Positions 1 through 64,000 of a stretch of 64,000 nucleotides of DNA are shown piece after piece (position 1 is the first letter of the stretch; each line of letters opens with the position of its first letter). The position numbers and the translations under genes were made by a program. Under the pieces are notes generated by a model, which had not been told where the DNA came from, searched no databases, and saw only the letters and a list, made by a program, of their open reading frames with translations. The DNA comes from Ruficoccus amylovorans (lineage in GTDB: Bacteria; Verrucomicrobiota; Verrucomicrobiia; Opitutales; Cerasicoccaceae), in assembly GCF_014230085.1 (NCBI RefSeq), contig NZ_JACHVB010000020.1:62001-126000 (forward strand), given 5' to 3'.

Positions 1-1
1 T

Positions 2-244
2 CAGCCCGTTGTTTTTCAACCGGGTCATGGTGGGAAGGTTCTCTTCCTCCCAGCCTTCAGGGAAGTGCATGGTCGGCCGTTGCTGGTCGCTGATGAAAAG
101 AACGATGTTAGGCTGGGAAGGGAGCGTCCCCAGGGTGGAGGCCGACTGCGTACCGGGAGTGGTCGAAGCCGGGGATTTATTTGAGCCCAGTAGCGTGGCA
201 CCGAAAGCGGTCGCGCTGGTTTGGATGAATGAACGGCGGTCCAT
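2..244 (-). CDS. Sulfatase, N-terminal part (gene runs off the left edge)
   Basis: Reading the minus strand from the ATG at 244 gives an open frame of 81 codons to the window edge. It begins MDRRSFIQTSATAFGATLLG, a twin-arginine-type signal (DRRSF followed by a hydrophobic stretch), so export by the Tat system is likely. After a Ser/Thr/Pro-rich linker comes PNIVLFISDQQRPTMH, which matches the first strand and metal-binding Asp region of type I sulfatases (usual form PNIxxIxxDDQ). The rest of the protein, including the Cys/Ser-x-Pro-x-Arg formylglycine site, lies outside the window, so activity cannot be judged. It would hydrolyse sulfate esters on an exported or surface polysaccharide, in keeping with the glycan-degrading genes nearby. 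The sulfatase call is firm; the substrate is unknown. Confidence 0.8.
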   Translation of the reverse strand, partial: MDRRSFIQTSATAFGATLLGSNKSPASTTPGTQSASTLGTLPSQPNIVLFISDQQRPTMHFPEGWEEENLPTMTRLKNNGL

Positions 245-482
245 GGTTGGGGACAATAGAATCTAATAGTGGTTATTCGTAAAACTATTTCAGTGTCCCT
301 ATACATTTTTTTTACTAAGCCCGGGCGCTTCCTTGTGATGCATTGGATTTTATCCGTGCCGCCCTTATCTAGTGGAGTGTCGAAGTCTATTTTCGCGCCA
401 GTCCCTTGGCTTTTTTCGATACAGGACGTTTTGCGCTCTTGCGTTCATCTCAAAAATTCCCTGAGCTTCCTTGCTCTATCCA
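245..482. other. Intergenic region, no gene seen
   Basis: This holds the upstream region of the leftward sulfatase gene and of the rightward tRNA gene. No convincing open frame on either strand. TTATTCGTAAAA at 273-284 matches the recurrent palindrome TTACWCGWGTAA at only 9 of 12 positions and lacks a TTGAC box at the right distance. Confidence 0.5.
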
Positions 483-568
<86 letters not shown>

Positions 569-683
569 TCGTTGTTTTGGTGTTAAAAGTATAGGAAAGG
601 TACTGTGATGGCAGGCTGGTTTGGGCTGAGCTAAGATTCGTTATTGGCAAGCACAGCTGATTTGTTGTAATCTATGGGCTTAT

Positions 684-2846
684 ATGGGGGTTCGCCAATG
701 GATCGGGCTATTATTGATTATCGGTTCCATTGGGACGGGGATGCCAGGGTTGGGGGCTCAGACGGATGGATCGTTATCGCCTGTGCCGATACGCGTTCAG
801 TTGAAGTGGCTTCATCAGTTCCAGTTCGCGGGCTACTACGCGGCGGTGGAAAAGGGATTTTATGCTCGGCGGGGGCTGGAAGTTGAACTCATCGAGGGGC
901 AGCCGGAACTGGACCCGGCCAAGCGTGTGCTGGGGGGTGGGGCTGAATATGGCGTAGGTACCCCCGAAATTTTATTGGATTATGCCAACGGTGAGCCGTT
1001 GGTCGCGCTCGGGGTGGTGTTTCAGCACTCGCCCTATGTCTTTCTGGCTACACTGGACTCGGGGATTTCGGATGTGAGCCAGTTGGCTGGGAAACGTATC
1101 ATGATGGAGCCCCAGGCGGCGGAGCTATATGCCTATCTGGCGCGTGAGCAGGTGCCGATGGAGAGCCTTGTTGTGCTGCCTCACTCATTCAGTGCACATG
1201 ACTTACTCGACGGCACTGTGGACGCGATGTCAGCCTATGCCACCGACGAGGAGTTTACCCTGACGCGTGAAAATGTCCCCTATTCGACCTTTTCACCGCG
1301 TTCAGGAGGAGTCGATTTTTACGGCGACCTGTTTTTTACCACTCAGTCCGAATTACGGCAGCATCCGGAACGGGTTCGGGCTTTTTACGAGGCGACGATT
1401 GAAGGCTGGCAATACGCGCTCGATCACCCGGAAGAGATGGTGGATCTCATCCTCGAAAAATACCAGAGCCGTAAAAGCCGGGAAGCGCTGCTGTTCGAGG
1501 CGGACAAGATGCGCCAGCTCATGCACCCGGAGATCATTCCGGTGGGTTACATGTACGCGGGGCGCTGGCAACATATTGCCGAGACCTATCAGGAATTGGG
1601 CATGCTGAAGGATCTCCCCAGGCTGGAACCGTTTCTCTATGACCCGAATCCGCCAACCGATTACACCTGGGCCTTGTGGACTTCCGGGGTCATGCTGGCG
1701 GTGGCCCTGATCGCCTTTGGGATTCTCCTGCCAGTGTGGCGGCTGAACGGACGACTCCGCCGCGAAGTCGAGATTCGACGACGGACCGAGGCGGAGTTGT
1801 ACGAGGCCAAGGTGGCGGCCGAACGCGCGAATCAGGTCAAGGCACAGTTTCTGGCCAGCGTGACGCACGACTTACGTACGCCTTTGAATGCGATTCTGGG
1901 CCTGTCTGAAGTCATGCTGGACAGTGAGAAGGACGAAGAAAAGCGCGAGCATCTGGAGCACATCAACAACGCCGGGGATTCGCTGCTGCTGCTCATTGAC
2001 GACCTGCTCGACCTCAACCGTATTGAGTCGGGTCGCATGGAGTTGCGAGATAATGTATTCGTGTTGGACGATGTTTTCGACCAGGTGGCCAACCTGCTGT
2101 TTATTCCTGCGCACCGTAAGGGGCTGGCCTTGACCGCCAGCCTGGAATCCTCGGATTGCGCTTCTTTGCGCGGGGACCCTGAGAGGCTGCGTCAGATTCT
2201 CTTCAACCTCGGTGGGAACGCCATTAAGTTCACCGATGAAGGGTTTGTGAATCTTCGAGCGGGCAAGGATGCCAAGGGCTGGCTTTGCCTGAGCGTGGAG
2301 GACAGCGGGCCGGGGATTTCGGAAGATATTCGGGAGCGTTTGTTCGAGCCGTTTGTGCGCTCGCCGCAGGCCAAGCTCAGAGAGGGCTCCGGACTCGGGT
2401 TGAGCATTGTTAAAAAAGTGACCGAGGCGATGGGGGGCTCTGTGGAGGTCGATACGGGCGCGTCAGGGAAGGGGACGTGCTTTCGCATCCATTTACCGAT
2501 CATCAATGATACGCCCTGTGGGGCCGCGCAAGCGTTGGGGGAGAGTCTGCGCGGACTACGTATCGGTGTCTCGCTGGAGGGCGGGCAACGGGAGGCGGCG
2601 GTCATACGCAATCTTCAAAGTCTCGGGGCTGAGGCCGGGGATGTGGGGCATCCTCCGCCCGAGGGTTGGGATCTGATGCTGCTCGATCCGAGCAGAGAGG
2701 CGTCAGTGGGGGCTACCGAAGGCCTCCTGGCGGCGACGCCGTGTCTGGTCCTGAAGCCCTCGCGCTCGCTGATAACCCGCCGAACGCTTGTCCGGCTGGT
2801 GCGGATACGGCTCTCGCTGGCATCGCCGGATGAAGCTGACCGATGA
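684..2846 (+). CDS. Hybrid sensor kinase: NMT1/THI5-like binding domain + histidine kinase + receiver-like tail
   Basis: 720 aa. Residues 1-25 look like a signal peptide. Residues about 38-260 form an NMT1/THI5-type periplasmic binding domain (signature QLKWLHQFQFAGYYAA, then EKGFYARRGLEVEL), the fold that binds pyrimidine precursors in thiamine uptake. A membrane helix lies near 331-352, then a short coiled coil and a HisKA dimerisation domain with phospho-acceptor His395 in VTHDLRTPLN. The ATPase domain has its N box near 503 (FNLGGNAIKF), DSGPGI near 539 and GSGLGLSIVKK near 570. The last 100 residues contain WDLMLLDPS and CLVLKP, which look like the Asp and Lys strands of a degenerate receiver. 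Role: perception of a periplasmic small molecule and phosphorelay. The ligand is unknown and no response regulator gene is nearby. Confidence 0.88.
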   Translation: MGVRQWIGLLLIIGSIGTGMPGLGAQTDGSLSPVPIRVQLKWLHQFQFAGYYAAVEKGFYARRGLEVELIEGQPELDPAKRVLGGGAEYGVGTPEILLDYANGEPLVALGVVFQHSPYVFLATLDSGISDVSQLAGKRIMMEPQAAELYAYLAREQVPMESLVVLPHSFSAHDLLDGTVDAMSAYATDEEFTLTRENVPYSTFSPRSGGVDFYGDLFFTTQSELRQHPERVRAFYEATIEGWQYALDHPEEMVDLILEKYQSRKSREALLFEADKMRQLMHPEIIPVGYMYAGRWQHIAETYQELGMLKDLPRLEPFLYDPNPPTDYTWALWTSGVMLAVALIAFGILLPVWRLNGRLRREVEIRRRTEAELYEAKVAAERANQVKAQFLASVTHDLRTPLNAILGLSEVMLDSEKDEEKREHLEHINNAGDSLLLLIDDLLDLNRIESGRMELRDNVFVLDDVFDQVANLLFIPAHRKGLALTASLESSDCASLRGDPERLRQILFNLGGNAIKFTDEGFVNLRAGKDAKGWLCLSVEDSGPGISEDIRERLFEPFVRSPQAKLREGSGLGLSIVKKVTEAMGGSVEVDTGASGKGTCFRIHLPIINDTPCGAAQALGESLRGLRIGVSLEGGQREAAVIRNLQSLGAEAGDVGHPPPEGWDLMLLDPSREASVGATEGLLAATPCLVLKPSRSLITRRTLVRLVRIRLSLASPDEADR

Positions 2847-2989
2847 GTGGCGGAATAGCCCGATCGCCTGCGTTGCGGGTGGGGGAAGACGAGGCCTCGG
2901 CGCTTCTTATACGCTGCTTTCGGCGTTTTTAGCGGGAAATCGTAGATGCGCATTGAAATTTTGCGGGGTTTCCTCCATGTGAAAGGGTT

Positions 2990-4762
2990 GTGAATCGGAT
3001 CGCACGCTACCGTCTGGTGTGGATTGTCTGCCTGATGCTCCTGGCCGGATTCCTCGCGAACAGCATCAGCAGCTTTTATGTGTCTCGCGCAAATGTCCGT
3101 GAGACGATTACCGAAAGTTCCCTGCCGCTGACTTCGGATAATATTTACTCCGTCATCCAGCGGGACCTGCTGCGCCCTATTTTCATTTCCTCGATGATGG
3201 CCAACGATGCCTTTTTGCGGGACTGGACGCTCGCGGGCGAGAACAACGTGGGCCAGATGCAGCGCTACCTGGAGGAAATCCGCCGCGAATACGGCACAGT
3301 CGCGAGTTTCTTTGTTTCCGAGAAAAGCCGTAATTACTACTATTGGGGAGGCGTCCTGAAGCAAGTGGCGGAGGACGAGCCGCGCGACGTGTGGTACTAT
3401 CGCGTGCGCGAGATGGAGCAGCCTTTCGAGATCAATGTGGACATCGACATGGCGAATCACGACGCGCTGACGGTCTTCGTGAACTACCGTGTGTACGATT
3501 ATGACAATAACTTCATCGGCTCGGCAGGCACGGGGCTCACTGTCAACCGAGTCAACGCCCTGATCAAAGATTACGAAGCCCGCTTTAACCGGGAGATCTT
3601 CTTTGTCAGCGGTGAGGGGGAAATCGTCCTGCGTCCGGCGGCGAGCGATCTCTCATCGTACGGCAATCTTTCTGAAATTCCGGGATTGAGCGGACGGGCG
3701 TCGGAGCTGTTGCAGACCCGTGAGGAAACCCGGATGAGCTACGAGCGCGACGGGAAAACCTTCTTTGTCAACAGCCGCTGGGTTCCCGAGCTCAATTGGT
3801 ACCTCATGGTTGAGCAATCAGAGGATGAGCTGCTTTCCCCGCTGCGCAAGAACCTGCTGCTGAACGTCCTGCTGGCAGTCGTCATTACGGCACTTGTTTC
3901 CTGGATGTGCCTGTCAGCTGTCAGTCTCCACCAGAAACGTCTCCGGGCGCGCAACGAAGAGCTTTCTACCAAGAACCGCGAAATCGAGCACCAGAAGCGC
4001 GAACTGCAACGAACCGCTAACGAGCTGGAAGAGGCGAACGTCGCACTCTCGGCCCTGAATCGGGAAAAGGACGAGTTTCTGGGGATTGTCGCGCACGATT
4101 TGCGCAGCCCGCTTGGCAGTATCCTCGGTCTCTGCGTGCTGCTGGAAGATGATCTGGCCAAGGCGCCTGGGCGTTCGCTGGAGTTTTTGAAGGACATCGA
4201 AAAATGCAGCCTGCATATGCAGGAACTCATCGGTGATATTCTCGACATCAGCTCGATTGAGAGTTTTCACGGCCCGGTCGAACTGGAACCCTGCGTCTGG
4301 AATCGATTGGCTGAAGAGGTCCGGGATCGTTTCCGGGTCCAGGCCGCCGCCAAGGACATCGACCTGGTTACCCGGCTGGACCCGGCGGCGGAGCAAGAAG
4401 TACTCACCCGCGGCAAGTGGTTGGCCATCTGTCTGAATAACCTGGTCAGCAACGCGATCAAATACTCCCCGCGCGGCTCTCAAGTGCGCATCGAAACCGC
4501 CGTGCTGCCTGACGGTGCCTGCGAACTGCGGGTGCGAGACGAGGGGATGGGCATCGCCGAGGAAGAGCGCGAGCAGCTTTTCCAGAAGTTCAGTCCGCTT
4601 TCCTCGCGCCCCACGGGCGGTGAACAGTCAAGCGGGCTGGGACTGTACATCGTCCGTAAAATGTGCCAGCGCCTCGGTGCGACGGTCGAACTGCTGCCCG
4701 ATACGACTCAGGGCTGCTGCTTCGTTATCCGGCACCCGCGGTACAGCACCAGACGCGTTTAG
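2990..4762 (+). CDS. Membrane sensor histidine kinase with dCache-like sensor domain
   Basis: 590 aa from a GTG start; no better in-frame start exists upstream and the ribosome site (AAAGGG) is close to the GTG, so the start is uncertain. Membrane helices lie near 8-28 and 290-312. The roughly 260 residues between them resemble a dCache/PAS-like extracytoplasmic sensor (pattern VNYRVYDYDNNFIGSAGTGL). A coiled coil (about 318-358, rich in Lys/Glu) links to a HisKA domain with His369 in VAHDLRSPLGS. The ATPase domain shows NNLVSNAIKYSP near 482, DEGMGIAEEE near 518 and SGLGLYIVRK near 547. It follows the other kinase by 143 bp on the same strand, so the two may be co-transcribed. It lacks a receiver domain. 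Ligand and partner are unknown. Confidence 0.88.
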   Translation: MNRIARYRLVWIVCLMLLAGFLANSISSFYVSRANVRETITESSLPLTSDNIYSVIQRDLLRPIFISSMMANDAFLRDWTLAGENNVGQMQRYLEEIRREYGTVASFFVSEKSRNYYYWGGVLKQVAEDEPRDVWYYRVREMEQPFEINVDIDMANHDALTVFVNYRVYDYDNNFIGSAGTGLTVNRVNALIKDYEARFNREIFFVSGEGEIVLRPAASDLSSYGNLSEIPGLSGRASELLQTREETRMSYERDGKTFFVNSRWVPELNWYLMVEQSEDELLSPLRKNLLLNVLLAVVITALVSWMCLSAVSLHQKRLRARNEELSTKNREIEHQKRELQRTANELEEANVALSALNREKDEFLGIVAHDLRSPLGSILGLCVLLEDDLAKAPGRSLEFLKDIEKCSLHMQELIGDILDISSIESFHGPVELEPCVWNRLAEEVRDRFRVQAAAKDIDLVTRLDPAAEQEVLTRGKWLAICLNNLVSNAIKYSPRGSQVRIETAVLPDGACELRVRDEGMGIAEEEREQLFQKFSPLSSRPTGGEQSSGLGLYIVRKMCQRLGATVELLPDTTQGCCFVIRHPRYSTRRV

Positions 4763-4794
4763 TGTCCCGTTAGCTTAGTTCATGCTGATAGGTG

Positions 4795-4814
4795 AGGCTC
4801 ACACAGAAGAGCCT
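4795..4814. terminator. Weak hairpin after the kinase pair
   Basis: AGGCTC (4795-4800) and GAGCCT (4809-4814) can pair around an 8-nt loop just after the second kinase. No run of T follows, so termination here is only possible. Confidence 0.3.
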
Positions 4815-4825
4815 TGTAATAAACG

Positions 4826-4861
4826 TTGACAAGCCGGGAAAATGGCTTACTCGTGTAAATT
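4826..4861 (+). promoter_or_regulatory. Promoter-operator module: TTGACA, 15 nt, TTACTCGTGTAA
   Basis: TTGACA (4826-4831) is followed after 15 nt by the palindrome TTACTCGTGTAA (4847-4858) and ATTA. The centre is CG, as in most LacI-family operators. The same layout occurs at 11611, 12913, 59584 and 63925. The palindrome covers the place where a -10 box should be, which suits repression by steric block. It stands about 70 bp before the PEP-CTERM gene. Confidence 0.75.
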
Positions 4862-4930
4862 AACAATCGCAGGCCTCTTAATGCTGGGCTTGCGCTTTGA
4901 TTGCTTCATTCAACCTCAATCCTTATGCTC

Positions 4931-5752
4931 ATGAATACCCATATCTTGATTCGCCGGGCCTTCCAAGTGGCTGCATGTCTGTTGCTTGGTGGTTCGCTTT
5001 CTGCTCAGACGATCCTGTGGAACGAAGATTTCAGCGGTTCGACGCTGAACCCCAACCTGACCGGAATGAAAAGCGGCGACGGTGTTGTGCCCAGCCTGTC
5101 GGACGGAAAGATCACGTTCAATTCCGGCAGTATCGGTTTTGCCCAGTCAAAGATTTATACGGCCAAGACGCAGACCGGTGCTGTCAGCCTCAACGGACAT
5201 GATGTCTATAACTTCTTCGATGAAGGCTTTACGGTGAGCGTCTCGGACATCTCCTTCACCGGTACGGGCGGGGATTTGTTCATCATGATCGGTGCGGGCA
5301 TTGATGCGTTCCCGCGCGGCGCAATCCCGGGTGTTTTTCTGCGCCTGGAGCGGACCAGTTCCGGCAGTTACACGCTGAGTCTTAATGACAAGGGCGCGGG
5401 CGGGCTGGTCAAGGGCTACACCTATTCCCTGAGCTCGCTGCCTACGAGCCTCTCGCTGAGCTTGAACGCTGACGGCTGGGAGATGACGGTCGGCGGGACG
5501 ACCTTCTCCGCCGGTGGCACCAGCCGCTCCGGGGACGTGTGGACCTATATCAACTCGACGGACTTTGATACCGCGATCCCGTATCTGTCCATTGGCACGG
5601 TCAATTACCTCGCCACCGGGAGCAATGACTTTACGGCCTCGATCAGCGGCTTTGAAGTCGTGACCGCTGTTCCCGAGCCGTCGGAATCCGCATTTCTGTT
5701 CGGTCTTTCAACGCTGATCGGGCTCTGGCTGCTGCGTCGCCGTTCCCGATAG
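4931..5752 (+). CDS. PEP-CTERM sorting domain protein
   Basis: 273 aa from the ATG at 4931; an ATG at 4925 and a TTG at 4901 are also in frame, and none has a clear ribosome site. Residues 1-26 form a signal peptide ending SLSAQ. The body is a Ser/Thr/Gly-rich beta-type domain that resembles lectin/LamG-like folds, though I cannot name it. The C-terminus is a textbook PEP-CTERM signal: VPEPS, a hydrophobic helix, then RRRSR. Such proteins are cut and sorted to the surface or into exopolysaccharide by an exosortase, and one is encoded at 43005-44585. The operator module in front suggests production only when a particular sugar polymer is present. Function of the body unknown. Confidence 0.85.
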   Translation: MNTHILIRRAFQVAACLLLGGSLSAQTILWNEDFSGSTLNPNLTGMKSGDGVVPSLSDGKITFNSGSIGFAQSKIYTAKTQTGAVSLNGHDVYNFFDEGFTVSVSDISFTGTGGDLFIMIGAGIDAFPRGAIPGVFLRLERTSSGSYTLSLNDKGAGGLVKGYTYSLSSLPTSLSLSLNADGWEMTVGGTTFSAGGTSRSGDVWTYINSTDFDTAIPYLSIGTVNYLATGSNDFTASISGFEVVTAVPEPSESAFLFGLSTLIGLWLLRRRSR

Positions 5753-5814
5753 CTTGCGGGCGATGGGGGCTTGCCCAATCCGGCAGGCTCCCTCCGCTCT
5801 GCCTTTCATTCATC

Positions 5815-5869
5815 CCCGCCGGAAATGCGTCAGGCTGCGCGGCAGCAGGCAGGTCCTGCGGGATTTTTT
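5815..5869 (+). terminator. Possible terminator after the PEP-CTERM gene
   Basis: GCTGC-GCG-GCAGC (5834-5846) and GCAGG-N5-CCTGC (5845-5859) are alternative hairpins, with an outer CCCGC/GCGGG pairing, followed by six T at 5864-5869. This would end the PEP-CTERM transcript, but the main stem is short. Confidence 0.45.
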
Positions 5870-5877
5870 ATGCGAAA

Positions 5878-5904
5878 ATAAATGCGGCGAGACGCCGCAT
5901 TTAT
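5878..5904. repeat. Perfect 12-bp hairpin upstream of the rhamnosidase gene
   Basis: ATAAATGCGGCG (5878-5889), a 3-nt loop AGA, then CGCCGCATTTAT (5893-5904) pair perfectly. No T run follows. It lies 88 bp before the rhamnosidase start, in the probable untranslated leader or the PEP-CTERM 3' end, so it may be a terminator, an RNA-stability element or a binding site. Confidence 0.6.
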
Positions 5905-5992
5905 CCACACGCTCGTTTCGTGGTGTCCGCTGTTACCGCTTTTCCGGGGCGAGCGAGAGACCCACAATCAGCCACCCCGCAGAAGTGTTTTC

Positions 5993-8854
5993 ATGAAAAA
6001 GAGTTTTCTTACCCTTTCGTTCGTTACCCTTTCGTTCGTTACCCTTACGTTTTTTTACCTGGCGGCAGAAAGCGTTGCCGCGCTGGAGGTCGGTGAGCTG
6101 CGTTGTAGCGGCTTGCCGCATGCGTTGATCGACACGCCTGCGCCTTCGCTGTCGTGGGAGCTGAAGTCCGACCGGCGCGGGGTGACGCAGGAGGCGTACC
6201 GCGTGGTGGTGGCGAGTTCGCCGGAGCGGTTGGCAAAGGGCGAGGGCGACCTATGGGACTCCGGTTGGGTTTCATCCGACCAGAGCCTTTACGTGCGCTA
6301 TGAGGGGGCGCCTCTTGCGCCGATGCAGCGCGGGCACTGGAAGGTGCGGGTGAAGGATAACTTTGGTGAGGAAAGCGATTGGTCCGCGCCGGAAAGCTTT
6401 GAGCGGGGCCTGCCAGGCGAGGCGGACTGGCAGCGGGCGGCCTGGATCACCTGGGATGAGACGGCACCGGGGGTGGACCGCTCGGCCTATGCCCGCAGCT
6501 ATCATCCCGAGTCGCAGATCGTTGAGAAAATCGCAAAGGACGGCGGTAATGCCGGTCCTCACCTCAGCTATGTGTCCCCGCTCATGAGGCGCGAGTTTTC
6601 CGTGCCGGAGAAAAAGGTTTCCCGGGCGACAGCCTATGTGGCCGGGCTCGGTTACCACGAGTTTTACCTCAACGGGGAACGGCTCGGCGATAACGTCCTG
6701 AGTCCGACCGCGACGACTTATGACCGCGAGGCGCACTACGTCGCCTACGACCTCACGGAGCGGCTACGGACCGGGGATAACGTGATAGGCCTCTGGCTGG
6801 GCAGCGGCTTCTGGGGACAGAGTCTGGTCTGGTCACGGGGCAAGGGCCTGGCCTACGGGCCGCCGATGGCGCGAGTACTGCTGCGGGTGGAATATACGGA
6901 CGGCACGAGCGAATCGGTGAGGAGCGACCGGCATTGGCTGGCCGCGCAGAGCCCGGTCGTTTTTGATAACGTGTATTGGGGAGAGACCTACGACGCCCGG
7001 TTGGAAAAGCCGGGCTGGAGTCAACCCGGCTACGATGCCGCCGACTGGTCGCCGATTGTATTCCGTAGCGAACAGCTGCCGGAGCGGCTGATTGCCGATG
7101 ACGTCCCTCCGATCCGCCGTCTGGCGACACTGGAGCCTGTCTCGATCCAGCCGGGTCGGGACGGCACCTGGATTCTGGATTTCGGGAAAAATATCGCCGG
7201 TTGGGTGCGCGTGCGCATGCAGGGCGAGGAGGGCCAACGGGTGTCCATCCGGGTGGGGGAAATGCTGATGAAGGAGGGCGACGACATCGACCCCGGCTCG
7301 ACAGGATTTCATCCGCTGGGCTTTGCGCAGGAGTGCGTATATATTTCCAACGGACAGGAGGAGGTGTGGGAGCCGCGCTTCATGTACCACGGTTTCCGCT
7401 ACGCCGTGGTGGATGGGTTAAAGGGAAAGCCGGAGCCGGGCATGTTCGAGGCCGTGCAGGTGGCCACGGCGGCCGAACCGGCGGGCACCTTCACCAGCTC
7501 CGACGAACTGCTGAACCGGATATACGCCACCTCCGTGCTGACGATTCAGAACAGCCTGCACGGGCTGATCGAGGACTGCCCGACTCGTGAGAAATGTGTC
7601 TGGCTGGGTGATGTGCACGCGCTCGGTGAGGCTGCGTTGTACTCGCTGCGGATGGACGAGCTTTTTCGTAAATTCAACCGCGATGTCGTGAGCAACCTCG
7701 GGCGCGGCGTACGCACCTATCACGGCACGTCAGCCAGCCCCGGCATCCCGACCAATGTCGCCACGGGCAAGCGCTATATCAGCCAGGCGCGGCCCGACTG
7801 GGGAGCCGCGGTCGTGCTGGTCCCGTGGTACCAGTACCTCTATCGGGGAGACATCAGCCTGGCCGAGCGCCACTACCCGGAGATGAAGCGCTGGGTCGAA
7901 TATGTGGAGGGGCTGAAGCAGGACGGCTTTGTCACGGATGGCTTCGGCGACTGGTGCCCGCCCGGCTCTGCCCGCAACTACGATACGCCGGTGGAGTTTA
8001 CCTCCAGCGCCTATCACTTTTATACGGCAGAGATCATGGCGTGGCTGGCCGAGGAACTGAACTATGGCGAGGATGCGGCTGACTTCGCCCGCCTGGCCGA
8101 GACGATGAAAACGGCCCTGATCGACGAGTACTGGCAAAAGGACACCGGCGGCTACGCCACGCAGACGGCCAACGCGCTTGCGTTGCGCATGGGGCTGTAT
8201 CCGCAGGGCGGTCGTGAGGCGTGCGCCGCCGCGCTCGCCCGCGAAGTCAACCGGAAGGGCTACTACTATGCCGGGATTCTGGGGGCGCGCTCACTCTTCA
8301 CGGAGCTGTCCCGGGGAGAAAGTGATGACCTGGCGGTGAAACTGCTACGTCAGACGACCTATCCCAGCTACGGTTATATGCTCGAAAACGGATCGACGAC
8401 CTGGCCGGAATCCCTGTCCCGGGATCGCCGCAAACCGGGGCAACGGCTGGCGGGCGGTTCCCAGAACCATCCCATGCAGGCCGGGTTTGTCGCATGGTTT
8501 TACGAGGCGGCGGGCGGCCTTCAGCCCTTGCCTGACGAGCCGGGGTTTCGCAGCTTTATCCTGAAACCCTATGGCTACGGCTCGCTGGAGTGGGTGCGGG
8601 TGACGCACCACAGCCCTTACGGAGAGATTCTCAGCTCGTGGCGGGTCGAGGATGATGTTTTCGACTGGGATGTTGAAGTGCCCGCAAATACGAGCGCGTT
8701 CCTTTACGTGCCCTCAGCAGGGTCGGATTCAGTGCGCGAGAGCGGTCACGCTCCTGAGGCGGATGGCGGAGTCCAATGGCTCAGGCGCGAAGGCGACCGC
8801 GACGTTTTCCGTGTCGGCTCGGGGCGTTACCATTTCACGGCGACTTTGAAGTGA
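5993..8854 (+). CDS. Alpha-L-rhamnosidase, GH78 family, exported
   Basis: 953 aa from ATG 5993, chosen because it begins a signal peptide (MKKSFLTL..., ending near AAESVAA); a longer frame upstream would run through the hairpin. The layout is that of GH78: N-terminal beta domains (LRCSGLPHALIDTPAPSLSWEL, and YVAGLGYHEFYLNGERLG of the rhamnosidase N domain), a concanavalin-like domain, then an (alpha/alpha)6 barrel. Around residue 525 is IEDCPTREKCVWLGD, the conserved acidic motif with the general-acid Glu/Asp. The C-terminus is a beta-sandwich. It should release terminal alpha-L-rhamnose from a polysaccharide outside the cytoplasm. It probably shares the promoter-operator module at 4826 or has an unseen promoter of its own. 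The signal peptide contains a 15-bp tandem repeat. Confidence 0.92.
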   Translation: MKKSFLTLSFVTLSFVTLTFFYLAAESVAALEVGELRCSGLPHALIDTPAPSLSWELKSDRRGVTQEAYRVVVASSPERLAKGEGDLWDSGWVSSDQSLYVRYEGAPLAPMQRGHWKVRVKDNFGEESDWSAPESFERGLPGEADWQRAAWITWDETAPGVDRSAYARSYHPESQIVEKIAKDGGNAGPHLSYVSPLMRREFSVPEKKVSRATAYVAGLGYHEFYLNGERLGDNVLSPTATTYDREAHYVAYDLTERLRTGDNVIGLWLGSGFWGQSLVWSRGKGLAYGPPMARVLLRVEYTDGTSESVRSDRHWLAAQSPVVFDNVYWGETYDARLEKPGWSQPGYDAADWSPIVFRSEQLPERLIADDVPPIRRLATLEPVSIQPGRDGTWILDFGKNIAGWVRVRMQGEEGQRVSIRVGEMLMKEGDDIDPGSTGFHPLGFAQECVYISNGQEEVWEPRFMYHGFRYAVVDGLKGKPEPGMFEAVQVATAAEPAGTFTSSDELLNRIYATSVLTIQNSLHGLIEDCPTREKCVWLGDVHALGEAALYSLRMDELFRKFNRDVVSNLGRGVRTYHGTSASPGIPTNVATGKRYISQARPDWGAAVVLVPWYQYLYRGDISLAERHYPEMKRWVEYVEGLKQDGFVTDGFGDWCPPGSARNYDTPVEFTSSAYHFYTAEIMAWLAEELNYGEDAADFARLAETMKTALIDEYWQKDTGGYATQTANALALRMGLYPQGGREACAAALAREVNRKGYYYAGILGARSLFTELSRGESDDLAVKLLRQTTYPSYGYMLENGSTTWPESLSRDRRKPGQRLAGGSQNHPMQAGFVAWFYEAAGGLQPLPDEPGFRSFILKPYGYGSLEWVRVTHHSPYGEILSSWRVEDDVFDWDVEVPANTSAFLYVPSAGSDSVRESGHAPEADGGVQWLRREGDRDVFRVGSGRYHFTATLK
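6009..6046 (+). repeat. 15-bp tandem repeat inside the signal peptide
   Basis: The unit TTACCCTTTCGTTCG occurs at 6009-6023 and 6024-6038, with a partial third copy to 6046. It encodes repeats of Leu-Ser-Phe-Val-Thr. A unit of 15 bp keeps the frame, so copy-number change by slippage would only change signal-peptide length. Confidence 0.8.
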
Positions 8855-8962
8855 GTCTTTCCCCGGCCACCGGCGGGTGGCTTGAACAAGACTTCAGCAC
8901 AGCTCAAGGGGAACTCCCTGGCACCTCAATACAGGCTACGATTTTACTTGAACGGCTGTAAA

Positions 8963-10561
8963 TTAACGCCCGATCTCTATTTGAAACGGCGGGACCGGGA
9001 GATCGCCGTCGAAGAGCAGGTCGGCGTTGTCGGCGGGCCAGTTGACCCACAGGTAGCGCACCGCCTTGGGCTTTGCCGAGGCGCTGCCGGAAAGCCGTAC
9101 CTTATCGCCCTGGACGAGCACTTTTTTTGCCGGAATCCATGAGCCGTTTTGCTGTTGGATCTCGAAGTAGCGCGCGGGGGAATTCGCCGCTCCGAGAGAG
9201 CCTGAGACATGTTTGAAAGCTATGACGATGTCGTCCCCGTCGAGGGTTGCGCTGGTGGCTTGAGGGACGGCTGAGGGCGCACCGGGGTACGAGTAAAAAC
9301 GCCCGAGGGTTAACTCGCCCGCTCGCAGGCCGAGAGCGACCTTACGTGTCGGATGGATATCCGCGGGGTCGCCGAGATCAATGGAGGGAATCAGCAGCAC
9401 GTCCGGCACCGAATCGGCCACTTCGCTCTGGGCCTCCCGGATGAGCGGCCAGGTGGCTTGGGCATCCTCCTTGCCAAAGCCGGAGAGCTGGATGAGCACA
9501 AAGGGCACGGAGGCGTGCCAGCACTGCCGCCATTCAGTGATCATGGAACGCAGCGCGTCGGCGTAGTAAGAGGTGAAGGCGGGAGTGGCTTCGTTCTCAC
9601 CCTGATAATAGATGATGCCCGCGATGGCGAGCCGGGTGAAGGGGGCGACCCGGGCGTTAAAGAACGCACAGGGGCGGCGCGGGTTCTCAGGGCCGCGGGG
9701 GCCGAAGCGCATGGTCAGGCTTTGAGGCGGTGCAGGTTTTCCCTTGGCCGCAGCGGCGGCAGCTTCTTTTTCCCAGGCCGCGCAGACTGCCTCATAGCGT
9801 GCCTGTTCGTGCTCGGGGTTGTCGAGGATCGCCTGCCATTGCTTGCGCCAGGGGGCGAAGACCGGGCTATGCTCGAAGGTGTCGTTGGGAACCCAGGACG
9901 AGATACTCGTACCGGGGATTGCCGTGTGGATGAGGCCGATGGGAACGCCGGTGTGGACCTGGACGGCGCGGGCGAAGGCGTAGCCGATCGCGCTCCAGAA
10001 GGATGTGTTCGAGCCGCGTTCGGTCACCCAGGCACCTTTCACGGGATCGGAGAGTGGGGTGTCGCTGCCGGCCATATCCTGCTGAAAGGCGCGGATGACG
10101 CCGTGGCCGGACAGTGAGTCGAGCAGGCTCAGATCGGTGGCACCGCGGAGGGAAAAGCTCATATTGGACTGGCCAGCGAGGACCCAGACATCGCCGATGT
10201 AGATGTCCGTCAATTTTTGCGAAGCCTCACCACAGGAAATGTCGAGCGCGTACGGCCCCCCGGCAGGCAGGGCGGGCAGGGTGAGGCTCCAGCTTCCGTC
10301 GCGGACCTGGCCCTGGGCGCGATGGCCGTTGAGAGAAGCCGTCACCGTGTCGGCTCCAGTCCCGGCTGCTTCGCCCCAGAGCATGATGGGATGATCACGT
10401 TGCAGCACCATTCCGGAAGCAAAGAGGCTGGGCAGGGTCAGTCGGGAGCCGGAGGAAGCGGATTGCCCGGGGGGCGAAGCGGCCAGCGATTGTGTCAGCG
10501 CAAGCAGAGCGAATAGAAACGGAAGTCCCAGACGGGGAAATTGGCGGTAAGGGCTTTTCAT
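8963..10561 (-). CDS. Sialate O-acetylesterase-like (SASA) carbohydrate esterase
   Basis: 532 aa from the ATG at 10561 (a TTG two codons earlier is also in frame). A signal peptide covers residues 1-27. The protein starts with LPSLFASGMVLQRD, the usual opening of this family, followed by a jelly-roll domain. The nucleophile motif is GQSNMSFSL, and the second catalytic block lies in IYYQGENEAT. A DxxH block is seen near the C-terminus (DLGDPADIHPTRK). Such enzymes remove acetyl groups from sugars so that glycosidases can act. It lies 76 bp after the esterase gene on the same strand, and the two form an operon behind the 11611 operator. The precise acetylated substrate is unknown. Confidence 0.9.
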   Translation of the reverse strand: MKSPYRQFPRLGLPFLFALLALTQSLAASPPGQSASSGSRLTLPSLFASGMVLQRDHPIMLWGEAAGTGADTVTASLNGHRAQGQVRDGSWSLTLPALPAGGPYALDISCGEASQKLTDIYIGDVWVLAGQSNMSFSLRGATDLSLLDSLSGHGVIRAFQQDMAGSDTPLSDPVKGAWVTERGSNTSFWSAIGYAFARAVQVHTGVPIGLIHTAIPGTSISSWVPNDTFEHSPVFAPWRKQWQAILDNPEHEQARYEAVCAAWEKEAAAAAAKGKPAPPQSLTMRFGPRGPENPRRPCAFFNARVAPFTRLAIAGIIYYQGENEATPAFTSYYADALRSMITEWRQCWHASVPFVLIQLSGFGKEDAQATWPLIREAQSEVADSVPDVLLIPSIDLGDPADIHPTRKVALGLRAGELTLGRFYSYPGAPSAVPQATSATLDGDDIVIAFKHVSGSLGAANSPARYFEIQQQNGSWIPAKKVLVQGDKVRLSGSASAKPKAVRYLWVNWPADNADLLFDGDLPVPPFQIEIGR

Positions 10562-10637
10562 AAGCAATGAAGGATAATGTTAAAAATGCAGCCGCGGCAG
10601 TCCTGTCGCCGGGTGAATGGCGGAGCTGGAGCAATAT

Positions 10638-11549
10638 CTAGTGGCCCGGCGTTTGAAGGTGAATGTCGAGAAACTCCAGCACGACGGGACGAAGGTCAGC
10701 CTGACTGGGCTGGAGATGGAAGCTGTGCCCGGCTCCCTTGACCTCCAGGTATTCGACCTCGTGTCCTCCGGCCTGAAGGCGGGCGACCAGGTCACGCGAG
10801 ACACTGATCGGGACAGTCGGGTCAGCGGTCCCGTGGATGACGAGTACCGGCGGGACATCCGCCGTTTCAAAGTAGCTGACCGGCGAGGCCGCAGTCAGGT
10901 TCTGCTCGGTTTCCCCGTCGGTCTTCCCGGCGAAAAGCGCCCGGCCGAACTGCCTCAGGTCGTGAATGCCATAAAGGTCCACGATGCACGCGACCTCGTT
11001 ACTTTGGTCGGTGTAAAGTCCATGCTGGTTGAGCGCGTCGGCCTCGGCGGTGACGCCTACCAGCAGCGCCAGATGCCCACCGGCGGACCCGCCCATGACC
11101 GCGATCCGCGCCGGGTCGATGCCGTAGCGTCCGGCGTTGGCGCGCAGGTAGCGCAGGGCCGACTTGCAGTCGTAGAAATTCTGTGGCCAGGCGATGACGC
11201 GTTTACTGGCTCCGGTTTGTGGATCTTTGGTTTTGTGGCCGAGCAGGTAGTTGATGGAAAAAACGGCGTACCCGTGGGCGCTGAGCGTGGCGGCGATGTT
11301 GCGTTCGCGTCCATCGGCCTTGTCGCCGATTTCCCAGCCGCCGCCGTGGATTAGCAGCACGGCGGGTATGGGGCGGGCAAAGCTCTCCGGCGGGAGCCAG
11401 GCGTCCATCGTTTCCGGACGCTCCGCACCCAGGTAGGGAATGTCGCTGAGGGTGGGGGCTGGCTTCTCCGCGACCGCCGTCAGAACCGGGGACAGTGTCA
11501 CCAGCGCGAGCAGGGATAACAGTCGTGCAGAACGGAGCTTAGGTGGCAT
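10638..11549 (-). CDS. Alpha/beta-hydrolase esterase (BD-FAE/acetyl esterase type)
   Basis: 303 aa from ATG 11549, chosen because it starts a signal peptide (MPPKLRSARLLSLLALV..., ending near AVAEK); a longer frame reaching 11756 would run through the operator and into the lacI-type gene. Motifs: HGGGWEIGDK (oxyanion hole), MGGSAGGHLAL (Ser nucleophile), HGTADPTVPIS (Asp) and GAGHSF (His). This is a carboxyl esterase of the kind that deacetylates or deferuloylates polysaccharides. It is the first gene after the operator at 11611-11622 and precedes the SASA esterase. Confidence 0.9.
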   Translation of the reverse strand: MPPKLRSARLLSLLALVTLSPVLTAVAEKPAPTLSDIPYLGAERPETMDAWLPPESFARPIPAVLLIHGGGWEIGDKADGRERNIAATLSAHGYAVFSINYLLGHKTKDPQTGASKRVIAWPQNFYDCKSALRYLRANAGRYGIDPARIAVMGGSAGGHLALLVGVTAEADALNQHGLYTDQSNEVACIVDLYGIHDLRQFGRALFAGKTDGETEQNLTAASPVSYFETADVPPVLVIHGTADPTVPISVSRDLVARLQAGGHEVEYLEVKGAGHSFHLQPSQADLRPVVLEFLDIHLQTPGH

Positions 11550-11610
11550 CGTGGACAGACGTGGGTTTTTCTTCTTTGCAGAGACCAAAGGGTCAAATGT
11601 CAGCATTTGA

Positions 11611-11644
11611 TTACTCGTGTAAGTGATGGGCCGTGCATTGTCAA
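11611..11644 (-). promoter_or_regulatory. Promoter-operator module of the esterase operon
   Basis: On the minus strand TTGACA (11644-11639) is followed after 16 nt by TTACACGAGTAA (11622-11611), the same palindrome as at 4847. It lies 61 bp before the esterase start and 44 bp beyond the stop of the LacI-family gene, so the operon can be transcribed separately from its regulator. Confidence 0.75.
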
Positions 11645-11665
11645 ATCCCAATCCGCTAAAATGGC

Positions 11666-12709
11666 TCAGTTGGGGCAGGGGCCGCTGGAGTCGCGCACGA
11701 CGACGCGGACCGGCAGTGGGGGAATCACCGTGGGGAGTTTGTCTGTCTCGGACCACTCGACCATCTGTCGCACGACGTGCTGGCCGAGTTCTTCTACCGG
11801 GAGGTGTACGCTGGTCAGGCTCGGGACGGTGAACTGTCCCAGCGGCAAATCCACAAAACCGGTGACCGAGATGTCTTCGGGCACGCGCACCCCCTGACGT
11901 TGGAGGGTGGTCAGCACGGTCAGCGCCGAGGGATCGGTGTCGCAGATAATGGCCGTGGGGCGGGGATCGAGCTTGAGCAGGGCCAGGGTCTCTCGGGAAA
12001 TCTCGTCCGGGGTGAAATGGCCTTCGAGGATCAGCTCCGGGGGTGGGGCGATGCCCAGCTTTTTCATCTGGTCGAGAAAAGCCTCGAAGCGCATGACCGA
12101 CGAGGAGTAGGCCCGCGAATTAAGCATGAGCGCGATGCGGCGGTGTCCGAGTTCGTATAAATGCGTGACGACCTCTTCGCAACCCGAGCGGTGGTCGGCC
12201 AGGATCGAGACGGGCGTGATCTCCGGAAAGCAGTCACCGACCTGCGCGGTGCGGATGCCGGCGGCCTTGGCGGCCTTGGCCAGCTTGAGCAGTTGCTGCC
12301 GGGGGATGTTCAGGCAGATGACGGCGGGGATGAGAAAATCCTGGCAAATGCGGATGCAGTCTTCGACGCCTTTTTTGTCGGCGCGCAGCGGGATGTACTT
12401 GACTTGATAACCGAGGTTGAAGGCTTCATTGGCTGCGGCATAGACGATGGCAAAGTTCGAGTCCCAGCGCAGCGGCGGGGTGATGAAGGCCAGTGTGCGG
12501 GACTTGCCGGTCTTGATCGCGCGGGCCGCGTCGTTGGAGGAGTACCCCATCTGCTTGGCCAGTTCACGGATGCGTTTGACTGTTTCAGGCTTGAGGTGGC
12601 GGACGGCGGCCGTGTCGTTCAGGACATAGGACACCGTGGGGCGGGACACGCCGGCGGCGGTCGCGATTTGCGCCATAGTTACTCGTGTGTTCTTTTGCGA
12701 AGGCGGCAT
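11666..12709 (-). CDS. LacI-family transcriptional regulator
   Basis: 347 aa. The N-terminus has the LacI helix-turn-helix and hinge: VTMAQIATAAGVSRPTVSYVLND, then RIRELAKQMGYSSNDAARAIKTG. Residues about 65-347 are a periplasmic-binding-like sensor domain, with the family's VPEDISVTGFVD near the end. It should repress in the absence of a sugar ligand. It lies between two copies of the palindrome (11611 and 12913), which face the two neighbouring catabolic operons, so it is the natural candidate to bind TTACWCGWGTAA. A near-copy of the palindrome sits inside its own codons 6-11 (12679-12690), which may mean autoregulation. The inducer is inferred to be a product of rhamnose-containing glycan; this is not shown by the sequence. 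Confidence 0.93.
   Translation of the reverse strand: MPPSQKNTRVTMAQIATAAGVSRPTVSYVLNDTAAVRHLKPETVKRIRELAKQMGYSSNDAARAIKTGKSRTLAFITPPLRWDSNFAIVYAAANEAFNLGYQVKYIPLRADKKGVEDCIRICQDFLIPAVICLNIPRQQLLKLAKAAKAAGIRTAQVGDCFPEITPVSILADHRSGCEEVVTHLYELGHRRIALMLNSRAYSSSVMRFEAFLDQMKKLGIAPPPELILEGHFTPDEISRETLALLKLDPRPTAIICDTDPSALTVLTTLQRQGVRVPEDISVTGFVDLPLGQFTVPSLTSVHLPVEELGQHVVRQMVEWSETDKLPTVIPPLPVRVVVRDSSGPCPN
12679..12690. promoter_or_regulatory. Near-copy of the operator inside the lacI-type gene
   Basis: TTACTCGTGTGT differs from TTACTCGTGTAA only in the last two bases. It lies in the first codons of the regulator gene (Asn-Thr-Arg-Val-Thr). It may act in autoregulation, or may be chance, because Thr-Arg-Val-Thr is common at this place in the family. 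No TTGAC box stands at the usual distance. Confidence 0.35.
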
Positions 12710-12891
12710 CTGTGATTTTGTTGCTGGGAGCGTTTACTGAGGTCTCCAGTCGTCCCCGACCGGAAGAGGACATTTCGCTGGATCGAGTTTTTGGTGATTG
12801 TGTGACGGATGAGGTTATTTTGTCAACGCCTAGGCGGTGCTCAATCCTTTGCTTTCCTCTGTCAGCCCGCGAAGAATTTTCGCTATAGGGA

Positions 12892-12927
12892 TTGACTTTC
12901 ATACTCCATTGCTTACTCGTGTAAATT
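12892..12927 (+). promoter_or_regulatory. Promoter-operator module of the second GH78/symporter operon
   Basis: TTGACT (12892-12897), 15 nt, then TTACTCGTGTAA (12913-12924) followed by ATTA: the same arrangement and 16-base core as at 4826-4861. Confidence 0.75.
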
Positions 12928-12961
12928 ATCGATGGTTATCTCCCAGAAAAAGGAAGCAGCA

Positions 12962-15436
12962 GTGAAAGAAGAAGCGAGGCCGGAAGCGTCATTGCGATTT
13001 CGGCGCAGTACGGTGTCCGTGTTGCCGGGTGCGCTTCGCGATGCTGAATGGATCGGTCCCGCTGCGTTTGAGCCGGACCGTCCCCTGTTTTTAAAATACT
13101 CGCTGACGCTGGTGTGGAAGGGTGGAAGCATCCGCTTTTACGTCACGGCGGATCAGCGCTTCGAGTTGTTTGTCGATGGGGAAATGGTCGGGGCCGGGCC
13201 GGATTGCGGGACGCGTTCGCGCTGGTATTTCGCCGGTTACGAGGGGGCTCTGCCTGCTGGGACTTACCGATTGGAGGTGCGTGTGTACTGGCTCGGACAG
13301 ATCGCGCCCTACGCCCACACCACCTTGCGGCCGGGCTTGCTACTGGCCGCCGAGGGGGAGGCACATCCGCTTTTGACGACCGGGACGGCCCCGTGGAGCG
13401 CTGAAGTTATACGGGGCATAGAGACCGTGCCCGAGCGGAAGTTGCCCGGTGCGCACATGATCGGCCCGAGCTACCGGATTGGCAGCGGCGGACATCCATC
13501 CGAACAAGGGATGACCCCGGCGTTGGCAGTTGCTGAAAATAGCAATCTGACCTCCCGGTTGGGCGAGGCGTTGCCTCCCGTGATCAACGGACGGCTCCCG
13601 ACCCAGTGGCAGCTATACGCCACGGAGTTGCCGGAGCAGGAGCGTTCCGACTGGACGCATTGGGTGCCGCGCATGGAGTGTGCGCACTGGTTGGAGGAGG
13701 ACGAGCCGCTGGCACAAGCCTGGACACTCTCCGGGGCGATGCCCAGGGCGCGGGCTCTCGCCGTGGGCGAGTCGGTGACGTTTGCAGCGGGCGGGGAATG
13801 GTCAATGCTGCTGGATGCCGAGGATATTGTAACGGCTTATATCGGTGTAAAATCCCGTGGCGGACGCGGGGCGCTGGTGGATGTGTCCTGGGCTGAATCG
13901 CTGGGCCACCGCGCCTGTTTGCACAACAATAATTTCCTCATCGACAAGGGCCATCGCGACGAAGTGATCGGCAAACGTTTTTACGGTTTTGGGGACAGCT
14001 TCCTGCCGGGCGCGGACGCTAACAGCAGTGAATACCTACGCGTTCCGTGGTGGCGGGCGGGTCGTTACCTGCTGGTGCGGGTGCGTACGGCGGATGAGCC
14101 GTTGACGCTAGAGGGCCTGGTCTGCGAGCGGACGCGTTACCCGCTCCCGGCTCGTTTGCGGGGAGGCTTTGCCGCGCCGGGTGACGCGGAGCTGAACGCC
14201 GTTCTTGTGCTGTGCGAGCGTGGTCTGCGCAACAGTTGCCATGAGACCTATTCGGATTGCCCGGCCTTCGAACAACTCATGTACGCCGGGGATACCCGGG
14301 TGGAAATCCTCGTGCACCGCGTCGTCGATACCGACGACCGGCTGGCCCGCAAGGCCGTGCAGCTTTTTAACGACTCCCGGCACGGAGGCAAGGGCTGGAG
14401 CTGGTCCCGCTATCCGGCACGGCTCGGGCAGGTCATCCCCGGCTTCTGCCTGCTTTGGGTGCTGATGGTGGACGACTTCCGCCTGTGGCGTGACGATCCG
14501 GATTTCGTCCGTGACCAACTCGTTGGCGTGCGCGGGGTACTGGATGTTTTCGAGTCCTGCCTGGGCGATGATGGCTGGCTGCAAAACCTGCCCGGATGGC
14601 AGTTTATCGATTGGTCTCCGGTGTGGGCAAACGGTGTGCCGTCCGCCGACGCCCAAGGCAGGAGCACGCCGGTGCAACTGCTTTACGTGCTCGCGCTCCA
14701 GGCCGGAGCCCGCATCGAGTCAGAGATCGGATCTGAACTGCGCGCCGCGCACCTGCTACGGCTGGCGCAGCGCGCCGGTGAGGCCGTGCGGGCGGATTGC
14801 TGGGATGCGCGGAAGGGGCTTTTTCGGGATGCTCCCGGCCGGGAGGCTTTCAGTGAGCACAGCCAGGTCTTGGCGGTCCTCGGGCTGATGGACACCGCCG
14901 TTAACAAAGGCCGCCTGCTGGAAAACCTGCGGGCAACTGTCGCGCAGGGAAGGTCTGAATTGGCCCCGGTCTCGTATTACTTTTCACACTACTTCTTTGA
15001 AGCCTGCGCAGCAGTCGGCAGCGACTGGCTGCACGAGCGCCTGCAACCCTGGCGCGAACTGCTGGCGCGCGGCCTGCGTACGCCGATCGAGGGGCCGGAG
15101 CCGAACCGCTCCGACTGCCACGGCTGGTCGGCGCATCCGCTTTTCCACGCAGCCGCCAGCATCGCGGGCATCCGTCCGGACAGCTCCGGGTTTGCCTCGG
15201 TGCGGATCGCTCCGCTGCCCGGCCCCATCCCGCAGTTGAGCTGCCGCTTGCCGTGGCGGGCCAAGTCGAAGGGCGGCGGGGATATCGAGCTGGACCTCAC
15301 CTTTGCCGATGGAGGTGTCTGTGGGCGGATTTGCCTGCCGGACGGCCTGGACGGCGTCTTCCAGTGGGCGGGCGAGGATACGCCGCTCGTGGGCGGCGTG
15401 AACGAGATCCGGCGCGAATCCGTCGTTTTACGCTGA
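12962..15436 (+). CDS. GH78-like glycoside hydrolase (alpha-L-rhamnosidase-related), cytoplasmic
   Basis: 824 aa. I prefer the GTG at 12962, which has AGGAAG 5 nt upstream; the in-frame ATG at 12932 lies only 7 nt after the operator and lacks a ribosome site. There is no signal peptide. The N-terminal half has beta domains (RFYVTADQRFELFVDGEMVGAG, as in rhamnosidase N domains). Near residue 425 is CHETYSDCPAFEQLMYAGDTR, the counterpart of the GH78 acidic motif, followed by an (alpha/alpha)6-type region and a C-terminal beta domain. It probably cleaves imported rhamnosides or a related sugar. It is followed 85 bp later by a symporter gene, so uptake and cleavage are coupled. Specificity could differ from classical rhamnosidase. 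Confidence 0.85.
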   Translation: MKEEARPEASLRFRRSTVSVLPGALRDAEWIGPAAFEPDRPLFLKYSLTLVWKGGSIRFYVTADQRFELFVDGEMVGAGPDCGTRSRWYFAGYEGALPAGTYRLEVRVYWLGQIAPYAHTTLRPGLLLAAEGEAHPLLTTGTAPWSAEVIRGIETVPERKLPGAHMIGPSYRIGSGGHPSEQGMTPALAVAENSNLTSRLGEALPPVINGRLPTQWQLYATELPEQERSDWTHWVPRMECAHWLEEDEPLAQAWTLSGAMPRARALAVGESVTFAAGGEWSMLLDAEDIVTAYIGVKSRGGRGALVDVSWAESLGHRACLHNNNFLIDKGHRDEVIGKRFYGFGDSFLPGADANSSEYLRVPWWRAGRYLLVRVRTADEPLTLEGLVCERTRYPLPARLRGGFAAPGDAELNAVLVLCERGLRNSCHETYSDCPAFEQLMYAGDTRVEILVHRVVDTDDRLARKAVQLFNDSRHGGKGWSWSRYPARLGQVIPGFCLLWVLMVDDFRLWRDDPDFVRDQLVGVRGVLDVFESCLGDDGWLQNLPGWQFIDWSPVWANGVPSADAQGRSTPVQLLYVLALQAGARIESEIGSELRAAHLLRLAQRAGEAVRADCWDARKGLFRDAPGREAFSEHSQVLAVLGLMDTAVNKGRLLENLRATVAQGRSELAPVSYYFSHYFFEACAAVGSDWLHERLQPWRELLARGLRTPIEGPEPNRSDCHGWSAHPLFHAAASIAGIRPDSSGFASVRIAPLPGPIPQLSCRLPWRAKSKGGGDIELDLTFADGGVCGRICLPDGLDGVFQWAGEDTPLVGGVNEIRRESVVLR

Positions 15437-15521
15437 AGTGCGCTGAAACAACCAACCCCAGAATTAACTTTGCCGGGCCGCCCCGGCGGCCTCACACTAC
15501 CTGAACCCTGTCTTCCCTTCC

Positions 15522-17225
15522 ATGCCTTCCTTTGAGATTGATGCCAGTTTCTGGTGGCCGATGGCCGCCTACGGAGCCCTGCTCGTGGGCGTAAGCCTGT
15601 ACTTCACCCGGATGATCAAGAGCTCCGACGACTTTTACGGAGCCAACGGGCGAACATCCTTCTGGTTCAGCGGGCTGTCGTTTTTCATGACGGCATTTTC
15701 GGCTTCGGTCTTCGTCGCCAACGCGTCCATCGCCTATCGGCACGGTCTGCTCAACGCCCTGCTGATCGTGGCGCAGATACCGGTCTTTATTGCGGGCTAT
15801 TTTATCTTTGCGGCACGCTGGCGCAGCTGCGGCTGCGCGACGGTGATCGAGTTTTTGCAAAAGCGCTTCAGCCCGGCCACGGCGAAGTTTTTCATGTGGG
15901 TGGGCATCCCGGTGCGCGTGATGGAGAGCGGCAACCGCTTTTATGTGACGGCGGTGCTCTTCGAGGCCATGCTGGGGGTGAGCCTGCTCAAGGGCTCCGT
16001 GACCACGGCGGTCATTACGCTTTTGTCCACCGTGGGCGGCGGCTTCCTCGCCGTGGTGGTGACGGACGCTGTGCAGGCCATCCTGTTGACGCTGATTGTG
16101 ACCGTGGTGGCGGGACTCTCGCTGCACGCGGTTGGCGGTTGGGAGGGCTTTGTGGCCAACGCGCCGGAGGGTTACTGGTCGCTGGCCACGGACGAGACGG
16201 GCTTTGGGGTGCCGCTCATTGCGGCCTGGGCCATCGTCGCCCTCTTTGCCTGGAACGGCAACTGGGCGCTGGTGCAGCGCTTTGTGGCCGTGCCGGGCGT
16301 CAAGGATGCCCGCCGCGTTTCCATCATTAGCGGGGTGTCGTACTACCTGCTTTTCCCGCTGATCGCCATCCCCGCGATGGCGGCGGTGGTGGTGCTGCCG
16401 GGGCTGGATACGCCGCAAAAGGCCGAGTACGCCTATATCCTGATGGCTCAGCAGGTGCTGCCCTCGGGGCTGATGGCGATCCTGTGCTTTGGCCTGCTCG
16501 GGGCGACCATCACGGCGGTCAACGCCGACCTCAACGTGATGTCGCAGGTGGTGATCCATGACATGCTTAAAAAACGCCTCTCCCTGACCAGTGACCGCAT
16601 GAAGCTCTTTTTGGGGCGCGTGGTGATGATCGTCATTTGCACGCTATGCCTGGCGCTGGCCATGAAGATCCGCGATTTGGGCGGGGCGTTCCAGTTTCTC
16701 GTCATGGTGCTTGGGATGACGACGCTGCCTGCGCTGATGCCGCTGCTTTTTGGTCTGCTCTGGCCGGTGGGCGGGGGGCGCGCTGCGATGGGCGCTTTCT
16801 GCGCAGGGATCGCCGTCTCAGTCCTGCTGAAGTTCGGACTGGGGGCGGGCCTGGCCGCGGTCATCATCGGTAACGGCCTGGCCACGGCGCTGGTGTACTT
16901 CGGCGTGGGTCTGCTCTTTCCGGCCTCAGAGCAAAAACGCGAAGAGGTGCGGGCCTTGTTTGTGACCATGCGTGAGAAGCGTCGCCACGAGTTGAAGAGA
17001 AAGTTCGTCGCCGTTCAAAAGGCCGACAGCGGAGGCCGGGCCGTGGCCCGGGTGGCGGCGGTGACCATGCTGCTGTGCGGCGTCATCACGCTGGGAGCGG
17101 AATTCCTGACGCCCGAAGGAGCGGCGGCCCGCGGTATGTCCGCGCTGGTGGCGCTCTTCCTGTTTATCATCGGCGGCACGATCTTTGTGCTCAATCGCGA
17201 GCGCAGAGGCGAGACTCCCCGTTGA
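15522..17225 (+). CDS. Sodium/solute symporter (SSS family)
   Basis: 567 aa with about 14 hydrophobic segments. The N-terminal region (SLYFTRMIKSSDDFYGANGR, then MTAFSASVFVANASIAYRHG) matches the SSS family, in which the first helices form the sodium and substrate site. The C-terminal part has an extended cytoplasmic loop rich in Lys/Glu (near residues 465-505) and two further helices. As the second gene behind the 12913 operator, downstream of a cytoplasmic glycosidase, it most likely imports a rhamnose-containing oligosaccharide or monosaccharide with Na+. The start ATG at 15522 fits the family N-terminus. Confidence 0.9.
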   Translation: MPSFEIDASFWWPMAAYGALLVGVSLYFTRMIKSSDDFYGANGRTSFWFSGLSFFMTAFSASVFVANASIAYRHGLLNALLIVAQIPVFIAGYFIFAARWRSCGCATVIEFLQKRFSPATAKFFMWVGIPVRVMESGNRFYVTAVLFEAMLGVSLLKGSVTTAVITLLSTVGGGFLAVVVTDAVQAILLTLIVTVVAGLSLHAVGGWEGFVANAPEGYWSLATDETGFGVPLIAAWAIVALFAWNGNWALVQRFVAVPGVKDARRVSIISGVSYYLLFPLIAIPAMAAVVVLPGLDTPQKAEYAYILMAQQVLPSGLMAILCFGLLGATITAVNADLNVMSQVVIHDMLKKRLSLTSDRMKLFLGRVVMIVICTLCLALAMKIRDLGGAFQFLVMVLGMTTLPALMPLLFGLLWPVGGGRAAMGAFCAGIAVSVLLKFGLGAGLAAVIIGNGLATALVYFGVGLLFPASEQKREEVRALFVTMREKRRHELKRKFVAVQKADSGGRAVARVAAVTMLLCGVITLGAEFLTPEGAAARGMSALVALFLFIIGGTIFVLNRERRGETPR

Positions 17226-17229
17226 GCGG

Positions 17230-17253
17230 TATCCGGTTTCTTCAACCGGGATA
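17230..17253. terminator. Hairpin between convergent genes
   Basis: TATCCGGTT (17230-17238) pairs with AACCGGGATA (17244-17253), with one bulged G and a 5-nt loop. It lies between the symporter and the oppositely facing DUF192 gene. The following T run is only three bases. Confidence 0.5.
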
Positions 17254-17285
17254 TTTCTGGCGATAAACAAGCCCCTTGCAAACGG

Positions 17286-17807
17286 CTACTCCAGGCCGAG
17301 TTGCGAAGGGTCGTAGCCACGGTTCTTGAGAGCAGCCTTCACTTGGATCATGTCGAGTCGGGCACCGGGCTTGACGCCGTGGGTGGCGTACCAGCCCTGG
17401 TTCATTTCGAGCGCGAATTGCAGGTCCTCGCGCACGGAGGGGACAGATGTCTCGTCGTAGGGTTCCATGGCGTAGATTTCGCGCAGCACACCGTCGGGCG
17501 TGAAGTAGCCGATGTCGAGCGCGAGTCGCGTGCGCCGCATCCAGAAGGACATGTGTTGGGGCTCATCGAAAACGAAGAGCATGCCCTGATTTTGACCGAG
17601 GCTGTCGCGGTCCATCAGGCCGTGTTGCTGCTCGCGGCGTTCGACCGCGAACTGCGCCTCGACCGCTTTCTCGCCCACGGTGAGCGGGAACCACGTTGTC
17701 GCCGGTTCGCGCACGGAGGCGGTTGCGGCGGTGGTTGCCTCGTCCCGGCAGGCGGCGAGGGTGAACAAGGCAAGCAGGAGCGCAAAAACAGGTAAAAAGG
17801 TCTTCAC
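17286..17807 (-). CDS. DUF192 family lipoprotein
   Basis: 173 aa from a GTG at 17807, chosen because it begins a lipoprotein signal (VKTFLPVFALLLALFTLAAC, lipobox LAAC). The mature part has the DUF192 pattern: EAQFAVERREQQHGLMDRDSL, MLFVFDEPQHMSFWMRRTRLALDIGYFT, then ALEMNQGWYATHGVKPGARL. DUF192 proteins are small, widespread and of unknown biochemical role. This one should be anchored in a membrane facing the periplasm. It is alone on its strand, with no operon partner visible. Confidence 0.88.
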   Translation of the reverse strand: MKTFLPVFALLLALFTLAACRDEATTAATASVREPATTWFPLTVGEKAVEAQFAVERREQQHGLMDRDSLGQNQGMLFVFDEPQHMSFWMRRTRLALDIGYFTPDGVLREIYAMEPYDETSVPSVREDLQFALEMNQGWYATHGVKPGARLDMIQVKAALKNRGYDPSQLGLE

Positions 17808-18071
17808 GGGGGAGCACTTTGCCTCGGCTCCGGTCCGGAGACAAGCGAGATTACGCCATCTTGGCAGCGGTGGGCTGCCGCATGGGAGATAAGAGGACAG
17901 GACCCTCTCGTCAGACCGCATTGACGCAAAGTCTGTTTGTGGCACGGTGGCCTGTTTTTTATTGTCGGAAAAAAGCGTGCTTTCTAGCCTTGGCGTCAAG
18001 CGCGTGGCGTGCGATAGGTGGGCGTGCTTCTTGCGGGACAGGCAACGACAGACAATGACAACGAACGAGAT

Positions 18072-19205
18072 ATGACTGCCACGAATGCGAAATTGCTCTA
18101 CGCCTCGACGGAGGAAAGCGCCGACGCGCTCTACTTCGCCGGTTTCTTTGTGCCGGACCCGGTGATTCTCATGCAGGTGGGCCGGACCCGAATGGGGGTG
18201 TTTTCCCGCCTCGAATACGGACGGGCCGAGAAACAATCATCCCTCGACGCCATCCTCCCCTACGAGGATCTCATCGCCCGGGCAAAGAAGACCTACAAAG
18301 TCGCCCGCCCCGGCCCGGCGGAAATTATTCGCCTGCTGGCGGAAGACCGGGGCCTGAAGGCTTTTCACGTGCCGGAGAATTTCCCCGCCGGGCTCGCCCT
18401 GCGGCTGATCAAAGCCGGGCTCGATGTGCAGCCGGTGGAGGGCGCGTTTTTCCCTCAGCGCGAGACGAAGACTGCGGAGGAGGCCGAACATGTGCGCGAG
18501 GGTAACCGCGTGGCCGCCGTCGGCATTGCCGCCGTGCAGAAGGCCCTGGCCGCCTCGGAAATCCGTGGCGACGAGCTCTGGCTCAAGGGCAAACGTCTGA
18601 CCTCCGAGCGCCTGCGCACGCTTATTCAGATCGCGTGCATGGAGGAGGGCGGACTGGCCAACCACGTCATTGCCGCCGGAGGAGACCAGGCCTGCGACCC
18701 GCATGCGGTGGGCGAAGGGCCGCTCAAGGCCAACGAGTTGATCATCGTGGACGTTTTCCCGCGCATCATGCGTACCGGCTACCACGGCGACATGACCCGG
18801 ACCTTTCTGAAAGGTAAGGCGTCTGCGGCGCAGAAGAAACTCGTCAAGACCGTACGGCAGGCCCAGCAGGCCGCGCTGGCCGCGATCAAGTCCGGCGTGA
18901 ATGGCAAGAGCGTCCACGCCGAGGTGGATCGGGTTTTCAAGCAGGCGGGCTACGTCACTGGCCAGTCGCGAGGCGTCTGGGAGGGCTTCATTCACAGCAC
19001 CGGACACGGCCTGGGCCTGGAGATCCACGAAGCGCCCCGGCTCAGCCCGGTGGGCGACCGCCTCAAGCGGGGCGTCGTCGTCACAGTCGAACCCGGCCTC
19101 TACTATCCGGGCTTGGGCGGCTGCCGCATTGAGGACGTGGTTCACGTACTTGACGACGGCTACGACCTGCTTTCCGAGGCCCCCTATGAGTGGGAAATCG
19201 CATAG
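18072..19205 (+). CDS. M24 family aminopeptidase (Xaa-Pro type)
   Basis: 377 aa from ATG 18072; an in-frame GTG at 18018 adds a segment with no family similarity. The N-terminal part (to about 150) is a creatinase-like domain; the rest is the pita-bread fold. The dinuclear metal ligands are visible: Asp in IIVDVFP, Asp in HGDMTRTF, His in HSTGHGLGLEIHE, Glu in TVEPGLYY and Glu in CRIEDVV. It should remove an N-terminal residue before proline, or act as another M24 hydrolase, in the cytoplasm. No signal peptide. Confidence 0.9.
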   Translation: MTATNAKLLYASTEESADALYFAGFFVPDPVILMQVGRTRMGVFSRLEYGRAEKQSSLDAILPYEDLIARAKKTYKVARPGPAEIIRLLAEDRGLKAFHVPENFPAGLALRLIKAGLDVQPVEGAFFPQRETKTAEEAEHVREGNRVAAVGIAAVQKALAASEIRGDELWLKGKRLTSERLRTLIQIACMEEGGLANHVIAAGGDQACDPHAVGEGPLKANELIIVDVFPRIMRTGYHGDMTRTFLKGKASAAQKKLVKTVRQAQQAALAAIKSGVNGKSVHAEVDRVFKQAGYVTGQSRGVWEGFIHSTGHGLGLEIHEAPRLSPVGDRLKRGVVVTVEPGLYYPGLGGCRIEDVVHVLDDGYDLLSEAPYEWEIA

Positions 19206-19327
19206 GCAATCAGCAGTGCCCCCGCATATTGTTAATTTTTTCTTCGGCCTGTAACGAAAAGGGACTGACACTGATAATCAGTCTCCGCTAGTGTCGCGGC
19301 ATTTCTGTTTGCTGGGCAAAAGACTTG

Positions 19328-19393
19328 GCGGCCAGGCAGTCAAACCTCGTATTAATTAGAGTAACTGCGTCCAATACGGGGCTGTCTGGCCGC
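19328..19393 (+). ncRNA. Long structured element between the M24 and GmhB-like genes
   Basis: GCGGCCAGGCAG (19328-19339) pairs with CTGTCTGGCCGC (19382-19393), all positions with one G-T pair. Inside it CCTCGTATT (19345-19353) pairs with AATACGGGG (19373-19381). The element is an extended stem with a one-sided 5-nt bulge and a 19-nt loop, followed by TTTCCTTTTTC. It ends 63 bp before the phosphatase start. It could be a terminator of the upstream gene or a leader RNA. Confidence 0.5.
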
Positions 19394-19456
19394 TTTCCTT
19401 TTTCGATTCCGGCCTTGCCATTGCCGGGCCGGGCTTTGGGATAACGAACCTCTGCC

Positions 19457-19993
19457 ATGAACAAAGCTCTTTTTCTGGACCGTGACGGGACCATCATTGT
19501 TGACAATGGCTACGCCCACAAACCGGAGGATATCCAACTGATCCCCGGCGCTGCGAACGCGCTCCGGCGTGCCCACGAACTGGGCTATCTGCTTTTCCTC
19601 TTTACCAACCAGAGCGGGGTGGGGCGCGGGATGTTTACACTGGAAGATGTGCACCGCTGCAATGCCCACATGCTGGAGCTGCTGGGGCTTGGGGATGAAC
19701 TCTTCGTGGACATCTGCATCGCCCCCGAACACCCCGAGAATGACCCGCCTCGCTACCGCAAACCCTCTCCGCGCTACATTCTGGAAATGATCGACCGGCA
19801 CGGCCTCGACCCGACCCAGTGCGCGATGGTCGGGGACCGCACCAGCGACTGGGGTGCAGGCGTCAACGCGGGTATCCGCCCGGTGGCATTGCGTACCGGC
19901 AAGGATTTAAGCGACAAGGCACAGGCCTTCATCGCCGAACACCAGATCGCCGTCTTCGACGACCTGGCGGCCTTTGTCGCTACGCTGGGCTAG
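19457..19993 (+). CDS. HAD-IIIA phosphatase, GmhB-like (heptose bisphosphate phosphatase family)
   Basis: 178 aa. The first motif is LFLDRDGTII (nucleophile Asp9 and acid/base Asp11), then FTNQSGVGRGMF, RYRKPSPRYILEM with the motif III Lys, and MVGDRTSDWGAGVNAGI. The order and length match D-glycero-D-manno-heptose-1,7-bisphosphate 7-phosphatase and the related histidinol phosphatases. The zinc-binding Cys cluster of E. coli GmhB is not present: that loop reads CIAPEHPENDPPRYRK. If GmhB, it supplies ADP-heptose precursors for lipopolysaccharide. Substrate specificity is not settled by sequence. Confidence 0.8.
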   Translation: MNKALFLDRDGTIIVDNGYAHKPEDIQLIPGAANALRRAHELGYLLFLFTNQSGVGRGMFTLEDVHRCNAHMLELLGLGDELFVDICIAPEHPENDPPRYRKPSPRYILEMIDRHGLDPTQCAMVGDRTSDWGAGVNAGIRPVALRTGKDLSDKAQAFIAEHQIAVFDDLAAFVATLG

Positions 19994-20025
19994 AGGGTAC
20001 CCTCTGTGCCTGCGGGTGGCGCCCG

Positions 20026-21801
20026 TCACATGCGCTCCAGCGGGGTGATGCCGAGCAGGCGCAGGCCGGTTTCGAGAGTGGAGACGGTGCGGGCGCAGAG
20101 CATGAGGCGGCGGGCGCGGATGTCGGCCTCGTCCACCACGACGCGGTTGGCATTGAAGAATGTGCTAAAATCCCCCGCCAGTTCGTAGAGATAGGTGCAC
20201 AGGTGGTGTGGGCGCAGGTCGGAGACGGCCAGTGCCACGGCCTCGGGGAAGAGCATCAGCTTGCGGGCCAGGGCCAGTTCCTCGGGCGTCTCCAGGCAGG
20301 AGGCTTCGGCCTCGGTCGCCGGGTCGCCGGGGATGGCTCCGGCCTTGCGGAAGAGCGAGTGCACGCGGGCCACGGCCATGAGCAGGTAGGGGGCGGAATT
20401 ACCCTCAAAGGCGAGCAATTTGTCCCAGGCAAAGACGTAGTCCTGCGTGCGGTTTTGCGAAAGGTCGGCGTAGCGGACCGCCCCCAGTCCGACGGCGCGG
20501 GCGATCTGTTGCTTCTCGTCTTCGGACAGGTCGGGGCTCTTTTCGTCAACGATGGCGCGGGCGCGTTCGACGGCCTCGTTGAGAAGGGCTTCCAGGTAAA
20601 TCGGCTCGCCGGAGCGGGTTTTGATCGCCTTGCCGTCCTCACCCAGAATCGCGCCCCACCACACGTGGGAGGTTCTCGGAAGCTCGTAGCCTTTTTTCAC
20701 GAACCACTTCTGCGCGGTCAGGAAAAGCTGCTCAAAGTGGTCGCGCTGACGGCCGTCGGTCAGGTAAACGACTTCATCCGCGCCGAAGTGTTCGCGGCGG
20801 TAGAGGAGGGTGGCCAGGTCGGTCCCGGCGTAGTTGCTGGCGCCGTCCTTTTTGCGGACGATGAAGGGCTGCTCGTTGAAGCGCGGGTGCTCGGGGTGGA
20901 AAACCACCAGCGCACCGTCGCTCTCCTCGGCCAGGCCGGTCTCGGTCAACTCGTCGTAAATGCGCTGCACTTTGTCGCGGTAAAAGCTCTCGCCCAGGGT
21001 CACGTCGGGTTTGACGCCGAGCATGGCGTAAATGCGCTCAAAGGCGCGGTTGCTGGTGGCGACGATTTTCTCCCACAAGGCGGTGTTCTCGGAGTCGCCC
21101 TCCTGGAGCTTGACCAGCTCGGCGCGGGACTGGTCGCGCACAGTGCCGGTCTCGTCGGCTTTTTCCAACGCGGTACCTTCTTTATAAAGGCGTTCGATCT
21201 GGGCCAGGGCGTTGTCCCCGGCGGCATCGAGGTCGTAGCCCTCGCGCTTGATGGCCATGATGAGCGTGCCGAAGTTCGTGCCCCAGTCGCCGATGTGGTT
21301 GTCGCGGACGGTCTTCGCGCCGCAAAAGTCGATCAGCCGCGCAACGGCTTCGCCGATCACCATCGGGCGCAGGTGGCCGATGTGCATCTGTTTGGCGGTG
21401 TTGGGGGAGGGGTAATCGACCACCACGGTCTTGCCGGAGAGGAGGCTTCCGGCCCCGTCCGCGAAGTTCGACTCGTCGCGGAACTTCTTGATCCACGCGA
21501 ACTTGTACTCGGACGAAAGCGCGATATTGAGGAAGCCCGGGCCGGCGATTTCGAGGCTGGCCATGCCTTCGGCGAAGAGCGGGGCCTTGGCCAGTTCGTC
21601 GGCCAACTGCTGGGCGAGGGCGCGGGGGTTGGTGCGCTTGCTCTTGGCGTAGGGCAGGACGCCGTTGGCCTGGTAGTCACCGAAGCGCGCTTCGGCCGGG
21701 CGCACGCCGGGCTCGAAGGTTTCGTCAAAGTCTGCGCAGGCGGCCGCCGCCAGAGAAACAAGGCGGGCCAGCTCGCGGGCCGTATCGAAGGCAATTTCCA
21801 T
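20026..21801 (-). CDS. argS: Arginyl-tRNA synthetase
   Basis: 591 aa from ATG 21801 (MEIAFDTARELARLV); the frame could extend to 21852 but the added residues do not fit the family. It has the ArgS N-terminal Add-1 domain (FGDYQANGVLPYAKS), the class I signature PNTAKQMHIGHLRPMVIGE, the KMSKS-equivalent seen as KTRSG in AIKTRSGEPIYLEALL, and the DALR anticodon-binding domain ending LGITPLERM. It charges tRNA-Arg. It converges with the phosphatase gene and is divergent from the thymidine phosphorylase-like gene. Confidence 0.96.
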   Translation of the reverse strand: MEIAFDTARELARLVSLAAAACADFDETFEPGVRPAEARFGDYQANGVLPYAKSKRTNPRALAQQLADELAKAPLFAEGMASLEIAGPGFLNIALSSEYKFAWIKKFRDESNFADGAGSLLSGKTVVVDYPSPNTAKQMHIGHLRPMVIGEAVARLIDFCGAKTVRDNHIGDWGTNFGTLIMAIKREGYDLDAAGDNALAQIERLYKEGTALEKADETGTVRDQSRAELVKLQEGDSENTALWEKIVATSNRAFERIYAMLGVKPDVTLGESFYRDKVQRIYDELTETGLAEESDGALVVFHPEHPRFNEQPFIVRKKDGASNYAGTDLATLLYRREHFGADEVVYLTDGRQRDHFEQLFLTAQKWFVKKGYELPRTSHVWWGAILGEDGKAIKTRSGEPIYLEALLNEAVERARAIVDEKSPDLSEDEKQQIARAVGLGAVRYADLSQNRTQDYVFAWDKLLAFEGNSAPYLLMAVARVHSLFRKAGAIPGDPATEAEASCLETPEELALARKLMLFPEAVALAVSDLRPHHLCTYLYELAGDFSTFFNANRVVVDEADIRARRLMLCARTVSTLETGLRLLGITPLERM

Positions 21802-21976
21802 TCCTCTAGGGAACAATCCTGCCGCGGGCGCGGGGTCAAGCGAGGAATCCATCCGGAGCGCAGAACGGCCCCAAAAGCGCCCTCTCGTAAAAAAAACTCG
21901 ACAAAAGACCGCTTTTCTGTCTAGGATAAGCGGTTTATCATACAGTCAACGTATACGCTGACCAAAACATAAGTTC

Positions 21977-23320
21977 ATGGCAGAGAAAACCTTACTTGCG
22001 TCGCGGAAATTCATCAAGCCCTCATTTTCGTATCTGATCGAGAAAAAACGTGATGGGGGCGAGTTCAATGAGGATGAAGTCCGCTTCATTGTCGATTCAA
22101 TTCTGGACAGGGAAATGCCGGAGTTTCAAATGGCCGCTCTCGCGATGGCCATTTACTTCCAAAACATGTCCGCCCAGGAGACGGCCTGCTTCGCCGAGGA
22201 GATGATGCTCTCCGGCGAGGTGATCGACCTCTCGAAGATAACCAAACCCAAGATCGCCAAGTACTCTACTGGCGGTGTGGGCGACAAGACCTCCCTCGTG
22301 CTGACGCCGCTGGCCGCCGCCTGCGGAGTGGTCATGCCCGCCATGAATGGCGTGGACGAGAACTTCGTCATCAGCACGCTGGACAAGCTCTCGGCGATCC
22401 CGAAGTTCCGTTCGGACATCGAGCTGAAAGAATTTGTCAAGCTCCTCAACAACGTCAACTGCGCCATCGTGCAGCAGCACCCGGAGATCGCTCCGGTGGA
22501 CGGCATTCTTTACGAACTGCGCCAGAACACGGCCACCATCCAGAGCCTGCCGCTCATCACGGGCAGCATTCTGAGCAAGAAGCTGGCCGAAGGGGCCGAA
22601 GGGCTCGTCGTCGATGTGAAGTGGGGCAACGGCTCCTTCGTCAAGGACCTGGAGCAGGCCAAGCAGCTCGCCCGCAGCATCACCCGCGTGGGCCGCAGCA
22701 TGAAGCGCCGTTGCGTCGCGCTCGTGACGGACATGAACCAGCCGCTGGGCGACACCGTCGGTACCGCGCTCGAATTGCGCGAGGCCATCGAACTGCTCAA
22801 GGGCGAAGGCCCCGAGGACCTGAAGGAACTCGTGCTCAAGCTCGGCATGGAAATCGTCCGACTGGCCGGTGTGGCTGGCTCGACGCTGTCGGCCAAGCAG
22901 ACCGTGCAGAAGCATTTGAAGGACGGCTCCGCGCTGGAGAAGTTCAAGGAAATGGTCGCGGCCCAGGGCGGCGACACTTCCGTGATCGACGATCCGGACA
23001 AGTTCCCGACCGCCAAGTACATCCGCAAGCTGCCCGCCCCGAAGCGCGGCTACGTGCACACGATCAACGCGGGCATGATCGCCCGTGGCGTGCAGATCCT
23101 TGCCGCCAACAGCAAGAAGGGCGGCAAGCTCGACCCGGCTGTAGGCGTCTCCGAGATCAAGAAGGTCGGCACGCAGGTCAAGCAGGGCGAGCCCCTCATG
23201 ATGATCCACTACAACGACGAAGCCCGGCTCGAAAGCGCCTTGGAATACCTGCGCAGCGCCTACCGCCTCGCGCCCAAGCGCCCGAACCCGCCGGAACTCG
23301 TCGTCGAACGCGTGGCCTGA
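21977..23320 (+). CDS. Thymidine/pyrimidine-nucleoside phosphorylase family protein with altered active site
   Basis: 447 aa, full length for the family. Conserved parts: FQMAALAMAIYFQNMSAQET, STGGVGDKTSLVL, YELRQNTATIQSLPLITGSILSKK (with the Arg, Ser and Lys that hold the pyrimidine), VDVKWGNGSFVKD, VTDMNQPLGD and a C-terminal biotin-like domain (HTINAGMIARG). Two signature sites are changed. The His of KHSTGGVGD is Tyr (KYSTGGVGD). The RGLGHTGGTxDK loop is NGVDENFVISTLDK, which removes most of the phosphate-site glycines. The family reaction is phosphorolysis of pyrimidine nucleosides to base and (deoxy)ribose 1-phosphate; with these changes another nucleoside, or loss of activity, is possible. 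A strong terminator follows. Confidence 0.85.
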   Translation: MAEKTLLASRKFIKPSFSYLIEKKRDGGEFNEDEVRFIVDSILDREMPEFQMAALAMAIYFQNMSAQETACFAEEMMLSGEVIDLSKITKPKIAKYSTGGVGDKTSLVLTPLAAACGVVMPAMNGVDENFVISTLDKLSAIPKFRSDIELKEFVKLLNNVNCAIVQQHPEIAPVDGILYELRQNTATIQSLPLITGSILSKKLAEGAEGLVVDVKWGNGSFVKDLEQAKQLARSITRVGRSMKRRCVALVTDMNQPLGDTVGTALELREAIELLKGEGPEDLKELVLKLGMEIVRLAGVAGSTLSAKQTVQKHLKDGSALEKFKEMVAAQGGDTSVIDDPDKFPTAKYIRKLPAPKRGYVHTINAGMIARGVQILAANSKKGGKLDPAVGVSEIKKVGTQVKQGEPLMMIHYNDEARLESALEYLRSAYRLAPKRPNPPELVVERVA

Positions 23321-23374
23321 GGGGCGTAAGTCCCTCCCGGCGATTCATCGACCACAGAAATTCACTGACATTTC

Positions 23375-23406
23375 AAAACCCCGCTCTCCGGAGCGGGGTT
23401 TTTTTG
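23375..23406 (+). terminator. Strong rho-independent terminator
   Basis: AAAACCCCGCTC (23375-23386), loop TCCG, GAGCGGGGTTTT (23391-23402) and further T. It ends the thymidine phosphorylase-like gene. Confidence 0.93.
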
Positions 23407-23495
23407 TTGGGGACTGGCATGCGCAGGCCGGAGCGAGAGCGACGTTCAGTGACGGGGTGCGGCATCGAATCCCTGCGGGCTAAGGCATGGGATTA

Positions 23496-23525
23496 ACCAC
23501 AGAGTACACAGAGAGCACAGAGGGG
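23496..23525 (+). repeat. CACAGAG-family repeat
   Basis: Reads TTAACCACAGAGTACACAGA and continues with GAGCACAGAGGGG. It is nearly the same as the arms at 29276 and 29463. A second, weaker member (CCACAAAGGCACAAAG) follows at about 23634-23662. Confidence 0.75.
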
Positions 23526-23770
23526 AGTCAGGGGGCGTTGGAGAGAAATTGGACTCCTTCTTCCCGTTAATGATCCCATCGGATGGGAAGGGGGCACTTT
23601 TGACCGGGCGTGAAGCGATGAGATAGGATGACTAACCACAAAGGCACAAAGTCGCAAAGGAGACTGTTTCGCGATGGCCGTTGGTATAGTATCCGCTGGC
23701 TTTCTGCGGCTGAAAGTAAATGAACTGCAGAACCGCAGAGTTCAGCGTCCGATCTACCTGGAATCTCCGA

Positions 23771-23824
23771 GGTAGGAGCCTTTTGGGCTCCGTAGGGGCA
23801 ACGCCTCTCATTGTCCAAGTGCGG
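23771..23824 (+). repeat. Two-hairpin dispersed repeat, copy 1
   Basis: GGAGCC-TTTT-GGGCTCC and GGGGC-AAC-GCCTC follow each other, then ATTGTCCAAGTGCG. A second copy lies at 44708-44759, with compensating differences in the stems (GGGGC-AGC-GCCCC). Confidence 0.7.
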
Positions 23825-23832
23825 TCACGCAC

Positions 23833-24465
23833 CTAGAGGCTGCGGACGACGGCTTTGGCAATGCCCTGGATGACGAGTTCGGCGACGGGGTGGAGTTGGG
23901 GGTAGTCGGGGTTTTCCGCCTTGAGGTAGGGCGGGTGGTTGGGCTTTTGCATGAAGCGCTTCAGGGTGGTTTCGCCGTCGATGAGGGCGGCCACGATGTC
24001 GCCGTGTTTGGGGAGGCCGGGTTCGACGATCACGATGTCGCCGTCAAAGATACCCGCCCCGATCATGCTTTCACCACGTACTTTCAGGGCGAAAGCGCGG
24101 TGGTTACGGCGGACCCCGGCTGTGTCCACGTCGATCTGGAGACGACCAATGGCGCCGCCGGTTTCCACCCCGTCAGGGTAGCCGGCGGTGATGTGGCCGT
24201 AGATGGGGATGTCGATCACGTCAGTGGAGTCGGCGGGAGGTGTTTCGCCGTCGTCGTAGGTGACGCGGAAGGCCCGGGCCTGTCCCGGCACGCGGCTGAT
24301 GTAGCCCTTGCGCTCAAGGGCGCGCAGGTGGCCCATGACGGCGTTGGTGCTGCGGAAGCCGAAGTGGGTCTGGATTTCGCGGATGCTGGGCCAGAAGTTT
24401 TCCTGCCGGAAGTGAAGCTGGATGAATCCGAGGATCTCGTGTTGCCGGGTGGTCAGGTCTTTCAT
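23833..24465 (-). CDS. lexA: LexA repressor (SOS response)
   Basis: 210 aa. The N-terminal winged helix (LTTRQHEILGFIQLHF...PSIREIQTHFGFRSTNAVMGHLRALERKGYI) and the C-terminal S24 domain match LexA. The self-cleavage bond is Ala94-Gly95 in HITAGYPDG, the nucleophile Ser133 in RGESMIGAGIFDGD and the general base Lys169 in GETTLKRF. It represses DNA-damage genes and cleaves itself on RecA filaments. The neighbouring nrdD gene is divergent and shares the 244-bp upstream region. I did not find a clear LexA box there (candidate fragments GTGTTC near 24504 and AGTTC near 24471). Confidence 0.96.
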   Translation of the reverse strand: MKDLTTRQHEILGFIQLHFRQENFWPSIREIQTHFGFRSTNAVMGHLRALERKGYISRVPGQARAFRVTYDDGETPPADSTDVIDIPIYGHITAGYPDGVETGGAIGRLQIDVDTAGVRRNHRAFALKVRGESMIGAGIFDGDIVIVEPGLPKHGDIVAALIDGETTLKRFMQKPNHPPYLKAENPDYPQLHPVAELVIQGIAKAVVRSL

Positions 24466-24709
24466 GGGAAGTTCTTAGGGATGCACAAATGTATAATGAA
24501 ATTGTGTTCAGTGTCAAGCGCTCTTTCCGCACGGCAAAAGGGCGGAAAACATTTTTTCTAAAGCCGCTTAGGAATGCTTCTAGATGAGTGAGTGGCACTG
24601 TATCTAGTGGAGAAGTTAAAAAAGTACGCTAGTTATAGTGTCGTTGCTGGCGAGCCGTCATGGTCCCACCCAACTACCCTCCGCTAAATCTCAACTGATT
24701 GAACGACCT

Positions 24710-26947
24710 ATGGTTAAGGCATTGAACGGTGAACTGCCGCTGGAACACACGGACGAGCGCGGCTCGATCCGGGCGTACATGAGCGCCCACACGCCCCTGA
24801 TTAAGAAGGTCCGCAAGCGCGACGGGCGGACGGTCAACTTCGATACCGCGCGCATTCTCAACGCCATCGCCAAGGCCGGGAAGGCCACCGGCGAGTACGG
24901 TGAGGAGCAGGCCCTCGGGCTGGCCTTCCGTGTGGTGGAGCAGTGTCAGGAGACGGTCGAGACGGACTGCCCCTCCGTCGAGACGATTCAGGACGTGTGC
25001 GAGGACGTGCTGCTGCGCTCCCCCTACCGACGGACGGCCAAGGCGTTCATTATCTACCGTGACCAGCAGGCCAGGCGCCGGGAGATCCACAACAGCGCAC
25101 GCACGGAGATCGTCCGCCAGTACCTGGAGAAGCTCGACTGGGAGGTGCGCGAAAACTCCAACATGGCCTTTTCCCTGCAAGGGCTGAACAACTACATCTC
25201 CTCCGGCGTGAGCAAGACCTTCTGGATGAAGGAGGTGTACTCGCCGCAGATCGAGCAGGCGCACGATTCGGGGGATTTCCACATCCACGATACCAACCTG
25301 ATCAGTGTGTACTGCGTGGGCTGGGACCTGTACCAGCTCTTGCGCGAGGGCTTCCGCGGGGTGCCCGGTAAGGTCGAGTCCTCCCCGGCCCGGCACCTGC
25401 GCAGCGCGCTCGGGCAGGTGGTGAACTTTTTCTACACCCTCCAGGGGGAGGCCGCCGGGGCGCAGGCTTTCAGCAACTTCGACACGCTGCTGGCCCCCTT
25501 TATCCGCTACGACGGGCTCGGCTACGAGGAGGTCCGCCAGATCGTGCAGGAGTTTGTCTTTAATATCAATGTGCCCACGCGGGTGGGGTTCCAGTCGCCG
25601 TTCACGAACATCACGCTCGACCTCAATTGCCCGTCCCACTATCGGGACCAGCCCGTGGTGCGGGGCGGGGAGTTCATGGCGGAGAAGTACGGCGAATTCC
25701 AGACCGAGATGGACCTGCTCAACCGCGCCTTTTTCGATGTGATGAGCGCCGGGGACGCCAGCGGGCGGATTTTCACCTTCCCCATCCCGACGATCAACCT
25801 GACCCGCGACTTCGACTGGACGAACCCGAACCTCGACGGGCTCTGGGAAATGACCGGCAAATACGGCATCCCGTATTTTTCGAACTTCATCAACTCGGAC
25901 ATGAGCCCTGACGACGCGCGCTCGATGTGCTGCCGCCTGCGCATCGACAACACCCAGCTTGAGAAGCGGGGCGGGGGGCTCTTTGGGGCGCATCCGCTGA
26001 CCGGCAGCGTCGGCGTGGTCACGATCAACATGCCGCGCCTGGGCCTGCTCGCACGCTCGAAGAAGGACTTCCTGCGCCGCCTGGGCAAGCTGATGGACCT
26101 GGCCCGCGACTCGCTTGAAACCAAGCGCAAGTTACTGGAGGAACTGACTTCGGCGGGCCTTTACCCCTACACGAAGCACTACCTGCGCGACATGAAGGAG
26201 CGCTTTGGCGTTTTCTGGAAGAACCACTTTAGCACCATCGGGCTCAACGGCATGAACGAAGCCTGCATCAACCTCTTCGGCAAGGACATCGGCTCGGACG
26301 ACGGGCGGGCCTTCGCGGCCGAGGTGTTGGACTTCATGCGCGAGCGGCTGGTCGAGTACCAGCAGGCTACGGGCAACAACTACAACCTCGAAGCCTCACC
26401 CGCCGAGGGCACATCCATGCGCCTGGCGCTGAAGGACCGGGCCCGCTTCCCGGGCGCCGTCGTGGCCAACCCGCAGGAGGTCGAACGCGGGGCGCAACCT
26501 TACTACACCAACAGCACCCAGCTCCCGGTCAACTATACCGACGACCCCTTCGAGGTCCTTGACTTACAGGAGGAAACCCAGGCCAAGTACACCGGCGGGA
26601 CCGTCATTCACCTTTTCCTCGGGGAGCGGGTCAGCGACCTGCGTACGGTACGCGATTTCGTGCGCCGCGTGGCGGAGAACTACTCCATCCCGTACTTCTC
26701 GCTCACGCCGACCTTCTCGGTCTGCCCGGTCCACGGCTACCTCCCCGGCGAGCACCACCAGTGCCCTCACTGCGGCGAGGAGACGGAAATCTATTCGCGC
26801 ATCGTCGGCTACCTGCGCCCCGTTTCCCAGTGGAACGACGGCAAGCAGTCCGAGTTCACCAAGCGCAAGATGCTCCGGCTCGACACCAGTGGCAAAAAGC
26901 GCCCGCGTCCCGTGCACACCGAGCAGGTGTTCTTGCCCGTGGAGTAG
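24710..26947 (+). CDS. nrdD: Anaerobic ribonucleoside-triphosphate reductase
   Basis: 745 aa from ATG 24710; an upstream GTG at 24638 adds residues unlike the family. It begins with an ATP-cone (VRKRDGRTVNFDTARILNAIAKAG), which senses dATP/ATP. The barrel has FHIHDTNLISVYCVGWDL, PTRVGFQSPFTNITLDLNCP and RLRIDNTQL. The C-terminal zinc site is CPVHGYLPGEHHQCPHCGEE (CxxH...CxxC) and the glycyl radical is the Gly in SRIVGYLRPV. It makes deoxyribonucleotides without oxygen and needs the radical-SAM activase NrdG, encoded at 27514. This implies growth under anoxic or fluctuating conditions. Confidence 0.95.
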   Translation: MVKALNGELPLEHTDERGSIRAYMSAHTPLIKKVRKRDGRTVNFDTARILNAIAKAGKATGEYGEEQALGLAFRVVEQCQETVETDCPSVETIQDVCEDVLLRSPYRRTAKAFIIYRDQQARRREIHNSARTEIVRQYLEKLDWEVRENSNMAFSLQGLNNYISSGVSKTFWMKEVYSPQIEQAHDSGDFHIHDTNLISVYCVGWDLYQLLREGFRGVPGKVESSPARHLRSALGQVVNFFYTLQGEAAGAQAFSNFDTLLAPFIRYDGLGYEEVRQIVQEFVFNINVPTRVGFQSPFTNITLDLNCPSHYRDQPVVRGGEFMAEKYGEFQTEMDLLNRAFFDVMSAGDASGRIFTFPIPTINLTRDFDWTNPNLDGLWEMTGKYGIPYFSNFINSDMSPDDARSMCCRLRIDNTQLEKRGGGLFGAHPLTGSVGVVTINMPRLGLLARSKKDFLRRLGKLMDLARDSLETKRKLLEELTSAGLYPYTKHYLRDMKERFGVFWKNHFSTIGLNGMNEACINLFGKDIGSDDGRAFAAEVLDFMRERLVEYQQATGNNYNLEASPAEGTSMRLALKDRARFPGAVVANPQEVERGAQPYYTNSTQLPVNYTDDPFEVLDLQEETQAKYTGGTVIHLFLGERVSDLRTVRDFVRRVAENYSIPYFSLTPTFSVCPVHGYLPGEHHQCPHCGEETEIYSRIVGYLRPVSQWNDGKQSEFTKRKMLRLDTSGKKRPRPVHTEQVFLPVE

Positions 26948-27054
26948 GCGGCGGGATGGTTTTTACTATCACTGATCGACACAAACGGCTACCGTGCGAT
27001 GTCCTTGACTGGACGGTCTCGGGAGCGGTAAACTTCTGACCACAGGTGAGCGTC

Positions 27055-27426
27055 ATGAACCGGAAGGTCGTCAAAGTGTGTGTTGCAACGTTGCTGGTGC
27101 CGGCGGTGTTTCTGCTTGTGCTCTGGGGAGTTGCTGTGGTCCTGGAGGGGCCTACGCTTTCTCCCAGGGAGTCTGGCATCCAGTCTCTCGGCTACGAGAC
27201 CGGATTTGTGGTTGGCAAGGGGCAGCGGCTGGATGGTCGCGGCCAGGACTTGCCTGCGGATGCGCTTCATCGCCTCGGGCAAACGGACGCGCACGGATTC
27301 GGCTATCGATCGGTTGAGGATATCGAGATGTTTGTCGCGGCTTATGCCCGCGGATATGATGCCGGACTGCATCCCCGGACCGAGTGGTGGCGGTTGTTTA
27401 AACCTAATGATATCGAGCATAAATGA
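27055..27426 (+). CDS. Small membrane-anchored protein of unknown function
   Basis: 123 aa from ATG 27055 (an in-frame GTG lies 9 nt upstream). Residues 7-30 form one hydrophobic helix (VCVATLLVPAVFLLVLWGVAVV); the remaining 90 residues are soluble, with an Arg/Gly-rich middle and an aromatic C-terminal end (TEWWRLFKPND). I do not recognise a family. It lies between nrdD and nrdG on the same strand, 107 bp after and 87 bp before them, so it may be part of the same transcript. It may also be a species-specific gene with no link to ribonucleotide reduction. Confidence 0.55.
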   Translation: MNRKVVKVCVATLLVPAVFLLVLWGVAVVLEGPTLSPRESGIQSLGYETGFVVGKGQRLDGRGQDLPADALHRLGQTDAHGFGYRSVEDIEMFVAAYARGYDAGLHPRTEWWRLFKPNDIEHK

Positions 27427-27513
27427 TGCTGCTTCTGTCCAGACAGGGAATTTTCTTTCAGGTCATCCAGGTATCCGTTTTTCATAATATTCACCTCTGC
27501 GAAAGGCTAAGAA

Positions 27514-28197
27514 ATGTTACTCGCCGGTCTCCAACGCTGCTCACTGGTCGATTATCCGGGGCAGACCTGCTGCACGATCTTCACGCAGGGGTGCAACCTG
27601 TGCTGCCCCTACTGCCACAACGGCGAACTCATCAGCGCTCGCTGTCGCAATCCGGTGGAGGAGGCCGAGTGCTGGGATTTGCTCTTGCGGCGCAAGGGCA
27701 AGGTCGGCGCCATCACGGTGACCGGGGGCGAGCCGACCCAGCACACGGATTTGCCGGAGTTTTTGGCCACAATCAAGTCGCTCGGCTTTCTGGTCAAACT
27801 CGATACCAACGGCACGAGGCCGGGTGTCATCCGCAAGCTTTTGCGGGAAAATCTCGTGGACTGCATCGCGATGGACGTAAAATCCCCCCTCGATCGCTAC
27901 GAGGAGGCCGCTGGGCGGCTCGTCCCGGTGCGACTGCTGCGCGAGTCGATTGAGCTGCTCAAGTCCTGCGGTATCCCGACGGAGTTCCGGACCACGGTCG
28001 TACCGGCGATCCATACTGCGGACGATATCTCCGAAATCGCCCGCGAACTGGTCGGTGGGCAGGTTTACTACCTGCAAAGCTTCGAGCCGGGGCACGCTCT
28101 TTCGCCCCACCTGCGCGAGACCGCTCCCCCGAGCCCGGACTTTATGCGGACCTGCCGTGACCGTGCCGGGGAGTGGATCGACACGTATGTGCGGTAG
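27514..28197 (+). CDS. nrdG: Anaerobic ribonucleotide reductase activating protein (radical SAM)
   Basis: 227 aa. It begins LLAGLQRCSLVDYPGQTCCTIF, typical of the longer NrdG/PFL-activase-like subgroup. The 4Fe-4S ligands are Cys27, Cys31 and Cys34 in the CxxxCxxC motif GCNLCCPYCHN; the SAM-binding TGGEPT follows. It forms the glycyl radical on NrdD using S-adenosylmethionine. Proximity to nrdD supports this role over other radical-SAM activases. Confidence 0.92.
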   Translation: MLLAGLQRCSLVDYPGQTCCTIFTQGCNLCCPYCHNGELISARCRNPVEEAECWDLLLRRKGKVGAITVTGGEPTQHTDLPEFLATIKSLGFLVKLDTNGTRPGVIRKLLRENLVDCIAMDVKSPLDRYEEAAGRLVPVRLLRESIELLKSCGIPTEFRTTVVPAIHTADDISEIARELVGGQVYYLQSFEPGHALSPHLRETAPPSPDFMRTCRDRAGEWIDTYVR

Positions 28198-28199
28198 AG

Positions 28200-28260
28200 C
28201 ATTTCAAAAAATACTGTAACGATTCGGCCTTTTAACGGCGGCTGCGACTTTATTTAAACA
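28200..28260 (+). repeat. TTTCAAAAAATACTGTA repeat, compact copy
   Basis: TTTCAAAAAATACTGTA (28202-28218) is followed after 3 nt by ATTCGGCC and the TTTTAACGGCGGCTGCGACTTTATT stretch, compared here in two parts. The same two blocks occur at 44761 and 44867, there separated by about 90 nt. It starts just after the nrdG stop. Confidence 0.7.
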
Positions 28261-28400
28261 GTTCCGGGCCGCGTTTAAACTTGTTGCCGGGCGGGTGCGT
28301 GCGGTAATCAAGGCCAGCGTCAACGGGCTTGCTGCCGGTCGGGTTCGGAGGGATTTCCTGAAACCACTACAGTGGCGGGCCATTACGCCGATTCATAACT

Positions 28401-29264
28401 ATGCACGCATCGACCAGCCAGAGAGGTATCCTGTACGCGGCGGGAGGGGAAAGGTATTTGCAGGAGGCGACGCGCTCGGCGCAGTCTGTCCGGGCGGCGA
28501 TGCCGGATGTGACCATTGCGGTGATGACAGACGACCCCGCGCTCGCACCGGATATTTTCGATCTGAAGCTGCCACTGGAGCCTGTCACCCGCAGCTACGA
28601 GGACAAAATTGTGGCCCTGAGCCGTTCGCCCTTCGAGCAGACGCTTTTTCTCGATACGGATACCTTCGTGTTGGAGGATTGCTCGGAACTGTTCGTGCTG
28701 CTGGAGCGCTTTGAGCTGGCCGCTGCGCACGATCCCTGGCGTATCGGGCCGGAGGTGGAGGCTTGCCCGCTGTGCTTCCCGGAGTTGAACACCGGGGTCA
28801 TCCTGACACGTCGAGGTCCGGCGGTGACCGCGTTCATGGAGTCCTGGTTGCGGGCGCACCGTGCCCGTTGCCAGACGGACCCGCGCATCGGCGATCAGGC
28901 TTCGTTTCGCGAGCAGCTTTACCTGAGCGGGCTGAATTTTTACTGCCTGGCCTCGGAGTATAATTTCCGCACCTTCGGGCCGAATTTCGCCGGGGCCAAC
29001 GCGGCGGTTAAGATCATCCACGGACGCCACGACAACTGGGAGGAATTTCGCGACCTGCTCAACCGTAACCTGGATTTTCGTACCTACTACCCGTCGCTGT
29101 TCCAGTACTTCAGTGCGAATCACTCTCGGCTCGGCACAGGCAAGGGACGGCAGGTCCAGCGCATGCTCGAAATGCTCGTGCGCGCCGCCTACCGTCTCCG
29201 GGGGAAGCGTTACGAATCAGATTGGGCACGCGAACGGGCCAAACTCCTGAACCGCGAGAGGTAG
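28401..29264 (+). CDS. Glycosyltransferase-like protein (GT-A fold, GT8-like)
   Basis: 287 aa. It starts ILYAAGGERYLQEATRSAQSVR, then VTIAVMTDDP and the donor-metal motif QTLFLDTDTFVLED (DxD). Downstream LNTGVILTR and KIIHGRHDN fit GT8-like nucleotide-sugar transferases. No membrane segment is visible. It probably transfers a sugar to a glycan or protein in the cytoplasm. It stands alone; neither donor nor acceptor can be inferred from its neighbours. The start is the only ATG that gives the complete first strand. Confidence 0.75.
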   Translation: MHASTSQRGILYAAGGERYLQEATRSAQSVRAAMPDVTIAVMTDDPALAPDIFDLKLPLEPVTRSYEDKIVALSRSPFEQTLFLDTDTFVLEDCSELFVLLERFELAAAHDPWRIGPEVEACPLCFPELNTGVILTRRGPAVTAFMESWLRAHRARCQTDPRIGDQASFREQLYLSGLNFYCLASEYNFRTFGPNFAGANAAVKIIHGRHDNWEEFRDLLNRNLDFRTYYPSLFQYFSANHSRLGTGKGRQVQRMLEMLVRAAYRLRGKRYESDWARERAKLLNRER

Positions 29265-29270
29265 GATTTT

Positions 29271-29510
29271 TTTATTTAACCACAGAGTACACAGAGGGCA
29301 CGGAGCGCTGGCGCTGTTTCTTTACGCCACATTATTTAGCCTGAGCTTGCTTGAAATCAGGCTTGTTCATCGTGGTGACAATTTGAAATAAGAGAACATA
29401 ACCCGTTGTCATTGGGCATACGTCTTCACTAAACACGCACAGACATCGGAACTTCCCGCTACACAGCGTCAGCGCTCCGTGCCCTCTGTGTACTCTGTGG
29501 TTAAAATAAA
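29271..29510. mobile_element. 240-bp element with near-perfect 47/48-bp inverted ends (MITE-like)
   Basis: The left arm (29271-29317) contains AACCACAGAGTACACAGAGG and ends in GCGCTGGCGCTGT. The right arm (29463-29510) is its reverse complement with one substitution and one added A. The 145 bp between the arms hold no gene. It lies between two convergent genes. The arms belong to the CACAGAG family found throughout this window. Confidence 0.7.
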
Positions 29511-29530
29511 ATCAAATACCCGCCGTCGGC

Positions 29531-30982
29531 TTACTCGGCGAGGGCTGGGCGATTGACCTCGTAGATCCAGGTGGGGTCGTTGAGGTAGAGCTGGCCGTAG
29601 CTGGGGTGGGCGTTGTTCTCGATCTGAAAGAGCGAGTCCAGCAGCAGCGGCCCGACCATCGGCTGGTTTAGCTCAAAGCGCACGTAGTTCCAGCCCTGCC
29701 AGGTGATGGGCTCGCCCCGGCAGATCACTTTACGTCCCTGGCTGTCCAGAATCACCACCGAAGGGATCAGGCCGGAGCCATCCCCGTAAACCCACATCCC
29801 GAGCGCCACCGGCTTGGCCTCGATTATGCGGAAACCGTCCGCCAGCGGATTGACGGCAACCGCACCCCCGGCCTGCTTGAACTGGTAAAGCAGCTTCATG
29901 CCGCCCTTACGGACGGTGGGCAGGCCTTCCTCGGGAGCGCCTGCGCTCATTGAGAGGGTCGATCCCGCAGTGGCCTTGGCCTGATATTCGGTCAGGTTGC
30001 CGTTGTCGTTGACGGCGTTGAAGTTCCCGGCCGAGAGAAACTGTGTCAATGGCGACTCGGCCAGGACAATCCGGCGCTTCTCCATTCCTTCGCCCAGGGT
30101 TTCGAGCAGCACTACCTGCATCGCATACGGGATGTCCTGATCGGAGGCCAGCGGGATCTGGTAGTCCATGGTTTTCTCTCCGCGGCTCATGGCCACGTCA
30201 AACTTGAGCGGGTCGGCGGGCGGATCGGACATCAGGCGCAGTTCGGCCTTGGCGCGAAAGGCCTCACCGGAGGGGTTGAGAAAATTCAGCACGAGCGCCC
30301 CGCCGACATCCGGCGAGAGCGAAATCCCGATCGGGTTCATCACGTTGACGATAATACGCTGGTCAAAGCCATTGGCCCCGATGACCACGGGGAAGGGCTC
30401 GGCTTGGCGGCCCACGTCGAGTTCCTTGTTGATGGTATAGGTCTGCCCCGGCTTGAGTGCTTGCATTTTGGTGCCGCCGTCGAGCGAGAGCAGAAAAGGC
30501 TCATCCAGCACGTTGGTGAAGCTCATGGAGAGCGGAACTACCGCCGGGCCCTTGACCTGGATGCTCGGGGGAACCCGTGAAGCCGCCGCCGCGATTTCCA
30601 GCAAGGGATTGCGGGCCGTCGGAACGAGGAAGACCGGCGATTTTGTCAGCGGAAGGTAAACGGCATTATTGGCCACCTGGGTCTGCCCCATGGAGTTACC
30701 ATTGCTGTCGTAGAGGTCAAAAACCATCCGGTTGGCGGGGATGGCGACGGTACCGTTGGGGCCTTCGGTCCACCCGACGATGAGGATGTCCGCGTCTTTC
30801 TGAAAAAGGAGCACGTGGTCAAGTTGCTCCCCGATGGCCAGGCGCTTGTTGAACTTGAAGCCGGGGAGAAACTTCTCCATCGCCTCGGCCACCACGATCT
30901 CGGGGGATTTTCCGCCGGTACTCTGGGCAGAAACAGGCAGCACGGACAACAGGACGCAGAAGAGAAAAAGGAATCTGGGCAT
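29531..30982 (-). CDS. Exported protein of unknown function with C-terminal beta domain
   Basis: 483 aa from ATG 30982, which begins a clear signal peptide (MPRFLFLFCVLLSVLPVSAQ). The protein is rich in beta-strand patterns and has no recognisable catalytic motif. Middle: PPSIQVKGPAVVPLSMSFTNVL and VGANGFDQRIIVNVMNPIGISLSP. The last 130 residues (GGAVAVNPLADGFRIIEAKPVALGMWVYGDG...GWNYVRFELNQP) resemble galactose-binding-like carbohydrate-binding sandwiches seen at the ends of Verrucomicrobial surface proteins. It may bind glycans outside the cell; this is a guess from fold. No operon partner. Confidence 0.7.
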   Translation of the reverse strand: MPRFLFLFCVLLSVLPVSAQSTGGKSPEIVVAEAMEKFLPGFKFNKRLAIGEQLDHVLLFQKDADILIVGWTEGPNGTVAIPANRMVFDLYDSNGNSMGQTQVANNAVYLPLTKSPVFLVPTARNPLLEIAAAASRVPPSIQVKGPAVVPLSMSFTNVLDEPFLLSLDGGTKMQALKPGQTYTINKELDVGRQAEPFPVVIGANGFDQRIIVNVMNPIGISLSPDVGGALVLNFLNPSGEAFRAKAELRLMSDPPADPLKFDVAMSRGEKTMDYQIPLASDQDIPYAMQVVLLETLGEGMEKRRIVLAESPLTQFLSAGNFNAVNDNGNLTEYQAKATAGSTLSMSAGAPEEGLPTVRKGGMKLLYQFKQAGGAVAVNPLADGFRIIEAKPVALGMWVYGDGSGLIPSVVILDSQGRKVICRGEPITWQGWNYVRFELNQPMVGPLLLDSLFQIENNAHPSYGQLYLNDPTWIYEVNRPALAE

Positions 30983-31239
30983 TTTTATGGAGATATCAGT
31001 ATTCGCGGCATCCTGAACGTGAATAACGCATACAGGGTGCCTTTTTTTCAAAAAACCGAATCAGTGTGGAGCAATTACGGATGTTTGTCCAGCCACGGCA
31101 TGCTTCCGGGAACAATACCTCATTGATGCGCGGCGGCTGGCAAGGGAACCCGTTGCGCCTCCCTGCGGTCTGACCATAAAAAGGCGCGCAACAAATAGCG
31201 TTGTCATCCCCCTGCAAATACGCACACACTACTAACGCC

Positions 31240-31542
31240 ATGATCGATCTTATCAAAAAAGGAATGCTCGCCGCTGTCGGCGCGGCCGTTGTCACCAAGG
31301 AACAGGCCGAAGGGCTGCTGAACGAGTTCGTCGATAAAGGCAAAATCACCGCGGGCGAAGCCCAGGAGATGGCCTCCAAGATCGCCGACTCGGGCAAGGC
31401 CGAATTTGAAAAGGCCAAAAAGCAAATCAATGCCCGTATCGACGAAATGCTCCAGGGCGGCGTCATCGTCACCCGCGTCGAGATCGAGGCACTGGAGAAA
31501 CGCGTGGCCGCGCTGGAAAAGGCTGCCAAGAAGGCCGACTAA
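31240..31542 (+). CDS. Phasin-like / polyhydroxyalkanoate-granule-type small protein
   Basis: 100 aa from ATG 31240. An amphipathic N-terminal helix (MIDLIKKGMLAAVGAAVVTKEQ) is followed by a Lys/Glu-rich region and a C-terminal coiled coil (RVEIEALEKRVAALEKAAKK). This is the pattern of PhaF/PhaI-type phasins, which coat storage granules, and of related small proteins found before UbiB-type kinases. It ends 12 bp before the kinase start, so the two form an operon. No PHA synthase is in the window, so a granule role is not shown. Confidence 0.75.
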   Translation: MIDLIKKGMLAAVGAAVVTKEQAEGLLNEFVDKGKITAGEAQEMASKIADSGKAEFEKAKKQINARIDEMLQGGVIVTRVEIEALEKRVAALEKAAKKAD

Positions 31543-31554
31543 TTCCGCTCGCCT

Positions 31555-33234
31555 GTGACTCTGCTCAATCCCCTCGATCTCTACAGCAACGCCGTCCGGA
31601 CCAAGGAGATCGTCACTGTACTCGTTCGGCACGGGTTCGGCGACCTGCTTGAGCAGTTGCCCATTCCCCGTGGCTGGATCAAGCGCTTCATCCCTGCGGA
31701 TGCACAGCACCTGAACCTGTGGCAACGCATCCGCGTCGTGCTGGAAGACCTTGGGCCAACTTTCGTCAAGTTCGGCCAGATACTCAGTACCCGGCCCGAC
31801 GTGCTGCCCGAGCCGCTCATTGCTGAGCTCAAGCTCCTGCGTTCGAAGGTCAAGGCCGTCCCCTTTGAGCAGATGCAGCCCATTCTCCTGAGTGAGTTGG
31901 GGGAGGAAACCGGGACGCATTTTTCCGAGTTCGACGAAACGCCGGTAGCCTGCGGGTCCATCGGGCAGGTCTACCGCGCCCGCCTGCGCCGGGACGGCTC
32001 CGTCGTGGCGGTGAAAGTCCAACGCCCGAACCTGAAAAAACCGATCAAGGCGGACATCGAGATCATTGGCTGGCTGGCCCGTCTGCTCCACGACAAGGTC
32101 GAGGAACTGCGTCCTTACGACCTGCCAGACATCGTGGCCGAGACCGGCAAGGGCATCATGCAAGAGCTGGATTTTACCATCGAGTGCCGTAATGCCCAAC
32201 TCTTTAACGCGCTCAACCCGGACCCGGAGCACGTCTTTGCGCCGCACGTTTACGACGAGTTCACGACGGCCCGTCTGAGCGTTTGTGAATGGGTCGATGG
32301 CGTCTCGCCCGGTGACCCCTCCATCACCCCCGAGGAGGGGAAGGAGCTGGCCCGCATCGGCGGCAACAGCATTTTCCAGCAAATCGTCATCACGGGTTTT
32401 TTCCACGCCGACCCGCATGGGGGAAATATCCTCATCACGCCGGAGCGGCGGCTGTGCTTCATCGACTGGGGTCTGGCGGGGCAGCTCACCCGGCAGATGC
32501 GCTACTTTCTGGCCGATCTTTTCGCGGCCATCGCCTCGTCTGATCCGGAAAAGGTCGTGCGTGTGGTCAATGTCATGGCTGTGGGCAAGGACCGTCTCGA
32601 CGAGATCAAGCTGGAGAAGGAAACCGGCTTCGTTCTGCGCAAGTACCAGAACAAGTTCGGCAAGAGCGAGCCGGTGGGCGAGATCGTGCTTGAGCTGCTC
32701 TACGTTTTCGGGGTCAACGGCATCACGCTGGCCCGCGACTACTCCCTGCTGGCCAAGGCCATTGTCTCCATCGAGGAATCCGGCCTCGACCTGGACCCGT
32801 CTTTCGACATCCGCACAATTGCGCGGCCTTACCTGAAAAAACTGGCCTACGAGCGCTGGAACCCGATCAACCTGCTCAAGCAGAACTGGTGGGGGCTTCA
32901 GGGGCACTTCGCCCGCCTGCGCGAACTTCCCGGCGAGGTGCAGCGCTTCTTCCGCAAGATGGAGGACGGCGACATCGCGATCAAGCTCAAGCACGAGGGC
33001 TTCGAGTCGCTGATCAGCTCGTTTGATTCGGGTATCAACCGCCTGTCCTTTTCTCTCATTATCGCGGCCCTGCTCATCGGCTCGTCCTTCATCATTTCGG
33101 GAACAATCCAGGCGGGGCACGCCTCGGGCAGCTTATTAGTCCACATCGCCACGGCCGGGTTTATCAGCGCGGGTGTCCTTGGCGGCTGGTTGATCTTCGA
33201 TATCCTCCGCCACGGACGGCACAAGAAGAAATAA
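31555..33234 (+). CDS. ABC1/UbiB family atypical protein kinase
   Basis: 559 aa from a GTG at 31555, 12 bp after the phasin-like stop. UbiB signatures: the KxGQ motif at 72-75 (FVKFGQILSTRPDVLP), the Ala/Gly-rich nucleotide loop (VACGSIGQVYRA), the invariant Lys in VVAVKVQRP, the catalytic HADPHGGNIL and the metal Asp in FIDWGLAGQ. Two hydrophobic helices end the protein (SLIIAALLIGSSFII and HIATAGFISAGVLGGWLI). UbiB proteins have ATPase activity and help quinone or lipid metabolism at the membrane. A link to ubiquinone or menaquinone is probable from the family but is not supported by neighbours. Confidence 0.9.
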   Translation: MTLLNPLDLYSNAVRTKEIVTVLVRHGFGDLLEQLPIPRGWIKRFIPADAQHLNLWQRIRVVLEDLGPTFVKFGQILSTRPDVLPEPLIAELKLLRSKVKAVPFEQMQPILLSELGEETGTHFSEFDETPVACGSIGQVYRARLRRDGSVVAVKVQRPNLKKPIKADIEIIGWLARLLHDKVEELRPYDLPDIVAETGKGIMQELDFTIECRNAQLFNALNPDPEHVFAPHVYDEFTTARLSVCEWVDGVSPGDPSITPEEGKELARIGGNSIFQQIVITGFFHADPHGGNILITPERRLCFIDWGLAGQLTRQMRYFLADLFAAIASSDPEKVVRVVNVMAVGKDRLDEIKLEKETGFVLRKYQNKFGKSEPVGEIVLELLYVFGVNGITLARDYSLLAKAIVSIEESGLDLDPSFDIRTIARPYLKKLAYERWNPINLLKQNWWGLQGHFARLRELPGEVQRFFRKMEDGDIAIKLKHEGFESLISSFDSGINRLSFSLIIAALLIGSSFIISGTIQAGHASGSLLVHIATAGFISAGVLGGWLIFDILRHGRHKKK

Positions 33235-33304
33235 TCCGGCTTTCCAACGTAGTTGAGCGGAAAGGTCTGTTAAAGCCATCTCTTGCCAACGCAGGCGAGC
33301 GGCC

Positions 33305-34336
33305 TTAGCCGCAAAGGTGAGACCAGAGCCGGGTGGCGCGTTCGAGCAGGCCGTGGCGGGCTTTCTCGACTTCGGCCTGGCGGGCTTTGAGGTTTTCGTT
33401 GGCGATGGCGGCGAGGTCGTCGAGGTTGTAGAGATAGATGTTACTCAGCTCGGCGATGGCGTCCTCGATATCGCGGGGCAGAGCCAGGTCGATAGCGAAG
33501 AGCGGGCGGGTGGGGCGCTGGCGAAGAGCTGGTGCGACGGCATCCTTGCGCAGGATCGGCTCCTCCGAGGCGGTGGAGCAGATCACGATGTCATGGAAAG
33601 TCAATACGCGTGGCACGTCGGCCACGCTCATGCACGGCCCCTGAAAAATGTCGGCCAGCTCGCGGGCCTTGATCAGGTTACGCCCGGCCACGGTGACGCG
33701 GCACGCGCCCCGGCTGACGAGCGCCTGAACGGTTTTTTCGGCCACTTCACCCGTGCCCACAAGCAGGACGGAAATCTCCCGCAGGTCGCCGCAGACGCGC
33801 TGGGCCAATTCGGCGGCGACATTGCCGATGCTCACCTGGCCGCGTCCGATTCCGGTGTGGGTGCGGGCCCATTTGGCGGCCTGGAAGCTTTTCTGGAAAA
33901 GGCGGTTAAGGATCGGGCCGGTAGCGGCGGAAGCGGAGGCCCCGGCGTAGGAGTTCTTGATCTGGCCGAGGATCTCGGTTTCGCCGACTATTTGCGAATC
34001 AAGCCCGGCAGCGACCTCGAAGGCGTGCCGGACGACCTCCTCGCCCGTCAGCCAGAAGCCGTGTTGCAGGAAAGCCGAGGTATCGAACCCATGCGCCATG
34101 CGTAGTGACTCTTCCAGCCGCGAGCGACTTCCGGCGTCGGAACCGACGCCGTAGATCTCGACCCGGTTGCAGGTGTTGAGGATGAGGCACTCGCTGAGCC
34201 CGGCCTGCTGCTTGAGGTGCCCATAGAGGGCGTGGGCCGAATCGGTGTTGAGCGCGAAGGTCTCCCGTACCGCCAGTGGTGCTGTGCGGTGCGAGCTGCC
34301 AAGCAGAAAGAGCTGGGGCTGGTCAGCGGCTGGCAT
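33305..34336 (-). CDS. hemA: Glutamyl-tRNA reductase, short form
   Basis: 343 aa from ATG 34336; the start lies inside the end of the upstream gene (14-bp overlap). It has LGSSHRTAPLAVRE, the catalytic Cys56 in LNTCNRVEIYG, HAFEVAAGLDSQIVGETEILGQIK and the NADPH domain (SVLLVGTGEVAEKTVQAL). It ends soon after DLAAIANENLKARQAEVEKAR, so the C-terminal dimerisation domain of the usual ~420-aa enzyme is missing. Short forms of this kind are known from Chlamydia, which supports a PVC origin. It reduces Glu-tRNA to glutamate-1-semialdehyde, the first step of C5 haem synthesis. Confidence 0.94.
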   Translation of the reverse strand: MPAADQPQLFLLGSSHRTAPLAVRETFALNTDSAHALYGHLKQQAGLSECLILNTCNRVEIYGVGSDAGSRSRLEESLRMAHGFDTSAFLQHGFWLTGEEVVRHAFEVAAGLDSQIVGETEILGQIKNSYAGASASAATGPILNRLFQKSFQAAKWARTHTGIGRGQVSIGNVAAELAQRVCGDLREISVLLVGTGEVAEKTVQALVSRGACRVTVAGRNLIKARELADIFQGPCMSVADVPRVLTFHDIVICSTASEEPILRKDAVAPALRQRPTRPLFAIDLALPRDIEDAIAELSNIYLYNLDDLAAIANENLKARQAEVEKARHGLLERATRLWSHLCG

Positions 34337-35186
34337 CGTCGTACATCCCGGTGCCCGTGGCCGGGGTTTCCGGAGCGGTGCGGAGCATAAGCGGCCACAG
34401 GGAAACCAGAGCCGCCACAAAGAGGATCACGCAGGCCCGTGCGAAGGGCGAAGCGATCAGCCGGTTGGTGTTTCTGAGAAAGAGCAGGACGAGGTAGGCG
34501 GCCCACACGGCAATGGCTACGCTCAGCTTGAGCGCGCCGATGGTGCCGGGCAGGGCGATCCAGTTGAGGCAGCCGATGGCGACCGAGACGGTCAGCACGC
34601 TCACCCCGAAGACGATCAGCTTGCTGTTGATGTCCTCAAGCTGGCGGATGGCCGGGAGCAGGGAAAAAAGCGCCCCGGCCCGGCGGCGGTTGAGCCCGTA
34701 GTTCTGGATCAGGTACATCAGCGAAGTGATGGCCAGCACGCCGAAGACCCCGTAACTGAAAACCGCCAGCACCGCGTGGAAGCCGACCCACGGGTTCGAG
34801 CCGATGTGGGTGGGCACGGCGTTGTAGTCCCAGTGCAGATTGGCCAGCGAGAGCGCCCCCAGCAGCGTGGCCAGCCCGGCACTGAAGAAATTCAGCAGGC
34901 TGAGCCGGAACAGCGGCCGCAGAATCAGGTTCACGCAGACGGCGCTCCACGAGAGCACTTGCAGGATTTCAAAGGGGTTGGTCAGCGGAAAGGCCCGCTC
35001 CTCGATCCCTCGGAAATACAGCCCCAGGCTCTGGAAAAGGAAGCCCCCCGCCAGCAGCGTCATAAAGACCGAGCGGATGAGCCGCTGCTCGGAACTGATC
35101 GAGACCAGCGCGAACAGGAACGACAACGCGTACAGGACGGTGCCGATCCAGAAAAGCGGGTGGCCAGTGTGGAGGTCGGGTGACAT
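34323..35186 (-). CDS. CcsA/HemX-like cytochrome c assembly membrane protein
   Basis: 287 aa with eight hydrophobic segments. The pattern LYFRGIEERAFPLTNPFEILQVLSW and NPWVGFHAVLAVFSYGVFGVLAITSLMYLIQ fits the CcsA/CcmC/YpjD family, whose members handle haem in the membrane. It overlaps the hemA start by 14 bp, so translation is probably coupled. This gene pair (hemX-hemA) occurs in many bacteria, where HemX affects HemA levels. It could instead belong to system II cytochrome c maturation. Confidence 0.85.
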   Translation of the reverse strand: MSPDLHTGHPLFWIGTVLYALSFLFALVSISSEQRLIRSVFMTLLAGGFLFQSLGLYFRGIEERAFPLTNPFEILQVLSWSAVCVNLILRPLFRLSLLNFFSAGLATLLGALSLANLHWDYNAVPTHIGSNPWVGFHAVLAVFSYGVFGVLAITSLMYLIQNYGLNRRRAGALFSLLPAIRQLEDINSKLIVFGVSVLTVSVAIGCLNWIALPGTIGALKLSVAIAVWAAYLVLLFLRNTNRLIASPFARACVILFVAALVSLWPLMLRTAPETPATGTGMYDDASR

Positions 35187-35289
35187 GAAACGCGTAATCT
35201 ATACCGCTTCGCCCGCAGAAATCAATGCTCGGAAACGCCTTTCACGCCGGGAAGAGCGGAGAGAGCGTTTCGGTGCTTTTTAGTTTTTT

Positions 35290-35335
35290 TAACCGCAAAG
35301 CCGCAGAGACACGGAGGCGAAGAGCACAGTATATC
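35290..35335 (+). repeat. CACAGAG-family repeat between hemX-like and hemH genes
   Basis: TTAACCGCAAAGCCGCAGAG continues with ACACGGAGGCGAAGAGCACAG, a diverged member of the same family. The surrounding stretch 35187-35386 has no gene. Confidence 0.6.
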
Positions 35336-35386
35336 TTCAGATTTGAAACAAGCCCTCAGTTGAGCGCGCACTGGCGTGCCTGCCGC

Positions 35387-36418
35387 TCACGCCCCGAGAC
35401 TGTCGAGCCAGAGGCCGACGCGATCGTTGAGCACGCGCAGCCAGGCGGGGTGGTTGTTGAGGCAGGGGATTTGCTTGAAATCTTCGCCCCCGGCTTCGAG
35501 GAAGGTCTCCTTGCCCTCCATCGCGATCTCCTCCAGCGTCTCCAGGCAGTCCGAGACGAAGGCCGGGCAGATGACCCGCAGGCGCTTGACCCCGCGGCCG
35601 GGGAGTTCTTCCAGCATGTGGTCGGTGTAGGGCTTCAGCCACGGATCGCGGCCCAGGCGGGACTGGAAGGAAAAGGCGAATTTGCCCTCGGGGATGCCCG
35701 CTTTTTCGACGAAGGCGCGGGTCGTTTCCAGGCACTGGTGGCGGTAGCAGGTGGCGTGAGCCGGGTTGGGGGTGGCGCAGCAGTCGGGCACGCACAGACA
35801 GTGGGCGTGCGAGGGGTCGGACTTGCGCAGGTGCCGCTCGGGGATGCCGTGGTAGGAGAAAAGCAGCAGGTCGTAGGGCTCCTCCAGATAGGGGCGGGCG
35901 CTCTCGACCAGCGCCGAGATATAGTCATCGTCCCGGTAAAAAGGCTGGAGCGTCTCCGTTTTAACCGCGAAGCCCTGTGCGGCGATTTCCTCGGTCACGC
36001 GCACAAGCACGGTCTCGTAGCTGCTCATGGCGTAGTGCGGGTAGAGCGGCACGATAAACAGGTGGGTGACGCCTGCGGCCTTGAGCCGGGCGATAGCCTC
36101 GGGGATGGATGGCGTGCCGTAGCGCATGGCCAACTCGACCATGACCTCGGGGTTGCCCGCGTCCACAGCCTGGCGTTGCTGCTGGCTGGAGACGATCAAC
36201 GGCGAGCCCTCCGGCGTCCAGACCTTGGCATAGGCGGCGGAGGAACGCTTCGGGCGGAAGGGCAGGATCATGCCGCGCACGACGAAGTTGCGGACCGGGG
36301 CCGGGGCGTCGATCACACGCTCGTCGAGAAGAAACTCCTTCAGGTAGCGGCGCACATCCGGCACCGACGTGGAATCGGGCGAACCGAGATTGAGCAACAG
36401 GACGGCAGGTTTGACCAT
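35387..36418 (-). CDS. hemH: Ferrochelatase with Cys-rich insertion
   Basis: 343 aa from ATG 36418 (MVKPAVLLLNLGSPD). Family motifs: PLIVSSQQQ, FIVPLYPHYAMSSYETV, the catalytic His in LFSYHGIPERH, and FSFQSRLGRDPWLKPYTD. Between residues about 190 and 215 lies HCLCVPDCCATPNPAHATC, a Cys-rich insert followed by YRHQCLETT; similar inserts occur in ferrochelatases of several environmental phyla and may bind metal. It inserts iron into protoporphyrin (or coproporphyrin) in the last steps of haem synthesis. It lies near hemA but is separated by a 200-bp gap with a repeat. Confidence 0.94.
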   Translation of the reverse strand: MVKPAVLLLNLGSPDSTSVPDVRRYLKEFLLDERVIDAPAPVRNFVVRGMILPFRPKRSSAAYAKVWTPEGSPLIVSSQQQRQAVDAGNPEVMVELAMRYGTPSIPEAIARLKAAGVTHLFIVPLYPHYAMSSYETVLVRVTEEIAAQGFAVKTETLQPFYRDDDYISALVESARPYLEEPYDLLLFSYHGIPERHLRKSDPSHAHCLCVPDCCATPNPAHATCYRHQCLETTRAFVEKAGIPEGKFAFSFQSRLGRDPWLKPYTDHMLEELPGRGVKRLRVICPAFVSDCLETLEEIAMEGKETFLEAGGEDFKQIPCLNNHPAWLRVLNDRVGLWLDSLGA

Positions 36419-36493
36419 ATCCCACTGAAAACACAAACCCCGCCCAATGCAACGTTAGCCCGCTGCTTTTTCTTTGCCGGCTATAGAAATAGC

Positions 36494-36530
36494 CAAAAAA
36501 AGCCCGCCCGGATTCGTCATCGGGCGGGCT
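36494..36530 (-). terminator. Rho-independent terminator of the thioredoxin-like gene
   Basis: Read on the minus strand, AGCCCGCCCG (36530-36521), a 10-nt loop and CGGGCGGGCT (36510-36501) are followed by six or more T (36500-36494). It is 84 bp after the stop at 36614. Confidence 0.88.
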
Positions 36531-36562
36531 GTTAAGTCGTGTTCGCCTTAAACGGGCAATCA

Positions 36563-36587
36563 CGCCGGGAGTGTATGACTCCCGGCG
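36563..36587. repeat. Perfect 10-bp hairpin in the 3' region
   Basis: CGCCGGGAGT (36563-36572), loop GTATG, ACTCCCGGCG (36578-36587). It lies between the thioredoxin-like stop and the terminator and may protect the RNA end. Confidence 0.6.
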
Positions 36588-36613
36588 CGAGACTGTTGGA
36601 GAAAAAGAGGCCG

Positions 36614-37135
36614 TTACTTGCCGGTGGCTTTGTTGATCGCGCTAATGAGGGCGTCGGGGCCCCCGGCGAGGTAGCCACCATTTTGCCAGATCTTTTTACC
36701 GTCCGGGGAGAGGAGGACCATGGTGGGAAAGCCGCGCACGCCATACTCCCCCTTGAGCTTAACATTCTGCTGCTTAAGGGCGGCGTCCTGGGGTTTTTCG
36801 TTGGGGAAGTCCAGGTAGAGCAGGACGAGGTTGTCTTTGGCGTAGGTCTTGAAGGCTTCCTTGCTGAAGGTTTCGCGGTCGAGCTTAATGCACCAGCCGC
36901 ACCAGTCCGAGCCGGTGAAGTCGATCAGCACGGGGCGGTTCTCCTTTTTGGCCAGTTCGAGGGCGGCCTTGTAGTCGGTGACCCAGCCGGCGGGCACGCC
37001 GGGTTGGTCGGTCATGGAGATCTTGGTCGGGGGGATGATCATGGCTTCGGCCTTGCTGGAGCCGAAGTCCGAGCAGGCCACAAGGGCGGTGAGCAGCCCG
37101 GCAAAGAGGCTGGTACGCAGGAGAATGTTTTTCAT
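36614..37135 (-). CDS. Thioredoxin-like lipoprotein
   Basis: 173 aa from ATG 37135, which starts a lipoprotein signal (MKNILLRTSLFAGLLTALVAC, Cys21). The mature domain has the thioredoxin fold: RPVLIDFTGSDWCGWCIKL with the active-site pair Cys-Gly-Trp-Cys, then GVRGFPTMVLLSPDG with the cis-Pro. It should act as a disulfide reductase or isomerase on the outer face of a membrane. Cytochrome c or surface proteins are plausible partners given the CcsA-like gene 1.4 kb away, but that is an inference. A terminator follows. Confidence 0.88.
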   Translation of the reverse strand: MKNILLRTSLFAGLLTALVACSDFGSSKAEAMIIPPTKISMTDQPGVPAGWVTDYKAALELAKKENRPVLIDFTGSDWCGWCIKLDRETFSKEAFKTYAKDNLVLLYLDFPNEKPQDAALKQQNVKLKGEYGVRGFPTMVLLSPDGKKIWQNGGYLAGGPDALISAINKATGK

Positions 37136-37336
37136 CGGGAATCCTTGGAGTTGAGTGGTGAGTCGGATTGGTCGTGAGAGTAGCTGAAACCTGACGCGAG
37201 GCACTGAAAAAATGCCTCCTGCTCAAGACAGGAGGATGAGCGGGATGTTTCGGGGTTTCTGTCCGGGGGAAAGGAGGGGGCCGAGGGGCGTTTCTCTGTT
37301 GCGCAGCCGGGGCAAACGCTTCAGATTTCGCCTTCC

Positions 37337-39793
37337 ATGCCAATCTCTTCTGTCAGGGAACGCCGCCGGCCTTCTCGGGGCCGTATTCGCGAGGAAACGC
37401 TGTTCTACCGCCTGGGACGGCTTTACCACACGCGCTTGCGTAATCTTGTGCTGCCCGCGTGGCTGTTTCTGGTCGTCGTCGCCGGGGGCGGGACGTCCCT
37501 CTGGGCGCAGGCCCTCGTCTTGATCGTGGGCGGGTTGGCCGTGCTGATCCATCCGCCCTACAGCACACCCGGGCGGGGCTTTGACTGGGCGGTGCTGGCC
37601 TGGATATTGACGGCGTGCCTGGCGTTTCTGCCGGGATCGGTACTCGGGCGACCGGACTGGTGGGAGAGCGCCACCGGACTGGGGATTGAGCTGCCCGGGA
37701 CCTTTGCCCCCGCTCCTTACCTCACACTGGAGGCCCTGCTGCTCCTGCTGGGCGGGGTGATGTGGTTTTACCTTATCTGGCAATGGAAACCGCAGGGGGA
37801 CGAGGGGCGGCAGGCCCTGAGCTTTTTCTCCACCGTGACGGCACTGCTGGCGCTGGCGGTGGCCATCGGCACCTACAACGGTTGGACTTATCCGCTGGGA
37901 CGCGGGGCGCGGGTTTTTTCGTTTTTCGACAACCGCAACCAGATGGCCACCGTGCTGGCCATAGGGGGCGTGATCTCGTTTGCGCTGGCCATGCAGGCGA
38001 TGCGCAAGGGCAAGATCAAGGGCATCTGGCACCTGGTCAACACGCTGGTGGTGTTCGTGGGGCTGGCCTTTTGCCAGTCGCGGGCCGGGTTGCTACTCTT
38101 CGGGCTGGGGTGTGTGGTCTGGTTTGCGGTGCGCCTGCGGGTGTCGCGGGTGAACATGATGTTCAAGCTCGGGGCTCCGATTTTCATTCTCTGCCTGGGG
38201 TTGCTGGTGATCTTCGGGCGCAGCACGTTGGAGCGTTTTTCGCTCTGGGAGTCGGACAGCACCGGCCAGTTGACCGAGATGCGGCTCGGCGTGTACCAGG
38301 ACGCGGCCAAAATGGCGCTCGACCACCCGGTGTCCGGAGTCGGGCTGGGGAATTTCGGTGGTGTCTTCCCGCAGTACCGGGACAAGGCCATGATTTTCCA
38401 GTCAATCATCCACCCGGAAAGCGACTGGATGTGGGTGTTTAGCGAAATGGGCTTCCCCGGCCTGATCGCGTTGCTGGCGGCATTGATATTCCTGATGGGG
38501 CGGCTGTTCCCCTTTGGCGAGGACCGGACGGCCCCCTTCCGGGCGGCGGCGGCGGTCGCGCTGCTTATCTTTATCCTGCACAGTCTGATTGACGTGCCCG
38601 GCCATCGCTTCGGGACATTCCTGCTGGCCGCGCTATTATATCGGCTGGCGGCGGCGCCCGCGCATTCACAGCCGCGCCGTCCGCTGGTTGGGCGCTGGGC
38701 CTGGCGGCTTGTGGCGCTGATCTGCCTGGGCGGGGGACTGTTCTGGCTGGTTGTTTCCGCGCTGGGGTTGCCGTTGAACTCCCGCCTCGCCCGGGAAAAG
38801 GCGGTCGAAGCGATCTCGCAGGAGAGCATACGCAAGACCCGCGACGCAACGGCCCTGCTGGGTACGCTGGACCGGGCGATTGATTTCGAACCGCTGTGGT
38901 GGTGGTACTACAGTGTGCGTGGGCAGACGCGGCTCAGTCTCCAACGGGATGAAAAAGGTGCGTTGGAAGACTTTCGCCGGGCGCGCTTCCTCGACAAGAC
39001 TTCCTCCGAAGTCTCCTTTTACGAGGGCAAGGTCTGGCTCGACTACAACAACCGCAACGCACTGGCGGCCTGGCGCGACGCGCTCAACCGCCAGGACCCC
39101 AACCGTCAAGACCTGTTCCGCAAGATGCTGGAAGGCTCCCTGCGTTACCCGCGCTTTCAGCAGGATCTGAGCATGCTCACGCGCTTTGACAGCGATTTCC
39201 GGTACAGCTACCTGCTCCAGCTCGATGGGCCCCGCTTCCGCGAAGAGATCAAAACGGACATACTGACCGCGCCGGAACTCGACAATTTCACGCCGGAACA
39301 GCGGGGGAAACTGCTGGAAAAATGGGCGCTCAAGGGCGACCAGCAGGCGCTCGTCGCGCACCTGGACCAGTATCCCGGCATCGTGCCGAACGAGGCTTAT
39401 TACCGCGCGATAGCCTTGGCTGGTGAGGGTAAGTACGACGCGGCTGTGGAAGCGCTTGCCCCCCAACTGACGCCGGCCCGGATCGTCCGCCCGCGCCAAT
39501 ATGTCGGGACAAGCCTGGAGGAGCATCGGCAGGTCTTCAGCAACACGCCGGGCGACCCCGTGCGGGGCCTTGTGCTGCTGGACATGCAGATCAAGGCCGG
39601 GGACTACTCTGGTGCCCGCCGCACCGCCGACACGATGTCGGCGCAGAAGCAGGTCCCGCCCGCCCTCTACTACTGGAAGGGTGAAGTCCTGCGCAACCTC
39701 GGCCTGTCCAAGGAGGCCTGGGAGGCCTGGTATGAGTACACCAAAAAAGTTCCGCTGGGCTTTCCCGCCGTTGAGAGCGAGCCGACGCCGTAG
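37337..39793 (+). CDS. O-antigen ligase / polymerase-like membrane protein with TPR-like tail
   Basis: 818 aa. Residues about 40-470 contain 11-12 membrane helices. The Wzy/WaaL signature is clear: MALDHPVSGVGLGNFGGVFPQYR, then IIHPESDWMWVFSEMGFPGL. Residues about 490-818 are soluble and helical with TPR-like spacing (for example GALEDFRRARFLDKTSSEV). Such proteins polymerise or ligate surface polysaccharide on the periplasmic side. TPR-tailed forms occur in exopolysaccharide loci of PEP-CTERM/exosortase bacteria, and an exosortase gene lies 5 kb away. No other polysaccharide-export gene is adjacent. Confidence 0.85.
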   Translation: MPISSVRERRRPSRGRIREETLFYRLGRLYHTRLRNLVLPAWLFLVVVAGGGTSLWAQALVLIVGGLAVLIHPPYSTPGRGFDWAVLAWILTACLAFLPGSVLGRPDWWESATGLGIELPGTFAPAPYLTLEALLLLLGGVMWFYLIWQWKPQGDEGRQALSFFSTVTALLALAVAIGTYNGWTYPLGRGARVFSFFDNRNQMATVLAIGGVISFALAMQAMRKGKIKGIWHLVNTLVVFVGLAFCQSRAGLLLFGLGCVVWFAVRLRVSRVNMMFKLGAPIFILCLGLLVIFGRSTLERFSLWESDSTGQLTEMRLGVYQDAAKMALDHPVSGVGLGNFGGVFPQYRDKAMIFQSIIHPESDWMWVFSEMGFPGLIALLAALIFLMGRLFPFGEDRTAPFRAAAAVALLIFILHSLIDVPGHRFGTFLLAALLYRLAAAPAHSQPRRPLVGRWAWRLVALICLGGGLFWLVVSALGLPLNSRLAREKAVEAISQESIRKTRDATALLGTLDRAIDFEPLWWWYYSVRGQTRLSLQRDEKGALEDFRRARFLDKTSSEVSFYEGKVWLDYNNRNALAAWRDALNRQDPNRQDLFRKMLEGSLRYPRFQQDLSMLTRFDSDFRYSYLLQLDGPRFREEIKTDILTAPELDNFTPEQRGKLLEKWALKGDQQALVAHLDQYPGIVPNEAYYRAIALAGEGKYDAAVEALAPQLTPARIVRPRQYVGTSLEEHRQVFSNTPGDPVRGLVLLDMQIKAGDYSGARRTADTMSAQKQVPPALYYWKGEVLRNLGLSKEAWEAWYEYTKKVPLGFPAVESEPTP

Positions 39794-39986
39794 CGTGGGT
39801 AGGCATTGGTGCCGCAGCCCGTGCAGATAAATCCTATGAAATGATCAGTTTTACTTTTATTGCTCCCCGCGGCTTGCTCCCGGGCCCTTTTTGCATTGAA
39901 CATAAAAACTGATCGTCACTATAACGGTTCATAGAACAGACTGAATTGAATTAGCACCACTGCCGCAGCAGTAAGGAAAGACCGCC

Positions 39987-40754
39987 ATGGAATCGGAAAA
40001 GCAACGCCTCAAAAATCCAACTTCGACCTTTGACAAGATGTTCACGGGCTTTCTCTCGTGGGTCGAACGGCGGATCGCCAAGCACTCCGTCCACGGCAAC
40101 CCCCCGGTTTACGATCCGGCGGAGTTCCCTTGGGTGGCCGAGATCGACAAGGAGTGGAAGCTCGTCCGCGCCGAACTCGACAAGCTTCTCGAACGCCGCG
40201 AGGAACTGCCCAATTTCCACGATATTTCACCCGATGTCTCCTCCATCACCAACGACAACAACTGGAAGACCTTTTTCCTGCTCGGCTACGGCGTTAACTG
40301 TGAGGAGAACCAGAAGTCCTGCCCCGAGACCACGCGCCTGATCCGCAAGATTCCGGGGATCAAGACCGCGATGTTCAGCATCCTCTCACCGGGCAAGCAC
40401 ATCCCCCACCACACCGGCCCCTACAACGGAGTCCTGCGCTACCACCTCGGGCTGGTCGTGCCCGAGCCCAGGGAACAGTGCCGCATCCGCGTCGATGAGC
40501 AGTACATCGTCTGGGAAGAGGGTAAGGGCATCGTCTTTGACGACTGCTTCGACCACGAGGTCTGGAACGATACCGACGGGGTGCGCGTGGTGCTTTTCGT
40601 CGATTTCGTGCGCCCGGTGAAGTTCCCCTTCAACCTGCTCAACAAACTGGTGCTCTCGACCGCCGCCTTTACGCCCTACATCCGCGAGGCCAACGAAAAC
40701 CAGAAAAAGTGGGAGAAGCAGTTTCACCAGAAGGACAAAGCCGCCGCGAACTGA
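39987..40754 (+). CDS. Aspartyl/asparaginyl beta-hydroxylase domain protein (LpxO-like)
   Basis: 255 aa. The double-stranded beta-helix has MFSILSPGKHIPHHTGPYNGVLRYHLGL, with His/Asp-type iron ligands, and IVFDDCFDHEVWNDTDGVRVVLFVD with the second His and the 2-oxoglutarate Arg. This is the Asp/Asn hydroxylase family; bacterial LpxO members hydroxylate lipid A acyl chains. No membrane anchor is visible. It is followed after 36 bp by an EVE protein. Substrate unknown; lipid A or a protein side chain are the alternatives. Confidence 0.85.
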   Translation: MESEKQRLKNPTSTFDKMFTGFLSWVERRIAKHSVHGNPPVYDPAEFPWVAEIDKEWKLVRAELDKLLERREELPNFHDISPDVSSITNDNNWKTFFLLGYGVNCEENQKSCPETTRLIRKIPGIKTAMFSILSPGKHIPHHTGPYNGVLRYHLGLVVPEPREQCRIRVDEQYIVWEEGKGIVFDDCFDHEVWNDTDGVRVVLFVDFVRPVKFPFNLLNKLVLSTAAFTPYIREANENQKKWEKQFHQKDKAAAN

Positions 40755-40790
40755 TCGCCCCGCCTTTACCTGTTATCCACCTCGTTTGTC

Positions 40791-41261
<471 letters not shown>

Positions 41262-41305
41262 CTTTGAGAGTTTACCTGAACAGGACCTAGGGTACGTTCG
41301 CTGGG

Positions 41306-41896
41306 CTATCGGCGGGTAACAACGAGCAGGCGGGGGGAGGTCGCGGTGTGTCTGGGCGCGGCGATCAGCTCAAGGTCGAAGTCCACCCGGCTCAGGGACT
41401 GCGCCCATTGCTCGACTGCGCTGGCTTCCTCCGTGCCGCCCTCATGACCGGGGTAGATGAGCACGCTCATGCGTCCCCCGGGGCACAGGCAGCGGGCGGC
41501 GGCGTGCAGCGCGGGGATCGTGGTCTGCGGCACAGTGATGACGCTCTTGTCGCCGCGGGGCAGGTAGCCGAGGTTGAACATGATGGCTTTGACCTTGCCG
41601 TGACTGGCGGCCGGGAGGTGTTCGGCCAGGTGCTCGTGGCCGGTATGTACCAGTTTCACCCGGCTGAGCAGTCCGGCTTCACCGAGGATGACGCTGGTGC
41701 GGAGATGGGCGATTTCCTGGATGTCGAAACCGACCACATTCCCGCCCGGGCCGACCTGGTCGGCGAGAAAAAATGTATCGAGCCCATTGCCGACAGTGGC
41801 GTCAATGGCGAGGTCGCCAGGCCGTATGACCTCAGCGATCATTTTCTGGGCCAGCGCGGTCATGGAGACCGGGGCGGGTTGGACGGTCGATTTCAT
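41306..41896 (-). CDS. SAM-dependent methyltransferase, YtqB/MnmM-like
   Basis: 196 aa. A Rossmann methyltransferase core: LAIDATVGNGLDTFFLA (motif I), NVVGFDIQE, IMFNLGYLPRGDK and GGRMSVLIYPGHEGG. This pattern belongs to the YtqB family (once called rRNA methylases), whose Bacillus member MnmM methylates nm5(s2)U at tRNA wobble position 34. Its start overlaps the stop of the upstream FAD enzyme by 4 bp, so the two are translationally coupled. That partner resembles the FAD domain of MnmC, which makes exactly the substrate of MnmM. Substrate is therefore inferred with fair confidence. Confidence 0.8.
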   Translation of the reverse strand: MKSTVQPAPVSMTALAQKMIAEVIRPGDLAIDATVGNGLDTFFLADQVGPGGNVVGFDIQEIAHLRTSVILGEAGLLSRVKLVHTGHEHLAEHLPAASHGKVKAIMFNLGYLPRGDKSVITVPQTTIPALHAAARCLCPGGRMSVLIYPGHEGGTEEASAVEQWAQSLSRVDFDLELIAAPRHTATSPRLLVVTRR

Positions 41897-42945
41897 TTCC
41901 GGTAAAGGTCAACGGCCCCGGGCAGCTCTCCGGTGCCTTCCAGGAACGCAGTGAAAACGCCCGCCCAGCCGGGTACAAGACTATTTGCCTTCGAGCCGAA
42001 ACCGTTGAACAGCGCCAGCGCCGGGTGCTCGCGATGGCGGCCCATCAGCGGCTGATTATCGCGGGTACAGACGCGCACGCCTGCCACGTGGTCAGTGACG
42101 CGTTCGCCGCGCCCGGCCGGGAAGATGTCGCGAAAGGCGTCCAGCAGGCGTTGACGGCCCTCGGCGGTCGGCGCCATATCGAGGTTGCTGCGGTCATAGG
42201 TCGCGCCAAGGCGCAGTTCGCCCTCGGCGGTCGGAAGCAGCCATTTGCCCTTGTTGAGCACTTCGGTGGGCAAGGGGCCGTTCAGGGCGAGGTTGAGGAT
42301 CTCGCCCTTGACCGGATCAGTCGGGATGTCGCGGAACCACGGGTTGCCGCGCAGGCGCATGCCCTCGCAAAAGACGGCTGTGCGGTAGCTTTTTCCCTGC
42401 CAAAGGACACCGTCGGAAAGCGGGTCAAGGTCGTCGTGACGGAACTCAGCCTCGATCAAGGCCCCGGCTCGCCGGAAGCGTTCACGAAGTGTTTCCAGTA
42501 ACGGGCCGCTGGCCACGTAACCGCCGCCGCAGATGACAAAACTGCCCAGCGGGTTGTCGACATCGGTGAGCGCGCCCGGCGGTGAAATTTCGCCCAGCCA
42601 CGGCGCGTACTCGGGATCGGCGCGGCGCTTGTCGAGCTGGGTCTGTTCGCGCTCGTTGCGCAGGATGCGCCGGATGGGCAGCGAGTGAAAAATCCGCTCC
42701 CCACTCTCGGCCTCCAGGCGGGAAAAATATTCCCCGGCCTCGCGCAGGAGCCAGTCCGTGCCGGGGGCGAGTGCGAAGCGTTTACCCGCCAGCGGGTTAA
42801 TCATCCCGGCGGCAACACGGGTCGAACTGGTGCGGTGCCCGTCGTCAACGATATGGACCTGCCGCCCGAGCGCGAGCAGCTTGTCGGCGAGCACGCTTCC
42901 GGCGATGCCTTGCCCGACGATCAGGTAATCGGCGTCATGGTTCAT
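41893..42945 (-). CDS. FAD-dependent oxidoreductase, MnmC C-terminal-domain-like
   Basis: 350 aa from ATG 42945. The N-terminal dinucleotide-binding site is YLIVGQGIAGSVLA; RVAAGMINPLAGKRFAL and the late DHVAGVRVCTRDNQPLMGRH plus LALFNGFGSKANSLVPGWA match DAO-type oxidases and in particular the FAD domain of bifunctional MnmC, which converts cmnm5 to nm5 uridine in tRNA. No methyltransferase domain is fused; instead a separate MnmM-like methyltransferase follows with a 4-bp overlap. Another small-molecule amine oxidase remains possible. Confidence 0.78.
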   Translation of the reverse strand: MNHDADYLIVGQGIAGSVLADKLLALGRQVHIVDDGHRTSSTRVAAGMINPLAGKRFALAPGTDWLLREAGEYFSRLEAESGERIFHSLPIRRILRNEREQTQLDKRRADPEYAPWLGEISPPGALTDVDNPLGSFVICGGGYVASGPLLETLRERFRRAGALIEAEFRHDDLDPLSDGVLWQGKSYRTAVFCEGMRLRGNPWFRDIPTDPVKGEILNLALNGPLPTEVLNKGKWLLPTAEGELRLGATYDRSNLDMAPTAEGRQRLLDAFRDIFPAGRGERVTDHVAGVRVCTRDNQPLMGRHREHPALALFNGFGSKANSLVPGWAGVFTAFLEGTGELPGAVDLYRK

Positions 42946-43004
42946 GGATACACAAGGGAGGAAGCGCTCGACCTTCAAGCCACGTGGCCCTTTGCCTACA
43001 GGCG

Positions 43005-44585
43005 CTAGTTTGGCTCATCTTCGTGGGCTTGGGCAGGGATGACCGCCTCCTCGATGAAGCGGCTCAGGTAGCCCTCGGCCAGCGTTTGCGCGACTTCGGG
43101 GCTGTAGGGGGCGAAGACCGACAGGTGCATGACCTGCGCGTTGCTGATGCGGTAGCCCTGCCAGGCCTGCCTCAGTCGTCCGAGCGCGCTCCAGTCGCGT
43201 TCGCTGCCGTCCACCAGCAGCGGGCCGGTCGCGGTTTTGTTGAAAAACAGTTGCAGCACGATGTTGTCGCGCTGGTACACCTGGTGCTGCCACGAGAAGC
43301 GTTCGCCGTCGATTTCCATGACCAGCGGCGGGCAGTTCTCGACGAGGGAAAAATTCTGCGAGGGCAGGCAGGTCTCGGGCTGGTGGATGTTGTGAGCGAA
43401 GGCCGAGTAGGTGCTCCCGTCGAAGCGCAGCCACATCAGTTGCCAGAGCGCGCCGTTGGGATCGAGCCAAGTGTAGAGGCGGGCATCTTCGTAGGCGAGC
43501 TGTTCGCGGACCAACAGGGGAATGTCGCGCTCACGGATGTTGGGGTCGGGCAGTTGATCCACAAGTTTCCATCCCGTCGCATAGGCCATGCCGCTGGCGC
43601 GCTGCTCGTGCCAGCGGTACCAGTGCTCAGCCGCCAGGTGCGAGCCCACGGCCAGCAGGATAATTGCCGTCAGCAAAAAACAATGCCCGCGTGGGGCCTC
43701 CCGCATGGCCTGCCGGATGACGCCGCTCTCGCCCGCGACCTCGCGCCGGGGACGGTCCCATTTGAACATGCTCAGGAAAATGGCCTCGGCGAACATCAGG
43801 CCGATGAAAAGCAGTTGCGAACCCCAGCCGATGCGGTCGTGCCAGAGCGTCATCGTGTCCTGCGAATGGCTGTGCAGCATGATCGAGACCAGCGCGATTA
43901 CGCGGGCCACGTTGATCAGATACGCGGTAGCCGCGCACAGGATCAGCAGCAACACCCGACGCAGGAGCGTGAGGCGCAGGAACGCCCCCAGAAAAAGCCC
44001 GCCTACCAGCGCGAGGTGGAAGGAGCGGATGCCACTGCAGGCTTCGGCCAGGTGGGAGATGCCGAACTCGGTCTGGATCTCGTAGCCGCTGGCCTGCACC
44101 TGATAGCCGAACCAGCCCAGCAGGGTTTGGGCGGTCTGCCCGACACTGAGCAGGGAGTGCAGGGTGACGGCGTTCTCGACTTTTACGGGCCAAGGCAGGG
44201 CCACCAGCAGGAAGAGCAGGGGAAAGGCCAGGGTCCGCGCCCATCCACGGCCAAAGAGCCGGTCGATCAGCAGCAGGGTGACGGCGATGGCGCTGAGCAG
44301 AAACAGTGTGTCGAGCACGCGCCAGTCGGGGTTGCCGACCTGGATGGTCCTGAGGGGCACCCACAACAGCAGGAGCAACAGAATTAACGGGGCGAGAAGG
44401 CGGTTCGTGTCCGGGCGGTAACGCGGCAGCCGGTCAAGCCGCTGCACGGTGAGCACCCCGGCCAGCACCAGTGCGAACCACCCGAAGCCGTACAGCGGAT
44501 TGTGGTTCCAGTAGTGGCTCAGGTTGACAAGCGGTCCGCCCACCACGGCGGCAAACGCGGCGAGCAATAGCAGGGTGCGAAACAT
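43005..44585 (-). CDS. Exosortase with EpsI-type C-terminal domain
   Basis: 526 aa from ATG 44585 (MFRTLLLLAAF). Residues 1-300 hold eight or nine membrane helices. The three catalytic residues of exosortases are present: Cys183 in EACSGIRS, Arg228 in INVARVI and His249 in LWHDRIGW. After about residue 305 comes a further helix and a soluble periplasmic EpsI-like domain (WKLVDQLPDPNI...QPETCLPSQNFSL). It should cleave PEP-CTERM signals such as that of the protein at 4931-5752 and attach or release the protein at the cell surface. No EPS operon is directly attached. Confidence 0.93.
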   Translation of the reverse strand: MFRTLLLLAAFAAVVGGPLVNLSHYWNHNPLYGFGWFALVLAGVLTVQRLDRLPRYRPDTNRLLAPLILLLLLLWVPLRTIQVGNPDWRVLDTLFLLSAIAVTLLLIDRLFGRGWARTLAFPLLFLLVALPWPVKVENAVTLHSLLSVGQTAQTLLGWFGYQVQASGYEIQTEFGISHLAEACSGIRSFHLALVGGLFLGAFLRLTLLRRVLLLILCAATAYLINVARVIALVSIMLHSHSQDTMTLWHDRIGWGSQLLFIGLMFAEAIFLSMFKWDRPRREVAGESGVIRQAMREAPRGHCFLLTAIILLAVGSHLAAEHWYRWHEQRASGMAYATGWKLVDQLPDPNIRERDIPLLVREQLAYEDARLYTWLDPNGALWQLMWLRFDGSTYSAFAHNIHQPETCLPSQNFSLVENCPPLVMEIDGERFSWQHQVYQRDNIVLQLFFNKTATGPLLVDGSERDWSALGRLRQAWQGYRISNAQVMHLSVFAPYSPEVAQTLAEGYLSRFIEEAVIPAQAHEDEPN

Positions 44586-44707
44586 TGACAGCGTTCTATA
44601 TCCCTTTTTCCCCCGCCGGGCGACAAGCAAAAACTCCGTCCCGTTAGCGCGGAGGGTAGATTACTATCGCATAGATGGCAGGAGGGCCCGGCTGGACCAG
44701 CAATCAG

Positions 44708-44759
44708 GGGTAGGAGCCTTTTTGGCTCCGCAGGGGCAGCGCCCCTCAATGTCCAGTGC
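44708..44759 (+). repeat. Two-hairpin dispersed repeat, copy 2
   Basis: GGAGCC-TTTTT-GGCTCC, then GGGGC-AGC-GCCCC, then CAATGTCCAGTGCG. Copy 1 lies at 23771-23824. Confidence 0.7.
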
Positions 44760-44760
44760 G

Positions 44761-44899
44761 TTTCAAAAAATACTGTAGCCACAAGCTTTGAATAGCTAAA
44801 TGGCTAATTGTTAATTGTTGGATTCCGAACGTAGGAAATAACAATTAACCATTTAATCATTTAGCCATTCGGCCCTTTTGTGACGGCTACGACTTTATT
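44761..44899 (+). repeat. TTTCAAAAAATACTGTA repeat, split copy with inserted palindrome
   Basis: The two blocks of the 28200 repeat are here at 44761-44777 and 44867-44899. Between them is an AT-rich insert in which GCTAAATGGCTAATTGTTAA and its inverted relative (ACAATTAACCATTTAATCAT then TTAGCC) face each other. Confidence 0.65.
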
Positions 44900-44934
44900 G
44901 GAAACCCTCTAGTGCAAGAACCAAGCTACGCTCA

Positions 44935-46014
44935 CTAGCAGACCTGGGAGACAAGGCGGTCGGCCAGCACGTCAAGTTCCTCGTAGGCGCTCAGGCCCTG
45001 CACCCATTCGCCGGGGATCTGGCCGCAGCCGCCGGTGGCTCCGGCCAGCAGACCGAGGATGGCTCCGCGCGGGCTGTTGTCGCCGCCGAGATTGGCGTTG
45101 GCGAGCATGATGGACTCGAAGTCGCCCTCGTATTTGAGGATGAGGAAAAGGATGAGCGGCAGGGCATCGTCGATGGTGGCACCGTTGCGGCAGTGGTGCT
45201 CGGCGACTTCCTCGTCCGAGAGCCGATCACGCCAGCGCCGGTAGGTGAAGTTGAGCGCCGGGTGGGCGTGCCAGTTGCGGATGTGCTCGTAGAGCGCCTT
45301 GTCCGCCGTGTAGCCGTGCAGCAGGTAGATGAGCAGCTCAACCATAAGCACTGCCGCCCGGCCCTCTGGCTCGCCCTTGTGAGTGAGCGAGAGGGCCTGG
45401 GTGACGTGTTTACAGGCTGCCTGCAGGTCGCGGGCGTAGTAGAGGGCCAGCGGGAGGGCAATGGCGATGCCGCCGATGCGGTTGCTCTCTTCGCCGCAGA
45501 CCCAGGGGTCTTTTCCCCGCCCGTAGTTCTCGAAGAACGTGCGGTGCGAGGCGGGGATGTAGGTGTCGTTGTGTCTGCCCGGGGTGAGGAAAAACGAGGT
45601 GTAGGCCTCCACGTAGGCGCTCGGGTCGTAGCGCTCGTGATCAACGGCCGATTTGAGCAGTTCGCGGCCGAGGAGGACGTTGATGGTGTTGTCGCCGGCC
45701 TTGAGGTGCTGGTGAAAGTGCGTGCCGGGAATGCGCCACTCGGCTTCGCGCCCGTGCATGATCTCGCCATTGGGGCCGGTGGCGGTATAGTGGGTGCGGA
45801 AGAGCGTGCTCTGAGGGTGGGGAAGGACCGGGTCGCGGTAGCCTTCGATACGCCCGTAATCATTACGGATGCGTTTGGGGACAGCGTAGCCGTGGCAGGG
45901 CATCGACAGGGCGTCACCAATGAAATAGCCCCAGAACGCTCCGTACAAGCGGGAGCTGAAGCTGATCTCATCGGCACCGCCGCCGACTGGGGTCTCGGAG
46001 GAGGATTTTTTCAT
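44935..46014 (-). CDS. ADP-ribosylglycohydrolase-like protein with altered metal motif
   Basis: 359 aa. It opens RLYGAFWGYFIGDALSMP, the GxxxGDAxG start of the DraG/ARH family, and has EESNRIGGIAIALPLAL and NANLGGDNSPRGAILGLLAGATGG near the end. In active ARH enzymes the last motif is GGDTDT(N)..G, which binds two Mg ions; here it reads GGDNSPRG, so one ligand set is changed. The fold call is firm. The reaction (removal of ADP-ribose, or hydrolysis of another N- or O-glycoside) is open. It lies upstream of a glucosylglycerate-type cluster on the same strand as the GH13 gene, 227 bp away, and may act on a related sugar. Confidence 0.8.
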   Translation of the reverse strand: MKKSSSETPVGGGADEISFSSRLYGAFWGYFIGDALSMPCHGYAVPKRIRNDYGRIEGYRDPVLPHPQSTLFRTHYTATGPNGEIMHGREAEWRIPGTHFHQHLKAGDNTINVLLGRELLKSAVDHERYDPSAYVEAYTSFFLTPGRHNDTYIPASHRTFFENYGRGKDPWVCGEESNRIGGIAIALPLALYYARDLQAACKHVTQALSLTHKGEPEGRAAVLMVELLIYLLHGYTADKALYEHIRNWHAHPALNFTYRRWRDRLSDEEVAEHHCRNGATIDDALPLILFLILKYEGDFESIMLANANLGGDNSPRGAILGLLAGATGGCGQIPGEWVQGLSAYEELDVLADRLVSQVC

Positions 46015-46241
46015 GGGTAAAGCAACTGTATAACCCCTAATCCGGTTTCGCAGTTACAGCAAGTTCTTTTTTCATTATATACCCCAACTTTCGTCCCTGT
46101 CTGACAAGGACTTATCAATAACACGGCCCGTCAGCATCCCGGGGTGAAGAATAGCGTGAACACCCCCCTTGGAAGGCGCGTGAAAGGGAGTCTTGTGGCC
46201 GGGCCGAGGAGTGGGCGATGGACTCTTTTTTTGCGGGGCGT

Positions 46242-47981
46242 TCAGGAGCGTGGGACCAGCCACATGGCCTGGTAGGGCTTCAGGGTGATTCCGCGTTTGC
46301 CGCTGCTGAGGGTCTTGGCCGAAATCACGTCGTAGAACTTTTTCGCATCCTGCAGCGGGGCGAAGTCGGCGGGCCGGGCAACCGTCTGCGGTTCGGGCGA
46401 AAAGTTGAACACGCAGTAAACGCTCTGGTTGCCGAGGGTGGAGGTGCGGGCGAGCACGAGCACGGACTCGCCGAGCCGGTAAATCTCCTGGGTGCCGTCC
46501 GGGTTGAAAGCCGGGTAATTGGCGCGGCGACGCAACACTTGCACATAGCGACGGAAGATGTCCGCCTGCGGTGATTTCTCCTGCGATAAAAGCGTTTCGA
46601 GTTCTTCGGCGTCCCACTTGCGGCGGTTGATGGTGCGCGGGGCTCCGGTTTTTTCCACGCCTTCCTCGTAATTCGGGGTGGCCATGAGGCTGTGGAAGTA
46701 CACCGCGGGGATGCCCTTGAGCGAGAGCGCGAAAAACTGCGAGCACAGGAAACGCTCCGCGCCGAGCGCTTCGTCGCCGGGCTCGCTGAGGGCCGAGGCG
46801 TAGGTGATGTTCAACTCGTAGGGGCTCTGGGTGCCGTCGGCATTGGCTTTGCGCGAGACGTGGGCGCCGCGTTTTTCCACCGCTTTGATGAGTTTATCGA
46901 ACTCCTTGTCGGGCAGAAGCCCCTGGAGCGGGCGCACGCCGATACCGTCGTGCGAGGCGGTGAAGTTCAAATACGTGCACGCGCCCTCGGGATATTCGAG
47001 GTTTTGCAGCCACTCGGCGATGTAGTCGCAGTTGCCGGTCAGCAGCGCGTGCAGCAGCAGAGGCGGGAGGCTGAAGTTGTAAACCATGTGCGCCTCGTCG
47101 CCTGCCCCGAAGTAGCTGACGTTCTCGGCGTGGGGAACGTTGGTCTCGGTGAGAATGTTGACCCGCGGGTCCACGATCTCGCATACATCGCGCAGGAGTT
47201 TCACGATCTCGTGGGTCTGGGGGCGGTGCAGGCAGTCGGTGCCGATCTCCTTCCAGGCGAAGGCCACGGCGTCGAGCCGCAGCGTGCGGACGCCCTTGCT
47301 GATGTAAAAGAGCAGGATGTCCAGAAACTCAAACAGCAGGTCCGAGTTCTGCCAGTTAAGGTCCACCTGATCGGCGCTGAAAGTCGTCCACACGTGGCAC
47401 TCCCCGAAGCGCGTGGCGGTCTTGGTCAGCAAAGGCGAGGTGCGCGGGCGCACGACGGCGGAGAGGTCCGTCTGCGGGTCCATCTCCAGGAAGTAGTGAC
47501 GCGCGGGAGAAATCCCCAGGATGAAGTCCTGAAACCACGGGCTCTTGGCCGAGCAGTGGTTGAGCACGAGGTCAAAGGCCAGGTTGAAATTCTCGCCGAG
47601 CTTTTCCACGTCCTTCCAGGTGCCGTACTCGCGCTTGACCTGGCGGTAGTCGATGACGGAGAACCCGTCGTCGCTCGACCACGGGTAAAAAGGCAAAATG
47701 TGCACCGTGCTGACGGCTCCCTTGAGGTGCTCGACGCAGAACTTGTCCAGCGTGGCCAGTGGCGTCTCGCCCCTGGTGTGAACCATGTCCGCGTAGGTGA
47801 TCAGAAGGACGTCTTTCTGGTCCCAGCGACGGGCGGAGGCGGCAGGCGGAGTCACGCCCACGCCGTAGCGCCCGATCAGGTGATAGAATCGGTCAACCAG
47901 CCAGTCGGCGCGGTCATCGTAGAGGAATCTCAACCGTCGGCACACGCGGTCGAGCTGGGCCTGGGAAATCGGTTTAATCAT
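46242..47981 (-). CDS. GH13_18 sugar phosphorylase, probably glucosylglycerate phosphorylase
   Basis: 579 aa, the length of the sucrose/glucosylglycerate phosphorylase group. Motifs: VSTVHILPFYPWSSDDGFSV, DLVLNHCSAKSPWFQ, the nucleophile Asp in VRTLRLDAVAFAW, the acid/base Glu in NILTETNVPH and NFTASHDGIGVRP. These enzymes use phosphate to split an alpha-glucoside to glucose 1-phosphate. With a glucosyl-3-phosphoglycerate synthase gene 2.7 kb away, glucosylglycerate is the likeliest substrate; sucrose or glucosylglycerol are alternatives. It lies convergent to nothing and is followed leftward by the ADP-ribosylglycohydrolase-like gene. Confidence 0.85.
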   Translation of the reverse strand: MIKPISQAQLDRVCRRLRFLYDDRADWLVDRFYHLIGRYGVGVTPPAASARRWDQKDVLLITYADMVHTRGETPLATLDKFCVEHLKGAVSTVHILPFYPWSSDDGFSVIDYRQVKREYGTWKDVEKLGENFNLAFDLVLNHCSAKSPWFQDFILGISPARHYFLEMDPQTDLSAVVRPRTSPLLTKTATRFGECHVWTTFSADQVDLNWQNSDLLFEFLDILLFYISKGVRTLRLDAVAFAWKEIGTDCLHRPQTHEIVKLLRDVCEIVDPRVNILTETNVPHAENVSYFGAGDEAHMVYNFSLPPLLLHALLTGNCDYIAEWLQNLEYPEGACTYLNFTASHDGIGVRPLQGLLPDKEFDKLIKAVEKRGAHVSRKANADGTQSPYELNITYASALSEPGDEALGAERFLCSQFFALSLKGIPAVYFHSLMATPNYEEGVEKTGAPRTINRRKWDAEELETLLSQEKSPQADIFRRYVQVLRRRANYPAFNPDGTQEIYRLGESVLVLARTSTLGNQSVYCVFNFSPEPQTVARPADFAPLQDAKKFYDVISAKTLSSGKRGITLKPYQAMWLVPRS

Positions 47982-47988
47982 GGGGGAC

Positions 47989-48115
47989 TAAAATGGCTGA
48001 ATGGTTAATAGGCTAAATGGCTGAAGGTTTCCCGTTTTGTGAGTGGCATTCCCGCCTATGGATGAAAACCTTCGTGCTCTTCGTGTCTTCATTGTGTCCT
48101 TCGTGACCCATAAAG
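47989..48115. repeat. AAATGGCTGAATGG repeat and inverted CACAAAG-family member
   Basis: AATGGCTGAATGGTTAATAG plus GCTAAATGGCTGAA (47992-48025) resembles the insert at 44793. The stretch 48069-48110 (CTTCGTGCTCTTCGTGTCTT and on) is an inverted member of the CACAAAG family. No gene lies here. Confidence 0.6.
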
Positions 48116-48120
48116 TAAAC

Positions 48121-49389
48121 TCAACCGCCGTTACCCCAGCCGGTGAGGCTGGTCATGAGCGTGCGCAGCGAGCGCCGCAGGACGGTGTAGGAATAAAAGC
48201 GCCGGGCGACACGGTAGTTGTGTTCGACCATTTCGGCACGGTAGTGCGAGTCCTCCAAAATGCGCTGAACGTGGCTGACGACTTTCTTCGTCACGATGCC
48301 GTCCATCTCGGCGAAGTGAAACCCCCGCGGCTCAATGTCCTGAATGTAGATAGAGTAGCGGTTAACCATCATGGGCTTTCGGAAATAAACAGCCTCCAGC
48401 AGCGCGTTGCCGAAGCCCTCGTAAGTGCTCGGGTAGGTGACGAAGTCTGCGTGCGGGTACAGGTCCCAGAGCGTGTACATCTTGCGCCCGAGGCTGTCGC
48501 GCTGGCGCACTTCGGCCACGCGGTCGGCGATGAAGCGCACATCGACTTTTTCCTCCTTCGCCAGCTCGTCGAGCATGTGCAGGTAGTCGAGCCCCTCGTC
48601 CCCGGCGTCGTGCGAGATGACGAGCTTGTAACGCGGGTCCTTGAGCATGCCCACGAGCTTGATGGCGTGTTCGATACCCTTGCGCGGAACGATGCGCGTG
48701 GGTTGGAGGATAAAAACATCGTCCGGCGTCAACCCGATCTCCTCGCGCACATCGGCGGAGTACTCGTCCGGTTGCGGCGCGGGCTTGTCGAAATCGAAGA
48801 CGTTCGGGATGAGCAGGGTGGAGTGGCCCTTGCGCAGGGCGAGCTGTTCCTCGGCCGGACGGTTAATGACGACATTGCGGATGTTGGCCAGGCTGGGCGG
48901 AAAGGCGCTGTCGAGGTAGTCGGTCACGCCGTTGACGGCAAAGCGCGTGCGTTCCCAGTAAAAGTCGTGGTGGTGCGCGATGGCTGGCATCCCCGTCTCG
49001 GCCAGAAACTCCGTCACCGCCAACCCGAGCGGCAGGTGCATCGGGATGGTGAGCACGTTTTGCGGGATGATGAAGTCGATCTGGAATTTTTTGACGAAGT
49101 GGTAAAGGGTGGTCTTTAAATAGTCCGTCATCTCGCGAATGCGGGACGTGACCAGTGGAGTCCGCGTGGTGCGGCCCCAGATTCGTTCGTTGATCCACTC
49201 CACTTCGGGGTGGCCGAAATACGCCTCGGGCACGACATAGGAGATGCCGGGTTCGCGGTCGCTGCGGCCACTGTACCAGTAGCTCACATGCCGGTCGTCC
49301 CAGAGTACCTCCGCCCACTTGGCGCTTTCCAGAGAGACGCCGTCGGTGCCGGCGAAGCGCGTTGAGATGAAACCGATGTTTTTGGGCAT
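48121..49389 (-). CDS. GT4-type glycosyltransferase
   Basis: 422 aa from ATG 49389 (MPKNIGFISTRFAGTDGVSLE, a proper GT-B first strand); the frame extends far upstream but that part overlaps the divergent peptidase-like gene. It has AIAHHHDFYWERTRFA, LQPTRIVPRKGIEHAIKLVG and PSTYEGFGNALLEAVYFRKP with the EX7E donor site. It is divergent from the M20-like gene (153 bp) and upstream of the phosphorylase on the same strand (139 bp). In this cluster it may glucosylate glycerate or make mannosylated derivatives, but the acceptor cannot be read from sequence. Confidence 0.88.
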   Translation of the reverse strand: MPKNIGFISTRFAGTDGVSLESAKWAEVLWDDRHVSYWYSGRSDREPGISYVVPEAYFGHPEVEWINERIWGRTTRTPLVTSRIREMTDYLKTTLYHFVKKFQIDFIIPQNVLTIPMHLPLGLAVTEFLAETGMPAIAHHHDFYWERTRFAVNGVTDYLDSAFPPSLANIRNVVINRPAEEQLALRKGHSTLLIPNVFDFDKPAPQPDEYSADVREEIGLTPDDVFILQPTRIVPRKGIEHAIKLVGMLKDPRYKLVISHDAGDEGLDYLHMLDELAKEEKVDVRFIADRVAEVRQRDSLGRKMYTLWDLYPHADFVTYPSTYEGFGNALLEAVYFRKPMMVNRYSIYIQDIEPRGFHFAEMDGIVTKKVVSHVQRILEDSHYRAEMVEHNYRVARRFYSYTVLRRSLRTLMTSLTGWGNGG

Positions 49390-49542
49390 GAGACAGGCTG
49401 CTTGAACGAAGAATAGATGCGTTAGCAACTTTCGGTACGCAAGATACATGCCTGTCTGCGCGTGCGCAAGAATTGAACGCCCCTGTCGGGGAAAAAACAT
49501 TTGGCACAGGTGGAACCGGCATCTAGTTTGCTGTAAACCACT

Positions 49543-50721
49543 ATGCCGCACGAAGCACTTACACCCATCCTTGACGCGCTGCCCGGCCATCGGCGCGGCT
49601 TGAAGGAAATGCGAGAAATTATCCTCGCCAACGCGGTCATGTTCGGGGAGATCCCCGCGCCCACCTTTGCCGAGAGCGACTGTGCGCGCTTCCTCATGGA
49701 CCGGCTGACCGAGGGCGGCTGCCAGACGATCTCTACTGACGAGGTCGGCAACGCCGTGGGCATCGTCCCCGGCAGGAAGAGCGGCGGCAAGGCCATCCTT
49801 GTCTCCGCGCACATGGACACGCCCTTCGACAAGAGCGAAGACCACACCGTGACCGTTCTGCGTAACGGCATCAGCGGGGCCGGTGTGCTCGACAACGCGC
49901 TCGGCGTGGCCATCGTCGCCTCGTTGCCGATTATTTTTGAAAAGCTCGGGCTCACCTTCGAGCACGACATCCTGCTCATGGGCTCCAGCCGCAGCCTCGG
50001 TTCGGGAGACATCGAGGGGATGCGCTTCTTTTTAAACAACAACAAGCTGCCCATCGAGGCGGGCGTCATCGTCGAGGCCGCGACTCTCGGGCGACTCAGC
50101 TATACCTCGCTGGGAATGAGCCGGGGCGTGATCGACTGCCGTATCCCGCACGGGTATGACTTCAGCCGCTTCGGGGCGGGCGGAGCCATTGCCATCCTCA
50201 ACCGCGTCATTTCCGGCATGCTCGCCATCCGTATCCCGCGCGAGCCCTTAACCCAGATCATTCTCGGCTCGGTGCGCGGGGGAACGACCTTTAATACCGT
50301 CGCCCGACGCGGCAATCTCCGCTACGAAATCCGCAGTGAAGGCAGCGACATGGTGGTGGACATCAACCGCCAGATCGACAGCCTGCTGGGCGAAATCCGC
50401 TCCTCCGCCGGCGTTACGCTCCAACACGACGAGGTGGCACGCCGCGAGCATGGCGGGCTCGCCTACACGCACCCGCTGGTGCAGTCCTGCCGCGAGATTA
50501 TGGCCGCGCTCGACGTGGACCCCATTGTGGCTCCCTCCACCGGCGAACTGGCCGCGCTCATCGAGCGGGGCATCCCCGGCGTCACCCTGGGCATGACCTA
50601 CGGCGAGAACCGCCACCTGCAGGACGAACTCGTCGCTATCGACCCGATCTTCACCGGACTGGCCCAGTTGCTGGCCGTCCTCCAAGCCATCGACAAAGGA
50701 ATTTGCCATGACGAAACTTGA
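49543..50721 (+). CDS. M20/M28-like peptidase fold protein lacking the catalytic Glu pair
   Basis: 392 aa. The metal-binding pattern is partly kept: ILVSAHMDTPFD (His90, Asp92), GVLDNALGVA (bridging Asp117), GVIVEAATLG and a late His in YGENRHLQDE. The place where M20/M42 enzymes have the catalytic and metal-binding Glu-Glu reads LMGSSRSLGSGD, so both Glu are replaced by Ser-Arg. A dimerisation domain with GSVRGGTTFNTVA is intact. It overlaps the glucosyl-3-phosphoglycerate synthase start by 14 bp, so the two are coupled. It may be an inactive or changed hydrolase that serves the sugar pathway. Confidence 0.82.
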   Translation: MPHEALTPILDALPGHRRGLKEMREIILANAVMFGEIPAPTFAESDCARFLMDRLTEGGCQTISTDEVGNAVGIVPGRKSGGKAILVSAHMDTPFDKSEDHTVTVLRNGISGAGVLDNALGVAIVASLPIIFEKLGLTFEHDILLMGSSRSLGSGDIEGMRFFLNNNKLPIEAGVIVEAATLGRLSYTSLGMSRGVIDCRIPHGYDFSRFGAGGAIAILNRVISGMLAIRIPREPLTQIILGSVRGGTTFNTVARRGNLRYEIRSEGSDMVVDINRQIDSLLGEIRSSAGVTLQHDEVARREHGGLAYTHPLVQSCREIMAALDVDPIVAPSTGELAALIERGIPGVTLGMTYGENRHLQDELVAIDPIFTGLAQLLAVLQAIDKGICHDET

Positions 50722-51688
50722 ATCCTGGATTCAGCACAACACCTTTCACCACAGCCAGTTTTACGACCAGCTTGAACTGCTCAAGCAGAAGGAAAAAACC
50801 GGGCTGACGATTTCGCTGTGCATCCCCACGCTCAACGAGGAAGCCACCATCGGGAAGGAGATCGTGATCTTCCGCTCGGAGCTGATGGAGCGCTACCCGC
50901 TGGTGGACGAGATCGCCGTCATCGACTCGGGCTCGACCGACAAGACGCTCGAAGTCGCCGCCTCCTTTGGCGCGGACACGTACTTCGCCGGGGACATCCT
51001 GCCCTCGCAGGGCCACAAGCGCGGCAAGGGTGAGAACCTGTGGAAAGCCATTCACCAGCTCAAGGGCGACATCATCGTCTATGTCGATGCGGACATTAAA
51101 AACATCCACCCGCGCTTCTGCTACGGGCTGGTGGCCCCGCTGCTGTACCGCGAGGAGATCAAGTACGTCAAGGCCTTCTACGACCGCCCGCTGGCCTTCT
51201 CGCAAGGGGTGCGCCCCAGCGGCGGCGGCCGTGTGACGGAGATACTCGTGCGGCCGCTGTTCTCGCTTTTCTTCCCCGAGCTGACCGGGCTGGTGCAGCC
51301 GCTCTCGGGCGAATACGCCGTGCGCCGCGAAGTCCTGGAGCGCCTGCCGTTCCCCATCGGCTACGGGGTGGAGACCTCGCACATCCTCGACGTGTACCGC
51401 CAGTGGGGCCTGGAAGCCTTTGGCCAGACCGACCTCGACCAGCGCGTGCACCGCAACCAGGAAACGCTCTCGCTGGGAAAAATGTCCTTCGGCATCCTCC
51501 AGAGCTTCCTCGGCCGCCTCAAGAACATGGGCATGGAGGGCAACCTCCCCGCCATGACCAACGTGCTGCGCCAGTTCATCGCCAAGGACCAGCAGTACGA
51601 GCAAGTCTGCTATGACATTGTCGAGGAGGAACGCCCGCCCATGATCGACATCCCCGAGTACCGCGAAAAAATGGGCTACGACGGGTAG
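50708..51688 (+). CDS. Glucosyl-3-phosphoglycerate synthase-like glycosyltransferase (GT81)
   Basis: 326 aa. GT-A fold with LCIPTLNEEATIGKEI, AVIDSGSTDKTLEVA, the donor motif Asp127-Ala-Asp129 in VYVDADIKNIHPRF, GRVTEILVRPLFSLFFPEL and GYGVETSHILDVYRQWG, which together match GpgS. It transfers glucose from a nucleotide sugar to 3-phosphoglycerate, giving glucosyl-3-phosphoglycerate, the precursor of the compatible solute glucosylglycerate. It starts inside the end of the M20-like gene. A HAD phosphatase candidate lies at 54213. Mannosyl-3-phosphoglycerate synthase is the main alternative but has a different motif set. Confidence 0.88.
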   Translation: MTKLESWIQHNTFHHSQFYDQLELLKQKEKTGLTISLCIPTLNEEATIGKEIVIFRSELMERYPLVDEIAVIDSGSTDKTLEVAASFGADTYFAGDILPSQGHKRGKGENLWKAIHQLKGDIIVYVDADIKNIHPRFCYGLVAPLLYREEIKYVKAFYDRPLAFSQGVRPSGGGRVTEILVRPLFSLFFPELTGLVQPLSGEYAVRREVLERLPFPIGYGVETSHILDVYRQWGLEAFGQTDLDQRVHRNQETLSLGKMSFGILQSFLGRLKNMGMEGNLPAMTNVLRQFIAKDQQYEQVCYDIVEEERPPMIDIPEYREKMGYDG

Positions 51689-51704
51689 TTTTGTCGTTGT
51701 TTTT

Positions 51705-52581
51705 GAATACGGTCACAAAGAACACAAAGCAGACACGAAGCGCACAAAGAGAATGTTATGAAGGGGAATCTAAGGCTCATGCGGGTTTGCGCGGGATTGA
51801 TTTTTGCACTGTCAATCAGCGCGTTTACTGCTGGCTCATGCTTGCGTGCCGACAACCTCCCGTTGAGCAGTATTCAAGGTCTTAATCAAAATGAGGTTAT
51901 CCGGTTTTTAGTCGATTGGTCCGAGCGCTTTCCCGACCGTCAACTTTATTTGGTGGAGAAAATTCAGATTACACCTGGAGCTGTTAAGGCAATCAGTGCC
52001 ATCTATAATTATCGGTGGGAAAATGGGTTCTACTCGGGGGAGCTATGTACAATCAATCTCGAGAAAACGAAATATGCAGGCGAACTCCTATCGGATCAAA
52101 GGCTCTATCATTTTAAAATATATGAATTCGATCTCGTGGGTAAAAGAGTGCGAATTGAAGCAGGAAATGGAACGCCTACTCATGAAGAGCTGGAGTTTAT
52201 TCGGCAAAGCTTTCTGTCAGATAAGACTGTACGGTTTATTCTGGACAAAGAATCCGACGATACTTTGAGAGTTTCACCTCCATTTGCATTATTTCAGACG
52301 GAAAATGATGCGATCGATAATTGGAAGGCATGTGTAGAGACTCCCGTTCCTGTTTATGCTTTGACCGAATATGTTTCTTATATTTGTCGGGTCGATGATG
52401 GTTTTTACTTAATATCTTTGTTGGACAAATATTACAGTTGGCAGCTAGCCCTACGGGACAAAAACGGCTCGCCTGAATTTTTAGCACAAAGAAGAACTAT
52501 ATCGCCCTAAATGGTGGCTTGAAGCATCAATTACAACTTCGTGTTCTTCGTGTCTTCTTTGTGCTCTTTGTGACCGTATTC
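51705..52581. mobile_element. Gene-bearing element with 36-bp inverted ends
   Basis: The left arm (51705-51740) starts GAATACGGTCACAAAGAACA; the right arm (52546-52581) is its reverse complement with 34 of 36 positions identical. Weaker pairing continues about 12 bp inwards. The arms belong to the CACAGAG/CACAAAG family. Between them lies one AT-rich gene (51758-52510), and nothing else. It interrupts the glucosylglycerate cluster. No target-site duplication is visible and no transposase is encoded. Confidence 0.6.
51758..52510 (+). CDS. AT-rich exported protein of unknown function
   Basis: 250 aa from ATG 51758. Residues 1-31 form a signal peptide (MKGNLRLMRVCAGLIFALSI, ending near SCLRA). 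The rest is a soluble alpha/beta protein with four Cys (in ELCTINL, KACVET and YICRVDD among others). I recognise no family. Base composition and codon use are visibly richer in A and T than in every neighbour (Asn, Ile and Lys codons ending in A/T), which suggests transfer from elsewhere. It is enclosed by inverted repeats. It might be a passenger gene of a non-autonomous element. Confidence 0.65.
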   Translation: MKGNLRLMRVCAGLIFALSISAFTAGSCLRADNLPLSSIQGLNQNEVIRFLVDWSERFPDRQLYLVEKIQITPGAVKAISAIYNYRWENGFYSGELCTINLEKTKYAGELLSDQRLYHFKIYEFDLVGKRVRIEAGNGTPTHEELEFIRQSFLSDKTVRFILDKESDDTLRVSPPFALFQTENDAIDNWKACVETPVPVYALTEYVSYICRVDDGFYLISLLDKYYSWQLALRDKNGSPEFLAQRRTISP

Positions 52582-52592
52582 TGATTCCGCCC

Positions 52593-54047
52593 ATGCGTGT
52601 AGCGATTATCCACTACCATTTAAAGCCCGGCGGGGTGACGCGCATCGTCGAGAGCGCGGCGGAGGCGCTGGCTGCGTACGGCGTTGATCTGTGCGCCATC
52701 TCCGGCGAACCGTACACCGGCGGCGCGGAGTTAAAAACCGGCGTTGTATCCGGTCTTGGATACACGACCGAAGAGTCCGAGTACATCGACCCGAAGTACC
52801 TTCTGCATGAGCTCAAGGCCGAGGCAAAAGAGTTGCTCGGAGGCGAACCGGACCTGTGGCACATCCATAACCATTCGCTGGGCAAGAACGCCGTTCTGCC
52901 GGATCTCGTCGGCCTGCTGGTGCGGGAAGGGGCGGCGGTGCTTTTGCAGGTCCATGATTTTGCCGAGGACGGGCGTCCGGGGAATTACCAACTGGTAGGG
53001 GAGGGTATTGCCGACTGGAAGAATCTTTACCCGTACGGGCCGCGTGTCCACACCGCCGTCCTCAACCGCCGTGACGAGTCCATTTTAAGCGGCGCGGGCA
53101 TGCCCGCCGAGTGCCTCCACCTGCTTCCCAATCCGGTGTCCGTCCCTCATGGCGCGGTCGCCCGCCCCGGCAGCGAGCCGCCGAAGATCGCCGGGATGGA
53201 GCGGCTTTTTCTGTATCCCACCCGGGCCATTCGCCGCAAAAACATGGGCGAGTTCCTGTGCTGGGCCGCGCTGGCGCGGGAGGGCGAGACTTTCGCCACC
53301 ACGCTGGCCCCGGCCAACCCGACCGCCCGCCCCGTGTACGAGCGTTGGGTGGCCCTTGCCAAGGAACTGGAATTGCCCGCCGTTTTCGAGTTGGCGCAGG
53401 CGGTCGATTTGTCGTTTCCCGAGGTGATGGCGGCGGCGGAGACAGTGGTCACGACAAGCGTGGCCGAGGGCTTCGGGATGGCGTTTCTGGAGCCGTTTCT
53501 TTTCGGGAAAACGCTTTGCGGGCGCGATCTGCCCGACATTACCGGGGATTTTTTCAAAGCAGGGGTCAGACTGAGCGGACTCTACGACCGGCTCGATGTG
53601 CCCCTGGAATGGATCGGCGGGGCAGGGGAACTGCGTGCGAAAATCGCCCCGTCGCTGGCCGCCAGTTACGCCGCCTACGGGCGTGAATGTGGCCCACGTG
53701 AAATCGCCGCTGCGCTCGCCGCCGCGGTGGACGGTGAGCGGGTTGATTTCGGGCGACTCGACGAGGATTTGCAGGCCCGCGCCATCCGGCACTTGCGTTC
53801 GTTATCCGACCCGGCCAGCGAGATCCTCCCGCCTGCGTTGGTGCGACAGGATGCCACCACTGCCGAGGCCAACCGCGCTGCCATCGCCGAGCATTTCAAC
53901 CTGAAACAGTACGGCCAGCGCCTCGTTGGGATTTATGGAAAAATCCTGTCCGCCCCGGCTTCCGTCGCCGGGAGCGAATCGCTGGACCCGGCCCGCGTGC
54001 TTGACGCGTTTCTCGATCCGGCCCGTTTCTGCCTGCTGCGGACGTAG
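52593..54047 (+). CDS. GT4-like glycosyltransferase
   Basis: 484 aa. N-terminal GT-B domain: MRVAIIHYHLKPGGVTRIVE and LWHIHNHSLGKN. C-terminal donor domain: LFLYPTRAIRRKNMGEFL and TTSVAEGFGMAFLEPFLFGK, with the EX7E-type site. About 100 extra residues follow (AEHFNLKQYGQRLVGIYGKIL near the end). It starts 12 bp after the right inverted repeat of the inserted element and probably was once directly downstream of the GpgS-like gene. Its acceptor is unknown; a second sugar on glucosylglycerate or a glycolipid are options. Confidence 0.82.
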   Translation: MRVAIIHYHLKPGGVTRIVESAAEALAAYGVDLCAISGEPYTGGAELKTGVVSGLGYTTEESEYIDPKYLLHELKAEAKELLGGEPDLWHIHNHSLGKNAVLPDLVGLLVREGAAVLLQVHDFAEDGRPGNYQLVGEGIADWKNLYPYGPRVHTAVLNRRDESILSGAGMPAECLHLLPNPVSVPHGAVARPGSEPPKIAGMERLFLYPTRAIRRKNMGEFLCWAALAREGETFATTLAPANPTARPVYERWVALAKELELPAVFELAQAVDLSFPEVMAAAETVVTTSVAEGFGMAFLEPFLFGKTLCGRDLPDITGDFFKAGVRLSGLYDRLDVPLEWIGGAGELRAKIAPSLAASYAAYGRECGPREIAAALAAAVDGERVDFGRLDEDLQARAIRHLRSLSDPASEILPPALVRQDATTAEANRAAIAEHFNLKQYGQRLVGIYGKILSAPASVAGSESLDPARVLDAFLDPARFCLLRT

Positions 54048-54212
54048 ATGCGGCGTGCGTTTGCGAGTTTGAAGATTGCGAGTGTTACTTAGGGGTAGGA
54101 GGGCTAATCCTGGCCGGAATTGTTATCAGTTTCGGGCCTTTCTTCTAGGGAAGCTGCCCTGTTTGGGGATTTTTTACTTCATTCGTAAACACATTCGGCT
54201 ATAACCGCTCCC

Positions 54213-55115
54213 ATGTCCGTAAAGACCCCATTGCCGGAAATCTTCCGCCAACACTCCCCCGAGGGAATGAAACCCGAGCCGACCGGCGAGAAGCCCGTCC
54301 TGAAAAAGCTCCCGGGTATCCGCTCGGTGCTCTTTGATGTCTATGGCACGTTGTTTCAGTCCGGAGTCGGCGATATTTCGCTGGCCGAGGAAGACCGCGG
54401 CGCCAAGCGCGAGAAGCTGATCCGCGCCTCGATGAAGGACGCCGGCCTCCAGATGCTCGACCAGAAAACGCCCGTGGCGGAGCTTTTCCACGACACGATC
54501 CGCGCCGAGCAGGACATCCGTCGTGAGCAGGGAGTGGACTTCCCCGAAGTGGACATTCTCGGGGTTTGGGAAGATCTCATCGGCCAGCTCGAAGCCTACG
54601 AACTGATCCGGGGCCGCGCCAGCCGCGCCGCCCTGCGCACGGTTTCCGTGCTCTATGAGGCCAATGTCAACCCCGCCGCGCCCATGCCGGGCGCGGTTGA
54701 GGCCATCGAGGGCCTGCTGGACAAGCAGAAGAGCCTCGGCATCATTTCGAACGCCCAGTTCTACACGCCTCTGCTTTTTGAGGCGTTTCTGGAAGGTAGC
54801 CCGCACGATCTCGGCTTCGAGGAAATCCTCTGCATCTGGTCCTTCGAGCACACCGTGGCCAAGCCCTCGCCCAAGCTTTTCGAGGTGGCGGCAGAGCGAC
54901 TGCAGGCGCTCGACGGCATTGCTCCGGGCGAGACGCTCTTCATCGGCAACGACATGCGCAACGACATCGCCCCGGCGGCCAAGCTCGGTTTCAAGACCGC
55001 GCTCTTCGCCGGTGACAAGCGCTCTCTGCGCCTGCGCAAGGACGACGAAAGCTGCAAGGGCGTGAAGCCCGACCTTGTCATCACCGAGCTGGAGCAACTG
55101 CTGGAGTGTGTCTGA
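54213..55115 (+). CDS. HAD-family hydrolase with Asp-x-Tyr motif
   Basis: 300 aa. Motif I is SVLFDVYGTLFQS, with nucleophile Asp42; the residue two places on is Tyr rather than the Asp usual in phosphatases, as in haloacid dehalogenases. Motif II is LGIISNAQF, motif III KPSPKLFE and motif IV FIGNDMRNDIAPA. A long helical cap lies between residues 55 and 190. Its place after the GpgS-like and glycosyltransferase genes suggests a glucosyl-3-phosphoglycerate phosphatase, but the Tyr makes a plain phosphatase role less certain. A hairpin follows. Confidence 0.8.
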   Translation: MSVKTPLPEIFRQHSPEGMKPEPTGEKPVLKKLPGIRSVLFDVYGTLFQSGVGDISLAEEDRGAKREKLIRASMKDAGLQMLDQKTPVAELFHDTIRAEQDIRREQGVDFPEVDILGVWEDLIGQLEAYELIRGRASRAALRTVSVLYEANVNPAAPMPGAVEAIEGLLDKQKSLGIISNAQFYTPLLFEAFLEGSPHDLGFEEILCIWSFEHTVAKPSPKLFEVAAERLQALDGIAPGETLFIGNDMRNDIAPAAKLGFKTALFAGDKRSLRLRKDDESCKGVKPDLVITELEQLLECV

Positions 55116-55168
55116 GCCTCGCCTGTAGTGGCGGAGCATGACAGCTGCGAATGTTTTAGATACTAGCA

Positions 55169-55200
55169 AAGCCCGGTCGCTGCAAGTCAGCACCGGGCTT
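55169..55200 (+). terminator. Terminator-like hairpin after the HAD gene
   Basis: AAGCCCGGT (55169-55177) pairs with ACCGGGCTT (55192-55200) and an inner GCTG with CAGC, loop CAAGT. Only two T end the stem, so it may act on either strand or as an RNA end. Confidence 0.6.
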
Positions 55201-55422
55201 GGTCGTGCGGCCTGGGTGTGCCCCAAAGGATTTGGTTAAGGGTACAGTAGTGCGGTGTTAGCCAAGTTCTTAACAAATGTTAATGGCCACAAAAAGGCAC
55301 AAGAAGCACAAAAAACTTTGTGGATACAGAGATCGCTCTGTGTCTTTGCGCCTCTGCGGTGAAAATATTTTTATCAGGAACTAAGCTAATGTGCGGTTAC
55401 CGGAGTTTGCTGCATATTTTTT

Positions 55423-55532
55423 GGGGACTATGCGCCCCCAAGCCCCGCAGCAGGCATAGCCTGCACTTTCGATGCTGCCGCATCGCGTCAGGGATTGTTG
55501 CTTTTAGCTTGGCTAAAAGCAACAATCCCTGA
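55423..55532. repeat. Array of four hairpins, last with a perfect 21-bp stem
   Basis: GGGG-N8-CCCC (55423-55438), GCAGGC-ATA-GCCTGC (55450-55464), GATGC-TGCC-GCATC (55471-55484) and the stem that starts TCAGGGATTGTTGCTTTTAG (55488-55508), loop TTG, with its exact reverse complement at 55512-55532. The last stem is perfect over 21 bp. Possible roles: structured RNA, REP-like mobile unit or bidirectional terminator. Confidence 0.7.
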
Positions 55533-55602
55533 GGAACATCCAAACTGGGTTGCACCCCAAAACTTATGCGAGGAACTTAGCTCGCAGCACACTAACGGGA
55601 TA

Positions 55603-56928
55603 CTAGGTCCGGATAAAGGGGCCGGCGGCGGGATCGACGGACTCGCGGGTGTTGATGACGGCCCCGGTAGGCTGGGCCAGCGGGCCGTTGAGAAGCGGAT
55701 CGTCGGTGTCGTGCATCCAGTTTTCCAGCCGCTGGTTCATTTCCGTCAGGATGTCGGCACAGGCCGGGTCATGGGCGAGATTGCGGCTCTCGTTGGGGTC
55801 GAGGAGCAGGTCGTAGAGCTGGATTTCTTCGCGCGGGGTCTCGCCCCAGCCGGTTTTAAGCAGGAGCGCCTTGGAGGGGCTCTGGTCGATGTTCGAGAGC
55901 GGGCGGCGCAGGTCCTGATCGAAGAGGCGGATCAAGTTATAGCGCTGGGTGCGTACGGAGCGCATGGGCTCGCTGGCGGCGTGAAAACTGACTTCGCTGA
56001 AAAGGTCTTCGCGGATCTCGGGCGCGGAGCCTTCGAAAAGCGGGCGCATGCTGAAGCCCTCCAGGTGCTCAGGGGCGGGGAGCCCGAGCAGGTCGCAGAC
56101 GGTCGGGTAAACATCCAAGTGCGAAACCAGCGCGTCCACCGCCTGGCCGGAGGCGGGGTTGCCGGGGTAGTCCATCATCAGGGTGACGCCCGTCCCGTGT
56201 GCGGTGAGGTTGCACTTCATACGGGGGAAGGCGATCCCGTGGTCCGTCGTGATGATGACGAGGCTGTTCTTGTCGAGGCCGTGTTGCCGGATCGCGTCGA
56301 GGACGCGCCCGATGCAGGTGTCTGAGTGCGCGACGGCGTGGCGGTACTCGGCCATGTCCTTGCGGATTTCCGGCGTGTCCGGTAACGGGTCGGGCGGTTT
56401 AACATAGGCCTCGGGCTCCAGTTCCGGGTCCACCGGGTCGAAAGGCCGATGCGGGAAAAACAGCCCGAAGGAAAGGAAAAAGGGTCGCTCGTGCTGCTGG
56501 TTTAGGAAATCGAGCGCGTGTTGCGTCCAACCCCGGTCGGTGGCGGCAAGGGTGTCGAGATTTTCCTCGTGGACAATTTCGTAGGGCATCTGCTCGGGGG
56601 CGCTGTGGAACTCGTGCTGGATGCCGCAGAGCGCGGTGAGGAAGCCCTGTCCCCGGAGGTAGGCGGCCAGGTGGTGTTCGGGGTGGGTGAACTTGAATCC
56701 CCGGTGTGCCAGGCCGAGCATGCCGGACTCGTGCGGGGTGACGCCGGTCAGCAACCCGGCGCGGCTGGGGGAGCAGGTCGGGCCACAGCAGTGGGCCTGC
56801 CGGAAAAGCGTCCCGTGGCGGGCGAAGGCCTGCAGGTTTGGCGTGGACACCTGATGCCCATAGGGCGAGATGTAGCGCCCCATGTCGTGGGTGTGGATGT
56901 AGATGACGTTGCGGATCGGGTGGGACAT
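55603..56928 (-). CDS. Sulfatase (type I, cytoplasmic)
   Basis: 441 aa. It starts NVIYIHTHDMGRYISPYG (metal site) and has the formylglycine motif Cys52-Ser-Pro-Ser-Arg56 in CGPTCSPSRAGLLTG, HRPFDPVD, and ITTDHGIAFPRMKCNL. The pattern HDMGRYxSPYG is close to heparan N-sulfatase-like enzymes. No signal peptide is present, so it acts in the cytoplasm, or the true start was missed. Activation would need a formylglycine-generating enzyme encoded elsewhere. Its substrate would be a sulfated sugar such as an N-sulfo-hexosamine or a marine polysaccharide fragment. Confidence 0.92.
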   Translation of the reverse strand: MSHPIRNVIYIHTHDMGRYISPYGHQVSTPNLQAFARHGTLFRQAHCCGPTCSPSRAGLLTGVTPHESGMLGLAHRGFKFTHPEHHLAAYLRGQGFLTALCGIQHEFHSAPEQMPYEIVHEENLDTLAATDRGWTQHALDFLNQQHERPFFLSFGLFFPHRPFDPVDPELEPEAYVKPPDPLPDTPEIRKDMAEYRHAVAHSDTCIGRVLDAIRQHGLDKNSLVIITTDHGIAFPRMKCNLTAHGTGVTLMMDYPGNPASGQAVDALVSHLDVYPTVCDLLGLPAPEHLEGFSMRPLFEGSAPEIREDLFSEVSFHAASEPMRSVRTQRYNLIRLFDQDLRRPLSNIDQSPSKALLLKTGWGETPREEIQLYDLLLDPNESRNLAHDPACADILTEMNQRLENWMHDTDDPLLNGPLAQPTGAVINTRESVDPAAGPFIRT

Positions 56929-57187
56929 GACAGGGTCGAGTCTGAAGTCAAAAATAGCTCCTAGCCGCTAGCTGCGCGGGATCGGTGAAGTATGCGCGTT
57001 CTCGCCCGGTGGTGTCGAGTCATCTGTCGGTTAAAATGAACCGCGTTGTCGGGAAACTGATTTGCGCGGAAGCTTGGCAAGCGCGAGGGAGAGGGCAGCG
57101 AAGCACGCGCGGACGGGGAAGGAATCCACCCGCAGGGCGAGTTTAGGCTTTTCGCGGCGGGGTTTTCGGCATGGACTGTCGGGCTCC

Positions 57188-59146
<1,959 letters not shown>

Positions 59147-59355
59147 CCGTTGGATGCTTTATGGTATAGCCTCCGGTGCATGAAAAGTGGCCTTATGTAT
59201 GAAATATAATCGTCGTGGCGTTCGTTTATGCACCTGTTCCTTCGCTCGCTAAGTCTGCGTGAGAAAGGGATTTGCTATATAAATTGACAAACTTGATAAA
59301 AAAACTTGCTTGTGGCTCAAGCATCGTCATTTTCAGTTCTTTCCCGATTTTTTGA

Positions 59356-59429
<74 letters not shown>

Positions 59430-59561
59430 TTTATTTTCAGGCCCGGTGGAATGCTGGGTCTTTATTCCTGCGAGGGGCTTAATCGTATTCCTTGCGGGCC
59501 GTTCACCGGGATATTCTCTCGCTTTTCAAGCCGTCGTTTCATCCGTTAATTCGCTTTCATG

Positions 59562-59598
59562 TTGACATGGATTCTGAGTTTATTTACAGGAGTAAATA
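59562..59598 (+). promoter_or_regulatory. Variant promoter-operator module before the PilX-like gene
   Basis: TTGACA (59562-59567), 16 nt, then TTACAGGAGTAA (59584-59595), inside the wider inverted repeat TTTAC-N4-GTAAA. It keeps the outer half-sites of TTACWCGWGTAA but has GG in place of the CG centre. It lies 67 bp before the first ATG of the downstream gene. Confidence 0.5.
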
Positions 59599-59662
59599 AA
59601 GACGGGCATTAGGCCTGACTTCCACCCCTCATTGAGCTTATTTACAAACTGTATCCCCTGAC

Positions 59663-62600
59663 ATGCCCCATGTATCCCATCACGCCGAATGGCGAGACAT
59701 GCCTCGCAGAAACACGCGCTGTGGTTTTGCGCTTATCATCTCGCTCACGTTGATGGCCTTCATTTTTCTGCTGCTTGTCAGTGTGGCCACGCTGACGAAA
59801 GTCGAAACGTCATCTGTCGCCATTACGCAAGTTCAGACGCAAGCCCGCCAGAATGCTCTTTTTGCGATGGAAATGGCTATGGCGGAGCTTCAACGCGCGG
59901 CGGGCCCCGACCAGCGTAGCACCGCCAGCGCGGCACTCGGTGAGGCCGACACGCAAAACGGTGGCAGCACGGCTCACCGGACCGTCCAGAACGGATTAAC
60001 CGAGGCTCGCAACGGTGCTCGCCACTGGACCGGTGTTTGGGGGAACAAGGATGTCGGCGAACGCATTTATACGGCGACACCGGCTCCCATTTTACTCAAC
60101 TGGCTGGTCAGCGGGAACGAAGGGGCGGCCTTTTCCGTTGCCGCACAAGGAAACGTCGTTTCGTCCGCCATCACCGCCGGCGACGGCTCGATTTTTGCTC
60201 CCGATAACGGCTCCATTCCGGCATCCCTCGATCTCGGCGCGCTTTCGGTTGACGAGGAGTGGGCGCTGCTGGTGGGGCCGGGCAGTGTCAGCGACGAACA
60301 GGACTATGTGGTCGCCCCTCAGGTTCATCTGGACGAGACCAACAGCTATGCCTGGTGGGTCGGAGACGAAGGTATCAAGGCTGATTTTGGCGCGTACAAG
60401 CCCTATGCCGGAACTGCGGTGGACAATACGACGCTGGATGGCCGGTATTGGCTCAGCCTCGCCCAGCGCAATGGAGTGGAGTTGATGACTGGCTTCGAAA
60501 ATTACCCGCTCCTGCTGGATGAGGATAATATCGCGCAGGTGGAGAATGTCTTGCAGCGCGATCAGGTGCGCCTGTCCGTCCCCACTGTCAGTGAGCAGCA
60601 AATGAAAGCGCGTTTTCACGATCTGACGGCGTCCGCCTGGGGCGTTCTGGCAGACAACCGCAATGGCGGACTGCGGCGAGACCTCACCGGGCATCTTCAT
60701 GGGGGCACCCTTACCGGCAAAGTGATTCCCACGCTCACCTACAGCGAGGACGCCGCCTTGCGCAACGAGATCAACTCCTTGAGCAACCCGCGCTGGGAGC
60801 AGTTGAAGTCTTTTTGGGACCAGGTTGCGTCGGTCGCCGAAACGGGCTATGTCGATGTGGGCTCGACCGTCGGTGATGCCAATGTTCACCATGTCACGCC
60901 CGTTCTGGTGCAGCTTCGCGTCCTGGTGCGCCTGAGGGTAGCTCCGGCAGCGAATGATACCGAACCCAGGCAGGTCTTTATGGGCGTGGCCCCCATTGTT
61001 GTATTGGGGAATCCCTACAATGTCCCGTTGCGTTCCGATGGGGTGGATTTCCGCTACCACCCGCGAGGTGGACGCAGTGAAATCTCCGAGGAGACTCAGA
61101 TCGAGATGAGCCTGATCGGCCCGGGCGGTGTCATCGGAGCCCCCATGCGTTACCTCAAGCGCTATAACGATTCTCCCGCTGATCGGTCGCTGCTGGGCAA
61201 TATCACCATGCGAACCGGTGCCTTTACAATCCAACCCGGAGAGCTTGCTGTATTTTCCCTGGGCGCGAACACCATTGCGGGCGGAAACGGCGTGGTTGTC
61301 GTGGGAATGCAGGAGGGAGTGGCCGGGCTGGACCCGGACTGCGCCATCGAACTGCCGATCGGCTATATCCAGCCCGGAGATTTTAACGACGAGACCGTTT
61401 CCACCAAGACCTGGGAAATAAAGACCGATCTGCCGAGCGGCAACTGGGGACGCTTCGCGTTCTCCATGTACCCGACTGGGCACGGTGATGCGGATGATCC
61501 GCTTGACGAACGGCCGCTTCAGAGAATTGAGCAGGTGGATTTGGAAGGCACGGCGACAGACCTGGTCTTTACCGCTCCAAAACTGGCCGATACCAGCGTG
61601 GCCGCGGCCACCGAAGAGGAGGCGTTCGCGAACTCTTATTTCCGTCCGTACTTCGCCCGGACGCACCATCTGGTCATGCCGGGTGCGCAGCAGGGGCGGC
61701 AGCGCATTTATGCCAACTACAATCTGCGGGCCCAACTGTGGCGACGCCCGTTGCGTGATGACCGGGCCAATGCCATCCAGTCCAATCCCTTGATTAATAT
61801 CCAGTATCCCGCTGCACTGGGTGACGCCGCCATCGCGTTTTTCGGGGCGGACCTCCCGCCGCGCTGGGGCCGGGATATCGACAGCTCCGGGACTGACAAG
61901 GTCGTGTTGTTTGACATGATTCAGGCCGACGACAGCGACTCGCCTCTACTCTCCATGGCCGATTTCAGCCATGCCAACCTGACCTTTATCCTGAATGCCT
62001 CACTGCCCTTGCTGGGACAGAGTGCCGCCAATATTCGTAACATGTCAGTCGGGGAACAGGGCGGTTACAGTGTCGGCAACTCATGGGCAAATCCCTACCT
62101 CTCACCGCAGTACACGGCCGCGGGCTCTTCCTATACGATGTCGGATGGGACGAGGCTTTGGGAGAGTTCGCAGGATACCTCATATTTGCTGAATTGCGCG
62201 CTGTTTGACGGGTACTTCTTCTCGACTGTCCCCCAGTCAGAGGGGGCTGTCCTGCCGGACTATCTTCCCAACGGGCGGCTCCAGCCCTTGACGGAGGACA
62301 TGAGCCTCCTGCAGGACCCCGACGAAGTCGCGGCCCATATGATGATCCGCGGAGCTTTTAACGTAAACTCCGTTTCTGTGCAGGCCTGGAAAGCTGTACT
62401 GGCTGCGACACGACTGGGCCTGGACGAAAGCCCGTACGCACGCTCGCTTTATCAGCCCGGCGGAACGAATGGCAATGACGGGGATCTGGAGGATATTTAC
62501 TCGGGCTATCGCAGCCTGAGTGACGAGCAGATTGCGGCCCTGGCCGAGGTCATGGTCAGCGAAGTCCGTCAACGCGGCCCTTTTACCTCGTTGGCCCATT

Positions 62601-63070
62601 TCCTCAACCGCTCGCTGCAGGGGAACGGTGCGCTTATTCAAAAAGGCGCAATCCAAAGTGCGCTCGACCGCGCCACTGTCGATGGGGTTGCCCTCAACGA
62701 TCCCGCGCGCTTTGACGAAAACAACACCCCGACCACCGCCGACTCGGCCGCCTATCCGAATGTGAACGCGGCGCTGGGCGCGCAGGCGGCCGGGGCGCCA
62801 GGCTGGTTAACGCAGGCCGACCTGCTAAAAGTGCTCGGCCCGATCCTCAGCGCCCGTTCCGACACCTTCACGATCCGGGCCTACGGTGAAGTCCGAAATC
62901 CTCTTACGGGCGCTGTTGAGGCCGCCCAATGGTGCGAAGCGCTTGTGCAGCGCACCCCGGTTCCGGTCAATCCATCGACTGCCAACGCCAACGAGCCGGC
63001 TGATAAAAACGATCTCGGACGGCGTTTCAAGATTGTTGCCTTCCGATGGCTGGATGCTGATTCCGTCTGA
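59663..63070 (+). CDS. Giant PilX-like/Verru_Chthon-type exported protein
   Basis: 1135 aa from ATG 59663; ATG 59699 is equally likely because it leaves a compact prepilin-like leader, RRNTRCGFALIISLTLMAFI, with a basic stretch, Gly-Phe and a long hydrophobic helix. The rest is soluble, Ser/Asn/Gly-rich, with segments such as YAWWVGDEGIKADFG and FTSLAHFLNRSL that recur in PilX-type and general-secretion minor pseudopilins of Verrucomicrobia (Verru_Chthon cassette protein A type). It may be assembled in a pilus-like or secretion machine at the surface. It is followed 26 bp later by an exported partner. Exact function unknown. Confidence 0.75.
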   Translation: MPHVSHHAEWRDMPRRNTRCGFALIISLTLMAFIFLLLVSVATLTKVETSSVAITQVQTQARQNALFAMEMAMAELQRAAGPDQRSTASAALGEADTQNGGSTAHRTVQNGLTEARNGARHWTGVWGNKDVGERIYTATPAPILLNWLVSGNEGAAFSVAAQGNVVSSAITAGDGSIFAPDNGSIPASLDLGALSVDEEWALLVGPGSVSDEQDYVVAPQVHLDETNSYAWWVGDEGIKADFGAYKPYAGTAVDNTTLDGRYWLSLAQRNGVELMTGFENYPLLLDEDNIAQVENVLQRDQVRLSVPTVSEQQMKARFHDLTASAWGVLADNRNGGLRRDLTGHLHGGTLTGKVIPTLTYSEDAALRNEINSLSNPRWEQLKSFWDQVASVAETGYVDVGSTVGDANVHHVTPVLVQLRVLVRLRVAPAANDTEPRQVFMGVAPIVVLGNPYNVPLRSDGVDFRYHPRGGRSEISEETQIEMSLIGPGGVIGAPMRYLKRYNDSPADRSLLGNITMRTGAFTIQPGELAVFSLGANTIAGGNGVVVVGMQEGVAGLDPDCAIELPIGYIQPGDFNDETVSTKTWEIKTDLPSGNWGRFAFSMYPTGHGDADDPLDERPLQRIEQVDLEGTATDLVFTAPKLADTSVAAATEEEAFANSYFRPYFARTHHLVMPGAQQGRQRIYANYNLRAQLWRRPLRDDRANAIQSNPLINIQYPAALGDAAIAFFGADLPPRWGRDIDSSGTDKVVLFDMIQADDSDSPLLSMADFSHANLTFILNASLPLLGQSAANIRNMSVGEQGGYSVGNSWANPYLSPQYTAAGSSYTMSDGTRLWESSQDTSYLLNCALFDGYFFSTVPQSEGAVLPDYLPNGRLQPLTEDMSLLQDPDEVAAHMMIRGAFNVNSVSVQAWKAVLAATRLGLDESPYARSLYQPGGTNGNDGDLEDIYSGYRSLSDEQIAALAEVMVSEVRQRGPFTSLAHFLNRSLQGNGALIQKGAIQSALDRATVDGVALNDPARFDENNTPTTADSAAYPNVNAALGAQAAGAPGWLTQADLLKVLGPILSARSDTFTIRAYGEVRNPLTGAVEAAQWCEALVQRTPVPVNPSTANANEPADKNDLGRRFKIVAFRWLDADSV

Positions 63071-63096
63071 GCCGCTTACCCTGATTCTGACCCTCC

Positions 63097-63864
63097 ATGC
63101 GATCAATCTTCTCTATGCTTTTTACTCACCCTTCGGCACGTTTGGTCAGCGCGCTCACGCTTGTTGCCATGATGTCGTTGACATATTCCTGCCTTGGGGA
63201 GGGGACACCACCGCAAGGCCAGGTGAGTGTAAAATACTCCGTGCTCTTTTTTGGCCCGGACGCGGTTCGACTGGCCTGCCAGTCCTCCGATGGAGATTGG
63301 TCAATTATCGAAGCCCCTCCATTCGAGAGGTCCACGTTTTACACCTACAAGGGGCCTCCGCAGATCGCGTTTTACTCCCCCGCGATCATGGACGGAGCTG
63401 GCACCCAAACTCCAGAGCCGCCGTTGGCTAATGTCCGGCTGCCTGATGGGATTCGGCAGGTCCTGTTACTCCTTTTTCCGGCGGCTAACGGTGGCTATCA
63501 CGCCCTTGCCATTAACGATGATGAGGCCGGCTTTCCTGCCGGACAAGCCCGTGTCTTCAACGCCACATCAAGACCGTTGGCGGTTCGTGCCGCGGGCAAG
63601 CCCGTATTGTTGGCACCGGGGCAGCAGACGTTTCTCAGCGGTAACGGCACAAACATTATCCTCCAGGTAGCCGAAGAGGAGGGCGGGGAGTGGAGATTGA
63701 GCAAAAGCTCTCTTTTCGGGCTGAAGGCCAGAACCCGGCGCAGCATCTTTCTTGTCGATAGTTCCGCCTCCAGGTTTCAGATCAATACGCTCGGCGGCGC
63801 TGCCACCGAAAGCCGCACTCTGCAGTTGCTTTCGTTCGTTAATGACAGGGCATCCGGCAGCTAG
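63097..63864 (+). CDS. Exported protein downstream of the PilX-like gene
   Basis: 255 aa. Residues 8-32 form a signal peptide (ARLVSALTLVAMMSLTYSC), with a Cys at the end that could be lipidated although the lipobox is poor. The body is beta-rich (VSVKYSVLFFGPDAVRLAC, RVFNATSRPLAVRAAGKPVLLAPGQ, NIILQVAEEEGGEWRL). I recognise no catalytic motif. Similar small proteins follow PilX-like genes in Verrucomicrobia, so it probably works with the upstream product at the cell surface. It is 26 bp after that gene. Confidence 0.7.
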   Translation: MRSIFSMLFTHPSARLVSALTLVAMMSLTYSCLGEGTPPQGQVSVKYSVLFFGPDAVRLACQSSDGDWSIIEAPPFERSTFYTYKGPPQIAFYSPAIMDGAGTQTPEPPLANVRLPDGIRQVLLLLFPAANGGYHALAINDDEAGFPAGQARVFNATSRPLAVRAAGKPVLLAPGQQTFLSGNGTNIILQVAEEEGGEWRLSKSSLFGLKARTRRSIFLVDSSASRFQINTLGGAATESRTLQLLSFVNDRASGS

Positions 63865-63903
63865 GAGTATTCACGCCACTTCGCCTATTTCTGGAAATAT
63901 TAT

Positions 63904-63940
63904 TTGACAACCAGACACCTTCAATTACTCGTGTAAATTA
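63904..63940 (+). promoter_or_regulatory. Promoter-operator module at the right edge
   Basis: TTGACA (63904-63909), 15 nt, then TTACTCGTGTAA (63925-63936) and ATTA: the same box, spacing and 16-base core as at 4826 and (with TTGACT) 12892. The gene it controls starts at or beyond the edge. Confidence 0.75.
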
Positions 63941-63972
63941 AATAAGCCATAGAATCGGCGTACAGGTCGAAC

Positions 63973-64000
63973 ATGTTGCAAAGATGGACGGTATTTGTGT
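63973..64000 (+). CDS. Possible start of a gene cut by the right edge
   Basis: ATG 63973 is preceded by AGGTCG at about 6 nt and begins MLQRWTVFV, which could open a signal peptide or membrane segment. It stands 36 nt after the operator. Only nine codons are visible, so the call rests on context. Confidence 0.3.

Follow-up and report, generated by a model that had tools for sequence, protein, structure and literature searches.

MITEs and other non-autonomous derivatives of insertion sequences have inverted ends, occur as short dispersed copies with no transposase inside, and may carry passenger genes. Another arrangement is found in the intervening sequences of 23S rRNA that encode the S23/IVP protein (PF05635), where a small gene sits in the loop of a long hairpin. 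The Rpn recombination-promoting nucleases of the PD-(D/E)XK type are linked to recombination and involve no classical transposase; they are not known to be associated with arms. REP elements with RAYT and TIRtrons with tyrosine transposases are dispersed intergenic inverted repeats in which one gene family is flanked by the repeats and non-autonomous copies occur (PMC3733652). TAACTGA heptamers form intergenic tandem repeats of a short unit with a patchy distribution in Beggiatoaceae, Cyanobacteria, and Bacteroidetes (PMC4679880).

We analyzed a 64,000-nt stretch of the Ruficoccus amylovorans genome (the window; contig NZ_JACHVB010000020.1, here C20, positions 62,001 to 126,000), in which an AT-rich gene of a secreted protein had been predicted to lie between inverted repeats, in a gene cluster between a GpgS-like gene and a glycosyltransferase gene. 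That location was correct, and the features of the locus are as follows (window coordinates).

50708..51688, + strand: upstream neighbor, a glycosyltransferase (GT2, GpgS-like) that bounds the reused site on the left
51705..51749, + strand: left arm, GGTCAC class, four CACRAAG units with 9/11/9 spacing, outer GAATAC
51758..52510, + strand: passenger gene of 250 aa and GC 43%, with atypical codon use and a hydrophobic N-terminus (predicted secreted); no known family
52537..52581, − strand: right arm, inverted copy of the left arm, 89% over 45 nt
52593..54047, + strand: downstream neighbor, a GT4-like glycosyltransferase that bounds the reused site on the right
48070..48108 (C20:110070-110108), − strand: single arm of the GGTCAC class, partner arm not found

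The two 36-nt cores (51705-51740 and 52546-52581) are inverted copies of each other that agree at 34 of 36 positions, as had been predicted, and the match extends to 45 nt (40/45), including the outer GAATAC/GTATTC ends. A scan of the window for the arm with up to three mismatches found only the two arms themselves, and gave no match when the window was shuffled 100 times with its dinucleotides preserved. The unit has an inverted-repeat score of 65 vs. at most 23 in shuffles. A chance repeat was rejected on these figures. When joined through a short artificial loop, the two arms form a stable DNA hairpin (−37.8 kcal/mol, z −10.9); either arm alone folds no better than shuffles. The predicted tight fit around a single gene was also confirmed: one ORF lies between the arms, with 8 nt before its ATG and 26 nt after its stop codon. 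The unit has terminal inverted repeats like a MITE, and its arms of tandem units closely surround one gene. No transposase is present inside it, in agreement with the original prediction, and no Rfam family matched it, which ruled out a known RNA. The resemblance to the 23S rRNA intervening sequences is that of a gene in a hairpin loop, and PF05635 genes are often found within inverted arms in this order (see below). However, the window unit lies between protein genes, has arms of 9-nt units, matches no Rfam family, and carries a passenger other than PF05635. TAACTGA heptamers are likewise intergenic, patchy, short-unit tandem repeats, but they are direct repeats rather than inverted pairs and are not reported around GxxExxY or four-helix-bundle genes.

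The composition of the passenger differs from that of its neighbors, as the GC and codon-use check proposed with the original prediction confirmed. GC drops from about 0.62 around the unit to 0.40-0.44 within it (43% in the loop), and the codon score of the passenger is −0.23, compared to 0.20 to 0.48 in the seven neighboring genes of the window on which the score was trained. The gene looks foreign. The passenger has no family match in Pfam, NCBIfam, PHROG, or PADLOC, and the family search showed that it is neither a GxxExxY nuclease nor a PF05635 protein; lacking a nuclease family match, the window unit is non-autonomous at most. Its AlphaFold model, built with three sequences, was too poor for use (pLDDT 38). 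Phage origin was rejected (no viral relative and no PHROG). Two distant homologs were found, in genomes G005 and G076 (41 and 35%, respectively). Neither lies within arms, indicating that this gene family also spreads without them.

These armless homologs, and the single arms that exist in the R. amylovorans genome, are what one would expect if the gene had arrived by ordinary horizontal transfer and the flanking arms were unrelated repeats present by coincidence. We consider this very unlikely in view of the narrow gaps on both sides of the gene, the matched GAATAC/GTATTC arm ends, and the presence of a gene in arms at the same site in two congeners. The G076 homolog (L025, G076:C31) is located among small genes with similar structured spacers, and by eye this region looks like an integron cassette array. 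An integron-like cassette captured by an integrase would be in keeping with such a relative; it is nevertheless the least probable of the explanations considered here, as there is no array in the window but one unit between two conserved genes, and the unit has 45-nt inverted arms on both sides instead of the one attC-like recombination site that accompanies each cassette gene.

In the whole R. amylovorans genome (G000; 4.5 Mb), the arm class of the window unit, named GGTCAC, is present in ∼25 copies at some 20 loci. Its consensus is GGTCACRAAGNNCACRAAGNAGNCACRAAGNNCACRAAG, with four CACRAAG units at 9/11/9 spacing; across the arm family the units are ∼9 nt (GGTCACRAAGNN...). Most copies form inverted pairs that span about 90-370 bp and hold no gene, and some are single. 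A second common arm class in this genome is TTAACCACAGAGNNCACAGAGNNCACAGAG. Arms resemble each other more within a locus than between loci (14 pairs from G000 and G004; none of 20,000 permutations was as high), and the interiors of the pairs differ between loci, as the arm sequences themselves also vary. Exact GGTCAC arms were counted in related genomes as well: there are 23 in G004 and 6 in G005, and none in G001, G003, G006, and G007, with three copies carrying one mismatch in G001. Two other arm sites were observed in the window. Positions 29266-29317 and 29463-29517 make up a 252-bp inverted pair of the other class (TTAACCACAGAGTACACAGAGGGCACGGAGCGCTGGCGCTGT) without a gene, which shares the inner sequence CGCTGSCGCT with the pairs at C13:157281 and C13:158615. 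A CACAGAG-type arm is found at 23498-23522 (C20:85498-85522; partner not established).

Arms of this kind are associated with a nuclease family. We gathered genes of the GxxExxY family (PF13366/TIGR04256; PDDEXK_3) across the order and called arms with a score of at least 28 close to the gene. Among loci with full flanks, 21 of 28 genes lie inside matched inverted arms, compared to 1 of 168 control windows shifted within the same loci. In a larger set of 56 entries (a few loci entered twice; 51 distinct proteins) 47 passed, vs. 6% of cross-locus pairs. The arm sequence differs from locus to locus, even inside one genome, and arm similarity tracks protein similarity (Mantel 0.46; the highest of 1000 permutations was 0.24). 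In 33 of 41 cases, vs. 10.3 expected, a nuclease and its nearest protein relative had arms of the same leader class, with leader classes set after viewing the arms and only loci with visible arms included; these statistics are not formally corrected for the kinship of species, although the members of close pairs are often from different families. The catalytic motif D-x(8-13)-E-x-K is kept in 49 of the 51 proteins.

The arm class of the window unit also surrounds an intact GxxExxY gene in the same genome (L015, C35:281823-282218). The gene is tightly packed between arms of the GGTCAC 9/11/9 class that span C35:281784-282259. Nucleases with four-unit-class arms from G000 (L015), G002 (L125), and G022 (L186) form one supported clade, and the nucleases inside GGTCAC arms in G004 and G005 are 72 and 78% identical to L015, respectively. 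The GxxExxY genes examined in G001, G003, G006, and G007 are associated with other arm classes. No solved structure resembling the L015 nuclease by sequence was found. GxxExxY and Rpn nucleases belong to different families of the PD-(D/E)XK type, and GxxExxY may resemble Rpn in being tied to recombination without a classical transposase. Our literature search, which covered openly accessible papers, returned no link between GxxExxY or PDDEXK_3 and inverted arms, no relevant paper with the repeat strings and, as the original prediction had stated, no described element with such ends.

Nucleases are not the only cargo. Genes of the four-helix-bundle family (PF05635) are inside arms, often with 7-8-nt units, at 13 of 26 loci vs. 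0 of 156 shifted controls, and small genes with no family are also enclosed.

L146: 241 aa
L148: 101 aa
L112: 93 aa
L141: 66 aa
L264 (G008): 127 aa
L266 (G008): 89 aa

The inverted ends, the many short gene-less copies, and the transposase-free interior with its possible passenger are all traits shared with MITEs. The unit might then derive from an insertion sequence, with an ordinary transposase encoded elsewhere and the passenger captured between the terminal repeats; one TTAACC subfamily even has the inner CGCTGSCGCT in common, which would be expected of copies of a single unit. We regard this as improbable, and less likely than a hairpin-arm element, because the arms consist of tandem 9-nt units that match within a locus and vary between loci, the interiors are unshared, no target duplication was seen, and the linked enzyme is a PD-(D/E)XK nuclease, not a transposase. 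Furthermore, a genome-wide PF01797 search found no Y1 transposase in G000, G001, or G003. The latter result ruled out a REP/RAYT element or a TIRtron, to which the hairpin-arm elements are otherwise similar in being dispersed intergenic inverted repeats with a repeat-flanked gene family and non-autonomous copies. The window arms also have no GTAG tag, and the gene enclosed by such arms is PDDEXK_3 instead of a Y1 transposase.

We compared the gap that holds the window unit in relatives. The GpgS-like and GT4-like genes adjoin in all nine family members (syntenic). The G000 gap contains the passenger within GGTCAC arms. The G002 gap contains a different gene, gene B (99 aa, membrane-like), whose left arm is of the CACGAAG type and whose right arms are mixed, and a homolog of gene B lies within CACAGAG-type arms in G001. 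In G003 a short empty pair of the CACAGAG/CACGGAG type was found. Outside the genus, the G004 gap has an inverted repeat of 7-8-nt units (score 34 vs. 20 in shuffles); the weaker inverted repeats of G006, G008, and G009 are at or near the shuffle maximum and are suggestive only. The G005 gap is 41 bp without arms. The G007 gap, also without arms, holds another lipoprotein-like ORF (163 aa; L061 2474-2965), indicating that the gap takes up genes even where no arms are visible. When all G000 arm sites with both flanks recovered were read by eye in congeners (the GpgS/GT4 gap counted), inverted arms, often of another class, were present in ∼29 of 49 comparisons; some sites, e.g., L016 and L021, are without arms in congeners. 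Since arms of another class and with other cargo occupy the same positions, we concluded that the sites are used repeatedly, with turnover of both arm class and cargo. At the site of the single window arm 48070, G003 has a four-helix-bundle gene within inverted arms of 7-nt units (L158).

The original prediction had offered two readings, a non-autonomous mobile unit or a type of cassette whose genes are recruited by intergenic repeats. Both are consistent with the finding of other arms, with another gene or none, at the same site in congeners and of other genes in similar arms elsewhere. The part of both readings that concerns movement stays conditional: the proposed search of relatives recovered the empty pair of G003 and gene B in G001 and G002, but no base-exact empty site in the relatives compared, no target-site duplication is visible at the window unit, and no movement was seen (the intergenic flanks are much diverged between species). 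Neither the same gene and arms fixed across distant genera nor repeats without a change in gene content was encountered. The dispersal of the arms as a family, the predominance of gene-less pairs, the change of arm class at a fixed site, and the link to a nuclease family go beyond the original prediction.

The main rival explanation is that the arms are intergenic structural hairpins with a role at the transcript 3′ end, in termination or in stability. They would be kept by selection for pairing while template switching, or conversion among the copies, renews their sequence, genes would enter the loop by occasional illegitimate insertion, and the nuclease link would be incidental. Gene orientation at the 23 arm sites that could be resolved with codon-score gene calls (0 divergent, 10 convergent, and 13 tandem) would also be explained by a 3′-end role. 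The inverted pairs that persist in place in ∼29 of the 49 comparisons with congeners, the better match of arms within a locus than across loci, and the very stable fold of the joined arms are consistent with such hairpins too. However, the arms fit closely around the genes inside them, arm class follows the nuclease clade from one family to another, some sites are armless in congeners (L016, L021), and a 787-nt loop that holds a gene would make a poor terminator. We consider primarily structural arms unlikely. G001 and G002 share gene B but differ in the class of the left arm, so some change of arms in place must occur, which counts against the element reading.

We slightly favor the explanation that the window unit belongs to a family of hairpin-arm elements, as a non-autonomous member that carries a passenger, with the cognate GxxExxY nuclease as the likely acting enzyme. 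Each element is a pair of inverted arms made of three to four short tandem units (∼9 nt), and the space between the arms is either empty or occupied by a small gene, which may be that of a PD-(D/E)XK nuclease (GxxExxY, PDDEXK_3). As single strands or on extrusion, the arms could pair into a long hairpin. Their cognate nuclease may recognize its own arm class and cut at the arms or at favored sites downstream of genes, and repair would then copy the arm-bounded unit. By such copying, nuclease-less derivatives like the window unit could be moved in trans and a caught gene carried along. Favored sites such as the GpgS/GT4 gap would be re-occupied by units of another class with other cargo. More tentatively, we propose that these are undescribed, widespread mobile hairpin units that have no transposase, whose arms are recognized class by class by a resident GxxExxY PD-(D/E)XK nuclease, with a parallel four-helix-bundle class, and which settle repeatedly at fixed positions downstream of genes, carrying passengers with them. 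They would be a variant of inverted-repeat-bounded mobile units, with a fair chance of forming a class of their own.

GxxExxY and the four-helix-bundle/S23-like proteins are abundant families without an assigned function, and in this order their genes are mostly or often inside inverted arms. The finding that arm class follows nuclease clade provides a testable hypothesis for the GxxExxY target. Arm units explain a large share of the intergenic repeats that shift in these genomes, and they suggest a route by which foreign genes may be added inside conserved gene clusters without a recognized transposase or integrase.

An exact-consensus scan of named genomes, which possibly left out records near the genome of the window, found the GGTCAC arm only in Verrucomicrobiota bacterium JB024 and Cyclobacterium lianum. 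The latter, a member of another phylum (Bacteroidota), has a single exact copy of the 39-nt consensus (L109 2771-2809). Plasmid-borne GxxExxY genes with arms were detected in Bacteroides (score 45), Bernardetia (36), and Sphingomonas (41), vs. at most 20 in their own shifted controls; five other GxxExxY records from outside the phylum are without such arms. The arms at plasmid GxxExxY genes of Bacteroidota and Pseudomonadota indicate that the association is not a quirk of one lineage. On the Sphingomonas parapaucimobilis plasmid (L269), the armed GxxExxY gene is wedged between fabD and fabG in a fatty-acid cluster, with one arm overlapping the 3′ end of the GxxExxY gene as annotated.
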